DNA of 53,963 nucleotides from Bacteriovoracaceae bacterium (GTDB taxonomy: Bacteria > Bdellovibrionota > Bacteriovoracia > Bacteriovoracales > Bacteriovoracaceae): positions 1 through 53,963 of the forward strand of contig CANFHC010000020.1 of assembly GCA_947446575.1 (NCBI GenBank), in the 5' to 3' direction. The stretch's first letter is position 1. Each line of letters begins with the position of its first letter. The notes under the pieces are model-generated. The model saw only the letters and a list, made by a program, of their open reading frames with translations, was not told the origin of the DNA and ran no database searches. A program made the position numbers and the translations under genes. Shown piece after piece: positions 1 to 53,963 of the stretch.

Positions 1-1
1 A

Positions 2-169
2 GCTTCTCTAGTTCCTAAGTATGCCTCAAAACATGAATCATGGCCTATCTCCCTTGCTCTTTTCTTTGATAAGTGCAAAGTCTTAAAAGGTATTGTGGAA
101 TCAAAAATTAAATTAGAGTTTTCGACTTTAAAGGGTGTGAGTGTTTTTACAGGCCTTAGAATTCTTTAG
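2..169 (+). CDS. C-terminal end of an unidentified protein (5' truncated)
   Basis: An open frame runs from the window edge to a TAG at 167-169, giving about 55 residues with normal codon use. The visible tail has a Trp-Pro segment followed by alternating basic and hydrophobic residues and ends Gly-Leu-Arg-Ile-Leu. I do not recognise the family. It is followed by an inverted repeat and converges on the LysM lipoprotein gene. It could be a chance open frame, because only 168 bases are visible. Confidence 0.4.
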   Translation, partial: ASLVPKYASKHESWPISLALFFDKCKVLKGIVESKIKLEFSTLKGVSVFTGLRIL

Positions 170-172
170 TGA

Positions 173-201
173 AGGCCATGTGTTCAACAACAATATGGCC
201 T
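173..201. terminator. Inverted repeat between convergent genes
   Basis: AGGCCAT (173-179) and ATGGCCT (195-201) are perfect inverted 7-base arms around a 15-base loop. The repeat sits between the stop of the upstream partial gene and the stop of the minus-strand LysM lipoprotein gene. Neither side has a long T run, so as an intrinsic terminator it would be weak. Confidence 0.4.
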
Positions 202-214
202 AAAAATTTTGAGA

Positions 215-1225
215 TTACTTCGTTAGCGCTTCATCTATTTGTTCATCTGATTTTACTTCATCATTTATGTCTCTAAGTGGAGCAGATTGAACTTCTTTAG
301 TTAAATCGATTTCGTTATTGTCTGCAGCATTTAGTTTTGAAATAGCTTCTTCAACTTTTACTTCTTCAACAATTTTCTTTTCTTCTATAATTGGAGCAGT
401 GGCAGTCTTTCTTTGAATAACTTTTGGCTGAACATAATTCGCCATAGTTGTCCCTTTGTAATAAAGAGTAAATCCAGCATAAATCACATTAGGATTTTTA
501 ATGAGAGGTTTGTTGTTTTCCCAAATTGATTTCCATTTTTTGGGAGTCTTATAAACAGAATTAGAAATTGTTCCAAGCGTTTCTCCATTTTTAATCATGT
601 AAGGAGTTCCTTCTGGATTCCAAACAAATTCTTTATTAGGAGCTGCATACTTCAATGTCATATTCGCATGAAGAGCAGAGTTTTTTGAAAAAGTTGTTCT
701 ATTCATCTCTTTTAAGCTTTTCCACTTTCCAATATCGCCATAAATTTTAAAAGCGATTTGCATAAGCGTTTCGCCCTTACTTACTTTATAGGTCATCATT
801 TTTCCAGCGTTGCTATTACTAGCTTCAATCGCAGGAGCGATTTCTTCTTTTATTTCTGGAAGTGCCTCTTCTGTTTTTACTTGCTTTGATTCTGGTGCAG
901 CCGCAACTTCTTTTGCTGTTGTCGCTGATGTGCTTCCTGCAAATTCATCTTCAAGAGATTTTAAATCGTCTTTAGCTGCTGCTTCATTATTTATATTTGA
1001 AGGAGCATCAGTCCGGGCATTGAGGGCCGTTTCTTGTTTTGTATCATTCATTGTTTTTGAAAATAGGTCATCTGTTTCAGAAGGTTTTGATGAGTCTGCA
1101 TTGGCTGTTTTTGAATCAGTTGGCTGCTCTGGTGTTTTCCATTTTTCAACAAGTCCACACGAAGTCGCAAAACTTGCCAGAACAAGGGTTAAAAATAAAA
1201 ACTTCAAATTATTTTGTCTGCTCAC
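215..1225 (-). CDS. LysM-domain lipoprotein
   Basis: A lipoprotein signal (hydrophobic residues 8-20, lipobox ending Thr-Ser-Cys at about residue 23) suggests export and lipid anchoring. Residues 30-140 are a low-complexity Ala/Glu/Lys/Ser linker. A LysM motif starting YKVSKGETL lies at about 145-195. A second LysM-like unit (IKNGETLGTISNSVY) lies at about 210-260, and an acidic tail follows. LysM modules bind peptidoglycan glycan, so this is likely a wall-tethered envelope protein. The start is GTG at 1225, preceded by a good AAAGGAG ribosome binding site. No catalytic domain is visible. It resembles the larger LysM protein at 41836-44010 in layout only. Confidence 0.8.
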   Translation of the reverse strand: MSRQNNLKFLFLTLVLASFATSCGLVEKWKTPEQPTDSKTANADSSKPSETDDLFSKTMNDTKQETALNARTDAPSNINNEAAAKDDLKSLEDEFAGSTSATTAKEVAAAPESKQVKTEEALPEIKEEIAPAIEASNSNAGKMMTYKVSKGETLMQIAFKIYGDIGKWKSLKEMNRTTFSKNSALHANMTLKYAAPNKEFVWNPEGTPYMIKNGETLGTISNSVYKTPKKWKSIWENNKPLIKNPNVIYAGFTLYYKGTTMANYVQPKVIQRKTATAPIIEEKKIVEEVKVEEAISKLNAADNNEIDLTKEVQSAPLRDINDEVKSDEQIDEALTK

Positions 1226-1333
1226 GCAAAACTCCTTTTAAAAACATAAACCAATTGTATCCATATATAGAATACGGGACTTAGGTCTTAAGCAGGAGAG
1301 AGGGGCAAAATTTTCCTAGTTACTTTTTACTAA

Positions 1334-2191
1334 TTAAAGCATTGGAGAATACTCAATCACTAGCTCAAGAGGTTTATGATCAGATCCCTGATAAAAACCT
1401 TCAACCTTTGCTTCGATGATTTTGATGTCTTCAGTGTAGTAAAAATGATCTAGCGGATGTTTGTTGAATGTCATGCGATTGTCTGGGAAGAAGTGAGCTT
1501 CTTTTAGATGTAATTTGTCGGCCATTTCTTTAAGGATGGCGTTGCGGTCATCATTCCAAGAATTAAAATCTCCAGTAAAAATGAGCGGACTAGGCATTTC
1601 CTTAATTGCTTCATAAATATTGTTAATTTCTTTTCTAAATGATGGTCCATCAACAAAATTAATTCCATGAATATTCACAACAGTTAATTGCTTGGTAGAT
1701 AAACGGATCGGGTATTGAGTAATTAATGTCACTTTTGGTGAATTAATGACTGGCTCAAGTGTAGTCGTGCGAACGAAGCCGATTTTGGAAGGCATTACTG
1801 TACTGGCCGTTGAAACTCCGGTTCTTAATAGATCTTTCCCCAAGTAAAAAGATGTTGCAGTGGAGTATTGCATTAGTGGCAGGCTTGCAAATATGGCCCC
1901 CATATGTAAATCCAATTGCATTTCCTGATTAACTAAAATGTCTTTTTGGTAAGAAAGTTCATTAAAGTCAGAGGCAAACGTCTCATTGGCCCCTTTATGC
2001 AGGTTCCAAACAAGGATATTCATCCTTTTTGGAAGGGATTGAGACGAAGCTTTTCCTAAGTTGTAGAGTACTTTGTCTGGAGTTGGCACGGGCCATGCGA
2101 AAGCGTGGGGTATTGTTGCATTGGTCGTGTAAACACAAAGCAGTGCAATGACCATACACAAGGTCTTTGAAGTTCGTGAAAGAGTTTTCAT
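1334..2191 (-). CDS. Secreted endonuclease/exonuclease/phosphatase-family protein
   Basis: The N-terminus is a signal peptide (basic start, hydrophobic core at 11-24, cleavage probably near AHAFA). The mature part has the EEP (DNase I-like) landmarks: LVWNLHKG near the start, TGDFNSWN for the metal-binding Asp/Asn, DHFYY, and a terminal SDHKPL with the catalytic Asp-His. The family cleaves phosphodiester or phosphomonoester bonds in DNA, RNA, phosphoinositides or sphingomyelin; the substrate cannot be told from sequence. Export suggests an extracytoplasmic target. The ATG start follows AAAAGGAAT. It is divergent from rlmN. A second, unrelated-looking EEP gene lies at 37404-38552. Confidence 0.8.
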   Translation of the reverse strand: MKTLSRTSKTLCMVIALLCVYTTNATIPHAFAWPVPTPDKVLYNLGKASSQSLPKRMNILVWNLHKGANETFASDFNELSYQKDILVNQEMQLDLHMGAIFASLPLMQYSTATSFYLGKDLLRTGVSTASTVMPSKIGFVRTTTLEPVINSPKVTLITQYPIRLSTKQLTVVNIHGINFVDGPSFRKEINNIYEAIKEMPSPLIFTGDFNSWNDDRNAILKEMADKLHLKEAHFFPDNRMTFNKHPLDHFYYTEDIKIIEAKVEGFYQGSDHKPLELVIEYSPML

Positions 2192-2305
2192 TGTCTAAAA
2201 TTCCTTTTTTCAAAATGATCTACTAAAATGCTACCTAGAAGATTTTACTTTGTAAAAATTACTTTGCATCGCCATTTGATTAAGATTTTGTTATAAGACA
2301 ACCCT

Positions 2306-3421
2306 ATGGAAACAACAACTAAAACACCTCGTAAAAAATCTCTTTATTCCTTCACGTTGAGTGAACTTAGAGACTATTTAGCAGAGCGTGGTTTTGCCAA
2401 GTTTGCCGCAGATCAAGTCTATCAATGGATGTATAAAAACCAAGAAAGAGACCTAAATCTATGGACTAATGTCGCTAAAAGAATCAAAGAAGAGTTTCTC
2501 ACCAATCTCGATACTGATCTTCCAACCATCATTTGGAATGGTCTTTCCAAAGATGGAACAAGAAAATTTTTAGTCCGCATGTTCGACGGTCAAACCGTTG
2601 AAGCTGTGGCCATTCCTGCGCGTGAGCGCCTAACTCTTTGCCTTTCCTCGCAAGTCGGTTGTGCAATTGGTTGTACTTTTTGCCACACTGGGACCATGGG
2701 ATTAAAACGTCACTTAACTGCCGATGAAATTGTTGGTCAGTATATGGCCATCACTTATTGGCTTAAAGACAATGCTCTTCCCGATGATCGTCTTACGAAT
2801 ATAGTTTATATGGGGCAGGGAGAACCGTTACATAATTATGACAACGTCCGCACATCCACGATTATTTTTATGGAAGATAAGGGGCTGGGTTTATCTCAAC
2901 GAAAAATCACTCTTTCAACTTCTGGTTTAGTTCCACAGATAGAAAAAATGTGGGATTTTCCTCCCGTGAATATTGCGATTTCATTGCACGCAGCTCACAA
3001 CAATATCCGAACGGAATTGATGCCGATTAATAAAGCTTATGATCTTGAGAGATTATTTACAGCGATTAAAAAAGTTCCGCTTAAGGCCTACAGACGCATT
3101 ACTTATGAATATATATTGATTGCTGATCTAAACGATCGTCAGGAAGATATCGATGGCCTTGTGGATTTATTAGATAAGCAAAAATCAAAAATAAATTTGA
3201 TTCCGTATAATGATTTTCCCGACTCAAAGTTCAAACGCCCAAGTAACGCCAAAGTCATTTGGTTTCAAGAAGAATTGCTTAAAAGGGGATATGTTTGTAC
3301 GACGAGAACCACAAAGGGCCAGGATATCCTGGCCGCTTGTGGACAATTAAAAAGCGAATACGAAAAATTAAATTTATGGGATCAAAGAGTTGCTCTTACG
3401 AACAGACTCGAATCTCTTTAA
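2306..3421 (+). CDS. rlmN: Dual-specificity RNA methyltransferase RlmN
   Basis: A radical SAM enzyme that methylates C2 of A2503 in 23S rRNA and A37 in some tRNAs. At 371 residues it has typical family length. The radical SAM cluster cysteines are C119, C123 and C126 in VGCAIGCTFCHTG. Also present are the YMGQGEP SAM-binding motif, an SLHAAHN segment and the conserved near-C-terminal Cys in DILAACGQL that forms the covalent intermediate. It is a cytoplasmic housekeeping enzyme. It appears monocistronic, followed by a convergent small gene, and has no linked ribosomal gene. Confidence 0.96.
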   Translation: METTTKTPRKKSLYSFTLSELRDYLAERGFAKFAADQVYQWMYKNQERDLNLWTNVAKRIKEEFLTNLDTDLPTIIWNGLSKDGTRKFLVRMFDGQTVEAVAIPARERLTLCLSSQVGCAIGCTFCHTGTMGLKRHLTADEIVGQYMAITYWLKDNALPDDRLTNIVYMGQGEPLHNYDNVRTSTIIFMEDKGLGLSQRKITLSTSGLVPQIEKMWDFPPVNIAISLHAAHNNIRTELMPINKAYDLERLFTAIKKVPLKAYRRITYEYILIADLNDRQEDIDGLVDLLDKQKSKINLIPYNDFPDSKFKRPSNAKVIWFQEELLKRGYVCTTRTTKGQDILAACGQLKSEYEKLNLWDQRVALTNRLESL

Positions 3422-3442
3422 TTAAAGATCAAACCTATAAAA

Positions 3443-3769
3443 TTAGTAAGCTGTATCTAGCTTATTTTTATAAAGCCATGGCTTAGGTTCAACCTTATCT
3501 TCTTGTTGTGCTTCTTCCTCGTGCTTTTTCTTTTCTGCCGCGACAATTGAAGAAGGCTCGCGATCAGATTCTTTCTCTGATGCAATTCCTCGGTCAGTTT
3601 TTACTGCGCCTTCAACTTTGTACTCATCGTTGAATTCTGCCACTTTTGTCTCTTTATAAGACGGTGACGTTGCTTTAAACCCTACCTCTGGGGATTTGTA
3701 TTCAGCCGCGAAGGCCCATGTACAAACACCTAAAGAGAGAGCGACTACTGCTAATACTTTTGTTTTCAT
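3443..3769 (-). CDS. Small secreted protein, function unknown
   Basis: 108 residues with a clear signal peptide (basic start, core VLAVVALSLGVC, cleavage after AFA). The mature part is hydrophilic and rich in Lys, Glu and Ser, with no Cys and no recognisable domain, so it may be disordered in the periplasm. The ATG is preceded by a strong GGAAGGAG site. Two direct CCTATCGG repeats lie between it and sppA. I do not recognise the family. Confidence 0.65.
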   Translation of the reverse strand: MKTKVLAVVALSLGVCTWAFAAEYKSPEVGFKATSPSYKETKVAEFNDEYKVEGAVKTDRGIASEKESDREPSSIVAAEKKKHEEEAQQEDKVEPKPWLYKNKLDTAY

Positions 3770-3798
3770 GATTTCACTCCTTCCCGATCCTTAAAATA

Positions 3799-3823
3799 CC
3801 TATCGGTTCAATACTCCTATCGG
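3799..3823. repeat. Direct repeat CCTATCGG x2 in a divergent intergenic region
   Basis: CCTATCGG occurs at 3799-3806 and again at 3816-3823, a 17-base period. It lies between the divergent start codons of the small secreted protein gene and sppA. Two identical 8-mers spaced about 1.6 helical turns apart in a shared promoter region could be a regulator site. No known operator consensus is recognised. Confidence 0.4.
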
Positions 3824-3943
3824 ATTAACTTTTTAAAGCTTGAGTGCTTTTGTCGGAAACTTTAAAGATTGTTTACGGAAGCTCATGTTTTTGAGACTAT
3901 AGGAGGAATTAAGTTTAAGGTTTTCTCAAAAAATGGAGTTTTT

Positions 3944-4858
3944 GTGACCTCTTCTAAAAATAGCAAGGCCCTTTTTGGCGTATTTGCAATGGTTTTCGTG
4001 TTTTTCGTCATCCTCATTCTTTTTGCTAGTTACACAATGAATGCATTTAATGAAACTTCTGATTCAGAAAAAAAATCAAACCGTGCTCACATTGGAGTTG
4101 TGGAAGTTGAGGGAGTCATTATGGACTCTCAAAACACAATTGAACTTTTACAAAAAGCTGAAGATGATAAACAAATCGAAGCCATCATCTTGCGAGTGAA
4201 TTCTCCAGGTGGAGCAGTAGGGCCTACTCAAGAAATTTACGAAGAAATCCAACGTATCGATAAAATCAAACCTATCTATGCTTCATTTGGGGCTATTGCT
4301 GCGAGCGGTGGATATTATATTGGAGCAGGAACAAGAAAAATTTGGGCAAGTGCTGGATCTCTTACAGGATCTATCGGTGTCATCATGGAATTTATGGATC
4401 TTTCAAAATTGTATGAGTTTGCAAAGGTTTCTCCACATACAGTTAAGGCCGGTAGATATAAAGATGCAGGAAATCCTGCTCGTGCGCTTACAACTGAAGA
4501 ATCAGATATGATGAATAAATTAATTGCTGGAGTCCACCAACAATTTATTGGCGATATTATGAAAAGAAGAGCTGATAGAATTAAAGGAGATATAAAAGAA
4601 TTGGCCCAAGGTCAGATCTTCTCTGGGGAATCGGCAAAAGAGGCAGGGCTCGTTGATGAAATTGGAAGTTTGTGGACAGCGGGAAGAGCTATTCATAAAA
4701 CGCTTAAAACAAAAGATGAGTTCGCTCTAAAGTTTATGAAGAAAAAGAAAAACCTAAGTCTATTTGATTTGGTTGGGTCACTTGAAGAAGGAATTTCGAA
4801 ACTAAATATTAACAATCTTGTCCATAGTGATAAGGCCCCACTTTTGATGTTTAAATAA
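3944..4858 (+). CDS. sppA: Signal peptide peptidase SppA (S49 family)
   Basis: A membrane-anchored Ser/Lys protease that degrades cleaved signal peptides. One membrane segment (about residues 9-30) is followed by a periplasmic S49 domain. The nucleophile is the Ser of AASGGYY (about S121) and the general base is the Lys of GRYKDAG (about K173). At about 304 residues it is the short single-domain form, not the 600-residue E. coli form. I chose GTG 3944 because GGAG lies five bases upstream and the protein then starts just before the membrane segment. A TTG at 3869 would add 25 residues with no clear ribosome site. lapB follows after one base, so the two genes are probably an operon. Confidence 0.88.
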   Translation: MTSSKNSKALFGVFAMVFVFFVILILFASYTMNAFNETSDSEKKSNRAHIGVVEVEGVIMDSQNTIELLQKAEDDKQIEAIILRVNSPGGAVGPTQEIYEEIQRIDKIKPIYASFGAIAASGGYYIGAGTRKIWASAGSLTGSIGVIMEFMDLSKLYEFAKVSPHTVKAGRYKDAGNPARALTTEESDMMNKLIAGVHQQFIGDIMKRRADRIKGDIKELAQGQIFSGESAKEAGLVDEIGSLWTAGRAIHKTLKTKDEFALKFMKKKKNLSLFDLVGSLEEGISKLNINNLVHSDKAPLLMFK

Positions 4859-4859
4859 A

Positions 4860-6092
4860 ATGGAAGTTTTTTTAAGTTTTATTTCGGATCATTTACTTGC
4901 AGTAGTTGCAGTCTTAATCACATTGGTTTTGGTGTATCACTATTTAATTGAAAAAGAGACCGGAGCAAAACTTTCAAAGCGCTATCGCAATTCAATTTTT
5001 GAAGCGCAATCAAAAATCTTTTTGAATGCCACTCAATATCTTATTTCTGGAAATAAAGACCTCGCAATTAAAGAATTTTTAAGTGCTGTTGATATCAATC
5101 GAGAGACGATTGAAACATATTTTGCATTAGGTGGTTTATTTCGCAGTAATGGTGAAATTGAAAAAGCCATTAGTATTCATAGATCACTTATTGCTCGCGA
5201 AAACATTTCTGAATCACATCGCTTGAGAGCACTTAAAGAATTAGCTATCGATTTTGATAAAGGTGGCTTCGTCGATAAAGCGATCGAGACATACAAAGAT
5301 GTTTTAAAAATTAACCGCGATCAGTATGAAGTAATTCAGGCTTTATGCCGAATTTATGAAGACACAGAAGATTGGGATCAAGCTTATAATTACCGCATCA
5401 TGCTCTCTAAAGTAGGGCATCAAAATCAGGCTGAAACGATTTCACATATTCTCGTTCAAAAAGCCAAACAGTATTTTGAGCGTGGAGATTTTAAAAAATG
5501 TGAAGAAGATTTAGAAGATGCATTTCGTTTTGCGCCTTCTGTATCAGCTAAAATTCTTCGCTTAAAACTTTTTTTAGTTAGTGGGGATTTAGAGCAAGCA
5601 AAGTTTTTACTTTTAGAGATATTAAAAGAACATCCGATGTATGCTTCTTTTATTTTCGTTTCTATCTCCGAAGATTTTAAGACTGCTAACTTAGAATTAA
5701 AAAGCACTTATCAGAGTCGTCTGGATTTATTGAGAAAATACTTTTTAGAAATAAATGACAAAGATCTAATAACTTCCGCTTCAGTCGTTCTTTCAAAAGT
5801 TCGTCTTTTAAAAGAAGCAGGGATGAATCAAAATGCATTTGATCTGCTAAAAGAATGGATGGAGCAAAATAAAAATTCTTCCGAAGTTATGAAAGTGGAA
5901 TACATTAAACTTTTAATTGAACTTCAAAAGAAAGACGAAGCACTTATTCAAACTAAAGGTCTGTTAGAAAACTTACATCAAACATTGGCCAAACACTATT
6001 GCCGCCAATGTGGTTATAATTCAGATAGTATTTTTTGGCGTTGTCCACAATGCCATGAATGGGAAACTATTCAGTTTAGATGGAAAGTTTAA
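4860..6092 (+). CDS. lapB: LapB (YciM)-like LPS assembly regulator, TPR protein
   Basis: 410 residues with the LapB architecture: an N-terminal membrane anchor (about 9-27), a cytoplasmic array of tetratricopeptide repeats (about 50-370) and a C-terminal rubredoxin-like zinc ribbon with C381, C384, C395 and C398. In E. coli LapB promotes FtsH degradation of LpxC and so sets the rate of lipopolysaccharide synthesis. The pairing of anchor, TPRs and this ribbon is diagnostic. It starts one base after the sppA stop, and the next gene starts inside its stop (TAATG), so translation is probably coupled. Confidence 0.85.
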   Translation: MEVFLSFISDHLLAVVAVLITLVLVYHYLIEKETGAKLSKRYRNSIFEAQSKIFLNATQYLISGNKDLAIKEFLSAVDINRETIETYFALGGLFRSNGEIEKAISIHRSLIARENISESHRLRALKELAIDFDKGGFVDKAIETYKDVLKINRDQYEVIQALCRIYEDTEDWDQAYNYRIMLSKVGHQNQAETISHILVQKAKQYFERGDFKKCEEDLEDAFRFAPSVSAKILRLKLFLVSGDLEQAKFLLLEILKEHPMYASFIFVSISEDFKTANLELKSTYQSRLDLLRKYFLEINDKDLITSASVVLSKVRLLKEAGMNQNAFDLLKEWMEQNKNSSEVMKVEYIKLLIELQKKDEALIQTKGLLENLHQTLAKHYCRQCGYNSDSIFWRCPQCHEWETIQFRWKV

Positions 6093-6520
6093 TGAAAAAG
6101 TTAATTTTACTATTTTTATTCATCTTATCTTTCAACACCATGAGTGCTGATGAAATGAAAAAAAGTATGATTGGTGTTAAGTACTTTTCAGAAATGATGG
6201 GCAATGTTCATCAAAATCCTTCTCGTTACTCTCAGGTGCTTACGACTATCAGTTGCAATCATCCTGTTAAAGTCATGAAAGAAGTTTCTAAAGATGGAAA
6301 AGAATTTATTCTTTTTGGCGAAGACAAATGGAATTTAGTCACTGTCGGTCCATACGTTGGATATGTCATGTCTGATTACCTCACAGAGAAAAAGAACGAA
6401 TGTTTTGAAGAACAATACTCTAAGTTTTTTGATGGATTAAATTTGGATATTAACGATCTCTATTACTGGGCCAGATTGTATGATCAATACGTCCAGGGAA
6501 AATCGAAGGTACGCCAATGA
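6092..6520 (+). CDS. Secreted SH3-like domain protein
   Basis: 142 residues beginning with a signal peptide (MKK, core LILLFLFILSF, cleavage near MSA). The mature protein looks like a bacterial SH3 fold: early residues about the VHQNPSRYSQVL strand, then Gly-Tyr-Val-Met-Ser-Asp-Tyr-Leu, the usual ending of an SH3b domain. These modules usually bind wall fragments or envelope partners. ATG 6092 overlaps the lapB TAA; an in-frame ATG at 6080 would spoil the short basic n-region. The next gene overlaps by ATGA. Exact function unknown. Confidence 0.65.
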   Translation: MKKLILLFLFILSFNTMSADEMKKSMIGVKYFSEMMGNVHQNPSRYSQVLTTISCNHPVKVMKEVSKDGKEFILFGEDKWNLVTVGPYVGYVMSDYLTEKKNECFEEQYSKFFDGLNLDINDLYYWARLYDQYVQGKSKVRQ

Positions 6521-7428
6521 TTTTTACAGCTAAATTTTTCCTGATTATCGGTATAATGCTGTTTTATACAGGTTCGTTATTATCGGCTGAAGGATCAGCT
6601 GAAAAAAAAGCAGAAGAAGGTAAAGAAGCTTCAAAAGATCTTCTAGATTTTTCGTCAATTAAAGACATCATTAAAAAAGATGGTCTTGAAGATGAATTAA
6701 AAAAGAAGCAAGATGGTAAAAGAAAATACTTAGATAGTAAAAAGCTCTCTGATATGAAGCGCTTTAATGTTCCCAATCAAGATGTATTCTGGAGTTTTTT
6801 CTCAGAGCTGTGGTTAGTAAAAAATGCGACACTTCTCAAATGGGATATTCACAAACCAGATTTTGAATTAGAAAAATCTTTTGCTGCATTCTTGGAATCA
6901 CAAGGGCATTTTGAGAAAAAAATCAAAATTCTCTTGTTGGAATCCACTGAAATCACGCATGCGGCCCTGCCCTCAAATCAAGATGAGTACATTTTTGTAA
7001 TCTCTTTACCATTTATTAGAACTTTAGATCTTTCTAAAGTTGAAATATCGTTAATTCTTTTTGAAGATTTTCTCCGTTTAAGAAAAGGTTATTTTAAAAA
7101 TTACATTTTAACTAAAGAGTTAGAAAATTACCTAGGTTCAAATTTTAACGGTAAACCTTTCGATAAAAAATTAATTGATGAACACTTAAAAAAATACAGT
7201 ACATTACTTTTTGAAAAAGGTTTTAACTTTCAAGAGCAATTTGAAACAACCAAAGAAATGGATGTCCTTTTAAAAAGTGATTTGAAGATGTGGAATACGT
7301 ATCTTACGATCCTGGAAAAAATAGACAACCTCACAAAAACCAATACATTGTATAAAAAATATAATCAGATTTATCCCTCTCCAGAATTACAATTGAATTG
7401 GTTGAAGCCCAAAAGTACAATACTCTAA
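6517..7428 (+). CDS. Exported protein resembling an inactivated M48 peptidase
   Basis: 303 residues with a signal peptide (about 1-24) and a Lys/Glu-rich linker (25-80). Residues 148-195 follow the pattern of an M48 metallopeptidase core: a His-Ala-Ala-Leu-Pro turn, a YIFV strand, a 'LPFIRTLDLSKVE' helix lead-in, then the helix that should carry HExxH. Here that helix reads F182-E-D-F-L186, so both zinc histidines are missing. I infer a catalytically dead relative, possibly scaffolding. The similarity is by eye and could be chance. It sits in the sppA-lapB-tol run, overlapping the upstream gene by ATGA and the downstream gene by TAATG. Confidence 0.5.
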   Translation: MIFTAKFFLIIGIMLFYTGSLLSAEGSAEKKAEEGKEASKDLLDFSSIKDIIKKDGLEDELKKKQDGKRKYLDSKKLSDMKRFNVPNQDVFWSFFSELWLVKNATLLKWDIHKPDFELEKSFAAFLESQGHFEKKIKILLLESTEITHAALPSNQDEYIFVISLPFIRTLDLSKVEISLILFEDFLRLRKGYFKNYILTKELENYLGSNFNGKPFDKKLIDEHLKKYSTLLFEKGFNFQEQFETTKEMDVLLKSDLKMWNTYLTILEKIDNLTKTNTLYKKYNQIYPSPELQLNWLKPKSTIL

Positions 7429-8288
7429 TGAAAATCAAAAAAAGATTAATCGATGTATTAAAGTTTTTTGATTCTCCTCTTGGATCTCAAATTAAGTATT
7501 ATTCACTTTTTTATTTTGTATTGTGGATGGTGCATCTCGTACTTATTTCACTTATCTCTTATTTTCATCTTCTGCTTAACCACAATATTAGAACTATTGG
7601 TGATTGGATTGGTGATAGAGGCTGGTTTCTCATTATCATTTCTAAAGCTATGATTTTTTATCTCGCCTTACAATTTATTCGATTAAAAAGTAAAAAAATA
7701 AATTTAGTACGAAGTTATTTTAGAAACAGCATTCAATTGCCACGTAAAGAAGTTATCGTTGCACTCATCTTTCTTATCATTGGTTTGATGGGATTGGGGA
7801 AAATGGGAGTGAATCATACTCTTTTATTCGAAATTCCTCGCATGGTGTTGTCAGCAGTTGGAACTTTTGTCTTTTTTGCAGTAGATTATTCATTATTAAT
7901 CATATTAGAAATATTTTTTCCTCTACATACCAAAGCCGAAAGCAATAAAAAATTATTTTTATTTCCACTGATCTTTTACTATTTTACATACGCAACTTTT
8001 ATTTATGAACAATCCGTGAGCCTTAAGCTTTACGCTTATTTTTTTCTTTTGCTTTATTTGGGAGAGTGGAGGAGAAGAAATTGGACATTGCCAATGCTTT
8101 TTCTCTTAGCCTTTTTGGTGCCAAGTTATACGCTGTTGGGACTTGATCCGGTATGGAATTCGAATTACACCATTCTTTCAATGGAAAAAAGTATTTCGAG
8201 CTTCTCGATTTTTGTCTTAATCGGATTTGCCGTCTATTATCTTCACCATACTCAGAAAAACAATCCAGAGTATATTTATCGGGATTAA
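7428..8288 (+). CDS. Polytopic membrane protein, unknown function
   Basis: 286 residues with about seven strongly hydrophobic segments (roughly 22-45, 65-80, 105-125, 140-165, 180-200, 205-235 and 255-275), separated by short Lys/Arg-rich loops. No motif of a known transporter or enzyme is visible. ATG 7428 overlaps the preceding TAA (TAATG), so it is probably translated with its neighbour. It lies directly before the tolQRAB genes. I do not recognise the family. Confidence 0.6.
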   Translation: MKIKKRLIDVLKFFDSPLGSQIKYYSLFYFVLWMVHLVLISLISYFHLLLNHNIRTIGDWIGDRGWFLIIISKAMIFYLALQFIRLKSKKINLVRSYFRNSIQLPRKEVIVALIFLIIGLMGLGKMGVNHTLLFEIPRMVLSAVGTFVFFAVDYSLLIILEIFFPLHTKAESNKKLFLFPLIFYYFTYATFIYEQSVSLKLYAYFFLLLYLGEWRRRNWTLPMLFLLAFLVPSYTLLGLDPVWNSNYTILSMEKSISSFSIFVLIGFAVYYLHHTQKNNPEYIYRD

Positions 8289-8368
8289 AGAGATTTTATA
8301 ATTTTCTTAAATATCTGCAAAAGATTGTCTATTATATTTAAAGATAAAAAAGCTTCAGGGAGATTACT

Positions 8369-9064
8369 GTGCAATCAGGAACTTTAGACATTTTTAAAAT
8401 TATTCTACAATCAGGCTTTGTCGTAAAAATCGTTCTTAGTCTTCTAGTTGCTTGCTCTGTTTTTTCCTGGGCGATTATTTTCAAAAAGAGAAAACTTTTT
8501 AATGAAGTAGAAGAAGAAAATATTCGATTTTATGAAATCTATCGATCATCAGAAAATTTGAAAGATATTATGCTTAAAAGCGAAATGTTGCCATTTTCTC
8601 CCTACAAAGCATTATTTACGAATGGATATGCTGAACTCATAAAAATTCGTGAAGCTTATACAGGACAGCATAAAAGTGGACTATCATTTCACTTTCAAAA
8701 TTTTGGTTTAGGTATTTTAGAACGCGGTTTAAAAAAAGGCGTTAACGAAACGAATCTTGAATTAGGTGGATTACTTTCTACTCTAGCTTCAATTGGTTCT
8801 GTCTCTCCATTCATTGGTCTCTTTGGAACTGTTTGGGGTATTATCAACGCTTTCTCTGGATTAGCTTCTGGAGGAGGATCAATCGATGCAGTTGCTCCTG
8901 GTATTGCAGAAGCTTTAGTGACTACGGCCGTGGGTCTAGCAGCAGCGATTCCTGCAGTTTGGTTTTACAACTCGTTTAACAATCGCTCAGACAAAGTAAA
9001 CACTGACATGGAAACTTTTGGGCAAGATTTTTTAAACGTTGTTGAGCGCTCGATCGTCGAATAA
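8369..9064 (+). CDS. tolQ: TolQ/ExbB-type proton channel protein
   Basis: 231 residues with the MotA/TolQ/ExbB layout: TM1 at about 18-36, a cytoplasmic loop, then TM2 and TM3 around 132-165 and 176-200. The conserved run includes [16 protein letters not shown] and [16 protein letters not shown]. With TolR it forms the inner-membrane proton channel that energises TolA. The GTG start at 8369 follows a GGGAGA site. The order tolQ-tolR-tolA-tolB identifies it as the Tol rather than the Exb version. The Tol system tightens the outer membrane at constriction sites. Confidence 0.92.
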
Positions 9065-9083
9065 AAGAATAAAGGAAAATCTT

Positions 9084-9500
9084 ATGGCCTTTAATACTAG
9101 TAAAAAGAAAGGAGCTATTTCAGATATCAACGTAACTCCGTTGGTAGATGTTATGCTCGTTCTTCTCATTATCTTCATGGTGACTGCTCCTTTAATGTTA
9201 AATGGGATCAAACTTGATCTTCCAAAAACAAAAGAAGTGAATCCTATTAATTTAAATTCAGCGCAAGTTATTCTCTCTTTTAGTAAGAGTGAAGAATTTT
9301 TTCTTGGTAAAGATAAACTTCTCGCTAATGAAATCATTCCTGAAATTCAAAAACAATTTAAGACCAATAAAAGTGAAACACTTTTTTTGCGTGCTGATTT
9401 CAGTTTACCTTATGGAAAAGTGGCAAGGTTGATGTCTTTTTTAAAGCGCGGAGGAATTCATCATATTTCTCTGGTGACTGTGACTGATGATAAGGAATAG
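9084..9500 (+). CDS. tolR: TolR/ExbD biopolymer transport protein
   Basis: 138 residues: a basic N-terminus, then [20 protein letters not shown], which carries the single membrane helix and the proton-path Asp (D22). A periplasmic domain follows. It pairs with TolQ in the stator that harvests proton motive force. I chose ATG 9084 because AAAGGAAAA lies just upstream and the family starts there; an upstream in-frame start at 9039 lies inside tolQ. The next gene begins immediately after its TAG. Confidence 0.92.
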
Positions 9501-10349
9501 ATGAGAGCTATCGAAACTCACTCATTCAATCAAAAAAAGTTGCCGTTTTATTTACGGCGATCGACTTACGTACATATTGCTCTTTTTTCTCTCACTCTTA
9601 TTGGTGGTAAGGCCATAAGCCTTCAGCAAGAAAAAATCCGTGAAAAAAATATGGAACTTGTTCAAGCATCTGTACGCGTCGATATGGTAGCAATGCCTAA
9701 ATACACTTTAAATGAATTAAAAAATCTTTCGAGTGGTGTGGAAGAAGCTAAGAAAGAAGAAGCGACTCCAGCTCCAGAAGTTAAAAAAGAAGAGCCTGTA
9801 GTAAAAGAAGAACTAAAGCCAGAACCAAAAGTTGAAGCAAAGCCAGACCCAACTCCAAGCTTTGAAGAAGCAAGTAAGCAAAAACGACAAAATTTTTTAA
9901 GCAAGCTTAAGCAACTTGGTAATAAAAAAATCAAAAGCGAAGGTAATCAAAAAGCTGACAAAGGTCTTTATGGAGAAAAAAACACTGATTTGAAACAGTT
10001 GGTGCTCTCGGGTAATAAATTAAGTAAAGGTGTTCAAATGTATGGAGATGGAAATTCCGGCGATATGACGGCTTTTCAAGCTTATGCAGCCAGGCTTCCA
10101 GATTTAGTGCGCCCTCATTGGAGATTGCCAAGTTTTCTTTTAGAAAAAAAATTAAAATGCCGAGTGCGAGTTTGGATTGCTTCTAACGGTGAAGTCACTC
10201 GGGCCGAAGTTTATCAATCAAGCGGTGATAGTGAGTACGATCAAAGATCAATCGATGCTGTAAAAGCATCTTCTCCGTTGCCGCGCATGACAGAAGAGTT
10301 TGCAAAACGTGGCCACAATGGCGATATACTTTTAGGGTTTCCTCTATGA
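9501..10349 (+). CDS. TolA/TonB-family energy transducer
   Basis: 282 residues. One membrane helix (about 22-40) is followed by a Lys/Glu/Pro-rich stalk (about 70-130) and a C-terminal TonB/TolA-type domain (about 195-282) with LVRPHWRLP, CRVRVWIASNGEV and SIDAVKASSPLP. It should link the TolQR stator to outer-membrane or periplasmic Tol partners, so by position it is the TolA of this operon. The stalk is much shorter than the helical domain of E. coli TolA, and the C-terminal motif is more TonB-like. Its start directly abuts the tolR stop, and tolB overlaps its end by ATGA. Confidence 0.85.
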   Translation: MRAIETHSFNQKKLPFYLRRSTYVHIALFSLTLIGGKAISLQQEKIREKNMELVQASVRVDMVAMPKYTLNELKNLSSGVEEAKKEEATPAPEVKKEEPVVKEELKPEPKVEAKPDPTPSFEEASKQKRQNFLSKLKQLGNKKIKSEGNQKADKGLYGEKNTDLKQLVLSGNKLSKGVQMYGDGNSGDMTAFQAYAARLPDLVRPHWRLPSFLLEKKLKCRVRVWIASNGEVTRAEVYQSSGDSEYDQRSIDAVKASSPLPRMTEEFAKRGHNGDILLGFPL

Positions 10350-11683
10350 AAAATGTAATTTTTTTATTGGTACTTTTTATTTTTTCATCTGCTTTCGCTC
10401 AAGACGATAACTTAACAGTTGTCGCTGTCGGTGAAGCCACACTTGAAAAAGATAAAATGATTATTCAAGATCCTTATATTCAAGGTGCTGTGACAAGTGG
10501 ACAGAAAACTGCAGCCACGGATTTGGTAAAGCTCTTGAGAAATGATTTTAGTTTTTACCAAAAAAAATTCTTCTTAGTAGAAGCAGCTCCTAATAATACA
10601 AGCTATAGGCCTCCGACTAATTATGATTACTGGAATGGAAAAAGTGTACGGTTCTTAGGCTCTGTTATTGCAGAAAAAAGTGGAGAGAATTTAAAAATCA
10701 CACTGGCCTTTGAAGATATTAAAAATAGAAAACAAATTTTCAGTAGCACGGTAACCACTGGTATCGTGAACCTTAGAAAAACTGGACATGAATTAGCTAA
10801 CTCTGTGTACAAGCAGATCGTTGGGAAAGAATCTATTTTTAAATCTAAGATTGTTTTTGTTTCAGATAGAAACTCGAGAGGATCAAAGTCAGTTAAAGAA
10901 ATCTATATGATGGATTTCGATGGAAAAAATGTCACACAAATAACGAGTCACGGAGGGATAACTATTTCGCCTTCTATGTCTCTTGATGGCCACTTCCTTG
11001 TATATTCTCTTATTTCGAATTCCAGTGGAAAACGCAATAACAACCTCTACCTTATGGACATGAGAACTAAGGAGGCGCACGTTATTTCTCAAAAAGAAGG
11101 GATGAACTCCGGAGCTATCTTTTTACCAGGTGGAAAAAGCATTGCCCTCACTTTGACCGTTTCAGGTAACGCAGAAATTTATGAAATGGATTTAGAATCA
11201 AAAAATTTAAGAAAGATCACAAATCATTTTGCATCTGACGTTGACCCCTCTGTTACTTATGATGGGAAGCTAATGACGTTTCTATCAGATAGAGCAGGTA
11301 AGGCAATGATCTATACAATGGATCCTAATAGTGAAGAGAAAAACGTAAAGCGCATAAGCTTCGTAGGTCAATTCAATGCGACTCCGCGCTTTTCACCAGA
11401 CGGGAAAGAGATCGTCTTTTCTTCATGGCTAGATAACTCGTTTGACCTCTTTAGAATCAGCTCAGATGGGGCAGGACTTTCGAGGCTAACAAAGGATTTT
11501 GGATCCAATGAAGACCCTAGTTACTCCAATGACGGGGAGTTTATCGCATTCACAAGCCAGCGCGTGATCTCGCGAGTGAAAGCCGATCAAAATATCTACA
11601 TAATGGATCGTGATGGGGGAATTTTGGGGGCTATAACTCAAGGTTTTGGAAACTGTATAAGTCCTAGATGGTATAACTTCTAG
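10346..11683 (+). CDS. tolB: Tol-Pal system beta-propeller protein TolB
   Basis: 445 residues: signal peptide (1-18), an N-terminal alpha/beta domain (about 20-155), then a six-bladed propeller with PD40/WD40-like repeats such as IYMMDFDGKNVTQIT, LYLMDMRTKE and FSPDGKEIVFSS. TolB is periplasmic and contacts Pal and TolA. The start overlaps the tolA-like stop by four bases. No pal gene follows; the next gene is a transcription regulator with its own promoter. Length and repeats fit the family well. Confidence 0.93.
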   Translation: MKNVIFLLVLFIFSSAFAQDDNLTVVAVGEATLEKDKMIIQDPYIQGAVTSGQKTAATDLVKLLRNDFSFYQKKFFLVEAAPNNTSYRPPTNYDYWNGKSVRFLGSVIAEKSGENLKITLAFEDIKNRKQIFSSTVTTGIVNLRKTGHELANSVYKQIVGKESIFKSKIVFVSDRNSRGSKSVKEIYMMDFDGKNVTQITSHGGITISPSMSLDGHFLVYSLISNSSGKRNNNLYLMDMRTKEAHVISQKEGMNSGAIFLPGGKSIALTLTVSGNAEIYEMDLESKNLRKITNHFASDVDPSVTYDGKLMTFLSDRAGKAMIYTMDPNSEEKNVKRISFVGQFNATPRFSPDGKEIVFSSWLDNSFDLFRISSDGAGLSRLTKDFGSNEDPSYSNDGEFIAFTSQRVISRVKADQNIYIMDRDGGILGAITQGFGNCISPRWYNF

Positions 11684-11731
11684 AAATCACATAAATCCTG
11701 CATTTTTTTTAGTCAACCGAGTATTTTAGTC

Positions 11732-11760
11732 TTGTAAATTTTTCAGACGCACTGTATTAT
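11732..11760 (+). promoter_or_regulatory. Sigma-70-type promoter of the NtrC-like regulator gene
   Basis: TTGTAA (11732-11737) and TATTAT (11755-11760) are separated by exactly 17 bases and lie about 50 bases before the ATG at 11814. The 8-mer ACCGAGTA occurs on both sides of the promoter, at 11716-11723 and 11763-11770, and could be a pair of operator half-sites. The same -35, spacer length and -10 recur at 13351-13379. Confidence 0.6.
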
Positions 11761-11813
11761 TTACCGAGTAACGCAACGCAAGTTATTCAATTAAATTGTC
11801 CAGGAGTTATACA

Positions 11814-13346
11814 ATGACAACATCAGCGACTAACCAAAATGCAGCATTAGAAACACTTTCTTCAGTTCTATTTTTAAGTCTAGATGAAGCTCATTTCTTC
11901 AATTCAATTAACAAGTTTTTTATGCAAAATATGAAGTGTCACAAAGTTCAAACTTTTAAACTTTTAGACAACGGCCAAGCTCAACTTATGTCAGAAGACG
12001 GAATGATCGCTACTCACTCACTTATCTTAGATAAAGGTGTTGGAGCAGTAGGATATATCGCTCGCACGAAAAAAGGGTATTTCTCAAACTCAGTAGATAG
12101 AGACCCAGTTTTCACAAGAGAAGCCGCTCTTGGAATTAAAGCTGAATTAAGCCTTCCAATCTCAGTTGATGGTGTTGTTATCGGATCTATTCACTGTCAA
12201 ATGAATGATAATTCTCGTGAATTCGAGCGTAGTGATATGACTTTTGGTATGTCGATCATGAACGAAATTAAAGCTCCAATCCAAAATATGAAAATGTATT
12301 TGGCAGCTAAAAACTTAAACGAAACTCTTTTAAGAACAATTGAATTAAAAGAAAAAGAACTTCAAGAATCACGTTCTGGTTTAAAACTTCAAGATACTTT
12401 CCGTATCATTGAAAAAGAAATCATCGGACGCTCTCAATCTATGAAAGATCTTTTAGCTCTAGTAGATAGAATTTGTGATAAAGATATTTCAGCTTTCATC
12501 ATGGGTGAAGCAGCTACTGGAAAAGAGATGATCGCTCGTAGAATTCACTGCAGATCACACCGCCGTGATAGAGCATTCGTAGCAATCGATTGTTCAACTA
12601 TGAATGAAAAACAACTTGAAATCGAAATCTTTGGTGATGACTCTCGAATGGGTATGCTTGAAGCAGCTAATTATGGATCTCTTTTCATCAATTCAACTGA
12701 AATGATGCCAGCAAGTATCCAAAATAAACTTATGCAATATGTGACTTCTAAAATGGGAATTAAAGCAGGAAGCCAATCATTCTTTAAATCAGACGTAAGA
12801 TTAATTTCAGCTTCAACTAAAGACCTAATGGACCTAGTTCGTGATAACAAATTTAGAGAAGATCTATACTTTGCTCTAAGTACAGTAGTGTTAAAAGCTC
12901 CAGCTCTAAGAGAAAGAAAAGAAGATATCGAAGTACTTGCTAACTTTTTCTTGAACCAAAACAAAGCAAAAGAAGTACAAAAATCTTTCTCTCCATCAGC
13001 TATCAAGTCTTTGACTGAATACAACTGGTCAGGAAACGTTAGAGAGCTACAAAACGTAGTAGAGCGAGCTTTTATCTTGGCCGAAGGGACAATTATTGAA
13101 AAACTTCACTTAGACCAAAATATCCAAAACGCTGAAGTTCAGCCAGTAGTAGAAAAAAGTGTACAAGTAAAATCTCAGGAATTTGTTCTTGTGACGCTAG
13201 AAGAGCTAGAAAGAAACCACATTATGAGCACACTAGAGAATCTAGGCGGAAATAAGACAAAAACAGCTAAAGTTCTTGGAATTACAGTTAAGACTCTATA
13301 CAACAAACTTCATTCTTACGGGATTGAATTTGATAAGGAAGCTTAA
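11814..13346 (+). CDS. NtrC-family regulator with defective ATPase and no GAFTGA loop
   Basis: 510 residues: GAF sensor domain (about 10-165), a linking helix, an AAA+ domain (about 203-430) and a Fis-type helix-turn-helix (about 465-505, GGNKTKTAKVLGITVKTLYNKL). Walker A is kept as GEAATGKE (231-238). The Walker B position reads L290-F-I-N-S-T where the family has FLDEIGE, so the magnesium-binding Asp-Glu pair is gone. The GAFTGA segment that touches sigma-54 is deleted between EIFG (271-274) and GMLEAA. Sensor I and the Arg-finger region remain. It probably binds DNA without remodelling sigma-54, as for TyrR-type members. ATG 11814 follows CAGGAG; the preceding TTG is ignored. Confidence 0.88.
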   Translation: MTTSATNQNAALETLSSVLFLSLDEAHFFNSINKFFMQNMKCHKVQTFKLLDNGQAQLMSEDGMIATHSLILDKGVGAVGYIARTKKGYFSNSVDRDPVFTREAALGIKAELSLPISVDGVVIGSIHCQMNDNSREFERSDMTFGMSIMNEIKAPIQNMKMYLAAKNLNETLLRTIELKEKELQESRSGLKLQDTFRIIEKEIIGRSQSMKDLLALVDRICDKDISAFIMGEAATGKEMIARRIHCRSHRRDRAFVAIDCSTMNEKQLEIEIFGDDSRMGMLEAANYGSLFINSTEMMPASIQNKLMQYVTSKMGIKAGSQSFFKSDVRLISASTKDLMDLVRDNKFREDLYFALSTVVLKAPALRERKEDIEVLANFFLNQNKAKEVQKSFSPSAIKSLTEYNWSGNVRELQNVVERAFILAEGTIIEKLHLDQNIQNAEVQPVVEKSVQVKSQEFVLVTLEELERNHIMSTLENLGGNKTKTAKVLGITVKTLYNKLHSYGIEFDKEA

Positions 13347-13350
13347 TACC

Positions 13351-13379
13351 TTGTAATATGTAACGCAAAAAAGTATTAT
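13351..13379 (+). promoter_or_regulatory. Sigma-70-type promoter of the small basic protein gene
   Basis: TTGTAA (13351-13356) and TATTAT (13374-13379) are spaced 17 bases apart, identical in boxes and spacing to the promoter at 11732. The 9-mer GTAACGCAA lies in the spacer (13360-13368); the same 9-mer lies just downstream of the -10 box of the other promoter (11768-11776). The start codon at 13402 is close, so the leader would be about 15 bases and still hold the TTGGAGG ribosome site. Confidence 0.55.
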
Positions 13380-13401
13380 TAAAAAATTATTGGAGGATAC
13401 C

Positions 13402-13623
13402 ATGTCGATTATAGAAACAGAAGCAGTTGTAGAGAGCCCGAAGACTCCGAGAAACTTTAGAACAGCAATTGATATTGAAAATTTTTACCGCTTCGTTAAT
13501 GATAACGATCTTAGAAAGGAAGCTAAAATTATGCTGGAAATGATCCAAGCAAAAGTTATGGCCTCTGTTAAAAAGAAAAAGAAAGAAGCAAAAGCAGCTA
13601 GCAAGAAAAACAATTTACACTAA
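13402..13623 (+). CDS. Small basic protein, unknown function
   Basis: 73 residues. An acidic N-terminal stretch (residues 1-13) leads to a likely amphipathic helical part (about 20-55), then a Lys/Ala-rich tail (VKKKKKEAKAASKKN). The tail could bind nucleic acid or another acidic partner; no Cys or known motif is present. The start follows a strong TTGGAGG site; an upstream in-frame TTG at 13390 lies inside that site. It has its own promoter matching that of the preceding regulator gene and a strong terminator. I do not recognise the family. Confidence 0.7.
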   Translation: MSIIETEAVVESPKTPRNFRTAIDIENFYRFVNDNDLRKEAKIMLEMIQAKVMASVKKKKKEAKAASKKNNLH

Positions 13624-13639
13624 TTAATATTTTTATAGA

Positions 13640-13680
13640 GGCCTACTCCACTCAATGATGAGTAGAGTGGGCCTTTTTTT
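13640..13680 (+). terminator. Intrinsic terminator
   Basis: A 14-pair stem (one mismatch, one G-U) begins GGCC at 13640 and closes GGGCC at 13673 around an AATGAT loop, and is followed by TTTTTTT. It lies 17 bases after the stop of the small basic protein gene and ends that unit. The HD-domain gene starts only about 20 bases beyond, leaving little room for its own promoter. Confidence 0.9.
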
Positions 13681-13701
13681 ATTTTACCCAAGAAGTTCAA
13701 C

Positions 13702-15147
13702 ATGGAAGTTACGACTCAAAAGAATCACGTTATTTATGATCCTATTTATGGATTTGTAAAACTCAACCCTATTGAATGGGAAATAATCTCTTCGCCATTT
13801 TATCAACGCTTGCGCTGGATTAAGCAATTAGGTTTTTCCTGTTATGTTTTTCCAGGAGCTGAACACTCGCGCTTTCATCACTCAATTGGAGTAATGTTTA
13901 ACGCTCATAAAATTTTAGAATCTTGTGGACGTGCTGTGACTGAAAAAGAATTAATGGATCCTGCATGTTTAACAATTGAGGCGATCTATCATAAAAGTTT
14001 ACGTCTTGCGGCCCTTATGCACGATTTGGGAACGTTTCTTTTTTCTCACACTACAGAAGGCGCTTATATTGAATATGGCGAAACTACCCGCACAAAAGGC
14101 GGTAAAGGTTTACCGGATGATCATGAGAACTTAGGTTCATTCATCATTAAAAATACAGATTACGAAGGTGGGATTACTCATATCCTAAAAAAATTCGGAA
14201 TTTCTCCTCAAAGAATTTCTGATTTAGTTAAGGGCGTTGATGAATCAATTCTGGCCAATCAAATTCTTCATTCGGAAGTTGATTGTGATCGTATGGATTA
14301 TTTATTGCGAGACGCTCATTATACAGGATTAAAATACGGATCATACGATCGCGATTATTTGCTTTACCACTTTCAAGTTAAGCGAGTTGATAACCACGAT
14401 ATTTTAACTATTCGTCATAATGCACTTCACTGTGTGGAAGATTTCTTAACTTCACGTTTTGCTTGGTATTCACAAGTTATTCGTTCTCCCAGAGGAGCAA
14501 AGTTTGATGCAATTGCCGAGACGATTTGTTTTTATTTTTTAGAGAAAGGTTATATCTATCGTTATAGCGAACTGCTCGAGATGATCGAAAAAGATCCAAT
14601 GAAATTTTATGGCTTCAACGACACTTATTTTATGGGGCTCGTTCATAAACATTTAACAAATGGCGATTTGGATAAATCACCAAAAATTAAAAGTATGGCC
14701 AGAACGATATTGCTAGCAAGTGGCGGGAAAGCGATACGCTGCGAAGAGTTCAAGTCGCGCCTTCTTTCTCAAGATGATCCAGGTGCATTAGAGAAATATT
14801 CCAAACGAGCAACTGCTAAAGCCCACGAAATCGAAGAATTTCTTAAGAAGAAGGGCGGACCTGCTGACTGGATGATTTATGACATACCAAAAAAAGCGAT
14901 TATGTTTGTAAAATCTCCAAAGAATGTCGCAAAAAATTCTTCCAAAGACCTCTCAAATGTCCTTTTGGACCGTGATCCTGTGAAAATTACAATGGAAAAT
15001 GGGGAAGTTAAACTTTTGGGCGAGGTGGAAAATTCCCTAATCTCTAAACTTTTTAACAGCAATAACTTTATTCCGAACGTCTATTGTTCTACTTCTGCCT
15101 ATGAACTTTTACTGGCCGAAGGGGTTATTGAGGGAAGTTTTAGCTAG
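13702..15147 (+). CDS. HD-domain phosphohydrolase (dNTPase/SAMHD1-like)
   Basis: 481 residues. The HD metal site is seen as HSRFHHSIG (55-62), MHDLG with H107-D108, and the later SEVDCDRMDYLLRDA, the layout of the SAMHD1/dGTP triphosphohydrolase-like HD superfamily. The YGSYD segment after it is also typical. Members remove triphosphate from dNTPs or act on other nucleotides; the substrate here is not known. Residues 390-481 are a variable C-terminal part. There is no signal peptide, so it is cytoplasmic. Its start is just after a strong terminator, so expression may rely on read-through or a weak internal promoter. Confidence 0.85.
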   Translation: MEVTTQKNHVIYDPIYGFVKLNPIEWEIISSPFYQRLRWIKQLGFSCYVFPGAEHSRFHHSIGVMFNAHKILESCGRAVTEKELMDPACLTIEAIYHKSLRLAALMHDLGTFLFSHTTEGAYIEYGETTRTKGGKGLPDDHENLGSFIIKNTDYEGGITHILKKFGISPQRISDLVKGVDESILANQILHSEVDCDRMDYLLRDAHYTGLKYGSYDRDYLLYHFQVKRVDNHDILTIRHNALHCVEDFLTSRFAWYSQVIRSPRGAKFDAIAETICFYFLEKGYIYRYSELLEMIEKDPMKFYGFNDTYFMGLVHKHLTNGDLDKSPKIKSMARTILLASGGKAIRCEEFKSRLLSQDDPGALEKYSKRATAKAHEIEEFLKKKGGPADWMIYDIPKKAIMFVKSPKNVAKNSSKDLSNVLLDRDPVKITMENGEVKLLGEVENSLISKLFNSNNFIPNVYCSTSAYELLLAEGVIEGSFS

Positions 15148-15267
15148 ATGCGGGTGCCCGCTCTGGTTCCTATTTCCCCGTGTTTGTATCCCAATCTGGA
15201 AATAACCGGAATAAATTTCTCAGGTAATTAGATTTCCTACCTAAAAACCCAAATTTAAGTTAAAATT

Positions 15268-15296
15268 TTGAAATAGGATGGGGTCCTATCTTAGAT
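15268..15296 (+). promoter_or_regulatory. Putative ftsE operon promoter
   Basis: TTGAAA (15268-15273) and TTAGAT (15291-15296) are 17 bases apart and lie 43 bases before the ftsE ATG. The spacer contains the inverted repeat ATAGGA-N5-TCCTAT, and the -10 region runs into a second one, AGATC-N5-GATCT. This is the best promoter candidate in the 191-base gap after the HD gene. Confidence 0.5.
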
Positions 15297-15307
15297 CAGG
15301 ATGATCT
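15273..15307. repeat. Two palindromes overlapping the ftsE promoter
   Basis: ATAGGA (15273-15278) pairs with TCCTAT (15284-15289), and AGATC (15293-15297) pairs with GATCT (15303-15307). Both have five-base centres; their midpoints are 19 bases apart. The first fills the promoter spacer and the second covers the -10 box and likely start point. They could be repressor operators, or two small hairpins in DNA of no function. Confidence 0.4.
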
Positions 15308-15338
15308 ATGAAAATAAGACTTTGGAGATAGGGTCAGT

Positions 15339-16067
15339 ATGGTAAATCTTAATACTTCATTGAATCAAAAAAATGTTTCGAAAGGACCTCCGGGCACTAG
15401 TGGTGGTGGGCCTATTTTTTATTGTGAAGATGTCTCAGTTCAGTTCGATGAAACACGAGCTCTAAAAAATATTCAATTAACTATCGAGCGCGGTGAAATT
15501 ATTTTCGTCACTGGAGCTTCTGGAGCTGGAAAGACAACTCTTTTAAAAGTTTTATCAGGCGTTCAAGAGCCGACATCGGGAAAAGTTATTCGTCCGAATG
15601 CAATTTCAGCCAAAAAAAATCTCTACATCTCAAACGTGTTTCAAGATTTGCGTTTGATGGGAAGATACACGTGTGAAGAAAATTTAATGTTTGCTTACGA
15701 CTCAGCAATTTACAAAGATAAAAATGAATTTGTTCAAGATATGCATGAACTTTGTCGCATTCTTGGGATCAAAGATAGACTCAATTTAAAAATCAATTTA
15801 GCCAACGGTGGACTTCAACAAAAAGTAGCAATCGTTCGCTCTCTTCTTACTCGTCCAGATATTTTAATTGCAGATGAACCAACGAGTTCACTGGATTCTG
15901 ATAACACGAGAAGAATGTTTGATGTCTTTAATCTCTACAACGCCAAACGTGGGTTGACGGTTGTGTGGGCCACACATAATAAGGAACTCATTAAGAGTTT
16001 CACTGGCCGAATTATTCATTTAGACAATGGACGTTTAGTGTATTCGGGGCATGCATGTTTTATTTAA
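15339..16067 (+). CDS. ftsE: Cell division ABC transporter ATPase FtsE
   Basis: 242 residues with a complete ABC ATPase: Walker A GASGAGKTT near residue 62, Q-loop region SNVFQDLRLMG, Walker B ILIADEPTSSLD and the switch His in VWATHN. The signature is divergent: ANGGLQQKVAIVRSLL in place of LSGGQ-type. About 28 extra N-terminal residues, Gly/Ser-rich, precede the domain. FtsE works with FtsX at the division ring, where ATP use controls periplasmic wall hydrolase activators. The next gene, ftsX, overlaps its 3' end by 13 bases. Confidence 0.92.
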   Translation: MVNLNTSLNQKNVSKGPPGTSGGGPIFYCEDVSVQFDETRALKNIQLTIERGEIIFVTGASGAGKTTLLKVLSGVQEPTSGKVIRPNAISAKKNLYISNVFQDLRLMGRYTCEENLMFAYDSAIYKDKNEFVQDMHELCRILGIKDRLNLKINLANGGLQQKVAIVRSLLTRPDILIADEPTSSLDSDNTRRMFDVFNLYNAKRGLTVVWATHNKELIKSFTGRIIHLDNGRLVYSGHACFI

Positions 16068-16849
16068 CTCAGTTTTTCAAAATTCTTTTCAAATCACCAC
16101 TTAGGGGATTTTTTCTTTTCTTGTTTTCTATTTTGATGGTTTTCTCCATTGGGCAGAAAGCATTTTTAGAAGACCAATTTTTAAAAATGATTCCAGAAAA
16201 TAAGGCTGGCTCTTATTTTTATGCATTGATTGCTTCAACGGAATCTTACCAAAACGTTGCTCGTCAAATGACCGTTCTCCCAGGAGTACATAAGGTAGAA
16301 GTTTTATCTGAAGCGCAAATAAAAGATGAAGTTAAAGGAATTCTTGGATCTCTTCAAGCAACTTTATCGCCTACGACACTTGATCTAAACTACGCAGGGC
16401 TTAAAGTTATTTATGCCAAAGATTTAAAGCCGCGCGCTCAAGAATTAATTCGCGATTACCTCACGCATTTAGTTGGAGAGGGTAATATTACTTTAGGTGC
16501 GATTAAATTAAATGATCAATCCCTAGATAAGCGCAATCAATTTATCGGAGCGATTAAGACTTGGGGATATTCGCTATATCTTTTCATTATTTTTTCATTT
16601 TGGATGATTTCACTGCTTTCAGTGAGAGTGAAAATCGCCGAAGCTTCATATTTACTTGAGAGTTATCAAAGAAAGAAAAAAGTGGGCGTGAAAATGGCCA
16701 GTTTTGGCTTAACGTTGATTTTTATCCTTTCTGTTGCTTCAACATTTATCTTAGGAATGCCACAAGTTTTAAACTTAGTCGTGGCCTTTGTTCTTTTTGT
16801 GGTGGGGATTCTATTGCATAGTAAAAAATATTTATGGGAGAATCATTAA
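16055..16849 (+). CDS. ftsX: Cell division membrane protein FtsX
   Basis: 264 residues with the FtsX layout: one membrane helix near the N-terminus (about 18-33), a periplasmic domain (about 40-165) and three more membrane helices (about 168-190, 208-230 and 235-255). FtsX is a mechanotransmitting permease-like protein that passes FtsE ATPase conformational change to an EnvC-type activator. The start overlaps ftsE, and the next gene encodes an EnvC-like protein, which fixes the assignment. Confidence 0.9.
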   Translation: MFYLTQFFKILFKSPLRGFFLFLFSILMVFSIGQKAFLEDQFLKMIPENKAGSYFYALIASTESYQNVARQMTVLPGVHKVEVLSEAQIKDEVKGILGSLQATLSPTTLDLNYAGLKVIYAKDLKPRAQELIRDYLTHLVGEGNITLGAIKLNDQSLDKRNQFIGAIKTWGYSLYLFIIFSFWMISLLSVRVKIAEASYLLESYQRKKKVGVKMASFGLTLIFILSVASTFILGMPQVLNLVVAFVLFVVGILLHSKKYLWENH

Positions 16850-16856
16850 ACCACAC

Positions 16857-18002
16857 ATGAAAATCAAAAGCTTAGTCCTATTTTGTCTTATTCCACTATC
16901 AATTTCCGCTGCGATTGAATCAAGCGATAAAATTAATGTTTTTGAAATGAAGCGCAAGCTGCAAGATCAAAGCAAAATGATTCAAAGTATGACTCGAGAA
17001 GTGGGCAATGTTGAGATGAATCTCGGCGTTCAAAATAAAAGATATCTGCGTTTAGCAGACGAACGAGCAAAAATCGAAGAGACATTGAGTCTGGCAAAAA
17101 GAAATGCGGACCTAGACAATCAATCCCTGAAAAAAAATTATAGTGAAACAAAATCCATTTTAATGGGTGTGCTTTTAAATAAATTAGAAAAAGCAGAAAG
17201 TGCTTCTGATTTGTTATCCCGAAAAATTTTAGTTGAGAATCTTCAAAGACGTCTAACAGACTTAGATGGAATGATGAAATCTAATAAAGCTGTTCAAGAT
17301 GATGTCGAAAGACTTTATCAGCGCCTTGAAGACTCCATGAAAACTGAAAAAGAATTACTTGCTTTGATGAGCGAGTTAGAACAAAAAAAGAAAGATTTGC
17401 ATGCCAGTATCGATGCCGAGGCTCAAAAAAAATCCAATGCGCAAAATCAGTTTGATGATGCTAAAAATAAATTGGCCATGGAAAGAGAGTCTCTTCATAA
17501 GGCTACTTTAAAAGAAAAATTACAGCCATTACAAATTACTGAAGAGATAAAAATTCCGTCACAATCTCAAGCGACCTCTCAAAGCCCTGGGCAAAAAGTA
17601 ATGGCAGCTGTAGTTGGCGCAGATTTTACCTCTCCCATTGTTCAATGTTTAGGAATTGATTATCAAAAAAAAGGTGTTACGTTTAACTTTCAAGGTAAGA
17701 ATGAAGTCTTAGCTCCAAAAGCCGGTAAAGTCGTTTATACGGGCGCTCTTGCTAGTTATGGAAATGTTTTAATGATTGATCATGGAAATGATACAAGAAC
17801 TGTTTTATTAGGGCAGTTCGATTATAGTGTAAAAAATGGGGACCCAATTCAGGCTTCCCAAATAGTAGGTTATACGAATCCGAGATCTAGTAATGGATTA
17901 GGTGACGGAAAAATTTATTTTGAAGTACGAAAAAACAATTTAGCACAAAATACATATTTGCTTTTAGATAAAAAAACGCTCGCGAAAAACATATCTAAAT
18001 AG
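16857..18002 (+). CDS. EnvC-like murein hydrolase activator (degenerate LytM domain)
   Basis: 381 residues from ATG 16857: signal peptide (about 1-19), a long coiled coil (about 25-235) and a C-terminal LytM/M23-like domain (about 270-370). The fold is recognisable from VLAPKAGKVVYTG, YGNVLMIDHG and GDPIQASQIVGYT. The expected HxH zinc motif is absent (the strand reads VLLGQFDY), so, like EnvC, it should activate amidases rather than cut peptidoglycan itself. Its place after ftsEX supports this. An upstream in-frame start at 16788 lies inside ftsX and would destroy the signal peptide. Confidence 0.88.
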   Translation: MKIKSLVLFCLIPLSISAAIESSDKINVFEMKRKLQDQSKMIQSMTREVGNVEMNLGVQNKRYLRLADERAKIEETLSLAKRNADLDNQSLKKNYSETKSILMGVLLNKLEKAESASDLLSRKILVENLQRRLTDLDGMMKSNKAVQDDVERLYQRLEDSMKTEKELLALMSELEQKKKDLHASIDAEAQKKSNAQNQFDDAKNKLAMERESLHKATLKEKLQPLQITEEIKIPSQSQATSQSPGQKVMAAVVGADFTSPIVQCLGIDYQKKGVTFNFQGKNEVLAPKAGKVVYTGALASYGNVLMIDHGNDTRTVLLGQFDYSVKNGDPIQASQIVGYTNPRSSNGLGDGKIYFEVRKNNLAQNTYLLLDKKTLAKNISK

Positions 18003-18030
18003 CATCTATCTTCTAGGGAAGGAGTAGATC

Positions 18031-19467
18031 ATGAAAAGAGGACTTTTAAGTCTCTTCGCTTTAGCCATTATAATTTTTCCGCACCATTCACTTCGGGCTG
18101 CAGGTGCTCTAGCAACAGATGCTAATGCAGATGCAGCGAAAAAATCTCGTTATGAAAAGTTAGAGCTCTTTAATAAAGTTCTCTATTTAATTGAATCGCA
18201 ATATTACCGCGAAGTTGACACTGAAAAATTAATCGAAGGTGCTCTTAACGGTATGATGAATACGTTAGATCCTCATTCCGCTTTTTTAGACCGAGAAATT
18301 TTTGCGAAAATGCAGGAAGAAACTTCGGGAGAGTTCGGAGGCTTAGGAATTGAAGTCACGCAAAAAGATGGATTACTTGTCATCATCACTCCAATTGAAG
18401 ATTCACCGGCGTTTAAAGCAGGAATTAAGCCGGGAGATAAGATTGTTGAGATCAATCATGAATCAATGGTGGGATCAACTTTAGAGCAGGCCATTGATAA
18501 ATTGCGCGGAAAAACAAAGAGTAAAATTATTTTAGGTATTGCTCGCGAAGGTGTAGATGGAGTTAAGAATTTTGAACTTACTCGTGAAATTGTCTATTTA
18601 AAACCTGTTAAGTATGAGCTTCTCCAAGATCAATTTGCATATATTAGACTTACGCAATTTCAAAAAAAATCAGCAGAGTATATTTCAGAGGCAATCATTA
18701 AGCTTCGCGGAGATACTAAAACTAAAGGTGGTCTAAAAGGAATTATTCTAGATTTAAGATCAAATCCAGGTGGTTTACTAGATGAAGCCGTAGATGTTTC
18801 TTCAATCTTTTTAAAAGATGGAATTGTTGTTTCGACAGAAGGGCGCGATCCTAAAAATAAAGAAATTCGTTATGTTAAAAAATCTGGTCATAAAGAATTA
18901 GATATTCCTGTCATTGTTTTAATTAATGGTTCAACGGCTTCAGCTTCAGAAATTGTTTCAGGAGCACTTCAAGATTCAAAACGTGCCATTATCATGGGAA
19001 CTCAATCTTTTGGAAAAGGATCTGTTCAATCAGTTGCTAAGATAGATGACCAAATTGGAGTTAAGTTAACGATAGCTCAATATATGACTCCAAGTGGAAA
19101 AAAAATTCAAGCAGTTGGGATTAAGCCTGATGTTGTTATTGATGAAGTAGAAGCAGAATTTGTAGAAAACAATAAAAAAGAATCTACTTTTATTCGCGAA
19201 AAAGATTTAAAAAATCACTTAACAGCAACAATCGAAACAGCAGAAGAACGAGCAAACAGAGAGGCTGTAGAATTAAAAGAGCGAATTGAGCGAACTGAAA
19301 GATTTAAGCAATTGAGAGAGAAAAAGAAAAAAGGGAAAACAAAAGAGGCCGTTGCTGAAAGTGATGAAGATGGAAACCGTAAAATTAGTCCGCGTGAAGA
19401 TTATCAAGTTCTTCAGGCCATTAATTATTTGAAAAATGTCGGGCTCATCAAAAGTTTAAAATTTTAA
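18031..19467 (+). CDS. ctpA: C-terminal processing protease (S41, CtpA-like)
   Basis: 478 residues: signal peptide (1-23), a helical part, a PDZ domain (about 100-185, with GGLGIEV and AGIKPGDKIVEIN) and an S41 catalytic core. The nucleophile is in TASASE (S304 by its spacing to the base K329 in SFGKGSVQ). The last ~90 residues are highly charged. CtpA enzymes trim periplasmic proteins and in other bacteria control wall hydrolases, which suits its place after ftsEX and the EnvC-like gene. Start ATG follows AAGGAG. Confidence 0.92.
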   Translation: MKRGLLSLFALAIIIFPHHSLRAAGALATDANADAAKKSRYEKLELFNKVLYLIESQYYREVDTEKLIEGALNGMMNTLDPHSAFLDREIFAKMQEETSGEFGGLGIEVTQKDGLLVIITPIEDSPAFKAGIKPGDKIVEINHESMVGSTLEQAIDKLRGKTKSKIILGIAREGVDGVKNFELTREIVYLKPVKYELLQDQFAYIRLTQFQKKSAEYISEAIIKLRGDTKTKGGLKGIILDLRSNPGGLLDEAVDVSSIFLKDGIVVSTEGRDPKNKEIRYVKKSGHKELDIPVIVLINGSTASASEIVSGALQDSKRAIIMGTQSFGKGSVQSVAKIDDQIGVKLTIAQYMTPSGKKIQAVGIKPDVVIDEVEAEFVENNKKESTFIREKDLKNHLTATIETAEERANREAVELKERIERTERFKQLREKKKKGKTKEAVAESDEDGNRKISPREDYQVLQAINYLKNVGLIKSLKF

Positions 19468-19470
19468 AAA

Positions 19471-20757
19471 GTGGAACTAGCAACTAAAAATGTTTCGGAA
19501 GTTATAAGTGAAATAAAAGAATTATTAGAGACTGAATTTTCTAATATTGCTATCGTTGGTGAAATTTCTAATCTTTCACTTTCTTCTTCCGGACATTGGT
19601 ATTTTACATTGTCTGATAAAGACGCCTCAATGAGTGCAGCACTTTTTAAAATGGATGCTCTTCGAAATCCTCTTATTAAAAAAATAAAAGATGGGGATAA
19701 AGTTATCGTCATTGGCGATATCAATGTTTATCCCAAGCGTGGAACTTTTCAAGTTATCGTGAAAAGAATCACCCCAATGGGAGTGGGCGATCTTAAAGAG
19801 CAATTTGAAAAACTAAAACGCAAACTCGCGAGCGAAGGTCTTTTTGATATAGATACTAAAAAAACTATTCCTGCTCTTCCAAAGCGTGTGGCGATCATTA
19901 CTGCTCAACGTGGCGCTGCCCTGGCTGATTTTATCAATATTTATAAAAGAAGATCTATCTGGATGGATCTCGTAGTTGTACCTACGTTAGTCCAAGGAGA
20001 TGATGCTCCTAGAGCATTAAGAGCTTCACTACACAATGTGATAAAGTATTCGATGGATGCTACTTCCGATAAAAAGATTGATCTTATTGTTTTGGCCCGC
20101 GGTGGTGGGAGCTTGGAAGACCTATGGGCATTTAATGACGAAGGACTTGCTTGGGATTTGCACAACTGTCCAATTCCTACAATCAGTGCCATCGGACATG
20201 AAGTAGATTTTTCTATTTCAGATTTTGTTTGTGATCTTCGTGCGGAGACTCCTTCAGCAGCTGCAGAAATAATCACTCATCAACAAACATTAATAAAAGA
20301 AAAAATGAGTACTCTAAAAGGGCGGCTTATTAGTTTTATCGAAATTAAAACGAGTCGGATTCACAATCGTCTCAAATATGCTCACCCAAATTCCATTCTC
20401 AATATTATCTGGAGTGTCTTTAATTCTTATCAAAAAAGACTAACCCGAGTTGATTTAAGAAATAGGTTCGGAGAGCTGACGCATATCCATGAGTTTTACC
20501 TAGAACTAGATGAAAATTTAGAGGCGATGAAAACCTCACTTAAGGAAAAAATGATTTCACTTAATCACAGGCTTGATAAGTCTATGGGGCTTTTAAAAGT
20601 GCTCAACCCCAAAAATGTTTTAGAGCGTGGTTATGGATATGTGGAGACGGCAGAAGGCGGCGTTATTACTTCAGCAAAAGAGATGAAGCGCATTGGCAGC
20701 GAGGTAGAATTGAATTTACATTTTCACGATGGTAAAACAAAGATAAAGAAAATATAA
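19471..20757 (+). CDS. xseA: Exodeoxyribonuclease VII large subunit
   Basis: 428 residues: an N-terminal OB fold (about 10-95, with VGEISNLS and GHWYFTLSD), a catalytic region with ARGGGSLEDLW, ISAIGHEVDF and LRAETPSAAAE, a coiled-coil stretch, and the C-terminal GYGYV segment. With XseB it degrades single-stranded DNA. The start is GTG 19471, three bases after the ctpA stop, with no strong ribosome site, so translation is probably coupled. No xseB gene is seen next door; the following gene is a kinase-like protein. Confidence 0.93.
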   Translation: MELATKNVSEVISEIKELLETEFSNIAIVGEISNLSLSSSGHWYFTLSDKDASMSAALFKMDALRNPLIKKIKDGDKVIVIGDINVYPKRGTFQVIVKRITPMGVGDLKEQFEKLKRKLASEGLFDIDTKKTIPALPKRVAIITAQRGAALADFINIYKRRSIWMDLVVVPTLVQGDDAPRALRASLHNVIKYSMDATSDKKIDLIVLARGGGSLEDLWAFNDEGLAWDLHNCPIPTISAIGHEVDFSISDFVCDLRAETPSAAAEIITHQQTLIKEKMSTLKGRLISFIEIKTSRIHNRLKYAHPNSILNIIWSVFNSYQKRLTRVDLRNRFGELTHIHEFYLELDENLEAMKTSLKEKMISLNHRLDKSMGLLKVLNPKNVLERGYGYVETAEGGVITSAKEMKRIGSEVELNLHFHDGKTKIKKI

Positions 20758-20764
20758 GAAAATC

Positions 20765-22429
20765 GTGAAAAATAAACTTAAAACGAAAATCAATTTTATA
20801 GTAGATCAAAGACTGATTCAAGAGGATCGGACTGAGTTTCTGATTCGTGCCTTACATGATGATAAAATTAAATTTCAAACTGAACCAAAAGAAAATGACG
20901 ATCTCAACTTAACAGTTATATTTTCTCATAAAAAAAGCCTCAGGAATTTCTCGAAATATAAAAATCGCATTATAGTCTTAGATTCCAATGATGATTATGT
21001 GTCTGCACCACTAGAGCGAGTAAACCTCAATTCAAATGAAGAGATTCTTCAATTTTTAGGAAAAGTTTTTATTATTGAAAAACGATCGTTGCTTCAAGCT
21101 AAAATTCGAGAAAGTGAAAAAATCTATGAGATGATTAAAGTACATAATCTAGAAAAACCTTCTTCTGTATTTCAAAATTTTACTATAGATGAAAAAAAAG
21201 ATATCGAAAATCTCTTAGATTTAGAAATACTTCTACTCGGCGTAGACCTTGTAAAAGATTGGAATATTCATTTTAAAGCCTTCTCAAAAAAGCATTCTCA
21301 GTTGCAACAATTAACTCTTTACAGCGGAGCGGAGCTGTTGGAAGAAGATGGAGTTAGTGATGACGGGACTCTCATCTTCAATCTTCCTTATAATGACCTT
21401 TTTCTTTGTCTGAAATTTAAATCAAATGAGTTGCGAGAATATTCACTTGCTATCGAAATGCTATTGACTATGATCTTGAGAACAATCCAAATTCAAGACC
21501 AACAACTTATAAAAAGTGATGGTGAAATTGATTTTTGGAAAAAAATTTTTTCAAAAATACCTTACCCAATGGCCGTTATTTCAAGTCTTGGTGACTTACT
21601 TATTTATAATGAGTCATTTGCTAAAATTGGAATTTTACCAAAAGAATGTTTAAGGTTTAAAGACCAGGAAAGCTTAGAAATTTTTCAACAATTTTACAAA
21701 GTCCGAAGAATTGAATTTCCTATCAATCTTATTAACGTATCGTACTTTGTTTTTTACACATCTGAAGCTCGAGAAAATAAATTGCCTAAAGGTCCTACTA
21801 AATTATCGAATAAAGGAACTGTGGACGAGTTAGGAATCATCTCGAGTTCTATTGCCCATGAACTTAATAATCCACTGGCTGGAATTTTGGCGGCCCTTTC
21901 ATTGCTGTCCCTAGAAGAAGGTTGGTCGGCTGATAATCTCGTCGATTTAGACGATATGAAAAATGGAGCAAAAAGATGTAAGGAGCTCGTAGAAATATTC
22001 TTAGGCTTTTCTAAGTTTTCACCAGCAGCAGGGCATGCACCGTCGATAAATGCTTCAGTGGACCAAGCAATTAATTTGTTGCGCTTTAGAATGATTGAGT
22101 CCAATTTAAGATTGGATATAAAATATACTCCGACATTAGAAATATTTTCTCACCAGGTGAACTCGTCAATTCTTTCAATGATTCTTTATCTGATTTTAAG
22201 TGAACTCATGACTGCATTTGCGCATGAAAGATTGATAACTCAAACTCATGTTACAGCGATGAGTGGTGAAGTGCTAGAGTTCTCTAATCAAATTGTTATA
22301 AAATTAGAGCATGATTTTGAATATGAAGAAAAATTAGCACAATCAAAGTTAATTCAACATTTACTTGTTTTTGAAAAGTTGGAAATTAATTTTTTACGAC
22401 AAGAAATTAGACTCATTTATCGCGCTTAA
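20765..22429 (+). CDS. Histidine-kinase-like protein with degenerate ATPase domain
   Basis: 554 residues. Residues 1-255 form an unknown receiver- or sensor-like region. A PAS-like segment lies at about 258-335 (PMAVISSLGDLLIYNESF). A HisKA phospho-acceptor helix with H365 in SIAHELNNPL follows. After it the normal ATP-binding boxes are missing: the N-box position reads ILSELMTAF, and no DxGxGI or later Gly box is seen before the C-terminus. It could be phosphorylated by another kinase or act as a scaffold. The GTG start is eight bases after xseA. No response regulator is adjacent. It has no obvious membrane segment, so it is cytoplasmic. Confidence 0.75.
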   Translation: MKNKLKTKINFIVDQRLIQEDRTEFLIRALHDDKIKFQTEPKENDDLNLTVIFSHKKSLRNFSKYKNRIIVLDSNDDYVSAPLERVNLNSNEEILQFLGKVFIIEKRSLLQAKIRESEKIYEMIKVHNLEKPSSVFQNFTIDEKKDIENLLDLEILLLGVDLVKDWNIHFKAFSKKHSQLQQLTLYSGAELLEEDGVSDDGTLIFNLPYNDLFLCLKFKSNELREYSLAIEMLLTMILRTIQIQDQQLIKSDGEIDFWKKIFSKIPYPMAVISSLGDLLIYNESFAKIGILPKECLRFKDQESLEIFQQFYKVRRIEFPINLINVSYFVFYTSEARENKLPKGPTKLSNKGTVDELGIISSSIAHELNNPLAGILAALSLLSLEEGWSADNLVDLDDMKNGAKRCKELVEIFLGFSKFSPAAGHAPSINASVDQAINLLRFRMIESNLRLDIKYTPTLEIFSHQVNSSILSMILYLILSELMTAFAHERLITQTHVTAMSGEVLEFSNQIVIKLEHDFEYEEKLAQSKLIQHLLVFEKLEINFLRQEIRLIYRA

Positions 22430-22439
22430 GAATTGAATC

Positions 22440-23735
22440 CTATAAGTAATCTTGTGGAAAATTATAATTATTTGGGTTTTTCTCAATAAAAGTCTCAAGA
22501 GGTATTTTTAAATCAGCATTTACAATTTTCTGAGCACTTTTATTTATTAAAAGATAGTCAGGATTAGATCGCAAGAAAACAACCAAAAAATTATGAATGA
22601 TAGGGGATAGGTGGTCTTTTTTTAGTTTAGATTGACTGATTCTTGTACTTTTCGAATTTATATATTGGACGAGTTTATTTTGATGAGTTGGATATCTAAA
22701 AACTAATTCCATTTTGTGGTGCAATGAAGCCAGAGGGTAAATCACATACTGCTCTGGTATTAAATGATTCATTACTAAAAAGTCATGACTGAATTCTATT
22801 GGTGTTGAGATGTTTACGTTATCAAAAACAATCTTGTTCAATTCACAAAGCTTAACAATCGTTTCTTTTTGTAGGGCTTCGCTAAGTTTTGAAAAATAAG
22901 TTGAAAGTTCAATGAGTCCCTGGAAGTAAGGACCAATCATTTTGATGGTTAAAATTTCATAGGGAACTTCTTTTATTTTTTGAACAATATACTTCGTTTC
23001 TTCTGGGCGAGAAAGACTTGGAAAAGAAAATAGTACAATGCCCTCTGCTCCCTTTAATGTAACTAAAATAGGCGTTTTGATAGATTCAATTTGTGCCACT
23101 ATATCATTTATTGAAGTTTCTTTTTTATAATGAATGCGATCAAGTTCAAATTTATTCTTTGGATAATAAAGACTATTCACTTTATGTATTTTTTTATGAA
23201 TAAAAATGCTTAGGAATTTTAAAAGTAATTCTGCTGAAGCTAAAGCATCATCAAGAGCTCTATGAGCTTTTTGATGTTTTAAATTAAAAATTTTACTCAT
23301 ATAATTAAGGTTTGAACTTAATAAATTGGGAATCATATATTTAGTCATGAGATTCGTGCATATAGCCTTATTTGTAATTTCTTCTTTGCCAGCTCGTCTT
23401 AGGACAGAATTAAAAAATGGAACATCAAATGAAGTATTATGGGCCACTAGTATTGAATTTCCCATAAATTCTAAAATTTCATCGATAACATCTTCAATAA
23501 CAGGAGCATCATTAACATCAGCTTCTTTTATATTTGTTAGTTTTTGGATAAAGTCGGGAATTTGTATTTCTGGTTTAATCAAAAAACTTTTTTGATCAAC
23601 GATCTTGAGTTGTTCAACTCGAACTAATCCAATTTCAATGATTTTATCGTTTGAGTGGTTTCCACCGGTGGTCTCTAGATCAAATACGCAAAAAGAAAGG
23701 TCGTGGAGAAGTTGATAAGAACTATTCGTCGTCAT
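22440..23735 (-). CDS. DEDDh exonuclease-domain protein (DNA Pol III epsilon-like)
   Basis: 431 residues. An N-terminal DEDDh 3'-5' exonuclease domain covers about 12-180: FDLETTG with D19 and E21, HNTSFDVPFF, and the HRALDDALAS His-Asp motif. The rest (180-431) is not recognised and carries no GIY-YIG or helicase motif. Stand-alone epsilon-like exonucleases act in repair or RNA trimming; the partner is unknown. It converges with the histidine-kinase-like gene with a gap of only 10 bases. ATG at 23735 is supported by the domain starting right behind it. Confidence 0.82.
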   Translation of the reverse strand: MTTNSSYQLLHDLSFCVFDLETTGGNHSNDKIIEIGLVRVEQLKIVDQKSFLIKPEIQIPDFIQKLTNIKEADVNDAPVIEDVIDEILEFMGNSILVAHNTSFDVPFFNSVLRRAGKEEITNKAICTNLMTKYMIPNLLSSNLNYMSKIFNLKHQKAHRALDDALASAELLLKFLSIFIHKKIHKVNSLYYPKNKFELDRIHYKKETSINDIVAQIESIKTPILVTLKGAEGIVLFSFPSLSRPEETKYIVQKIKEVPYEILTIKMIGPYFQGLIELSTYFSKLSEALQKETIVKLCELNKIVFDNVNISTPIEFSHDFLVMNHLIPEQYVIYPLASLHHKMELVFRYPTHQNKLVQYINSKSTRISQSKLKKDHLSPIIHNFLVVFLRSNPDYLLINKSAQKIVNADLKIPLETFIEKNPNNYNFPQDYL

Positions 23736-23808
23736 ATAAATCCTTTAGTCGAACATTCGTTCGATTACATTTGGATTTCAAGTTTACTCTCTTAGCGAAG
23801 GGGATTCA

Positions 23809-23850
23809 AGAAGAAAATAGGCTCCAACTTTACGTAACCTAGGAGCCTAT
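23809..23850 (-). terminator. Terminator after the transglycosylase gene
   Basis: On the minus strand ATAGGCTCC (23850-23842) pairs with GGAGCCTAT (23825-23817) across a 16-base loop, followed by the T-rich run TTTCTTCTT. It starts eight bases beyond the stop of the SLT-domain gene and lies upstream of the exonuclease gene, so it separates the two minus-strand transcripts. Confidence 0.75.
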
Positions 23851-23858
23851 AGAATGAC

Positions 23859-25193
23859 TTATTTACCTTTTATACCACTAGAAGTTTGCCTATAAGCAGG
23901 TACACCAGATTGTTTGCAACCTTCCTGATCAAGTGATTTTGCAATAGATTCAGAAGGAAGAGTTACGTGTTGAATAACTCGAGCAACGTGTCTTTGGACG
24001 ATACAGCTTTTAAACCAGCTTTGAGTAAGAGTTGAGTCCTTTTTAAACCACTCACCGGCAGATTTAGCTGCATCCATATCGCTAAAAGTAATATTGTCTG
24101 TACCTACTTTATATTTTCCACCCCAGTGAAGTGCTTCAATCAAATCGAGTGGATTCATTGCTGGAAGTTCACTGCTTTTGGCTTGGTAATAATAGCCAAC
24201 CAACTTAGATTGCATAGGTCCTGCGTTGTACATTGCTACGGCCATTAACCATCCAGTATGAAGTGGATAATATTTAGTTGCGTATGTATTTTTACATGCG
24301 CGTTGATAAGATTTTCCAGCTGAGTAAATTTCATTTTCTTTTAGTTTTGAAGGAACGAAGTGATCGTATAAACCTCTTAATGTTTTTGCTTTAAAGTTAA
24401 CTGAAAGGGCAATGTCCTGGCAGTTGTTTACAAAAGAAGAAATGGCTTGGTAACGTTTTGATTGCAGATTGTTATTAGCTGAGGGAAAGCTTCCTTCTAC
24501 TTGCTCAGAAGAAATTCCTTTAAAATCTTCAGATGTTAATTGGTAAGATGCTCTTGCACCTAAGTTTTTAATCGCAAGATCATAAAATGATTTAACAATA
24601 TTTGTCGGAAGAGCATCGTCATCACAGTTAATATCTGAAGGCCATCGGTATTTAGCTTTTTCTTCATTTGAAAGAGTGTTCATGCCAGAGCACCATTCTT
24701 GAATATTAAGCTGAGACATACCACAAGAAAAATTTCCACCATCTGGTGAAATTCCCAATGATGACATTAGTGATTCTTGTTTCATCGCTCCGATTAAGAC
24801 TTGAGGAGGGATTTCATATTTTAGTGTTGCTGCTTGAATCGCAGCCAATTTATCTTGAACTTTTCTACCACCATCAACAATCATCCAAGCTTGTTCAAGA
24901 GTCGCAGGACTAAAGCTTCCAGTTTTTAGTGCTTCTCTTCTTAGCACTTCTTGATTGCGACAAAATTTTAAATCTGCTGCTTTGTTATTTCTCCAATCTA
25001 GTATTTCTTCTTTAGTTGTTTCATCTGGAAAATCACTATAAACATTTTCTACGCGAGTAAGGTCAGGGCAGGGTAGTCCTCTTACTAAAATTTCTTCCGG
25101 ACAAAGTACGGCTGGATTATCCCATGAAGTTGCGGCAACAAGTGAAGTTGCTTGCAGCGATAAAGCGATAGTCGCGAGCAAAAATTTTTTCAT
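23859..25193 (-). CDS. Secreted lytic transglycosylase (SLT domain)
   Basis: 444 residues with a signal peptide (about 1-21). The mature N-terminal part is rich in Cys pairs. The lysozyme-like SLT core begins near residue 125: the catalytic Glu is E140 in GAMKQES, followed by CGMSQLN (157-163) and the late MYNAGP motif. Members cut the MurNAc-GlcNAc bond to give 1,6-anhydro sugars. The spacing between E140 and the second motif is short, and two long insertions separate it from MYNAGP. It is divergent from the deacetylase lipoprotein gene and heads a cluster of wall enzymes. Confidence 0.85.
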   Translation of the reverse strand: MKKFLLATIALSLQATSLVAATSWDNPAVLCPEEILVRGLPCPDLTRVENVYSDFPDETTKEEILDWRNNKAADLKFCRNQEVLRREALKTGSFSPATLEQAWMIVDGGRKVQDKLAAIQAATLKYEIPPQVLIGAMKQESLMSSLGISPDGGNFSCGMSQLNIQEWCSGMNTLSNEEKAKYRWPSDINCDDDALPTNIVKSFYDLAIKNLGARASYQLTSEDFKGISSEQVEGSFPSANNNLQSKRYQAISSFVNNCQDIALSVNFKAKTLRGLYDHFVPSKLKENEIYSAGKSYQRACKNTYATKYYPLHTGWLMAVAMYNAGPMQSKLVGYYYQAKSSELPAMNPLDLIEALHWGGKYKVGTDNITFSDMDAAKSAGEWFKKDSTLTQSWFKSCIVQRHVARVIQHVTLPSESIAKSLDQEGCKQSGVPAYRQTSSGIKGK

Positions 25194-25386
25194 AAATACA
25201 TCTCTTTTAGGAATGTCTATTAATAAGAAGTTCCTGCAAAATACAAAACTTGAAGTAAGAGGGCCATAGCTCTATGAAAATAATACACTACTAATCTACT
25301 CAAATGATTAGTTAGAATTTTTCCTTAATAAGGATATGCATTTGTACGATAAAGCCTTGTTACACTCTTAAATTAGAGGAGATTCT

Positions 25387-26811
25387 ATGCGTATAACTTA
25401 TCCATTACTTTTATCTTTAATGCTAACTTCATGTGCTGCTTATAAAGTTCAAGGGCCTATGCACGCTCCACCTTCGGTTCGCGAGCCAAGTTCTTCAGAT
25501 GATGAAGTTAATCTTAATAAGGGTTTTGAAGCGATGATGAATGCCCAAGATCCAGAAAAGGAATTCGTTGATTACTTAAGTCGTCTTAAAAGTATATTCG
25601 TTAGAGCAGAGTCTAACCTCGCCGAATTTGACCATGAATTAGATGAAGCAGTAGCGGCTTCAACAGGCCTGTCCTTTGATAATTCTAAAACATACAAAAA
25701 GTTAATCATTTTGTGGGGATTAAGCCACAGATTAGAAGATAAAATTATTTTTCATTATTTGAAACTCACAGACATGGCTTACGATAAATCAATTCCATCT
25801 GATAAAAGAAAATTAGCCAAGAATATTATTCGCAAATTTAAAGGTAAACTAGATTCAAAAGACCCAATGGAAAAAATTTCTTTTGATGAATTAAAAGTTC
25901 ATATCGCAGCTGCGATTAAAGAAAGAAAAGGTATTTCAACTAAATCGATCAATCCAGCTGAATTACCAGCAAATAATTTTAAAGACGACGCTGAAAAACT
26001 AACGACTTTGAGAGCATACCGCACTCAATTGCAAGCAGTGGGAAAAGCTGAACAAGAATCTAACGACGAACTAGCTTTAAAAATTGAATCAGATTCTGAA
26101 AAACTTCAATTGGTAGATCAGTCAACTGGCCGTGAGCCGCAAAGTAATTTAAAATTTTATTCTAGTCCAGGACCAAACGGAAACGTCATGGGATTAATTT
26201 TTCCTAAAAATGTTTGGGCATTAACATATGACGATGGTCCCAACCCAACGCATACACCTGCCATTTTAAAAAACCTAGAAACATTGGGAATCAAGGCAAC
26301 ATTTTTCTGGTTAGCAGAAAATGTTATTCGCTATCAAAGCGTGGTTGACCTCGTGAAAGAAAAAGAAATGGTAAGAGCAAATCACTCTTGGTCACATGCT
26401 CAGCTTCCTAAACTAGATACGGCGGGACTACAAAAAGAAATTGTTCAATCTACTGAAGTTGAAACGAAAGCCTATGGAGAAAAACCAAAATTTTTTCGCT
26501 GTCCTTATGGAGCAGGAAACTCAGTTCCACGCATTAGAGAAATGATAGCTGGGTTAGACATGATTCACGTTTTCTGGAACGTTGATACACTAGACTGGCA
26601 AGATAAAGATCCAGACTCAATTGTAGAACGTGCAAAAAAACAAATGTTAGCGGCTGGACACGGAGTAATTTTATTCCACGACATTCATCCACAATCAGTC
26701 ATAGCTTCTAGAAAACTAGTCGAATGGTCACAAATTCAAAAAGGTGACAATGCAATCCGCTGGGTTACAATTCCAGAGATAGTTAATGAAATGAACGGGG
26801 ACGGAAAATAA
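25387..26811 (+). CDS. Polysaccharide deacetylase lipoprotein (NodB domain)
   Basis: 474 residues. The lipobox Leu-Thr-Ser-Cys (C16) marks a lipoprotein. A helical, charged region (about 25-255) precedes a carbohydrate esterase 4 domain (about 275-465). Motif 1 is TYDDGPN with D282-D283; the metal His pair is H333 and H337 in NHSWSH; later motifs RCPYGAGN and ILFHDIH are intact. The family removes N-acetyl groups from peptidoglycan or chitin oligomers. In Bdellovibrio related enzymes deacetylate prey wall; a host-wall role is equally possible. ATG follows a GAGGAG site. The next gene overlaps its stop. Confidence 0.88.
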   Translation: MRITYPLLLSLMLTSCAAYKVQGPMHAPPSVREPSSSDDEVNLNKGFEAMMNAQDPEKEFVDYLSRLKSIFVRAESNLAEFDHELDEAVAASTGLSFDNSKTYKKLIILWGLSHRLEDKIIFHYLKLTDMAYDKSIPSDKRKLAKNIIRKFKGKLDSKDPMEKISFDELKVHIAAAIKERKGISTKSINPAELPANNFKDDAEKLTTLRAYRTQLQAVGKAEQESNDELALKIESDSEKLQLVDQSTGREPQSNLKFYSSPGPNGNVMGLIFPKNVWALTYDDGPNPTHTPAILKNLETLGIKATFFWLAENVIRYQSVVDLVKEKEMVRANHSWSHAQLPKLDTAGLQKEIVQSTEVETKAYGEKPKFFRCPYGAGNSVPRIREMIAGLDMIHVFWNVDTLDWQDKDPDSIVERAKKQMLAAGHGVILFHDIHPQSVIASRKLVEWSQIQKGDNAIRWVTIPEIVNEMNGDGK

Positions 26812-27269
26812 AACTCTTCATTCTACTTTTAAGTACTTTTCTTTTATCATGCCAGACGACTCCAATGAGTACGTCTGGTCTTGATAAAATCCATAAACTT
26901 GACGAAGCTGCTAACTTTCTTATGTTAGTCTCTGATGGTGAAATGAAATCAACATGTGGACTTACTCCATCTGTAGCCCTTAATTTAATGCAACCACTGC
27001 ATGCCTTAATTGATGCTGAAATAGAGAGTTCAAAAAAACTTATTACGGCCAAGCACCTAGCAAATTGTGCAGAAGAATGTCATTGTGGACTCTACTCAGA
27101 TCTAGCTCAAAACAATCAGCTAAAAAATGACTTATATGAAAAGGCTCAGTCAGTATCTAAAAAACGACTAGTTACTTGCGCAGAACTTACTACAAAATGG
27201 CTCTGCAATGATCCACTTTTGAAAGAATTACAGTCTCAGGTAGAATCTCCCACCAGCAGCGGCCTTTAG
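26808..27269 (+). CDS. Small lipoprotein with apparent ATA start codon
   Basis: The first ATG (26865) cuts off an in-frame, perfect lipoprotein signal: Lys, then hydrophobic FILLLSTFLLSC with lipobox Leu-Leu-Ser-Cys. No ATG, GTG or TTG occurs in frame back to a TGA at 26787. The only sensible start is ATA at 26808, overlapping the TAA of the deacetylase gene as ATAA. This is the common ATGA overlap with one G-to-A change. A GGGGACGG stretch lies just upstream. The product would be 153 residues, with several Cys (TCG, CAEECHC, CAEL, WLCND). Function unknown. Starting at ATG instead gives a 134-residue cytoplasmic protein. Confidence 0.7.
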   Translation: MKLFILLLSTFLLSCQTTPMSTSGLDKIHKLDEAANFLMLVSDGEMKSTCGLTPSVALNLMQPLHALIDAEIESSKKLITAKHLANCAEECHCGLYSDLAQNNQLKNDLYEKAQSVSKKRLVTCAELTTKWLCNDPLLKELQSQVESPTSSGL

Positions 27270-27396
27270 AGTCTAAACACATTAAAATTTAGCTGTAAAT
27301 TTTACAATTCTTGATATCACTTCTTGAAGGGATTGCCCTTTAGATATAGAAAACCCTTAAATTTATAAAGGCCTAAAAGCCTAGAGGGAGTTCAAA

Positions 27397-28812
27397 ATGA
27401 AAAAAACTTTGTTGCCTTTAATTCTTTTAACTAGTGTGATCGGGTTTCCGCTGGCAAAAGCTCAAGTTCAGTTGCCAGTAACTACACCTATAGCTACGCC
27501 TATTTTTAATGAAGCGACAACATATTTTATTTCTAGCAATAGTGTTCGAATAAGATCGGCTCCAGATAATACGGGAAAAACTTTAGGAGAATTAAGCCTT
27601 AACGATACAGTGAAAATCATCAATCCATCAGTAATTTATAATCAAAAATATGTAGAAATCTCAATCGCTCATACATATGATCCAATTGTCAAATCAGAAA
27701 AATATTTTGTAAGTACTGAGTTCCTTTCTCCAAAAATCGTAGACTATAAAGACTTTGTTGGAAAATATTTCGTAGTTGTAAACATTGCAACCGAAACGAT
27801 TCGACTTTATGAAAGAGTTTGTGCGGATAATTCTTGTCCAAACAAAATGGTTATGGAATCTGAAGTTGTCGTCGGGGAAGATATTGATCATCCCAAAGAA
27901 GAAAAAGGAAAAGGAAGAAGTATCTTGGGAAGTTACCGTGTTACGGGATGGAGTAAGTTTTATCAAGACCCAGAAGGACATTACCCTGCTTGGTATAAAG
28001 ATGGATATCCCGCAATTCCAGAAATTGATTCTTCTTGGAGTGAATGGTTTTCTAAAAAAGCAATGCCTTTAGATAAAGATGGAAAGCCAGAAGGAAAAAT
28101 GCGCGGAGCTTTTGGATGGTATACTGCTTTTGTTGAGCCTGAACCATTTGGACAATGGACGCATGGAACTTTAGGTTGGGGTGAAGATAAAGATAAATAT
28201 ATTAAGCGAGTAAAGAAACCATTAATCAATGTAGTTTCAGATCCAAGAAGTTCAGGTTGCACTCGTAATAATAACGAAGCAATCGCTTTCCTTCGCCAGA
28301 TGATTGATGTTGGTGCTCCAATTATTAAAATTTACGCCAAAGAAGAAGTTTTAGATCCAACTTATTCTCAGTATCCAAACGCTACAGCAGAATGGAAATA
28401 TGTTTTAACTAAAAACAGAAACCATGCTGTTGATCACTCTGAAGTTGTAAAGTCTTTGGGTATATCTGAAGCTGATTTAGATGCATTTTGGGTTGCTAAG
28501 CGTGCTGGAGGCGAGATGATTCTCGATCCAAAAAGTCCTCTTAACCAAATCATTGAAGTTGGAACATATGAGCGAGATACTCACCCTGATGCAATAGAAT
28601 ACACTCCAGGTGAGAAATTAAATAAGTTCAACCGCAAAGTTGGTCGCAAAGGGAATGTTTACGGGATTAAATCTAACGAAATGCATGGAAAGTTTTACGT
28701 AGATGCTGGAATGTTAGAAGAATATGCTCACCCAAATTCAGTTTTAGAAGTGAGTGGTTTCTCAGATGAAATGACGCCACCATGGATGGCTGTTTCTCTT
28801 CTGAGAAAATAA
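27397..28812 (+). CDS. Secreted L,D-transpeptidase (YkuD-like) with SH3 domain
   Basis: 471 residues: signal peptide (1-22), an SH3b-type domain (about 40-110, with SVRIRSAPD), then a YkuD-like catalytic domain (about 120-310). The nucleophile is C288 in SDPRSSGCTRNNN, and a His-Gly (WTHGTLG) comes about 25 residues earlier, as the family requires. These enzymes form 3-3 cross-links or attach lipoproteins to peptidoglycan. The last 150 residues are a separate part of unknown role. A long leader (128 bases) precedes the ATG, with GAGGGAG as ribosome site. Confidence 0.88.
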   Translation: MKKTLLPLILLTSVIGFPLAKAQVQLPVTTPIATPIFNEATTYFISSNSVRIRSAPDNTGKTLGELSLNDTVKIINPSVIYNQKYVEISIAHTYDPIVKSEKYFVSTEFLSPKIVDYKDFVGKYFVVVNIATETIRLYERVCADNSCPNKMVMESEVVVGEDIDHPKEEKGKGRSILGSYRVTGWSKFYQDPEGHYPAWYKDGYPAIPEIDSSWSEWFSKKAMPLDKDGKPEGKMRGAFGWYTAFVEPEPFGQWTHGTLGWGEDKDKYIKRVKKPLINVVSDPRSSGCTRNNNEAIAFLRQMIDVGAPIIKIYAKEEVLDPTYSQYPNATAEWKYVLTKNRNHAVDHSEVVKSLGISEADLDAFWVAKRAGGEMILDPKSPLNQIIEVGTYERDTHPDAIEYTPGEKLNKFNRKVGRKGNVYGIKSNEMHGKFYVDAGMLEEYAHPNSVLEVSGFSDEMTPPWMAVSLLRK

Positions 28813-28827
28813 ATAATTGAGGGTTCT

Positions 28828-30126
28828 ATGAAAAAGACGAATACGATTTTAATTAGTGCTCTGACTTTAATGTCCTTAACTGTTGTGGCTAATGAAAAGA
28901 CAGACAAGAACTGGATTCAGCAATTGGACAATCAAGGCATTGCTGCCAAAGATCAAGCCTATTGTTATACCAATGAAAATGGTATTGTTGAAGGATCAAA
29001 TCTTGATATGAAAATTCGCCTCGCTTCAGTATCTAAACTTCTCACATCCTTATGGGCATTGGATAAACTTGGAGTTGATTATAAATATGATATGAAACTT
29101 TTTATTAAAGGAAACAATCTTCATATTCAAGGCAGCTACGACCCCTTCCTTGGAAATGAAAAAATGTTTTTTTTAGTCTCTCAATTGAACCAATTGGGTT
29201 ACACAAAATTCGATACAATTACATTTGATAAAAATTTATTAATTGAGCCAGATGTTCAGTACGAATTAGATCAATATCCTAACATGGGACCAATTTCTAA
29301 TGGAAGGAATGTAAAAAATTATTTTAACACTCAATCGTGGTCAGCTGATACTAAGGCTGAATATGCAAATTATTACGCGATGGCAAAAGCTGGAAGATTT
29401 GTAAAAGATGTTAAGTTCGAAGTAACTGAAGTTAAATATGTTGAAGAAAATCCGTTTAAAGATGATGAAACAGCAAAAGTGTTAACTCTTTCTTCACCGC
29501 CCCTTTATAAATATCTTAAAGAGATGAATATTAAATCTAATAATACAGTTGCCGAAACAGTCTTTCGTCAATTAGGTGGAATTCCAAATTTCAAAGTTTA
29601 TTTGAATGAACGATTTAATTTAAATTCAGATCAAATCCAATTTTATACAGGAAGTGGATTACCTTCTGTTGTTAACGGAGTAAGAAGAGACAACTACGCT
29701 ACTTGCTCAATCATGTTAAATTTAATTTCGGAACTTAAATCAGTTATTGAAAAACAAGGTAAAGAAATAGAAGACATCGTTGCAGTTCCAGGTAGTGATG
29801 GTGGAACTTTTAGAAATCGCATTTTTCCAACTGATTACAAGAATTCATTCGTAGCTAAAACAGGTACGTTGATGCATACATCAACTCTGGCCGGGGCAAT
29901 GAACACGCAAAAAGGGTTTAGCTTTTTTGGGGTTTTTAACCAATCAACAGATATTGGTGGATCTAAAACAGTTCAAAACTCAATGGTTAAATCAATAATG
30001 ACAGAAATGGGTGGACCTAAAGTTTTTGATTATAAAGTTGAAGGTTTTCATACTTACAATGGTGATACTTTAAAAGCTTTTGATCTGTCTTCTGATTTCT
30101 CAACAATCGAAGAAGGACTTAATTAA
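28828..30126 (+). CDS. dacB: PBP4-type D-Ala-D-Ala carboxypeptidase (S13)
   Basis: 432 residues with a signal peptide (1-21). The penicillin-binding motifs are complete: SxxK at S67-K70 (ASVSK), SxN at S237-N239 (KSNNT) and KTG at 344-346. About 165 residues separate the first two, fewer than in E. coli PBP4, so part of the usual insertion (domain III) seems absent. The enzyme trims or cleaves peptide cross-links; Bdellovibrio uses such PBP4 enzymes to round prey, but that use here is inference. It begins 15 bases after the L,D-transpeptidase stop, in the same operon. Confidence 0.9.
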   Translation: MKKTNTILISALTLMSLTVVANEKTDKNWIQQLDNQGIAAKDQAYCYTNENGIVEGSNLDMKIRLASVSKLLTSLWALDKLGVDYKYDMKLFIKGNNLHIQGSYDPFLGNEKMFFLVSQLNQLGYTKFDTITFDKNLLIEPDVQYELDQYPNMGPISNGRNVKNYFNTQSWSADTKAEYANYYAMAKAGRFVKDVKFEVTEVKYVEENPFKDDETAKVLTLSSPPLYKYLKEMNIKSNNTVAETVFRQLGGIPNFKVYLNERFNLNSDQIQFYTGSGLPSVVNGVRRDNYATCSIMLNLISELKSVIEKQGKEIEDIVAVPGSDGGTFRNRIFPTDYKNSFVAKTGTLMHTSTLAGAMNTQKGFSFFGVFNQSTDIGGSKTVQNSMVKSIMTEMGGPKVFDYKVEGFHTYNGDTLKAFDLSSDFSTIEEGLN

Positions 30127-30924
30127 TTGTTAGATATATTTGAAAGAAATAAATCAAAACACATCTCAAAAACAGGGATGTGTTTTTTATTTTCAATAAT
30201 AATAATGACGGCTAGTTTTTCTTACGCTCAAATAAAAACGTCTCCAGACAGTTATATCATTTCCGATAAATTTGATTTTGTAATTGCTCCCATTGCTGAT
30301 TTGGGAGAACCACTTGTACTGTGGGCAACCAATTACCATCTACCTGAAATTGAAAATGGTAACGGTAATTTTCCCTTGCGAGATGTCGATGGAATAGAAT
30401 TAGGACCTAGAGTCAGCTTGGCAGAATGGTGTAAAAGCGCTTTAGAAGGAACAGTGAGAATTCTTTATGACGATGGGCGAGTTAAAACATTTAACTACGA
30501 TACATCAACGGATTTATTTCCAAATGACTGCTCTGCCTATTATCCATTCAATTTAGGGAACTCTAAATTTAAAAAATCCCGTGGCCCGTTTGGAGAAGGT
30601 AGTCGTAATTTTCGATTAGCACCTTACAGAACTCTTGCAACAGATCCTACCATTATTCCAACTGGCACCGTTTTATTTATTCCTGAAGCAAGAGGAGCAA
30701 AGATTATTTTAAAAAACAATGAAACGATTATTCATGATGGATATTTTTTTGCTGGAGATATGGGAGGCGCCATAAAATTAAATCATGTGGACGTGTTTAT
30801 TGGATTACACAAAGATTCATCTTTTTTTCCATGGGTCTCAAATTCTAGCTCAAGAACATTTAAAGCTTATATTATTAAAGATGTTGCTATTGTTAATGAA
30901 CTGACTCATTTACATCGCTACTAA
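30127..30924 (+). CDS. Secreted 3D-domain (MltA-like barrel) protein
   Basis: 265 residues. The signal peptide needs the TTG start at 30127, directly behind the dacB TAA: only then is there a Lys-rich n-region before the core MCFLFSIIIMTASFSYA. The C-terminal part (about 165-245) has the 3D domain named for three Asp: in LATDPTIIPTG, AGDMGG and HVDVFIG. This double-psi barrel occurs in MltA-type transglycosylases and resuscitation-type wall lytic proteins. The N-terminal half is unassigned. A hairpin with trailing Ts lies in the coding start (30156-30193). Confidence 0.78.
   Translation: MLDIFERNKSKHISKTGMCFLFSIIIMTASFSYAQIKTSPDSYIISDKFDFVIAPIADLGEPLVLWATNYHLPEIENGNGNFPLRDVDGIELGPRVSLAEWCKSALEGTVRILYDDGRVKTFNYDTSTDLFPNDCSAYYPFNLGNSKFKKSRGPFGEGSRNFRLAPYRTLATDPTIIPTGTVLFIPEARGAKIILKNNETIIHDGYFFAGDMGGAIKLNHVDVFIGLHKDSSFFPWVSNSSSRTFKAYIIKDVAIVNELTHLHRY
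30156..30193 (+). terminator. Hairpin with T-rich tail inside the start of the 3D-domain gene
   Basis: AAAACACATC (30156-30165) pairs perfectly with GATGTGTTTT (30177-30186) across an 11-base loop, and is followed by TTATTTT. It has the shape of an intrinsic terminator for dacB, yet it lies inside the reading frame of the downstream gene. It could attenuate transcription into the 3D-domain gene. Confidence 0.55.
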
Positions 30925-31052
30925 ATCCATATCAAAAATCTATAAAAAATAGTTCAAAAATCAATGCCATGGTCAGCATTGCTCCTTTATTTCTAGTCAT
31001 GTACTTGTAATGTCCGTTAAAAAATAGCGGATAATTCTGTCGAGGAGTAGAT

Positions 31053-32063
31053 ATGTCATTGCGGATTTTTAGAAATTTTTCTGCAACCAGTTTCTTATGT
31101 ATGACTTCTTTTTTATTGTCTTTCAATAATGTTTTTGCAGATGAGATTTCGCGAATCAAGATTCTTGATAAGATGATGTACACGATTAATCCGAGTGCAC
31201 AAATAATTGGACCATTTTTCAGAGATCAGGCAGATAAAAATGAAAAGACAAAATATGTCTCTGAAATAATAAAATTAATTTTAAAAGTAGCAGATGATAA
31301 AGCTAATAAATATTTAGATGCTGGGGATTATCAAGCCTATTATGCATTTTTGACTTTAGCCTTAACAGTGCCTTTGCATGAAGGTGTTTATGTGCATTTT
31401 AGAAACGTAGATGGTGATGTTTGTTTTGCTGATGCCAATAATGGAGAATTGGTAAAAAAAGCGAATCCTACTACTTACAAAATATTTAATCAGTATTTCA
31501 AAAATCCGAATACTCCATTTTTTCCCAATTGTGAAACGATGAAAGTTACAAAAGGAGTCAAGCAAATGATTCGCGGAGGTGATGGAACAGATTTAAGCAT
31601 CATGCAAGTCAGTATACGTTGGCACTTTGATGATTTTCTTGCCAATAAAAAATATATTGGTGTTTCTTCTACTCTTGAGTATGGTTTTGGGCATTTGTTA
31701 AATGGGTTTGATCCAGTTTATCGAAATGTTTCTGACTATAAATGTATAACGGATACTGGAGGTCAAAAGAAAAAAATTAATTATATTAATTTGATCAAAG
31801 GAATTTGGGCAGGGAAATATAATTCTGGATCAATTGCTCAAACATGTCGATTTGCTGATCCCAATTCTCCATACCGAAAACATGATATTGGGTTTGCTCG
31901 AAATTTAGATAAGATTTTAAATTTCAACGGGACTATCCCAGCAGATTATATAGGTGACCTTATTGTTGATCAACCTACAACGATGGCAATAAAAGAAATT
32001 ATCTTAAATTTAAAAGAAAATAGAAACCAAAGAACTGCACTCGATAAACTTTTAGAACAATAA
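31053..32063 (+). CDS. Secreted protein, possible divergent SLT transglycosylase
   Basis: 336 residues with a signal peptide (about 1-29). I do not recognise it with confidence, but the order of landmarks matches a lysozyme-like fold: a candidate catalytic Glu (E110 in PLHEGVYVHF), SIMQVS at 182-187, in the position of the GLMQ motif, and KYNSG at 255-259, like the AYNAG motif. The gap between E110 and MQV is unusually long (73 residues). It sits among wall enzymes. ATG follows CGAGGAG. Alternatives: a carbohydrate-binding or unrelated helical protein. Confidence 0.6.
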   Translation: MSLRIFRNFSATSFLCMTSFLLSFNNVFADEISRIKILDKMMYTINPSAQIIGPFFRDQADKNEKTKYVSEIIKLILKVADDKANKYLDAGDYQAYYAFLTLALTVPLHEGVYVHFRNVDGDVCFADANNGELVKKANPTTYKIFNQYFKNPNTPFFPNCETMKVTKGVKQMIRGGDGTDLSIMQVSIRWHFDDFLANKKYIGVSSTLEYGFGHLLNGFDPVYRNVSDYKCITDTGGQKKKINYINLIKGIWAGKYNSGSIAQTCRFADPNSPYRKHDIGFARNLDKILNFNGTIPADYIGDLIVDQPTTMAIKEIILNLKENRNQRTALDKLLEQ

Positions 32064-32068
32064 TTACA

Positions 32069-32941
32069 ATGAGAATTAAAATTTTATATTTGATGCTCGT
32101 AATGGCTTCTGCCTTCTTGTTGCTTAAATCTCAAAATAATACTCATTCTCTTTCGGGAGTCTATGCAAGTGCCTTGAATGCGAATGAAGGAATTCTTGCT
32201 AATGACCGGCTAGTTTTAGAAAGAAACTTAAGAACTAGAGTTTTACATGATCCGAACTGGATAAAAGTTAATGATTTCTCCATTGGAATTCAAGAATTGG
32301 TAGATAGTGAAAATGCAAAAGATATGTTTAAAATTAGCAATGATAGTTTAGACGATCTTGAAAGTTGCTTGAAAAAAGATTTTTGTGGAATGGAGAGACG
32401 CAGTGAGGATGATTCTTATTTTGATGATGGTAAAACTCCAGGACATATTTTGCTTGGGAGAAACCTTGAAATACTTTTGCAGTCATTGAAGTTTAATCCA
32501 GAGTTAAGCAATCGCCTTGATTGGGATTTGATCAGAGAATTAACTGAGAGTGCAAACGAAAAAGTACAAGTTTTGGCACTTAAGTTATTGAAGGATTACA
32601 AAACAAATGAAAGCGATACCGCAAGGCTTCTAAAAATTGCAGAAAATTTCAAAGGAAAAGCAAAGGCAGATGCACTTATTTTTTTATCAGACAGAAATGC
32701 AAATGCAGATCGTGAAATGATTTTAAATTCATTAGAAAAATCTTTTGCGAATGATGATCCAAATACTGCGATTTCAGTGGTCGAAAAATTGGGTAAAATG
32801 AATCTCCTAAAAAGTGAATTAGAACGAATTGCTAAATATCTTTGTCACTATAAAGAAAAAGGAGCTGATGAACATAATTGGAAAATGATTGATTATCAAA
32901 TGGGAAAACTTGATGTTGATTTAGATAATATTTGCAATTAA
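32069..32941 (+). CDS. Exported or membrane-anchored HEAT-like repeat protein
   Basis: 290 residues. An N-terminal hydrophobic segment (about 5-20) is an anchor or signal; the sequence KSQNNT follows. The second half (about 150-285) shows helical pairs such as VQVLALKLLKD, GKAKADALIFLSD and PNTAISVVEKLGKM, compatible with HEAT or ARM-type repeats, which usually act as protein-binding scaffolds. It starts five bases after the previous stop and is likely cotranscribed. It overlaps the convergent tonB-like gene by four bases. Function unknown. Confidence 0.6.
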   Translation: MRIKILYLMLVMASAFLLLKSQNNTHSLSGVYASALNANEGILANDRLVLERNLRTRVLHDPNWIKVNDFSIGIQELVDSENAKDMFKISNDSLDDLESCLKKDFCGMERRSEDDSYFDDGKTPGHILLGRNLEILLQSLKFNPELSNRLDWDLIRELTESANEKVQVLALKLLKDYKTNESDTARLLKIAENFKGKAKADALIFLSDRNANADREMILNSLEKSFANDDPNTAISVVEKLGKMNLLKSELERIAKYLCHYKEKGADEHNWKMIDYQMGKLDVDLDNICN

Positions 32942-33459
32942 TTATTTAGTTTAAATTCAAAACTTTTTTCAAAATACCCCCCCATGCCTTTAGATAGTTT
33001 CCAATTAATAATGGTTTTTTTTACTGATTCATCTAAAATTCTTATTCCACTAGTCTCCACTATTTCGACTTGGATAATTTCTCCTTCAGTATTATACATT
33101 GCCTTCACTTTCACTTTCCCTTCCAGTCCGTTTTGTCGGGCCAGTGGAGGATAAGGAGGTTCACTCATTTGTAAAAAATGGATGGGACTAACTGAACTTT
33201 CAGATTCACCAGCTATCGTACTTGGAGAATTACTAAAACCAACTGATTCGATTGGTTTTAGATTGTTTATTGATGGATTAATTCCTTGACGCTTTTTTGC
33301 CAACGAAAAACCACTTAGGTCTATTCCTTGAATATCCCTTCCTTTATTTCCACCAACCGAAGATATTGATTGTTTGCTATTTTTTAAAGTGAAATAAAAA
33401 ATGGGAATGGCGTGCAGAAATAGGGCCATAAGAAATGGTATGAATTTGTTAGTTCGCAT
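32938..33459 (-). CDS. TonB-family energy transducer
   Basis: 173 residues from ATG 33459: one membrane helix (about 7-24), a Ser/Gly-rich linker (about 30-85) and a C-terminal TonB domain (about 95-173) with PPYPPLARQNGLEGKVKVK and ESVKKTIINWKL. It would transmit proton motive force to an outer-membrane receptor, but no ExbBD or receptor gene is nearby, so it may borrow the TolQR or another stator. The periplasmic linker is short and lacks the Pro-Lys/Pro-Glu rod. A start at 33486 (TTG) is possible but places polar residues before the usual n-region. Confidence 0.78.
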   Translation of the reverse strand: MRTNKFIPFLMALFLHAIPIFYFTLKNSKQSISSVGGNKGRDIQGIDLSGFSLAKKRQGINPSINNLKPIESVGFSNSPSTIAGESESSVSPIHFLQMSEPPYPPLARQNGLEGKVKVKAMYNTEGEIIQVEIVETSGIRILDESVKKTIINWKLSKGMGGYFEKSFEFKLNN

Positions 33460-33512
33460 AAGTGTTATCTTATTGTACAATTGCAAAGAAAAAAAGACGA
33501 AAGAGGGCCAAT

Positions 33513-34376
33513 ATGTTTATGGATAAAAAATTTTTGAAAATGCGCGATGGCGCAGAACTCTACGTCCAAATCAAAGAATCTGGAAGTCCTGTTTGGATTG
33601 TGGCCACACATGGGATAGGCGAACATATGGGACGGCATAAATATATCCCTGAACTGTTTGGGCATGACTTTAATATTTTTCAATATGATTTGCGTGGGCA
33701 TGGCAGAAGTACTGGTAAAAGGGCGTATGTAAATAATTTTTCAGATTATATGGAAGACTTAAAAGAAATAATTAGATTTCTTAACGATAAATACCGTATG
33801 GATCGTTATGTGCTTTTTGGACATTCTATGGGCGCCTTGATTACATGTGCGTTCATGCAAAACTTTGTAGAAGACGCGCGCTACCCTGAGCGCTTGATTG
33901 TCAATGCTCCTCCATGTGGAGCTGATGGACTCTTTGGAAAAGTTTTAAAAGTGCTTCCTTCAGCTGTTTTTAATGGGGCATGTGAAATTCCATACTCATT
34001 TCCAATTGGTGGATTGGTTGATTTGGCTCATTTGTCTCATGATCCGAGAACCAAAGATGATTATATTCGTGATGAGCTCAATTCTGTTAAGTTGCAGTCG
34101 AAGTTAATTTTTGAATTAATTAAAACAGCGCAAGAAACTTTTGCAAGACCAATTCGGTCACGCTGCCCAAGTTTTGCGACAGTTGGAGGCTCTGATAGAG
34201 TTGTGGGGACCAGCTATGTCATAGAATATTTTACCACCGTAGATAAATCATTTAACTTTAAAGTTTTTGATGGTGCATTCCACGAAATGCACAATGAGAT
34301 TGAAAAGTATCGCAAACCATACTTTGATCATTTAAAAATGATTTTTAGTGAAGTGCTGTTTAAACCTGAGGCTTAA
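33513..34376 (+). CDS. Alpha/beta hydrolase (lysophospholipase/monoglyceride-lipase type)
   Basis: 287 residues. The nucleophile elbow is GHSMG (S105), the oxyanion region is THGIGEHMG (33-40), and YDLRGHGRSTG (59-69) is the family strand-turn. A terminal FHEMHNE carries the His of the triad, and the Asp is probably in the GGSDRVV stretch. No signal peptide, so likely cytoplasmic or membrane-associated. The substrate is most likely a monoacylglycerol or lysophospholipid, by family only. ATG 33513 follows AGAGGG and avoids an unlikely Lys/Arg-rich extension from an upstream start. It is divergent from the tonB-like gene, 53 bases apart. Confidence 0.85.
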   Translation: MFMDKKFLKMRDGAELYVQIKESGSPVWIVATHGIGEHMGRHKYIPELFGHDFNIFQYDLRGHGRSTGKRAYVNNFSDYMEDLKEIIRFLNDKYRMDRYVLFGHSMGALITCAFMQNFVEDARYPERLIVNAPPCGADGLFGKVLKVLPSAVFNGACEIPYSFPIGGLVDLAHLSHDPRTKDDYIRDELNSVKLQSKLIFELIKTAQETFARPIRSRCPSFATVGGSDRVVGTSYVIEYFTTVDKSFNFKVFDGAFHEMHNEIEKYRKPYFDHLKMIFSEVLFKPEA

Positions 34377-34380
34377 TCTT

Positions 34381-34809
34381 ATGGATGATTATTTTAAAAA
34401 AGTTCTACTATGGTTAGAAGACACGAAAAACTTAGCGCCTGAAGTCTGTGATTGGATTGGTATCTATTACAAAGAAAGTTACCTCTTAAATAGTACATCT
34501 ACTGATTTAGTTATCGGACCCTATCTTGGTGAAGAAACAGAACATACGCGAATTTCAATTGACCGTGGTTTTTGTGGTATGGCCTTAAGAGAAGAGCGCA
34601 CTGTAAATGTAGCCGATGTGACGAGCGATTCAACTCATATCGCTTGTAGTTTAAAAACGCGCTCCGAGCTTGTTGTTCCCATTGCTGATAATAATGGCAA
34701 TTTCGTAGCTGAACTCGATATTGATTGCAATCGGTTGAATGCTTTTTCTAAAGAGTTGGAAAAAACTTTTCAAGAAGCAGTTAAGTCCTTTCCACTCTTA
34801 AATAATTAG
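34381..34809 (+). CDS. GAF-domain protein similar to free methionine-R-sulfoxide reductase
   Basis: 142 residues forming one GAF domain. It keeps the family signature of fRMsr: DRGFCGMA (C65), 24 residues to HIAC (C89), then SELVVPI and a LDID strand. In E. coli YebR the catalytic Cys118 matches C89 here and Cys94 matches C65. The third Cys (Cys84) is replaced by H55. That enzyme reduces free methionine sulfoxide in the cytoplasm. It may work with a Cys64-89 disulfide only or be a non-catalytic GAF protein. ATG 34381 follows the hydrolase stop by two bases; they are likely one operon. Confidence 0.72.
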   Translation: MDDYFKKVLLWLEDTKNLAPEVCDWIGIYYKESYLLNSTSTDLVIGPYLGEETEHTRISIDRGFCGMALREERTVNVADVTSDSTHIACSLKTRSELVVPIADNNGNFVAELDIDCNRLNAFSKELEKTFQEAVKSFPLLNN

Positions 34810-34813
34810 ACCA

Positions 34814-36067
34814 TTATTGCGGCGGAAATTTTTCTAAGTAACTAACTCGCTCCAATGCAGGTGGATGAGAAAAATAAAACTTACTGTAGATTGGATCAGG
34901 TGTCAGTGAGCTAGCATTGTCCTTGTACATTTTCACCAAAGCAGAGATTAACTTAGATACTTTTGCATTTTGAGAAGCAAACTCATCAGCTTCATATTCA
35001 TACTTGCGAGAAAAATAGGCAGAGATTGGAGTTAGTAAAAATGTATACACTCCGGCCACCATTGAAAATAAAGTGAGTGCCATATAATTTGATGGAGTGT
35101 GAACTCCGTGTCCCTGAAAAAAGAGCATGCTGCTTTTTAAATATCCTAATACTGCAAAGCCTATAAAACTTAAAATGAAACTTTTTATCATTCCTTTTAA
35201 AATATGCTTTTTCTTCATGTGCCCAAGCTCGTGTGCTAAGACGGCTTCAACTTCTTCTACATCTAATGAAGAAATTAGAGTATCAAAAAAGACGATGCGT
35301 TTATTTTTTCCAAACCCAGTGAAGTATGCATTTCCGTGCCCACTTCTTTTTGAAGCGTCCATGACATAAAGACCTGAGCTTTTGAAGCCACAACGAGCGA
35401 GTAAGTCTAAAATTTTATTTTTCACTTCTCCTTCAGGAAGTGGAGAGAATTTATTAAAAATAGGAGCAATAAAAGTTGGATAAATAAAGACTAACAAAAG
35501 TTGAACGGCTGTTAAAAAGACAAAAGCATAAATCCACCAATTGTTACCAAGTTTTTCCATAATCCATAAAATGGCATAGGCGATAGGTCCGCCTAAAATA
35601 ATGGCAAGAGCAGCTCCTTTAATTCGATCGTTAATAAATGTTTTCCAAGTTGTTTTATTAAACCCGAATTTTTCCTCGATAACAAAAGTGAAATAAAGTG
35701 CTTGTGGTAATGCAAGTATGGAAGAAACAATCCCAAGGAGAGCAAAAAAGAGTAGTCCTGTACTTATGTCAGATTTAGCATGGGTCATGCTAACGCGGTT
35801 TAAGAGTTCTAGTCCTCCCCCAAGTGTCCATACTAAAAAGATGGCTAAATCAATAAGATGAAAAAACTGGCCCACTTTTATTTTAGTCACAGAATAATCA
35901 GCTGCTTTTTGATGATCTTCTAATGTGATTTGAGATAAAAATTTAACAGGAACGGTATTTCGGTTTTTAAGAATGTGATCCATATTTCTTTTATCTAAAA
36001 GACTTTCAATTAAGCTCTTTAAAAAAAGTGCGACTAGAAAAAATTTGGTAAAAATATTGGCTTCCAT
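34814..36067 (-). CDS. M48 CAAX-prenyl protease-like membrane peptidase
   Basis: 417 residues. Several membrane helices cover the N-terminal half, and the zinc site is HELGHMKKKH in the middle of the C-terminal part, followed by the third ligand Glu in YEYEADEFA. The sequence PIFNKFSPLPEGEVK and the late SHPPALERV are typical of the Ste24/M48A family. Bacterial members are integral membrane proteases thought to act in protein quality control. It converges with the GAF gene with only four bases between stops. A second M48, a lipoprotein, lies at 39857-40669. Confidence 0.9.
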   Translation of the reverse strand: MEANIFTKFFLVALFLKSLIESLLDKRNMDHILKNRNTVPVKFLSQITLEDHQKAADYSVTKIKVGQFFHLIDLAIFLVWTLGGGLELLNRVSMTHAKSDISTGLLFFALLGIVSSILALPQALYFTFVIEEKFGFNKTTWKTFINDRIKGAALAIILGGPIAYAILWIMEKLGNNWWIYAFVFLTAVQLLLVFIYPTFIAPIFNKFSPLPEGEVKNKILDLLARCGFKSSGLYVMDASKRSGHGNAYFTGFGKNKRIVFFDTLISSLDVEEVEAVLAHELGHMKKKHILKGMIKSFILSFIGFAVLGYLKSSMLFFQGHGVHTPSNYMALTLFSMVAGVYTFLLTPISAYFSRKYEYEADEFASQNAKVSKLISALVKMYKDNASSLTPDPIYSKFYFSHPPALERVSYLEKFPPQ

Positions 36068-36112
36068 TATATATATCCTTTCTACTTATTCTCAGTATTC
36101 ATTTTATTTTCT

Positions 36113-36901
36113 ATGAACTATAGTATGACCACTATGAAAATTCATCAAATCTTCTTTAAGAATACCCTGCGTAATTTTTGTTACCTAATCAGTTTTTCGG
36201 ATGGAGCCATATATTGTATCGATCCGTTTCACTCTGACTTAGTCTTAACCCACTTAAAAGACCAAAAATTAATGGGAATTATTAACACTCACGATCATTG
36301 TGATCATCACTCGGGAAACGATGAATTAATTGATCGTTTCGGCTGCGAAGTCTGGGCGCATAAAGAGGCAATAGTTCCGGGAAAAACCAAAAACTTGAGT
36401 GATCACGAAATAATTCATCAAAGGGGGGAATGGTGCTTAAAAAGTCTTTATACACCTGGGCATACTATGAGCCATTTGGCCGTCATGCTGGAAAAGGATT
36501 ATAAACCTTATGCCCTTTTTACGGGAGACTGCTTTTTTAATGCCGGCGTAGGCAATTGCCATAATGGTGGCAATCCAGAAGTGCAATATGAAACGATTAG
36601 TAAAATTTTTGGTAATTTTCCAGATGAGCTACTCATCTATCCTGGGCATGAGTATTTAAAGCGTAATTTAGAATTTACTAAAAAATATGAACCCCACAAT
36701 ACCGATGCTCAGTCTTTTTTAAATATTATAGAAAGCCAAAATCTAGATGAAGTGTTTTATATTAATTCTATGAAAATTGAGCGCACGATTAATACTTTTA
36801 TTCGATTAAATAGTTCTGATTTGCGAACAGAGTTGCATTTAGAAAATAGTGATGAAAAAAAAGTTTTTTTAACACTTAGAGAATTACGAAACCGTTGGTG
36901 A
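36113..36901 (+). CDS. Metallo-beta-lactamase-fold hydrolase (glyoxalase II-like)
   Basis: About 262 residues with a full MBL metal site: NTHDHCDHHSG (H60, H62, D64, H65), LYTPGHT, FTGDCFF and YPGHEY. This is the glyoxalase II (hydroxyacylglutathione hydrolase) order of motifs. The N-terminus is typical of GloB (DGAIYCIDP), and the C-terminal part extends through EKYEPHN. I give the longest start; ATG 36134 (Lys-Ile-His) is a good alternative, and neither has a strong ribosome site. No glyoxalase I gene is next door. It sits just before bcp, possibly in one detoxification operon. Confidence 0.82.
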   Translation: MNYSMTTMKIHQIFFKNTLRNFCYLISFSDGAIYCIDPFHSDLVLTHLKDQKLMGIINTHDHCDHHSGNDELIDRFGCEVWAHKEAIVPGKTKNLSDHEIIHQRGEWCLKSLYTPGHTMSHLAVMLEKDYKPYALFTGDCFFNAGVGNCHNGGNPEVQYETISKIFGNFPDELLIYPGHEYLKRNLEFTKKYEPHNTDAQSFLNIIESQNLDEVFYINSMKIERTINTFIRLNSSDLRTELHLENSDEKKVFLTLRELRNRW

Positions 36902-36911
36902 GGATTTTATT

Positions 36912-37385
36912 ATGACATTACCCAAAGTTGGCAATCTTGCTCCTGCATTTAGTTTACTTAATCAAAAAGAAGAAACTGTAGAATTGAAATCTTTACGTGG
37001 ACAAACAGTTGTTCTGTATTTTTATCCAAAAGCTTCGACTCCAGGATGTACTACTCAAGCTTGTGGGATCCGCGATTTTAAAAAAGAGTTTACTAAACTT
37101 AATACTGTCGTTCTAGGTGTAAGTCCTGACGAACCAAAGAAACTGCAAAAATTTATCGAAAAAGAAAAATTAAATTTTGACTTACTATCTGATCCAGATC
37201 ATTCCATTGCTGAAAAATATGGCGTATGGGGATTAAAAAAGTTTATGGGGAAAGAATATATGGGTATCATTCGCACGACTTTTATTATCGGAGCAGATGG
37301 TAAGTTGGCGCATATTCTAGATGACTTTAATACTAAAACTCATCATGAAGATGTTTTAGCCTACTTAAAAGGAAATTTAACTTAG
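36912..37385 (+). CDS. bcp: Thioredoxin-dependent thiol peroxidase Bcp
   Basis: 157 residues, an atypical 2-Cys peroxiredoxin. FYPKASTPGCTTQAC gives the peroxidatic C46 and the resolving C51 in the family spacing; TTFIIGADGKL near the end is also typical. It reduces hydroperoxides with thioredoxin. ATG 36912 follows GTGAGGAT and lies 10 bases after the MBL hydrolase stop. Confidence 0.94.
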   Translation: MTLPKVGNLAPAFSLLNQKEETVELKSLRGQTVVLYFYPKASTPGCTTQACGIRDFKKEFTKLNTVVLGVSPDEPKKLQKFIEKEKLNFDLLSDPDHSIAEKYGVWGLKKFMGKEYMGIIRTTFIIGADGKLAHILDDFNTKTHHEDVLAYLKGNLT

Positions 37386-37403
37386 TTATTTTTGGAGTTG
37401 AAA

Positions 37404-38552
37404 ATGAAGGTGTCTTTTCTTGTAATTTTCTTTATCTCTTTAATTCAAGTGGCAGAAGCAAAATCTCTTTTGGTTATGTCTTATAATGTAGAGAACCTCT
37501 TCGATGTTTCTCACGATGTTGTTAACGGAAAAGAGAAGAAAGACTGGTCCTTTTTACCTAAAGATGCTCCTGGAAAAAAAGAGGCATGCTTAGGAGAAAA
37601 AAGTAAGCATTATAGAAAGGAATGCCTAGATTCTGATTGGACTGCTGCAAAATTAGAATTAAAACTCTCGCAAATCCATGATGTCGTTTTGCACGACCAT
37701 GAACTTCCAGATTTTTTAGGCTTAGTAGAAGTAGAAAATCCTAACGTTGTTGGTATGCTGGCTAAAAAATTAGGTTATGAAAAATTTGAGATGACAGATA
37801 GTCCGGATGAAAGAGGTATTGATGTAGCCCTTCTTTATAAAAAGAATAAAGACATTAAAGTAATTTCTCGAACAGAGCATGTTATTCCCGTAGATTATCC
37901 AACTCGGAATATTTTAGAAGTTGAATTTTTAATTGCTGAAAAATATCCTTTAACCATCTTTGTCAATCACTGGCCGTCTTTAGCTAACCCTGATTCATGG
38001 AGAATTAAGGCTGCAGAAATTTTAATGAATAGATCACAAGAGATTTTGAAAAAAAATCCTACGATGGCCTTACTTGCCATGGGAGACTTTAATACGATCG
38101 ATGACAATAATCCTCATCCTTTCAAAACTGTTCTCTTGAAGGATAATTTTTTCAGCGATGTTGAACAAACTTTCATGAATAGCAAATTGGTAGATGAAAA
38201 GTCTAAAAAGGCAAAGGTTCCAGGTACCTATTATTTTCCACCAAAAGATCAGTGGAATTCACTTGATCATTTTTTTGTGAATAATACTTTGTTAGACGGT
38301 AAAGGTTTGGATTTATCTGTAAAATCGTTTGAAATTTATTCGCCAGCTTTTATCACTCATGATTTAAAACGTAAGTCATATGAAGGAGGGCAAAAAAATA
38401 TCAAAATGGTAATTGCACCAAAACGTTTTGTCCCAGAAGGAACGACTAAAGAGAGTATCGGGTTTTCAGATCATTTTCCCATTCTTGTTAAACTCGATTA
38501 CTTGGATACTCATATAAATAAAAAGGCTAAAAAGGTTCCAGGAACCTATTAG
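37404..38552 (+). CDS. Secreted endonuclease/exonuclease/phosphatase-family protein
   Basis: 382 residues from ATG 37404: signal peptide (about 1-19) followed by an EEP fold. Landmarks are MSYNVENLFD, VEVENPNVV, NHWPSL, MGDFNTID and FSDHFPIL with the catalytic His. The YNVENLFD beginning is like that of predicted extracellular nucleases. The C-terminal KAKKVPGTY repeats the internal KAKVPGTYYF, both in protein and in DNA. TTGGAG lies before the ATG; an upstream TTG adds four residues. Substrate unknown. Confidence 0.82.
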   Translation: MKVSFLVIFFISLIQVAEAKSLLVMSYNVENLFDVSHDVVNGKEKKDWSFLPKDAPGKKEACLGEKSKHYRKECLDSDWTAAKLELKLSQIHDVVLHDHELPDFLGLVEVENPNVVGMLAKKLGYEKFEMTDSPDERGIDVALLYKKNKDIKVISRTEHVIPVDYPTRNILEVEFLIAEKYPLTIFVNHWPSLANPDSWRIKAAEILMNRSQEILKKNPTMALLAMGDFNTIDDNNPHPFKTVLLKDNFFSDVEQTFMNSKLVDEKSKKAKVPGTYYFPPKDQWNSLDHFFVNNTLLDGKGLDLSVKSFEIYSPAFITHDLKRKSYEGGQKNIKMVIAPKRFVPEGTTKESIGFSDHFPILVKLDYLDTHINKKAKKVPGTY

Positions 38553-38624
38553 GCAGTTTAGGACAATGAATAGACAAGTAAGACTTAAAATGAATATATG
38601 ACGATAATCAATTAAGATAGAATT

Positions 38625-39860
38625 GTGAAATACATTAAATCCTCTCTATTTAATCGGGCACCTAAATTATTGGCAGCAACCCTAAAGCTTGCGACTGGTA
38701 AAGATATCGATGCTGCCATTGAGCACCTTTCGGAGCTAAAAGGTGTGCCTCAAAAAATCGGTCAACTTCTTAGCATGGATGTTACTCAATACATTCCAGA
38801 AGAATTTAAAAATAAATTAAAACCACTACAAAGTGAAAGTAAAAAATTTGATCACGAAATTTTATTAGCAGCAGTTAAAAAGTCATTAAGTGTTGATGCG
38901 TTTCTGCAAATAACTCACTTTGAAACAAGTTCAATTGGAGCGGGAAGTATCGGTCAAGTTCATTGGGCCATGATTGATAACAGAAAAGTAGTTTTTAAAA
39001 TTCAATACCCTGATATCGAAAAAACAATTCATGCTGACATTGCATTATTAGGGCCATTGGCTTCCATTTATGAATTCATTAGACCTGATTCTAAAGATTT
39101 ATCAATTCTTTTAAAAGAAGCCAAAAAAATGATTTTGGGTGAATTAGATTATGTTAAAGAAGCTAATCATCTTGTTTTTTTTAAAGAAAATTTAAAGCAC
39201 GATGACCGCTTTTATGTTCCGGAGGTCCTTCAAGCGTTTTCCAGCGAAAAAATCATTTGTATGGAATATGTTGAAGGCCTTCCGCTCGCTCAATTTATAA
39301 AAGTTACAAAAGATATCGAAACAAAAAATAAAATAGCCAAAGCACTCCTCGAACTATTTATCGATGAGTTTTTTCTTATGGGTAAAGTTCAAACCGATCC
39401 TAATTTTGGAAATTACTTAATTAAAGATAATCTTCAAATTGTTTTACTCGATTTTGGTGCTGTAAAAGATTTTAATTCAGATTTTAGATTGGATTACTTT
39501 AATCTGTTGGATGCTTCTTATAATGGCAATAAAGATAAAATTTTATTGTTTGGAGAAAAATTAGGACTCGTAAACCGATCGGACAGATTAGAGGCAGTGA
39601 ATCTTTTTGTGAGTTTCATGAAGGATGTCCTTTCTTATTTCCATGCAGAAATTAACCCTGTGGATTTTAAAAAAGAAGAGATCACAAAAAAACTCCTGGA
39701 GACTGGATGGAAACTTTGGAAGGAACAAAGAATTTCTAGTCCTCACTCCGATCTCGTGTTTCTACACCGTAAGCTAGGCGGTCTCTTTTCTCTTCTTAAA
39801 GAAATGGAAGTCGAAATTGACCTAAGTCCATTCTGGGAAAAAATTAAAAAATTTAATTAA
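38625..39860 (+). CDS. ABC1/UbiB-family atypical kinase-like protein
   Basis: 411 residues, with the ABC1/ADCK landmarks: PQKIGQLLSMD (the KxGQ motif), SIGAGSIGQVH (Ala-rich-loop equivalent), VVFKIQYPD (ATP-binding Lys), a Glu in KEANH, TDPNFGNYL in the place of DPHPGN, and LLDFGAVKD (metal Asp). Some ABC1 members support ubiquinone synthesis or lipid handling; here no ubi genes are nearby, so the role stays open. No C-terminal membrane helices are seen. The start is GTG 38625. It converges with the M48 lipoprotein gene, overlapping by four bases. Confidence 0.88.
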   Translation: MKYIKSSLFNRAPKLLAATLKLATGKDIDAAIEHLSELKGVPQKIGQLLSMDVTQYIPEEFKNKLKPLQSESKKFDHEILLAAVKKSLSVDAFLQITHFETSSIGAGSIGQVHWAMIDNRKVVFKIQYPDIEKTIHADIALLGPLASIYEFIRPDSKDLSILLKEAKKMILGELDYVKEANHLVFFKENLKHDDRFYVPEVLQAFSSEKIICMEYVEGLPLAQFIKVTKDIETKNKIAKALLELFIDEFFLMGKVQTDPNFGNYLIKDNLQIVLLDFGAVKDFNSDFRLDYFNLLDASYNGNKDKILLFGEKLGLVNRSDRLEAVNLFVSFMKDVLSYFHAEINPVDFKKEEITKKLLETGWKLWKEQRISSPHSDLVFLHRKLGGLFSLLKEMEVEIDLSPFWEKIKKFN

Positions 39861-40669
39861 TTAATGTTTGCGCCAATGCCGTATTTATTTGGAGCTTTTG
39901 AATATATGCTTTCAGCATTTCCCATCCATTCGTTTAGCATAGCCTTTCTGTTAGCATCACTAGGGTGAGTCGACATGAATTCAGGTGGTGCTTTGCCTCC
40001 AGAGGCAGCACTCATACGATCCCACAGCCGAGGAGCTTCGGCCGGATCATATCCTGCGCGCGCCATATAGATTTGTCCTTCTTGATCGGCGGCAGATTCA
40101 TCTCCACGAGAAAATTTTCTATCGAAAAAGGTAATGGCGAAAGCAGCGGCCACGCCACCTAAGGCCGTTATTTTTTTACAGGTATCGTTTTTACAAAGTA
40201 ATTGACCACCAATAATAGAGGCTGCTCCGATAGCAAGGCCTGCATAATTTTCTTTAATCGCTCGAGCATAACGCTGTTTTCCGTGGCGAAGAGTCGCGTG
40301 AGCTACTTCATGTCCTAAAACTGCAGCCAAGGCAGCTTCAGTTTTTAGAACTGGCATAATTCCCGTATAAACAGCGATCTTACCACCAGGCATACACCAA
40401 GCGTTGACTTCAGGGCTTTCAATTAAAACTGTTTCCCATTGGAAATTCTCGCCTGAAGAAACTGCAATTCTTTTTGCTACTCGCTGAACCATATCGTTCC
40501 ATTCTTTATTATTAGAAATTTTTGCTTTTGATTTTACTTCAACATAGGCCTTAGCTGCTTGTGCATTGATCTCAGCATCTGTTGGTTCTTTAGGACCTAA
40601 AGTTGAACAACTTGATAAGAAAATGATAAGACTAAAAATTAATGGGTAAGGGAAGAAATTTTTTTTCAT
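39857..40669 (-). CDS. M48 metallopeptidase lipoprotein
   Basis: 270 residues from ATG 40669: hydrophobic n-region and a lipobox Leu-Ser-Ser-Cys. The M48 core holds NAWCMPGGKIAVYTGI, HEVAHATLRHGKQ (HExxH) and the third-ligand Glu in ESAADQEG. It is a soluble, lipid-anchored protease like BepA/YcaL that acts in envelope quality control. ATG 40669 overlaps the stop (TGA) of the upstream small gene as ATGA, indicating coupled translation. An earlier start at 40735 would add residues before the signal. Confidence 0.9.
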   Translation of the reverse strand: MKKNFFPYPLIFSLIIFLSSCSTLGPKEPTDAEINAQAAKAYVEVKSKAKISNNKEWNDMVQRVAKRIAVSSGENFQWETVLIESPEVNAWCMPGGKIAVYTGIMPVLKTEAALAAVLGHEVAHATLRHGKQRYARAIKENYAGLAIGAASIIGGQLLCKNDTCKKITALGGVAAAFAITFFDRKFSRGDESAADQEGQIYMARAGYDPAEAPRLWDRMSAASGGKAPPEFMSTHPSDANRKAMLNEWMGNAESIYSKAPNKYGIGANIN

Positions 40670-40938
40670 ATAGTACTCTTTTGATCTGGAATTATTTCGT
40701 TGATTAAAATATCGATGTGAAATTTTTTTGAACAATTCTCAATTAGTAATTCAATCTCTTTTTTTAAAAGTATATCGCCCTTCAAATCGAGGTCTCTATA
40801 TTGGGTATGAGGCTCGTAAGGTAGAGTTGAGTAAAAGCAAAGGCCTTCGTTGGCTTCAAGCTGAAAATAAAAAAAGGCAGAGTCCTCTTTATTTAAGCGG
40901 AGTACATAGTGAAAAAGTTGACTAGAACGATTGGGCAT
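40666..40938 (-). CDS. Small cytoplasmic protein, function unknown
   Basis: 90 residues from ATG 40938, preceded by GGAAGG. It reads as an alpha/beta domain with FFYFQLEANEGL, then a hydrophobic C-terminal helix and strand. An upstream ATG at 41019 lacks a ribosome site and would leave only 12 bases to the divergent GTG at 41032. It overlaps the M48 lipoprotein gene by ATGA. A weak resemblance to small DUF4911-type proteins comes from memory only. I do not recognise it. Confidence 0.55.
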   Translation of the reverse strand: MPNRSSQLFHYVLRLNKEDSAFFYFQLEANEGLCFYSTLPYEPHTQYRDLDLKGDILLKKEIELLIENCSKKFHIDILINEIIPDQKSTI

Positions 40939-40955
40939 ATGACCTTCCAAATCCG

Positions 40956-40983
40956 TTGACTTGTTTTTGATCTCATTTAGAAT
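40956..40983 (+). promoter_or_regulatory. Promoter of the TPR-LysM-topA genes
   Basis: TTGACT (40956-40961) and TAGAAT (40978-40983) are 16 bases apart, a good sigma-70 match. It lies 49 bases before the GTG at 41032, inside the 93-base gap to the divergent small gene start. The GGAGG ribosome site follows at 41020-41024. Confidence 0.6.
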
Positions 40984-41031
40984 AAAAGTTAAGTTATCGC
41001 TTTCACATTTACAAGTCATGGAGGACAAAAA

Positions 41032-41835
41032 GTGAAAAGGAATTTTGCCAAGAAAGCGCCGCATGCGTTGCTCATTGTAGTAACAGCATTATTTTTCACT
41101 TCTTGTTCGTCACTTTTTTTGCGTCGTGGGCAAACAGTTGATTCAGTTCAACACGGTGAAAGTACTGCTACACAAAATGCTACTGTGCCCAAAGAGCAAT
41201 ATGACGAGATGGCTAGAAAGTATCAGGAACTTTTAAATCAATCAAAACAATTAGTAAAAACTGAATCTCCCGTTGTACCAACACCTGTTGTTGCAGGGAA
41301 AGAAATTCAAGCCAAGCCTGAAACGGCAGCAAGCACTTCTCTAGATCCTTCAGAGTTAGTAAACCATATAGATAAAGCGATTCCAGATACTGCCAATATC
41401 GATTCTGTTGATGCACTTAAGCCAGAAGGGAAAGAAGGAAAAGCCGTCGGTCCAGCTATTCCTACAAGCATGGGTGTTCAAAACGTCAATTCTAGCGATG
41501 ATATCGATGAGCAAATTTCTCGTTTGCGCGAAGTTCAAGAATTAGTGCGAGTCAATAAATTTGAAAATGCTTTAGTTATTTTAAAAGATTTAGAAAACTC
41601 CAAAGAAAAGCAAATTGTAGTAAGAGCTAAAATTATGTTGGGTGATTTATTGTACAACCAAGGAGAGTTTGATTTAGCCTCTCAGGTTTACGAAGAAGTT
41701 ATCAAAAAATATGCTTTCTCTGGTTATGTATTAAAGGCCCTGGGGAAACTAGTAGCTTGTAGCGAAAAATTAAAACAACCTGAAAAGCAGGCAAAATATT
41801 ATTCTCTTTTACACGATTTTTTTGAGGCAACTTAA
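41032..41835 (+). CDS. TPR lipoprotein
   Basis: 267 residues with a lipobox (Phe-Thr-Ser-Cys at about residue 25, basic n-region MKRNFAKK). A low-complexity linker (about 40-145) precedes a C-terminal helical region with two or three tetratricopeptide-like repeats (about 165-260: VNKFENALVILKDLEN, AKIMLGDLLYNQGEFDLASQVYEEVI). This layout recalls CpoB/YbgF-type envelope partners. The start is GTG with GGAGG. The next gene starts at TTG directly behind its stop, so the two are probably an operon and may form a complex. Confidence 0.75.
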   Translation: MKRNFAKKAPHALLIVVTALFFTSCSSLFLRRGQTVDSVQHGESTATQNATVPKEQYDEMARKYQELLNQSKQLVKTESPVVPTPVVAGKEIQAKPETAASTSLDPSELVNHIDKAIPDTANIDSVDALKPEGKEGKAVGPAIPTSMGVQNVNSSDDIDEQISRLREVQELVRVNKFENALVILKDLENSKEKQIVVRAKIMLGDLLYNQGEFDLASQVYEEVIKKYAFSGYVLKALGKLVACSEKLKQPEKQAKYYSLLHDFFEAT

Positions 41836-44010
41836 TTGAATAAATATTTTTTCTTAATCATTCTTCTAAGTTTATTGGCACCTAAATCTAAGGGGCAAGA
41901 TGCAGTGTCTGCTGATTTAGAAGAAGTAAATGTTTATGAATCGTTGAAAAAATCTGGAGATGCTCCATCAAAGGGTAGCGATGTAAAAATGTCTACTCTT
42001 GAGGAACAAGATGATTTGCAGTCACTGAAAGAAGATATTGGAGATGTTGTTTTTGAAAAAGACAAAAAAGTTGAAGTAAAAAAAGAAGATAAGATAGTAG
42101 AGAAGAAAGCAGAGAAAGTAGCTGGGAAACAAGTTGAAAAACAAGTAGAAGCAAAGGCTGGTCCTCTCAATGTTGAAAATCCAAAAGGGCAGACTGTTGA
42201 AGAAAATCCTTCAGATACAACAGAAATTATTGCCGATAAAAGCATTAATTTTGATGTCGGAAATGAAGAAAAAAAACTTTTAGAGCTCTCTAAATACGTT
42301 GATAAAAAAATTACTGGTAAAGAATGGGACGATATTGCCGTTAAGGCAAAATTAGAGAAGTACGAAGTTCAAAAAGGAGATTATCTTTGGAGCATCTCAA
42401 AAAAATTATTTGGATCGGGTTTTTACTATTCAAAAATCTGGGCGTTAAACCCTCAAATTTCTAACCCTCATGAAATTGAGCCGGGGACAATTCTCGCTTT
42501 TGACACCGGAGATGCTGATACACTTCCCAATGTTCAAGTGGGGGAGTTTAGTGACGATGAAGTTATTACAAATAAATCGGGAAGTTCATATACTAGTTCA
42601 GATGATAAAAATCGTCCGGACTGGATTAAGGAACGTAAGCAGCTAATTGATCAAGGAGTTTATTTCCAATTTGCCTCGGAAGAGACGTATGAAGATTTAG
42701 AGCGTTTGGAAAAAATGCAAAAAAATAACGAATACGAAAAATACGATCCACCACTGTCAGATATTTCGATAAAAGAGCCATCAGACCAATATGATAATAC
42801 TGGATTTGATAAAAATTCCAAAATACTCTTCAATTACAAAGAAGGGTTTTTTCTTAATAGTTTTGTAACGACAAATGTTGTGCAAGATTTAGGTGAAATT
42901 AAAGCAACTCCTAAAGAAGCAGTTTTTATTCATAGACTTGATACGATCTATGTTAACTTTGACAAATCAGCCAAAGTAAAACCAGGTGATTTATTCTCGG
43001 TTTATACAGCGGGCGGAGAAATAAAAAATCCCATTTCTGATCGTTCTGGATTTGTTTATACCACAACGGCTCAAATTAAAACGATTCGCAAAATTGATGA
43101 TGTTTGGGAATGTCTTGTTGTTGACCAATCGGGCGTTGTGCAAAGAAAAGATCGCATTACAGTCTATACTCCCAAAATTGGAAAAATTGCCAGAACTTAT
43201 AGTAAACGTAGCGTAGAAGCCGCAATTATTGGAAGCTACAGAGAATCTCTGACAGGGATTGCTTACGGAGATGTCGTTTACCTCGATCGCGGTCGCGCTG
43301 ACGGAGTAGAGCTCGGGAATCTATTTGAAGTTTATTCATTTGTTGATCGCGGGACTCAAAGAAAAATTACCCCAAGCCCGACTTATAAAATTGGTGAATT
43401 AACAATTATCAATATTACTGATAATTTTGCGACGGCACTTGTAACGAATTCTTCAAATGAAATTTCACTTGGAAGCATTGCTATTACGAAAACTCAAGAA
43501 GAAGCTGCTCGCGCCATTAAACTTAAGAGTAAAGATAAATTAAAAGATGTTCAAAAACTCGAAGGCAAAGCTCTTGATGAGTTAGATGTCGAATTAAACC
43601 TTGATGATGTAAGTCAAGACATTCTCAATAAAGCAGATAAGATTCAATTGACTGAGGATGAGTTGGAAGAACTTGAGCGTCAAGAGCGGGATAAATCAGT
43701 TATTAAAGATTCAGAGCGCGATGTAAAAGAACTTGATCGATTAGAAGGTGAAATTATAGATTCTGAGAAATCTCTCAACGAAAGTAAAGTTGATGAAGAT
43801 AAATTCTTGGAGCAATCAAGCCTCGAAGATCATGAGAAAAAAGCGAAGCAGCCAGATCCAAATGCTTTTGAATCGATAAATGAAATCGAAAAAGATATTG
43901 GAAGAAAATATTTAGATGAAGATATCAACAACAAAGAAAATCCTTATGGACTCACAGAGTTTGATATTGAAGAAGTAGATGAGTTGTTGAATACTGGTCC
44001 CAAAAAATAA
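41836..44010 (+). CDS. Large secreted LysM-domain protein
   Basis: 724 residues. The TTG start abuts the preceding TAA and gives a good signal peptide (NKYFFLIILLSLLAPKSKG). Residues 20-150 are acidic and lysine-rich. The LysM at 176-223 begins YEVQKGDYLWSIS. Then two similar beta-barrel-like units follow, near 355-390 (DTIYVNF...KPGDLFSVY) and 475-500 (DVVYLDRGRADGVELGNLFEVY). The last 150 residues are very acidic. It probably binds peptidoglycan and spans to a partner; the preceding TPR lipoprotein is the obvious candidate. I do not know a family name. Confidence 0.75.
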   Translation: MNKYFFLIILLSLLAPKSKGQDAVSADLEEVNVYESLKKSGDAPSKGSDVKMSTLEEQDDLQSLKEDIGDVVFEKDKKVEVKKEDKIVEKKAEKVAGKQVEKQVEAKAGPLNVENPKGQTVEENPSDTTEIIADKSINFDVGNEEKKLLELSKYVDKKITGKEWDDIAVKAKLEKYEVQKGDYLWSISKKLFGSGFYYSKIWALNPQISNPHEIEPGTILAFDTGDADTLPNVQVGEFSDDEVITNKSGSSYTSSDDKNRPDWIKERKQLIDQGVYFQFASEETYEDLERLEKMQKNNEYEKYDPPLSDISIKEPSDQYDNTGFDKNSKILFNYKEGFFLNSFVTTNVVQDLGEIKATPKEAVFIHRLDTIYVNFDKSAKVKPGDLFSVYTAGGEIKNPISDRSGFVYTTTAQIKTIRKIDDVWECLVVDQSGVVQRKDRITVYTPKIGKIARTYSKRSVEAAIIGSYRESLTGIAYGDVVYLDRGRADGVELGNLFEVYSFVDRGTQRKITPSPTYKIGELTIINITDNFATALVTNSSNEISLGSIAITKTQEEAARAIKLKSKDKLKDVQKLEGKALDELDVELNLDDVSQDILNKADKIQLTEDELEELERQERDKSVIKDSERDVKELDRLEGEIIDSEKSLNESKVDEDKFLEQSSLEDHEKKAKQPDPNAFESINEIEKDIGRKYLDEDINNKENPYGLTEFDIEEVDELLNTGPKK

Positions 44011-44035
44011 AATTTAATCACCTAAGGTAAAAAAT

Positions 44036-46531
44036 ATGTGTGCTAAAGCTGTTGCTAAGAAATCGGCTGCAAAAAAAACTCTGGCGACAAAACCAGTGGC
44101 TGTAAAAAAAACCGCGGTAAAGGCTAGTAAAGTTGTCGCTAAAAAAGCTACGGCTAAAGTTGATACTGAAGAAGTTGTCGTTTCATCAGCTAAGCTTGGA
44201 ACATACGATTTGGTCATTGTGGAGTCACCTTCAAAAGCAAAAACGATTAAAAAATATTTAGGAAGAGGCTATCAAGTTGTGGCTTCGAATGGTCACATAA
44301 AAGATCTTCCAAAATCAAAACTTGGGGTCGATGTTAAAGATGACTTCGCTCTCGATTTAGTCCCGATCACTGGAAAAAAAGATAAGATTGAACGCATTCA
44401 AGAGCTTGCTAAATACGCCAACCAAATTTACCTCGCGCCCGATATGGACCGCGAAGGAGAGGCGATCGCTTTCCATTTAGCAGAAGAAATTGGTAAAAAG
44501 AAAAAAATTCACCGAGTTGTATTTAACGCTGTTACAAAAACAGCCGTTAAGTTTGCTATTGATAATCCAACGGAACTCAATCAACCGATGTACGACTCAC
44601 AAAAAACGAGACGCGTCCTCGATCGTTTAGTGGGTTATAAAATCTCACCTATTCTATGGGATAAAGTGCAAAGAGGGATTTCAGCAGGGAGAGTTCAATC
44701 AGTTGCTCTAAGAGTAATTGTAGACCGCGAAGATCAAATCAAAGCTTTTACTCCAGAAAAATGGTTTTCAATTCAAGGTAAATTAGAAAAAAAGGATATT
44801 TCTTTTGACGTTCGTTATTACGGTGAAGAGGCCGGTAAAAAAACTGACCTCGATGGAAAGGACGCAGAAAAATTATCTCGTACTATTCTTTCAGATATTA
44901 AAGGAAAAGCTCTTAAAGCAATTATTGTCACGAAAAAAGAACGCAGACAAAATCCAACTGCACCTTTTACCACTTCTAAACTTCAACAGGAAGCAGCCAA
45001 TAAGTTAGGGTTTACTGCAAAGAAAACCATGATGATAGCCCAAATGCTTTATGAAGGGATTCAACTGCGCGATCATGGTCTGCAAGGTTTGATTACCTAC
45101 ATGAGAACGGACTCAGTGAGAACTGAGCCGGAAGCAATGAAAGATGTTCGTGAGTTCATTAAGAAAAAATACGGAAAAGATTTTTTATCTGCTGAAGAAA
45201 TTACCTATAAGAAAAAAGGAACCAGTAAAGTTCAAGATGCCCATGAGGCCATTCGCCCAACCTCACTAGAGTTTACTCCAGATGAAGTGCGTGGAGACTT
45301 AGATGCTGATCAACAAAAACTTTACGAGTTGATTTGGAATAAATTTATTTCATCTCAAATGTCACCAGCAGTTATTGATCAAACGACAGTTACATTTGAA
45401 GCTAATAAACATTTCTTCAAATCAAACGGATCCATTATTAAGTTCCCGGGATTTAGAACTGTTTACTTGGATTCTATTGCAGAAAAACAAAACAGAAAAA
45501 ATGAAGATTCTGAAGAAAGTGAAGAGCCGTCAAAATCAGGATTACTTCCTGAGATTGAAGAAGGTGAGATATTTGCTCCTAAAAAAGCTATTGATATGGA
45601 AGAGCATTGGACTTCGCCACCTCCAAGATTTAATGAAGCAAGTTTGGTCAAAGCTCTGGAAGAAGATGGAATTGGGCGCCCGTCTACGTATGCGGCGATC
45701 ATTTCTAATATTCAAGATAGAGGATACGTCGAAAAAACTGAAAACAGATTTATTCCGACGGAATTAGGAACAGTTGTTTGTAAAATGTTAGTGGAGAGCT
45801 TCCCTGACGTTATGGATATTGAATTCACAGCTAAGGTTGAAGAGCTTCTCGATAAAATCGAAGAAGGTGATGTAAGCTGGAAAAAAGTTTTGCGCGAATT
45901 TTGGAAAGGCTTCGAGCTCACTTTAGAAAAAGCTAAAGAAGAGATGAAGAACTTAAAAAAACAATCAATTCCAACGGGAGTTCATTGTCGCAAGTGCGCT
46001 GACGGTGAATACCAGATTAAATGGGGGAAAAACGGTCAGTTTTTCGCTTGTTCAAACTACCCGGACTGTAATTCTACAGAAGATTTTAAAAAGAACCTTG
46101 ATGGCTCTTATTTAATTATTGAAAAAGTTTTCGCTAATGATCCTTGTCCAACTTGTGGCAAGCGCATGGCGATTAAAAAAGGAAAATACGGAAAATTCCT
46201 AGCATGTGAAGACTACCCAACATGTGCTACCACATTGCCATTTACTCTTGATGTTCATTGCCCAGAATGCAAAGTTGGAAAGTTTGCTGAGAAGAAAAGC
46301 CGTTACGGAAAATTCTTTTACGGCTGCTCTAACTATCCGACGTGTTCAAACGCGATGTGGACTAAGCCTTTTCCATTTCCATGTTCAAAATGTGGATACG
46401 CAGTTATGGGAGAGAAGTTTACAAAGAAGAATGGAAAGCAATTAGAGTGTCCTAAGTGTCGTCATAGAGTTGATATGGCCGATACACCATTTCATGTAGA
46501 AGAACCAAGTGAAGAGCTTTTAGCAGAATAA
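44036..46531 (+). CDS. topA: DNA topoisomerase I with histone-like N-terminal tail
   Basis: 831 residues. The first ~55 residues are an Ala/Lys/Val repeat (e.g. KKTAVKASKVVAKKATAK), before the Toprim domain that begins LVIVESPSKAKTIKKYLG. Other landmarks are the catalytic Tyr Y355 in GLITYMRTDS and four C-terminal zinc ribbons (CRKC, CPTC, CPEC and CSKC pairs). It relaxes negative supercoils. The extra tail is unusual because Lys-rich tails of TopA are usually C-terminal; it may hold the enzyme on DNA. ATG 44036 gives the tail; no later start matches a ribosome site as well (CTAAGGTAAAAAAT). A terminator follows. Confidence 0.96.
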   Translation: MCAKAVAKKSAAKKTLATKPVAVKKTAVKASKVVAKKATAKVDTEEVVVSSAKLGTYDLVIVESPSKAKTIKKYLGRGYQVVASNGHIKDLPKSKLGVDVKDDFALDLVPITGKKDKIERIQELAKYANQIYLAPDMDREGEAIAFHLAEEIGKKKKIHRVVFNAVTKTAVKFAIDNPTELNQPMYDSQKTRRVLDRLVGYKISPILWDKVQRGISAGRVQSVALRVIVDREDQIKAFTPEKWFSIQGKLEKKDISFDVRYYGEEAGKKTDLDGKDAEKLSRTILSDIKGKALKAIIVTKKERRQNPTAPFTTSKLQQEAANKLGFTAKKTMMIAQMLYEGIQLRDHGLQGLITYMRTDSVRTEPEAMKDVREFIKKKYGKDFLSAEEITYKKKGTSKVQDAHEAIRPTSLEFTPDEVRGDLDADQQKLYELIWNKFISSQMSPAVIDQTTVTFEANKHFFKSNGSIIKFPGFRTVYLDSIAEKQNRKNEDSEESEEPSKSGLLPEIEEGEIFAPKKAIDMEEHWTSPPPRFNEASLVKALEEDGIGRPSTYAAIISNIQDRGYVEKTENRFIPTELGTVVCKMLVESFPDVMDIEFTAKVEELLDKIEEGDVSWKKVLREFWKGFELTLEKAKEEMKNLKKQSIPTGVHCRKCADGEYQIKWGKNGQFFACSNYPDCNSTEDFKKNLDGSYLIIEKVFANDPCPTCGKRMAIKKGKYGKFLACEDYPTCATTLPFTLDVHCPECKVGKFAEKKSRYGKFFYGCSNYPTCSNAMWTKPFPFPCSKCGYAVMGEKFTKKNGKQLECPKCRHRVDMADTPFHVEEPSEELLAE

Positions 46532-46559
46532 AAAAGGGGCCTAATGAGGCCCCTTTTTT
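46531..46559. terminator. Bidirectional intrinsic terminator
   Basis: GGGGCCT (46536-46542) pairs with AGGCCCC (46547-46553) over an AATG loop, with AAAAA before and TTTTTT after. The flanking A and T runs make it work for both topA and the convergent minus-strand gene ending at 46566. Confidence 0.92.
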
Positions 46560-46565
46560 ATATAC

Positions 46566-48605
46566 TTAAAAATAATAAATTAGCGAAATTTTCTGTCTTG
46601 TTTCTGATCTTTCACCATTACCGAATCCGTTAATTTCTCCTGCACGGTAATTTCTTTCAACAGCAAATCTGATTTTGATATTTGCATTTATAGCACATTC
46701 AATAAATATTTCAGCATTGGCGATTTGATCATTGAGATCTAATTGTTTAAGGGCAACTCCTAGATCTCTTTGTCGTGCGTTTGTGTTAATTGCGTTTGTT
46801 GCCGAGAGCTTCACACCAGCAGACCACTTCCCGTACTCTAGGATGACTTGACCTTGAGTTGTAGTACCCCAACCATGATAATAATCGGAGTCACCGAGTG
46901 TTTTTACAATGTCTTCAGCTCCATTGGCAGCTTTATATTTTTCAATCATAAAAGATTTCATCATAACTGAGTCACCCCAAAAGTCTAAACTTGAAGTGAT
47001 TTTAAATCCCTTGTAGTAGTTAGTAATTTTTGCAGTTGTTCCAATAATATGGACAATACCCATGAAATCGTTTTGTGAGGCTTGATTATTTTTAATATCA
47101 AGAGCTGCTGAAGCTCCTACATAAAATGAATATCCAGTTAGTTGTTTATTTGCATCAAGATCAATTTTCTTATTGTAATAAGCGGCCATAACTACTTTTG
47201 CAAAAATATCATATTGATTAGAAATTGCATCCGTTGGTGCATCGAAAGTAAATTGAGTTTCAACTATATCTTTGATGAAACGCACTTCGTGGCCTGGTTC
47301 AACTGAGAATGGAATTAAGTTAACTTCATTATGGATTCCAATTCTTTTTTCACTTTTTCCATCAATGGTTTTAATGGTTCCTATTTCAATTTCAAATTTA
47401 CCATCAGTAATTGGATCATCTGCAGATTCAATGTCTGTATCATGGCCTGAGAGGGCCTTACCATTAAATGCTTCTGCTAATTTTTTGGGACTTTTCCATG
47501 CCCACCCAATAGTGTTTCTAAACCATTTAGGAGCTTTGTGATCAATATAATTCCCCATCTGATGAAGGGACTCAGCTAAAATTGCTCCACCTGTTGAAGT
47601 AAAAATTTGGTCATTAATTGAAAAAACTTCTCGCCACTCTACTAGGGTTTCCCATGCAGTTGAACCAGCGATACTACACAAGTAGGATTCTAGTGCTGTA
47701 AATCCAGCACCTCTACATTCAAGATAATAAACGACACCTGCATACACATGGTTTCGGTTTACACCCCAACCATTGTCATCGTATCTAAACATTGTTCCGG
47801 CCGTTATCTTGTTGGAGAAAACTTTTATCATATTTTCACGGTTATAGTCGAAATCTTGGGAGTTCGTAGATAAATAATTATAGCCGTACCACCCAAAACT
47901 TAAAGTTGCAAAAAGTTCAGAACCTACAGTTAAAAACTTTTTTGTTTTAGGTGTCCAATATTTTGATCTAGTTAATTTTTTGTAAAAATTTTCTCTAGTT
48001 CCATCACGATCAGCATTGTAGGCAATATTAGCGTCTTGATAAATTAAATCGACGAGCGTATCTCTAATTAATTCTAAGTTATTTATTGAAAATGATGACG
48101 CTAGTAATTTTTCTTTTAGGTCATATTGAAAGTTTTGAGTGTAGGAAATATTCCAACCAACTTTACTAACAAAATTTTTATCTAATTGATTAATATTAAT
48201 TAAAGTTGTTCTAATTTTACCATCTAGCTCTCGAACTAAGTTCAGTTGAAAGTCTGGATTTATTTCACTAATTTTATCTTGAATTAAGTAATCTGTTCCT
48301 GGATGTTCTTCATCTTTTAAAAAACAGTGCGATTGTGTCGATACTCCATAGATTGAGTTAATTGTTGCAGCTGTATCGCTACATAATCTTTTTGCCCAAG
48401 CTCCAGTAAGCACAGAGTTGTGTTCAACTTTTATAATGAATTTATATTTTTTCTGAGTTTGACTTTCAATTGTTTGATTGTCTGGGTGAAGAATTTTTAA
48501 TAAGTCTTGCTGACTTAATTTGAGATTAAGTTTGCTTTCAGAAAAAGCAGCTGATGTAAAAAAAATAGTTGAAACTAGGAGGATACAACCAATCATCTTT
48601 TTCAT
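46566..48605 (-). CDS. Exported DUF3943-like envelope protein
   Basis: 679 residues with a signal peptide (about 1-22). Residues 285-345 match the DUF3943 pattern: a basic-His stretch NRNHVYAG, an Arg in ECRGAG, STAWETLVEW, and NDQIFTSTGGAILAES. The domain name rests on these spacings. The C-terminal ~250 residues show alternating strands of an outer-membrane barrel and end in an aromatic Tyr-Tyr-Phe, as barrels do. It may be an outer-membrane protein of unknown role. It is not cotranscribed with a recognised gene. Confidence 0.65.
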   Translation of the reverse strand: MKKMIGCILLVSTIFFTSAAFSESKLNLKLSQQDLLKILHPDNQTIESQTQKKYKFIIKVEHNSVLTGAWAKRLCSDTAATINSIYGVSTQSHCFLKDEEHPGTDYLIQDKISEINPDFQLNLVRELDGKIRTTLININQLDKNFVSKVGWNISYTQNFQYDLKEKLLASSFSINNLELIRDTLVDLIYQDANIAYNADRDGTRENFYKKLTRSKYWTPKTKKFLTVGSELFATLSFGWYGYNYLSTNSQDFDYNRENMIKVFSNKITAGTMFRYDDNGWGVNRNHVYAGVVYYLECRGAGFTALESYLCSIAGSTAWETLVEWREVFSINDQIFTSTGGAILAESLHQMGNYIDHKAPKWFRNTIGWAWKSPKKLAEAFNGKALSGHDTDIESADDPITDGKFEIEIGTIKTIDGKSEKRIGIHNEVNLIPFSVEPGHEVRFIKDIVETQFTFDAPTDAISNQYDIFAKVVMAAYYNKKIDLDANKQLTGYSFYVGASAALDIKNNQASQNDFMGIVHIIGTTAKITNYYKGFKITSSLDFWGDSVMMKSFMIEKYKAANGAEDIVKTLGDSDYYHGWGTTTQGQVILEYGKWSAGVKLSATNAINTNARQRDLGVALKQLDLNDQIANAEIFIECAINANIKIRFAVERNYRAGEINGFGNGERSETRQKISLIYYF

Positions 48606-48766
48606 TTATATCTCGTTTTTTTTTAAGAGTTAATTTATATTAGCAATAAAAGGGCCATTTGAAGTTACAACTAATGAGAAGTTAACTCTTCTATATAAGA
48701 AGATTGATTTCAGTTGAGGTGTTTAAAGTTTAGACAGCTATCTGAGTAAAAAATAGTCAGGCAGAT

Positions 48767-49549
48767 TTATTTTAGAGATGTAGGCTCTTGTATTGTTTTT
48801 AAAACAAAGGGAGCATTAAAGTTTTTTATAGATAAATTCCTATTTTCTAATACAGATAGAAAAATTGGCGAGACATTTTCATTCAGTGATATTCTCGGAA
48901 GTTGTAGTCGATTACAAGCATAATCCACCAGTGCATCAACCACTTCTTCATTGCCAAAATTAAATGGTTTTAAAACTAGAAACCATCGTCGCATATCCGC
49001 AAGATATTTATAGGGAGCAATATTGTATTGATCATTATTTGTTTCATAACGAGCAAGTGTATCGTTGAAATCAACCAGCCATCTATTCAATTCAATTTTT
49101 ATGCTCGCACCTTTGTAAAATACAAGAGTAGATGAATAAAAATTTTTATCAGCACATTGCTTAGTTTTCTCAAGAACGAGAAGTGGATAACCTTCATTAC
49201 TTTGTAAATCGTAATCATCTAATAAATTCAATAGCGACTCATTTAACTTTTTATCTTCACAAGTAAAAATCATTTTAGGATTTGTTTCTCCATTTTCAAC
49301 TCGTAGTTTTCCAATGTCAGGATGATGGCTAAATAAAATTTTTCCTTCAAAGAGGGATTTGTGCATTTTTAAAAGGTCTCTATATTCAAGGCCTATTGGA
49401 TTAAAATTGTATAGGACATTTGGTGATGAAAAATTTAATAAATAAAGATCTTGGGCTTTGCATTCTTGGGTAAAAGGTTGCATTGCCTCTGAACAGGCAA
49501 AGGCCCTTAAACAACTTATAAAAGTTAATATTGCTATAGAAATTCGCAT
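48767..49549 (-). CDS. Secreted protein, unknown function
   Basis: 260 residues from ATG 49549: signal peptide (RISIAILTFISCLRAFA, cleavage near residue 18). The mature part has few Cys and no recognised domain; it is rich in Leu, Asn and Tyr, with a segment LVDYACNRLQLPRISLN. An earlier ATG at 49570 would put polar residues before the n-region. It stands alone between the DUF3943-like gene and the divergent transporter gene. I do not recognise the family. Confidence 0.6.
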   Translation of the reverse strand: MRISIAILTFISCLRAFACSEAMQPFTQECKAQDLYLLNFSSPNVLYNFNPIGLEYRDLLKMHKSLFEGKILFSHHPDIGKLRVENGETNPKMIFTCEDKKLNESLLNLLDDYDLQSNEGYPLLVLEKTKQCADKNFYSSTLVFYKGASIKIELNRWLVDFNDTLARYETNNDQYNIAPYKYLADMRRWFLVLKPFNFGNEEVVDALVDYACNRLQLPRISLNENVSPIFLSVLENRNLSIKNFNAPFVLKTIQEPTSLK

Positions 49550-49653
49550 AAAATAACTTATATCACTCAAATGACGAACTTGATGAAGGTGAGAAAAAAT
49601 TATACCCTAAGGGACTCTAGTCAAAGAATATCAAAGAGATTTCAAAAGGATAT

Positions 49654-50823
49654 ATGAAGCCTAAAATCATCACAAGGACCGTTTTACTCTTGTCCGTTAT
49701 CAGTTTTTTTGGAGATATTGCCAGCGAACTCCTGTATCCGATTATGCCTCTCTACTTAAAAAGTATTGGAATGGGAGCACTTTATATTGGAATGTTGGAA
49801 GGACTAGCAGATGCAATCGCAGGACTTTCGAAAACCTATTTTGGCAAACTCTCAGACGTGAGTGGCAGAAGAATGCCCTTTGTTTGGTTTGGGTATGTAC
49901 TTTCGAGTTTTTCAAAAGCGGCCATTGGGCTATTTGCGAATCCAGCGTGGGTTCTTTTTACCCGATCTTCTGATCGACTTGGAAAAGGAGTTCGCACCGC
50001 CTCAAGAGATGCAATGCTCTCTGATGAAGCGACTCCGCAAACCAAGGGAGCTGTATTTGGATTTCATAGATCCTTAGATACTCTGGGAGCTTTTGTAGGC
50101 CCCATCCTCGCATTAGTTTATATAAATTATCATCCTGGTGAGTATCGAAAGCTTTTTGCTTTCGCTTTGATACCTGCTATTTTTGTTGTGATCTCTCTAG
50201 CGTTTGTGAAAGAAAAAAGATCTGTTAAGAAAGTTGAAAAAGGAAATCTCTTTTGGAGCTCTTTAACCTATTGGAAAATTGCCACACCTGAGTACAAAAG
50301 AATTATTAGCTTAATTCTTGTTTTCACTTTAATGAATTCTTCTGACATGTTTTTGTTATTGAAGGCCCGTGAGAGTGGTTTATCCGATGTTCAGACAATA
50401 TCACTTTATATTTTTTATAATTTAATTTATGCCGGAAGCTCTTATCCTATTGGTGTGCTATCTGATAACTGGGGAAAGAAAAAGATTTTTCTTATGGGAA
50501 TGGTCTTTTTCATTATCACTTATGCAGCAATGGCATTTAATACGCGCCTTGAATATTTTTACCTTATCTTTGTTTTTTACGGATTATTTGCTGCTGCCAC
50601 TGAAGGAATCACAAAGGCGTGGATCAGTAATCTTTGCCAAAAAGAAGACCTGGCAACTGCACTGGGCTTCCAATCTACCAGCCAGAGTCTCGCGGCGATG
50701 CTCGCAAGCTTCACAGCTGGAGCAATTTGGATGACTTGCGGGGCTCCTTATGTTTTTGCTTTTTCCTCCTTGGGCGCAACTGTCGTAGCTGTTATACTAG
50801 CTCGAGAGAGGGTCATTGAATGA
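49654..50823 (+). CDS. Major facilitator superfamily transporter
   Basis: 389 residues with about 12 membrane helices. The family loop between TM2 and TM3 reads KLSDVSGRRMPFVW, and the cytoplasmic stretch FTRSSDRLGKGVRTASRDAMLSD is a signature of a particular MFS group that I cannot tie to a substrate. The later loop VLSDNWGKKKI repeats the first in the second half. Its stop overlaps the metzincin-like gene by ATGA, so the two are translationally coupled. Confidence 0.85.
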   Translation: MKPKIITRTVLLLSVISFFGDIASELLYPIMPLYLKSIGMGALYIGMLEGLADAIAGLSKTYFGKLSDVSGRRMPFVWFGYVLSSFSKAAIGLFANPAWVLFTRSSDRLGKGVRTASRDAMLSDEATPQTKGAVFGFHRSLDTLGAFVGPILALVYINYHPGEYRKLFAFALIPAIFVVISLAFVKEKRSVKKVEKGNLFWSSLTYWKIATPEYKRIISLILVFTLMNSSDMFLLLKARESGLSDVQTISLYIFYNLIYAGSSYPIGVLSDNWGKKKIFLMGMVFFIITYAAMAFNTRLEYFYLIFVFYGLFAAATEGITKAWISNLCQKEDLATALGFQSTSQSLAAMLASFTAGAIWMTCGAPYVFAFSSLGATVVAVILARERVIE

Positions 50824-52466
50824 AAAACTTATTACTAGCTTTAATTCTCCTTTTTTCCCATCCTACATTAGCTCTAGATCAAAAATATATTTTGAAGACT
50901 GAGCTTTTAAAAGACGGAATAAAAAAAGTTCATGTTGATATAAATCTAGATGGAATTGCCGATCGAATTGAAACTTACAAAGGTGAGCAGTTAATTGCCA
51001 TTGAAAATGATACAAAGAAAAATGGAAATTTTGATGAATGGATAATGTATTCTGCTTTCGAAAGTGTTGATAAACCTATTCAAGTGACAAAAAAAGATAC
51101 TAATGGAGATGGAAAAATTGATCGCATTGAAAGCGTCTATAAAGATCTATTGCACAAGCTATTAATAACGAGTGTTGAAATAGATTCAAAGTATACCGGA
51201 AAGTTTGATGTGAAATATTCAAACTCAACTGAACTTAACCAAAAAAAAGATGAAATAAATTGTGCAGCTGAAAGAAGTTTTGTCGATGATAAACTTCTTA
51301 AACTAAGTTCCCAAGTTGATGATGCTAATAAGTTAAATGCCGGTGGATATATTATTACAGAAAAAGGATATAAGGTTCACAAGTCTTGCATGGATCGTTG
51401 GGGAGCAGAGGGTTTTCCGAAGTTACTCAAAACAAGTATGGATAAGGGAATGCAGTGCTTAGCTGATCTTGCTCAAAAAAATGCCAGCGCAAATGCAACA
51501 CCAAATGGTGCTAAAATAAATCTCGAAAATTTAAAATATCTTCAGCAATCTAAAGGTGTCTCAATTGTTTGTGATGAAGATAGAAGTGGAGGTTGGGCTG
51601 GAGTGGCTGGGCATGCTTCAACTATGCCAACTGATACAATGAAAAATGGAAAAGTTAAATTTCCTTTTATTTCACTCAATCCAAATGATCCCAAAAATAA
51701 ATTAAAACCCACACCAGATGAAACCAATGAAATGATGGCGACTATTTTTCATGAACAACTTCACAATTTGGGATTTAGACATGGATCAGGAGTAGAGTTT
51801 CCTTATACGTGTGAAGTCTGTTGTGTGGCCAGTGATAAGCCTGATCAGAAGGCCGCTGCTTGTAAAGTTTGTGCCGGAGCTTATCTTGGAAGTGGAGATA
51901 AAACTTACGTCAATGACATGATTACTTTCATGAGAAAAGGTGGACAAAGTGATTTAGCATTAAAAGCGGCTATGACTTATTTAAAAGAAGTTCCGGGTGA
52001 CCGAGTAGGGATTTTTGCTTTTGCTGATGCTACGACAGATACATTTTCTCCCATGGGAATGCAGATGGCAGTCATTTTAAAAAAGAAATTTGAAGATTTA
52101 TCAGTTGAAGAAAAAGCCCATTTAGCTGAGGCTGAAAAAAGTTTTAAATATGGAAGTGCTGATTTAGTTGATCCTTCTATTGTTGAACTTTCAAAGTTTG
52201 TGGCCCAGGGATATGTAACTCATTATTATGATCACAATACTAAAAGTGCATTGGATAATATCGAAAAGAATAAAGCAATGATTGTTGTTTTAGACAAAAA
52301 ACAAAAAGAAGCAGAGAAAGCCAAAAGCAATAAAAAATATATGTATGATAATTTAAAAGCCGAGTACAAGGCTATGCTCGTTGATATCTGGCTTAACGAT
52401 CGACCAGCAGACAGCCCTGAGAGTAAAAGGGCTTACAAAATTCTTAATGATTTAAAATTGATTTAA
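50820..52466 (+). CDS. Secreted metzincin-like metallopeptidase
   Basis: 548 residues with a signal peptide (about 1-18). The N-terminal part contains two acidic repeats (NLDGIADRIE, DTNGDGKIDRIE) that look like calcium- or EF-like loops. The active-site helix is HEQLHNLGFRH, which fits the metzincin consensus HExxHxxGxxH exactly (H311, E312, H315, G318, H321). A Cys-rich stretch (CEVCC, CKVC) follows within 30 residues. I infer an exported zinc endopeptidase; no further metzincin Met-turn could be assigned. It is coupled to the MFS gene. Stop codons of this and the next, convergent gene are back to back. Confidence 0.75.
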   Translation: MKNLLLALILLFSHPTLALDQKYILKTELLKDGIKKVHVDINLDGIADRIETYKGEQLIAIENDTKKNGNFDEWIMYSAFESVDKPIQVTKKDTNGDGKIDRIESVYKDLLHKLLITSVEIDSKYTGKFDVKYSNSTELNQKKDEINCAAERSFVDDKLLKLSSQVDDANKLNAGGYIITEKGYKVHKSCMDRWGAEGFPKLLKTSMDKGMQCLADLAQKNASANATPNGAKINLENLKYLQQSKGVSIVCDEDRSGGWAGVAGHASTMPTDTMKNGKVKFPFISLNPNDPKNKLKPTPDETNEMMATIFHEQLHNLGFRHGSGVEFPYTCEVCCVASDKPDQKAAACKVCAGAYLGSGDKTYVNDMITFMRKGGQSDLALKAAMTYLKEVPGDRVGIFAFADATTDTFSPMGMQMAVILKKKFEDLSVEEKAHLAEAEKSFKYGSADLVDPSIVELSKFVAQGYVTHYYDHNTKSALDNIEKNKAMIVVLDKKQKEAEKAKSNKKYMYDNLKAEYKAMLVDIWLNDRPADSPESKRAYKILNDLKLI

Positions 52467-53348
52467 TTAGCAAATATTTTTAGCAAAAGAATAAATTCCC
52501 GCTGGTAAAATTCGATCATCGTTAGAGTGACGGACGCCAAGTTCACCAACCACAATTTCTTTTTTTGAACGATGATCGTTCATCAAATTTCGAAGTGCCT
52601 CGGATTGAACACCATGAGTATGTGAAGAGAGGAAGAAAAAACTTTTCTCTCTTGTGAGAACATTAAAACAATCGCTCACAAGCTCATAAATCATTTGATC
52701 AAATTCCCAAACTTCTTTATTTGCCCCGTGACCCCAGCTCGGAGGATCTGCTAAAATTCCGTCGTACTTAAATCCTTTGCGAAGAGAGTGTTTAACGAAT
52801 GCTTTAACATCTTCTTGCACGAATTTTATTTTTTTCATATCGAGCTTTGAAAGCTCAGCATTTTCTCGTCCCCAAGTTAGAACTCCTTTACTAGAATCCA
52901 CATGAAAGACTTCTGCGCCGGTTGCCGCAACAGCCAGACTTGCGCACCCAGTGTAGCCAAAGAGATTTAGAAACTTCAAAGGTCGCCCTAATTCAGCTTG
53001 TAGGCGAGTGCTCTCGGTCGTGAGCAAATCCCAAACAGCGCGTTGCTCGAAGAAAACTCCACAATGACCAAATGAAGTGAATTTCAATTTGAATTTTAAC
53101 TTATCGTGTTCAATCAATAGACCTTGAGGCTCTTTGTCCCCGCGGTGTTTCCACGTTCCACCACCGTCAGATTTGCGAATACAGACAGATGTAGCTTTCT
53201 TCCATTCGCTCTCAGGGAGCCGCGGGGCCCAGATAGCCTGGGGCGATGGGCGCTCGAGTATCGCCCCTGCAATGATTTCTAGCTTTTTGCCATATCCTGA
53301 ATCCAACAACTCATAGCCTTGGATTTTCTCAGAAGTAAGATTTTTCAT
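52467..53348 (-). CDS. Class I SAM-dependent methyltransferase (RlmI-like)
   Basis: 293 residues with a Rossmann methyltransferase: LKFLNLFGYTGCASL for the SAM loop, FHVDSSKGVL for the acidic loop, VQEDVKAF, and ADPPSWGHG, the catalytic DPPS motif. These match the RlmI/RlmK-like group that methylates 23S rRNA, although the usual N-terminal PUA domain is not seen: the first 120 residues are compact and variable. The substrate is unproven. Start uses ATG 53348, with no strong ribosome site visible; the divergent tRNA promoter lies about 30 bases beyond. Confidence 0.85.
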   Translation of the reverse strand: MKNLTSEKIQGYELLDSGYGKKLEIIAGAILERPSPQAIWAPRLPESEWKKATSVCIRKSDGGGTWKHRGDKEPQGLLIEHDKLKFKLKFTSFGHCGVFFEQRAVWDLLTTESTRLQAELGRPLKFLNLFGYTGCASLAVAATGAEVFHVDSSKGVLTWGRENAELSKLDMKKIKFVQEDVKAFVKHSLRKGFKYDGILADPPSWGHGANKEVWEFDQMIYELVSDCFNVLTREKSFFFLSSHTHGVQSEALRNLMNDHRSKKEIVVGELGVRHSNDDRILPAGIYSFAKNIC

Positions 53349-53360
53349 GAATTTTTAATA

Positions 53361-53386
53361 TATTAGACTTCGCCACTTGTCTAATA
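53361..53386. repeat. Inverted repeat over the tRNA promoter -35 box
   Basis: TATTAGAC (53361-53368) and GTCTAATA (53379-53386) are perfect 8-base inverted arms with a 10-base centre. The right arm overlaps the TTGTCT -35 box of the tRNA-Arg promoter. It lies between the divergent methyltransferase gene and the tRNA and could be an operator for either. Confidence 0.45.
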
Positions 53387-53405
53387 GACTTGAAATTTTT
53401 ATACT
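53377..53405 (+). promoter_or_regulatory. Promoter of tRNA-Arg
   Basis: TTGTCT (53377-53382) and TATACT (53400-53405) are 17 bases apart, and the tRNA begins 20 bases after the -10 box. This is a close sigma-70 match in the position expected for a stand-alone tRNA gene. Confidence 0.7.
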
Positions 53406-53425
53406 GAATTATCTTCAAAATCCAC

Positions 53426-53502
53426 GCACCCTTAGCTCAGCTGGATAGAGTAGCTGGCTTCGAACCAGTTGGTCGGGAGTTCGAATCTCTCAGGGTGCGC
53501 CA
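53426..53502 (+). tRNA. tRNA-Arg(UCG)
   Basis: A full cloverleaf: acceptor GCACCCT pairs with AGGGTGC, D arm GCTC/GAGT, anticodon stem GCTGG/CCAGT around loop CTTCGAA with anticodon TCG, T stem GGGAG/CTCTC with the TTCGAAT loop, discriminator G and an encoded CCA. It reads CGA and probably CGG. It stands alone. Confidence 0.96.
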
Positions 53503-53594
53503 TTAAAAAAGCTCTACAATTTCAGAATATTGCAAGACGACCCAAAGAGATGACTCGAACTTGTCGTAGACTCTTCTGTTAGGTAAAATTTTGT

Positions 53595-53963
53595 ATGCAA
53601 AATATTACAGCAAAACCAGTTCAACTGTCTTTACATAAAGACATCTGCATTTTATTTCGTGCAGACTCTTTTGTTGTGAGCTTCGGTGACGCTAAGAAGT
53701 TTCATGAAGAGGACGGCAAAGGAGCCGAGAGATACATTGAATGGCTTCAAGCTAAGATTGATAAAGATCCTTTGTCTGTTGTTCATATATGGCAAGATAA
53801 TCAAATCATCGGTCAAATTGAAATGGGTGGTCCGTTTAAAGATCCAACTTGCGGCTTCATCAATTTATATTACTTAATTCCATCAAAACGTGGAGTTGGT
53901 TTAGGTAAGTTTTTAGATCAACATGCAATGGAATACTTTAAAAACAAATCAATGGAGAAGGTG
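53595..53963 (+). CDS. GNAT-family N-acetyltransferase (3' truncated by window)
   Basis: 123 residues are visible, open at the right edge. The acetyl-CoA-binding motif is seen near residues 93-105 (YYLIPSKRGVGLGKF), preceded by the beta-strand QIEMGG. ATG 53595 lies after AGGTAAAATTTTGT. The family transfers an acetyl group from acetyl-CoA to an amine; the substrate is unknown because the remaining domain is missing. Confidence 0.82.
   Translation, partial: MQNITAKPVQLSLHKDICILFRADSFVVSFGDAKKFHEEDGKGAERYIEWLQAKIDKDPLSVVHIWQDNQIIGQIEMGGPFKDPTCGFINLYYLIPSKRGVGLGKFLDQHAMEYFKNKSMEKV

Follow-up and report, generated by a model that had tools for sequence, protein, structure and literature searches.

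The GAF-AAA+-Fis regulator encoded in the window (the whole stretch of 53,963 nucleotides analysed) has, judging from alignment with intact relatives, lost its motor and sigma-54 contact loop long ago, whereas the DNA-binding part and the promoter of the gene were retained. With a probability of about 0.6, it was read as a former sigma-54 activator that lost its motor and would now bind DNA and regulate transcription at sigma-70 promoters; the promoter seen to be sigma-70-like was its own only. By analogy with TyrR, DhaR or HupR, it is probably a motor-dead, self-regulating protein at such promoters.

Domains and catalytic motifs

The window is contig C20 of a genome of 3.39 Mb in 71 contigs. 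The open reading frame started with an ATG at 11814, preceded by a good RBS (CAGGAGTTATACAATG), and its stop codon ended at 13346. Pfam returned GAF_2 (residues 62-152), Sigma54_activat (203-360), AAA_lid_14 (366-443) and HTH_8 (461-501), the last in line with the Fis HTH that the sequence-only reading had described as kept; the domain order was GAF-AAA+-Fis and the AAA+ and lid domains of a bEBP were both present (PF00158, E 3e-36; PF25601). The closest named records were Bacteriovorax MAGs (up to 89% protein identity). Structure prediction, built on 11 near-identical sequences, was good for the GAF and HTH domains and poor for the AAA+ domain, of which the model was used for no conclusion. 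Foldseek matched the modelled GAF domain to Lcd1 and PtsP-type GAF domains (TMt 0.72-0.76). The features of the gene were:

11814-13346, + strand: coding sequence of the predicted motor-dead GAF-AAA+-Fis regulator, 510 aa (ORF, Pfam, alignments, synteny)
11871-12278, + strand: GAF domain, about residues 20-155 (Pfam GAF_2; AlphaFold pLDDT about 71-90; Foldseek)
12414-12899, + strand: AAA+ domain, residues 201-362 (Pfam Sigma54_activat; modelled poorly)
12504-12527, + strand: Walker A GEAATGKE, residues 231-238 (alignment)
12588-12590, + strand: switch position (PspF N64), Asp259 (alignment)
12636-12650, + strand: L1 remnant of 5 residues (275-279), GAFTGA deleted (alignments)
12690-12695, + strand: Walker B position, Asn293-Ser294 instead of Asp-Glu (alignments)
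12855-12875, + strand: R-hand RxDxxxR, here R348-D350-A354 (alignment; motif from PMC3419264)
13026-13049, + strand: sensor II WSGNVREL, R410 kept (alignment)
13194-13316, + strand: Fis-type HTH, residues 461-501 (Pfam HTH_8; identity within clades)

Motifs were aligned with solved sigma-54 activators and with four full activators from the same genome. Only 5 residues lay between FG274 and G280, versus 14 in the four reference activators, and the alignments placed neither GAFTGA nor DE in the domain, which bore out the earlier claims that the GAFTGA segment is deleted and that the Walker B Asp-Glu is Asn-Ser at 293-294. Walker A, previously described as kept, did retain K237, but its fourth residue was Ala234 (Gly elsewhere), a change limited to the window genus. 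The Arg-finger region, likewise described as kept, was so by half: R348 and D350 (PspF R162 and D164) were present, but the second Arg (PspF R168, NtrC1 R299) was Ala354. The regulator is thus, on alignment, more degenerate than first described, with Walker A, the switch Asn and the second R-hand Arg changed too; among the sequence features of a bEBP it had neither the GAFTGA loop, nor the Walker B Asp-Glu, nor a full RxDxxxR R-hand.

In PspF, changes at N64, D107, E108, R162, D164 or R168 cripple the ATPase (PMC3419264), and the L1 loop is set by a glutamate switch made up of E108 and N64 (PMC4132715). The contact with the gamma-phosphate has been given to R299 in NtrC1 (review PMC7175178), while R162 of PspF has been favoured elsewhere (PMC3419264). 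The equivalent of R299 is the lost A354 and that of R162 the kept R348; under either assignment, ATP hydrolysis by the regulator is very unlikely, going by the PspF and NtrC1 literature. With loop, Walker B, switch Asn and second R-hand Arg gone, the regulator should almost certainly not remodel sigma-54, as had been proposed, although rpoN is present in the genome.

Distribution, synteny and history of the loss

A family search at E 1e-60 covered 59 genomes, with one match each in 55, and a larger search with a looser cut matched 116 of 116 genomes, a few of the matches being fragments or weak. Nearly every Bacteriovoracaceae genome had a single ortholog, usually in the same syntenic place. 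The usual gene order in the loci read was tolQ-tolR-tolA-tolB, regulator, small ORF, HD-domain gene, ftsE and ftsX; tolB, HD or the small ORF was missing from some loci within the stretch examined. In the window, these neighbours were:

8369-11683, + strand: tolQ-tolR-tolA-tolB, upstream (Pfam MotA_ExbB, TonB_2, PD40; synteny; tolR by position only)
13402-13623, + strand: small conserved basic protein, 73 aa; its gene follows that of the regulator in the family and in many further families of the phylum
13702-16849, + strand: HD-domain protein, ftsE and ftsX, downstream (Pfam HD, ABC_tran; synteny; ftsX by position, with no Pfam match)

The 73-aa protein (core kNFR..D.ENFYRF..ENDLR.EA) occurred in 121 of the 144 genomes sampled from the phylum, almost always as one copy; its gene adjoined the regulator in many families and was unlinked in genomes like those of family f6. 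Pfam and NCBIfam returned no family above cut-off for it.

By similarity, 110 degenerate family sequences were divided into clade A (50) and clade B (60). None of them had FTG and all were without the GAFTGA loop; Glu was found at the second Walker B position in 8 of 110, and L071 alone had DE with the loop gone. In clade B, the second R-hand Arg was mostly Ala (27/60) or Ser (18/60), the sensor II Arg was kept in 57 of 60, and the switch pair (PspF Asn-Glu) was Asp-Asn (38/60) or Asp-Ser (13/60). In clade A, the second R-hand Arg was kept (47/50) and the sensor II Arg was lost, mostly to His or Gln, and the first R-hand Arg (position 348) was Arg in 16 of 50 and Lys in 29. As an observation apart, the genome of the window (G000) had two further activator-like genes without GAFTGA and with an altered Walker B, L007 (C23:44659-45564, - strand) and L008 (C11:70555-71559, - strand), the latter with one stop codon within the matched stretch.

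Two family members, L072 (genome G028) and L240 (G039), kept FTG and DE. The former had the full syntenic order, and the latter the small ORF, HD and ftsEX, without tolB in the stretch examined. Best matches were also collected and aligned across the phylum, and 38 sequences of other families were counted; L198 and L201, which grouped with paralogs in the tree, were left out of that count. Walker B DE and a 14-residue L1 were found in 38 of 38 other-family relatives and in both early-branching family members, and FTG in 37 of the 38 (the exception, L164, had CAFAGA). Some other-family relatives adjoined tolB and the small ORF, which supports orthology; that of the others, including the GAF-less sequences of 350-400 aa of f6 and its kin, rests on the tree. 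The latter sequences (L179-L197, from f6 and related families) had intact motor motifs, and the small ORF lay elsewhere in the genomes checked.

A gene tree from which the L1 and Walker B columns had been excluded grouped the degenerate sequences together (SH-aLRT 89), and both intact family members branched outside that group; species trees placed G039 and G028 near the family base. The number of motor losses, one or two, depended on the tree: HD needed 2 changes, rpoB left G028 unplaced, and a seven-gene concatenate needed 1 change, with a union support of only 24. Since a loop of normal length and Asp-Glu are found in the 38 other-family relatives and in two early branches of the family itself, the ancestor was a normal sigma-54 activator.

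Between the window and near kin, dN of the AAA+ domain was about 0.08-0.11 with dS of about 1, which is less than in the GAF domain and close to tolB. The HTH was the most conserved of the regions measured, with pairwise identity averaging 0.81 inside each degenerate clade, and the stretch LGIT-KTLYNKLH was common to degenerate and intact relatives. Being shared by all 110 degenerate sequences, in a state under purifying selection, the loss of GAFTGA is not a matter of chance.

Promoters and dyads

Upstream of the two genes, the following elements were found:

11729-11748, + strand: GTCT-N12-AGAC dyad across the -35 and spacer (37/60 clade B loci, 4/50 clade A loci, 0 shuffled copies)
11732-11760, + strand: sigma-70-like promoter of the regulator, TTGTAA-17-TATTAT (conservation; only such element with a CAGACGC spacer in the genome)
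11769-11785, + strand: imperfect copy of TWACGCA-nn-GCGTWA just past the -10, TAACGCAACGCAAGTTA, a candidate operator (family dyad consensus)
13351-13379, + strand: sigma-70-like promoter of the small ORF, TTGTAA-17-TATTAT (genus comparison)

The earlier description of the regulator's promoter as sigma-70-like was supported, and the promoter was conserved across the family. TCTTGTA lay upstream of the regulator in 47 of 49 clade A and 58 of 60 clade B loci, as well as in intact L240, and the block TTTTAGTCTTGTAA-n5-TTCAGACGCA-TGTATTAT was almost invariant in 13 genus loci. When the genome was scanned for this kind of promoter with the CAGACGC spacer (3 mismatches or fewer), the only site returned was the regulator's own promoter. 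One of the two binding sites named beforehand, GTAACGCAA, belonged to a conserved promoter-proximal element; the other, ACCGAGTA, was not itself conserved in the genus, but ACTGAGTAACGC was. The promoter was found irrelevant to the loss of the motor, because intact, early-branching L240 carries the same TCTTGTAA element, and this part of the sequence-only reading was not borne out.

The dyad TWACGCA-nn-GCGTWA was found upstream of the gene in 62 of 108 degenerate loci (2 mismatches or fewer), versus 1/108 with a scrambled and 1/108 with a backwards pattern; these loci had themselves supplied the pattern, which makes the count descriptive for the family and the independent support smaller. Within family loci, 64 of 70 dyad matches sat at the regulator promoter. 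In the window copy, the left arm was present and the right arm imperfect; this copy fell outside the 2-mismatch cut, and the window genus had the imperfect dyad only. Independently of the degenerate loci, the dyad was found in intact L072 and in 5 of 38 other-family loci (0 for controls; four of the five being close relatives in f6), and at 3 mismatches in 16 of 38 (5-6 for controls). A general inverted-repeat statistic downstream of the -10 was barely above shuffles. From these sequences, we infer that the HTH of the regulator, and not another protein, binds the dyad; instead of an operator, the dyad could be a 5'-UTR hairpin.

Ahead of the small ORF, a sigma-54 promoter was considered for the genomes with intact orthologs and rejected, as no -24/-12 element was found there. 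The place of the small-ORF promoter was also read in L040-L049, and in several genus members the spacer held a TTGCGaaAGCAA-like dyad.

Function and alternative readings

The regulator fell far below the cut-offs of the NCBIfam equivalogs DhaR (181 versus 551 bits), TyrR (160 versus 576), NtrX (216 versus 600) and NifA (225 versus 529); it lies outside all named families tested and, by analogy, would work like TyrR, DhaR or HupR. These three, together with VpsR and YplP, are activator relatives with a defective GAFTGA, of which DhaR, TyrR and HupR have been reported to be sigma-70 dependent (PMC3162934); VpsR and YplP are probable precedents too. Like DhaR of E. coli and the others, the regulator descends from a sigma-54 activator with GAFTGA changed or deleted; unlike DhaR and TyrR, it has a different neighbourhood and lineage, and it lost Walker B and half of the R-hand besides GAFTGA, on which alone DhaR and TyrR were compared. 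NtrC of Rhodobacter capsulatus and of Caulobacter share the L1 deletion and act at sigma-70 promoters, and in the former ATP binding, but not its hydrolysis, has been reported to be essential (PMC10274813); both are response regulators with a phosphorylated Asp, whereas the regulator carries a GAF domain and lacks Walker B. NtrX (Brucella; PDB 5m7n), which ranked near the top of the full-length matches by sequence and by structure, has a short L1 without GAFTGA in the alignment, but its Walker B is DE and not N293-S294. NifA-type GAF-AAA+-Fis activators have the same domain order, but the regulator is without their GAFTGA and Walker B.

In the preferred reading, an ancestral GAF-AAA+-Fis sigma-54 activator lost GAFTGA and catalytic residues. 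Its HTH would bind the candidate operator beside its own promoter, and the regulator would thereby autoregulate. Both the GAF domain and what is left of the nucleotide pocket (K237, R348, D350, R410) are possible sensors, and they would set the oligomeric state without hydrolysis. In PspF, the ATPase is abolished by single changes at residues corresponding to those lost here, and several such variants are constitutively hexameric (PMC3419264, PMC4132715); constitutive hexamers are described for variants at R162, D164 and R168 (PMC3419264). The default state here may therefore be a static oligomer, by extension from PspF. A more specific proposal, tentative and rather unlikely, is that the whole family converted a sigma-54 motor into an AAA+ regulator that is static, works without hydrolysis and has a rewired sensor. 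The Asp-Asn switch pair of most clade B members might then keep a nucleotide-sensing contact without catalysis. Clade B lost the second R-hand Arg and clade A the sensor II Arg, as if the same motor-dead regulator had been reached by two routes.

An abundant DNA-organising protein, instead of a specific regulator, is improbable. The preference of the gene for C-ending codons was the highest among the 42 ORFs of the window and, in G014, near that of rpoB, and the bias was significant in both degenerate clades; but it was also present in 32 of 37 intact other-family relatives and thus not tied to motor loss, of which it was rejected as a mark. As codon bias is no more than a proxy for abundance, it indicates that expression of the gene is probably high; conservation of a dyad at a single promoter points to specificity. 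Also improbable is a cyclic-di-GMP effector of the FleQ/VpsR type: the AAA+ domain aligned to both, and VpsR, whose GAFTGA deletion has been noted (PMC3162934), regulates sigma-70 promoters (PMC10274813), but the N-terminal domain of the regulator is GAF.

The regulator might form rings together with an intact paralog, in which it would either dampen activity or supply R348 and D350 in trans, and so act indirectly on sigma-54 promoters. GAFTGA and Walker B DE are intact in seven paralogs of the genome, R348 and D350 are retained, and Walker-B-defective and R-finger-defective PspF subunits complement each other (PMC3419264). Identity to the paralogs was only about 25-36% over the AAA+ part, the loop needed to join a working ring is gone, and most of clade A lacks the Arg at 348 (16/50 Arg, 29 Lys), so that such rings are quite improbable. 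Activation of sigma-54 by an unusual route is highly improbable: Caulobacter NtrC variants without GAFTGA have been reported to raise sigma-54-dependent flagellar genes (PMC12421884), but that protein has retained, and depends on, the Walker B Asp D235 (PMC10274813), and the regulator is also without Walker B, switch Asn and second R-hand Arg. A decaying pseudogene, to which the many different ways of losing the catalytic motifs could point, has a negligible chance, as presence in nearly all family genomes, no stop codon within the orthologs listed, dN/dS near 0.1, the conserved HTH and sigma-70-type promoter and the promoter-proximal dyad argue against decay.

With its intact relatives, two early branches that are also intact and 110 degenerate descendants, the locus offers a natural series in which to study the passage from an ATP-driven activator to an ordinary regulator with the DNA-binding domain kept. 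Annotation would label the regulator as sigma-54-dependent in this family of predatory bacteria, and that label is almost certainly wrong.
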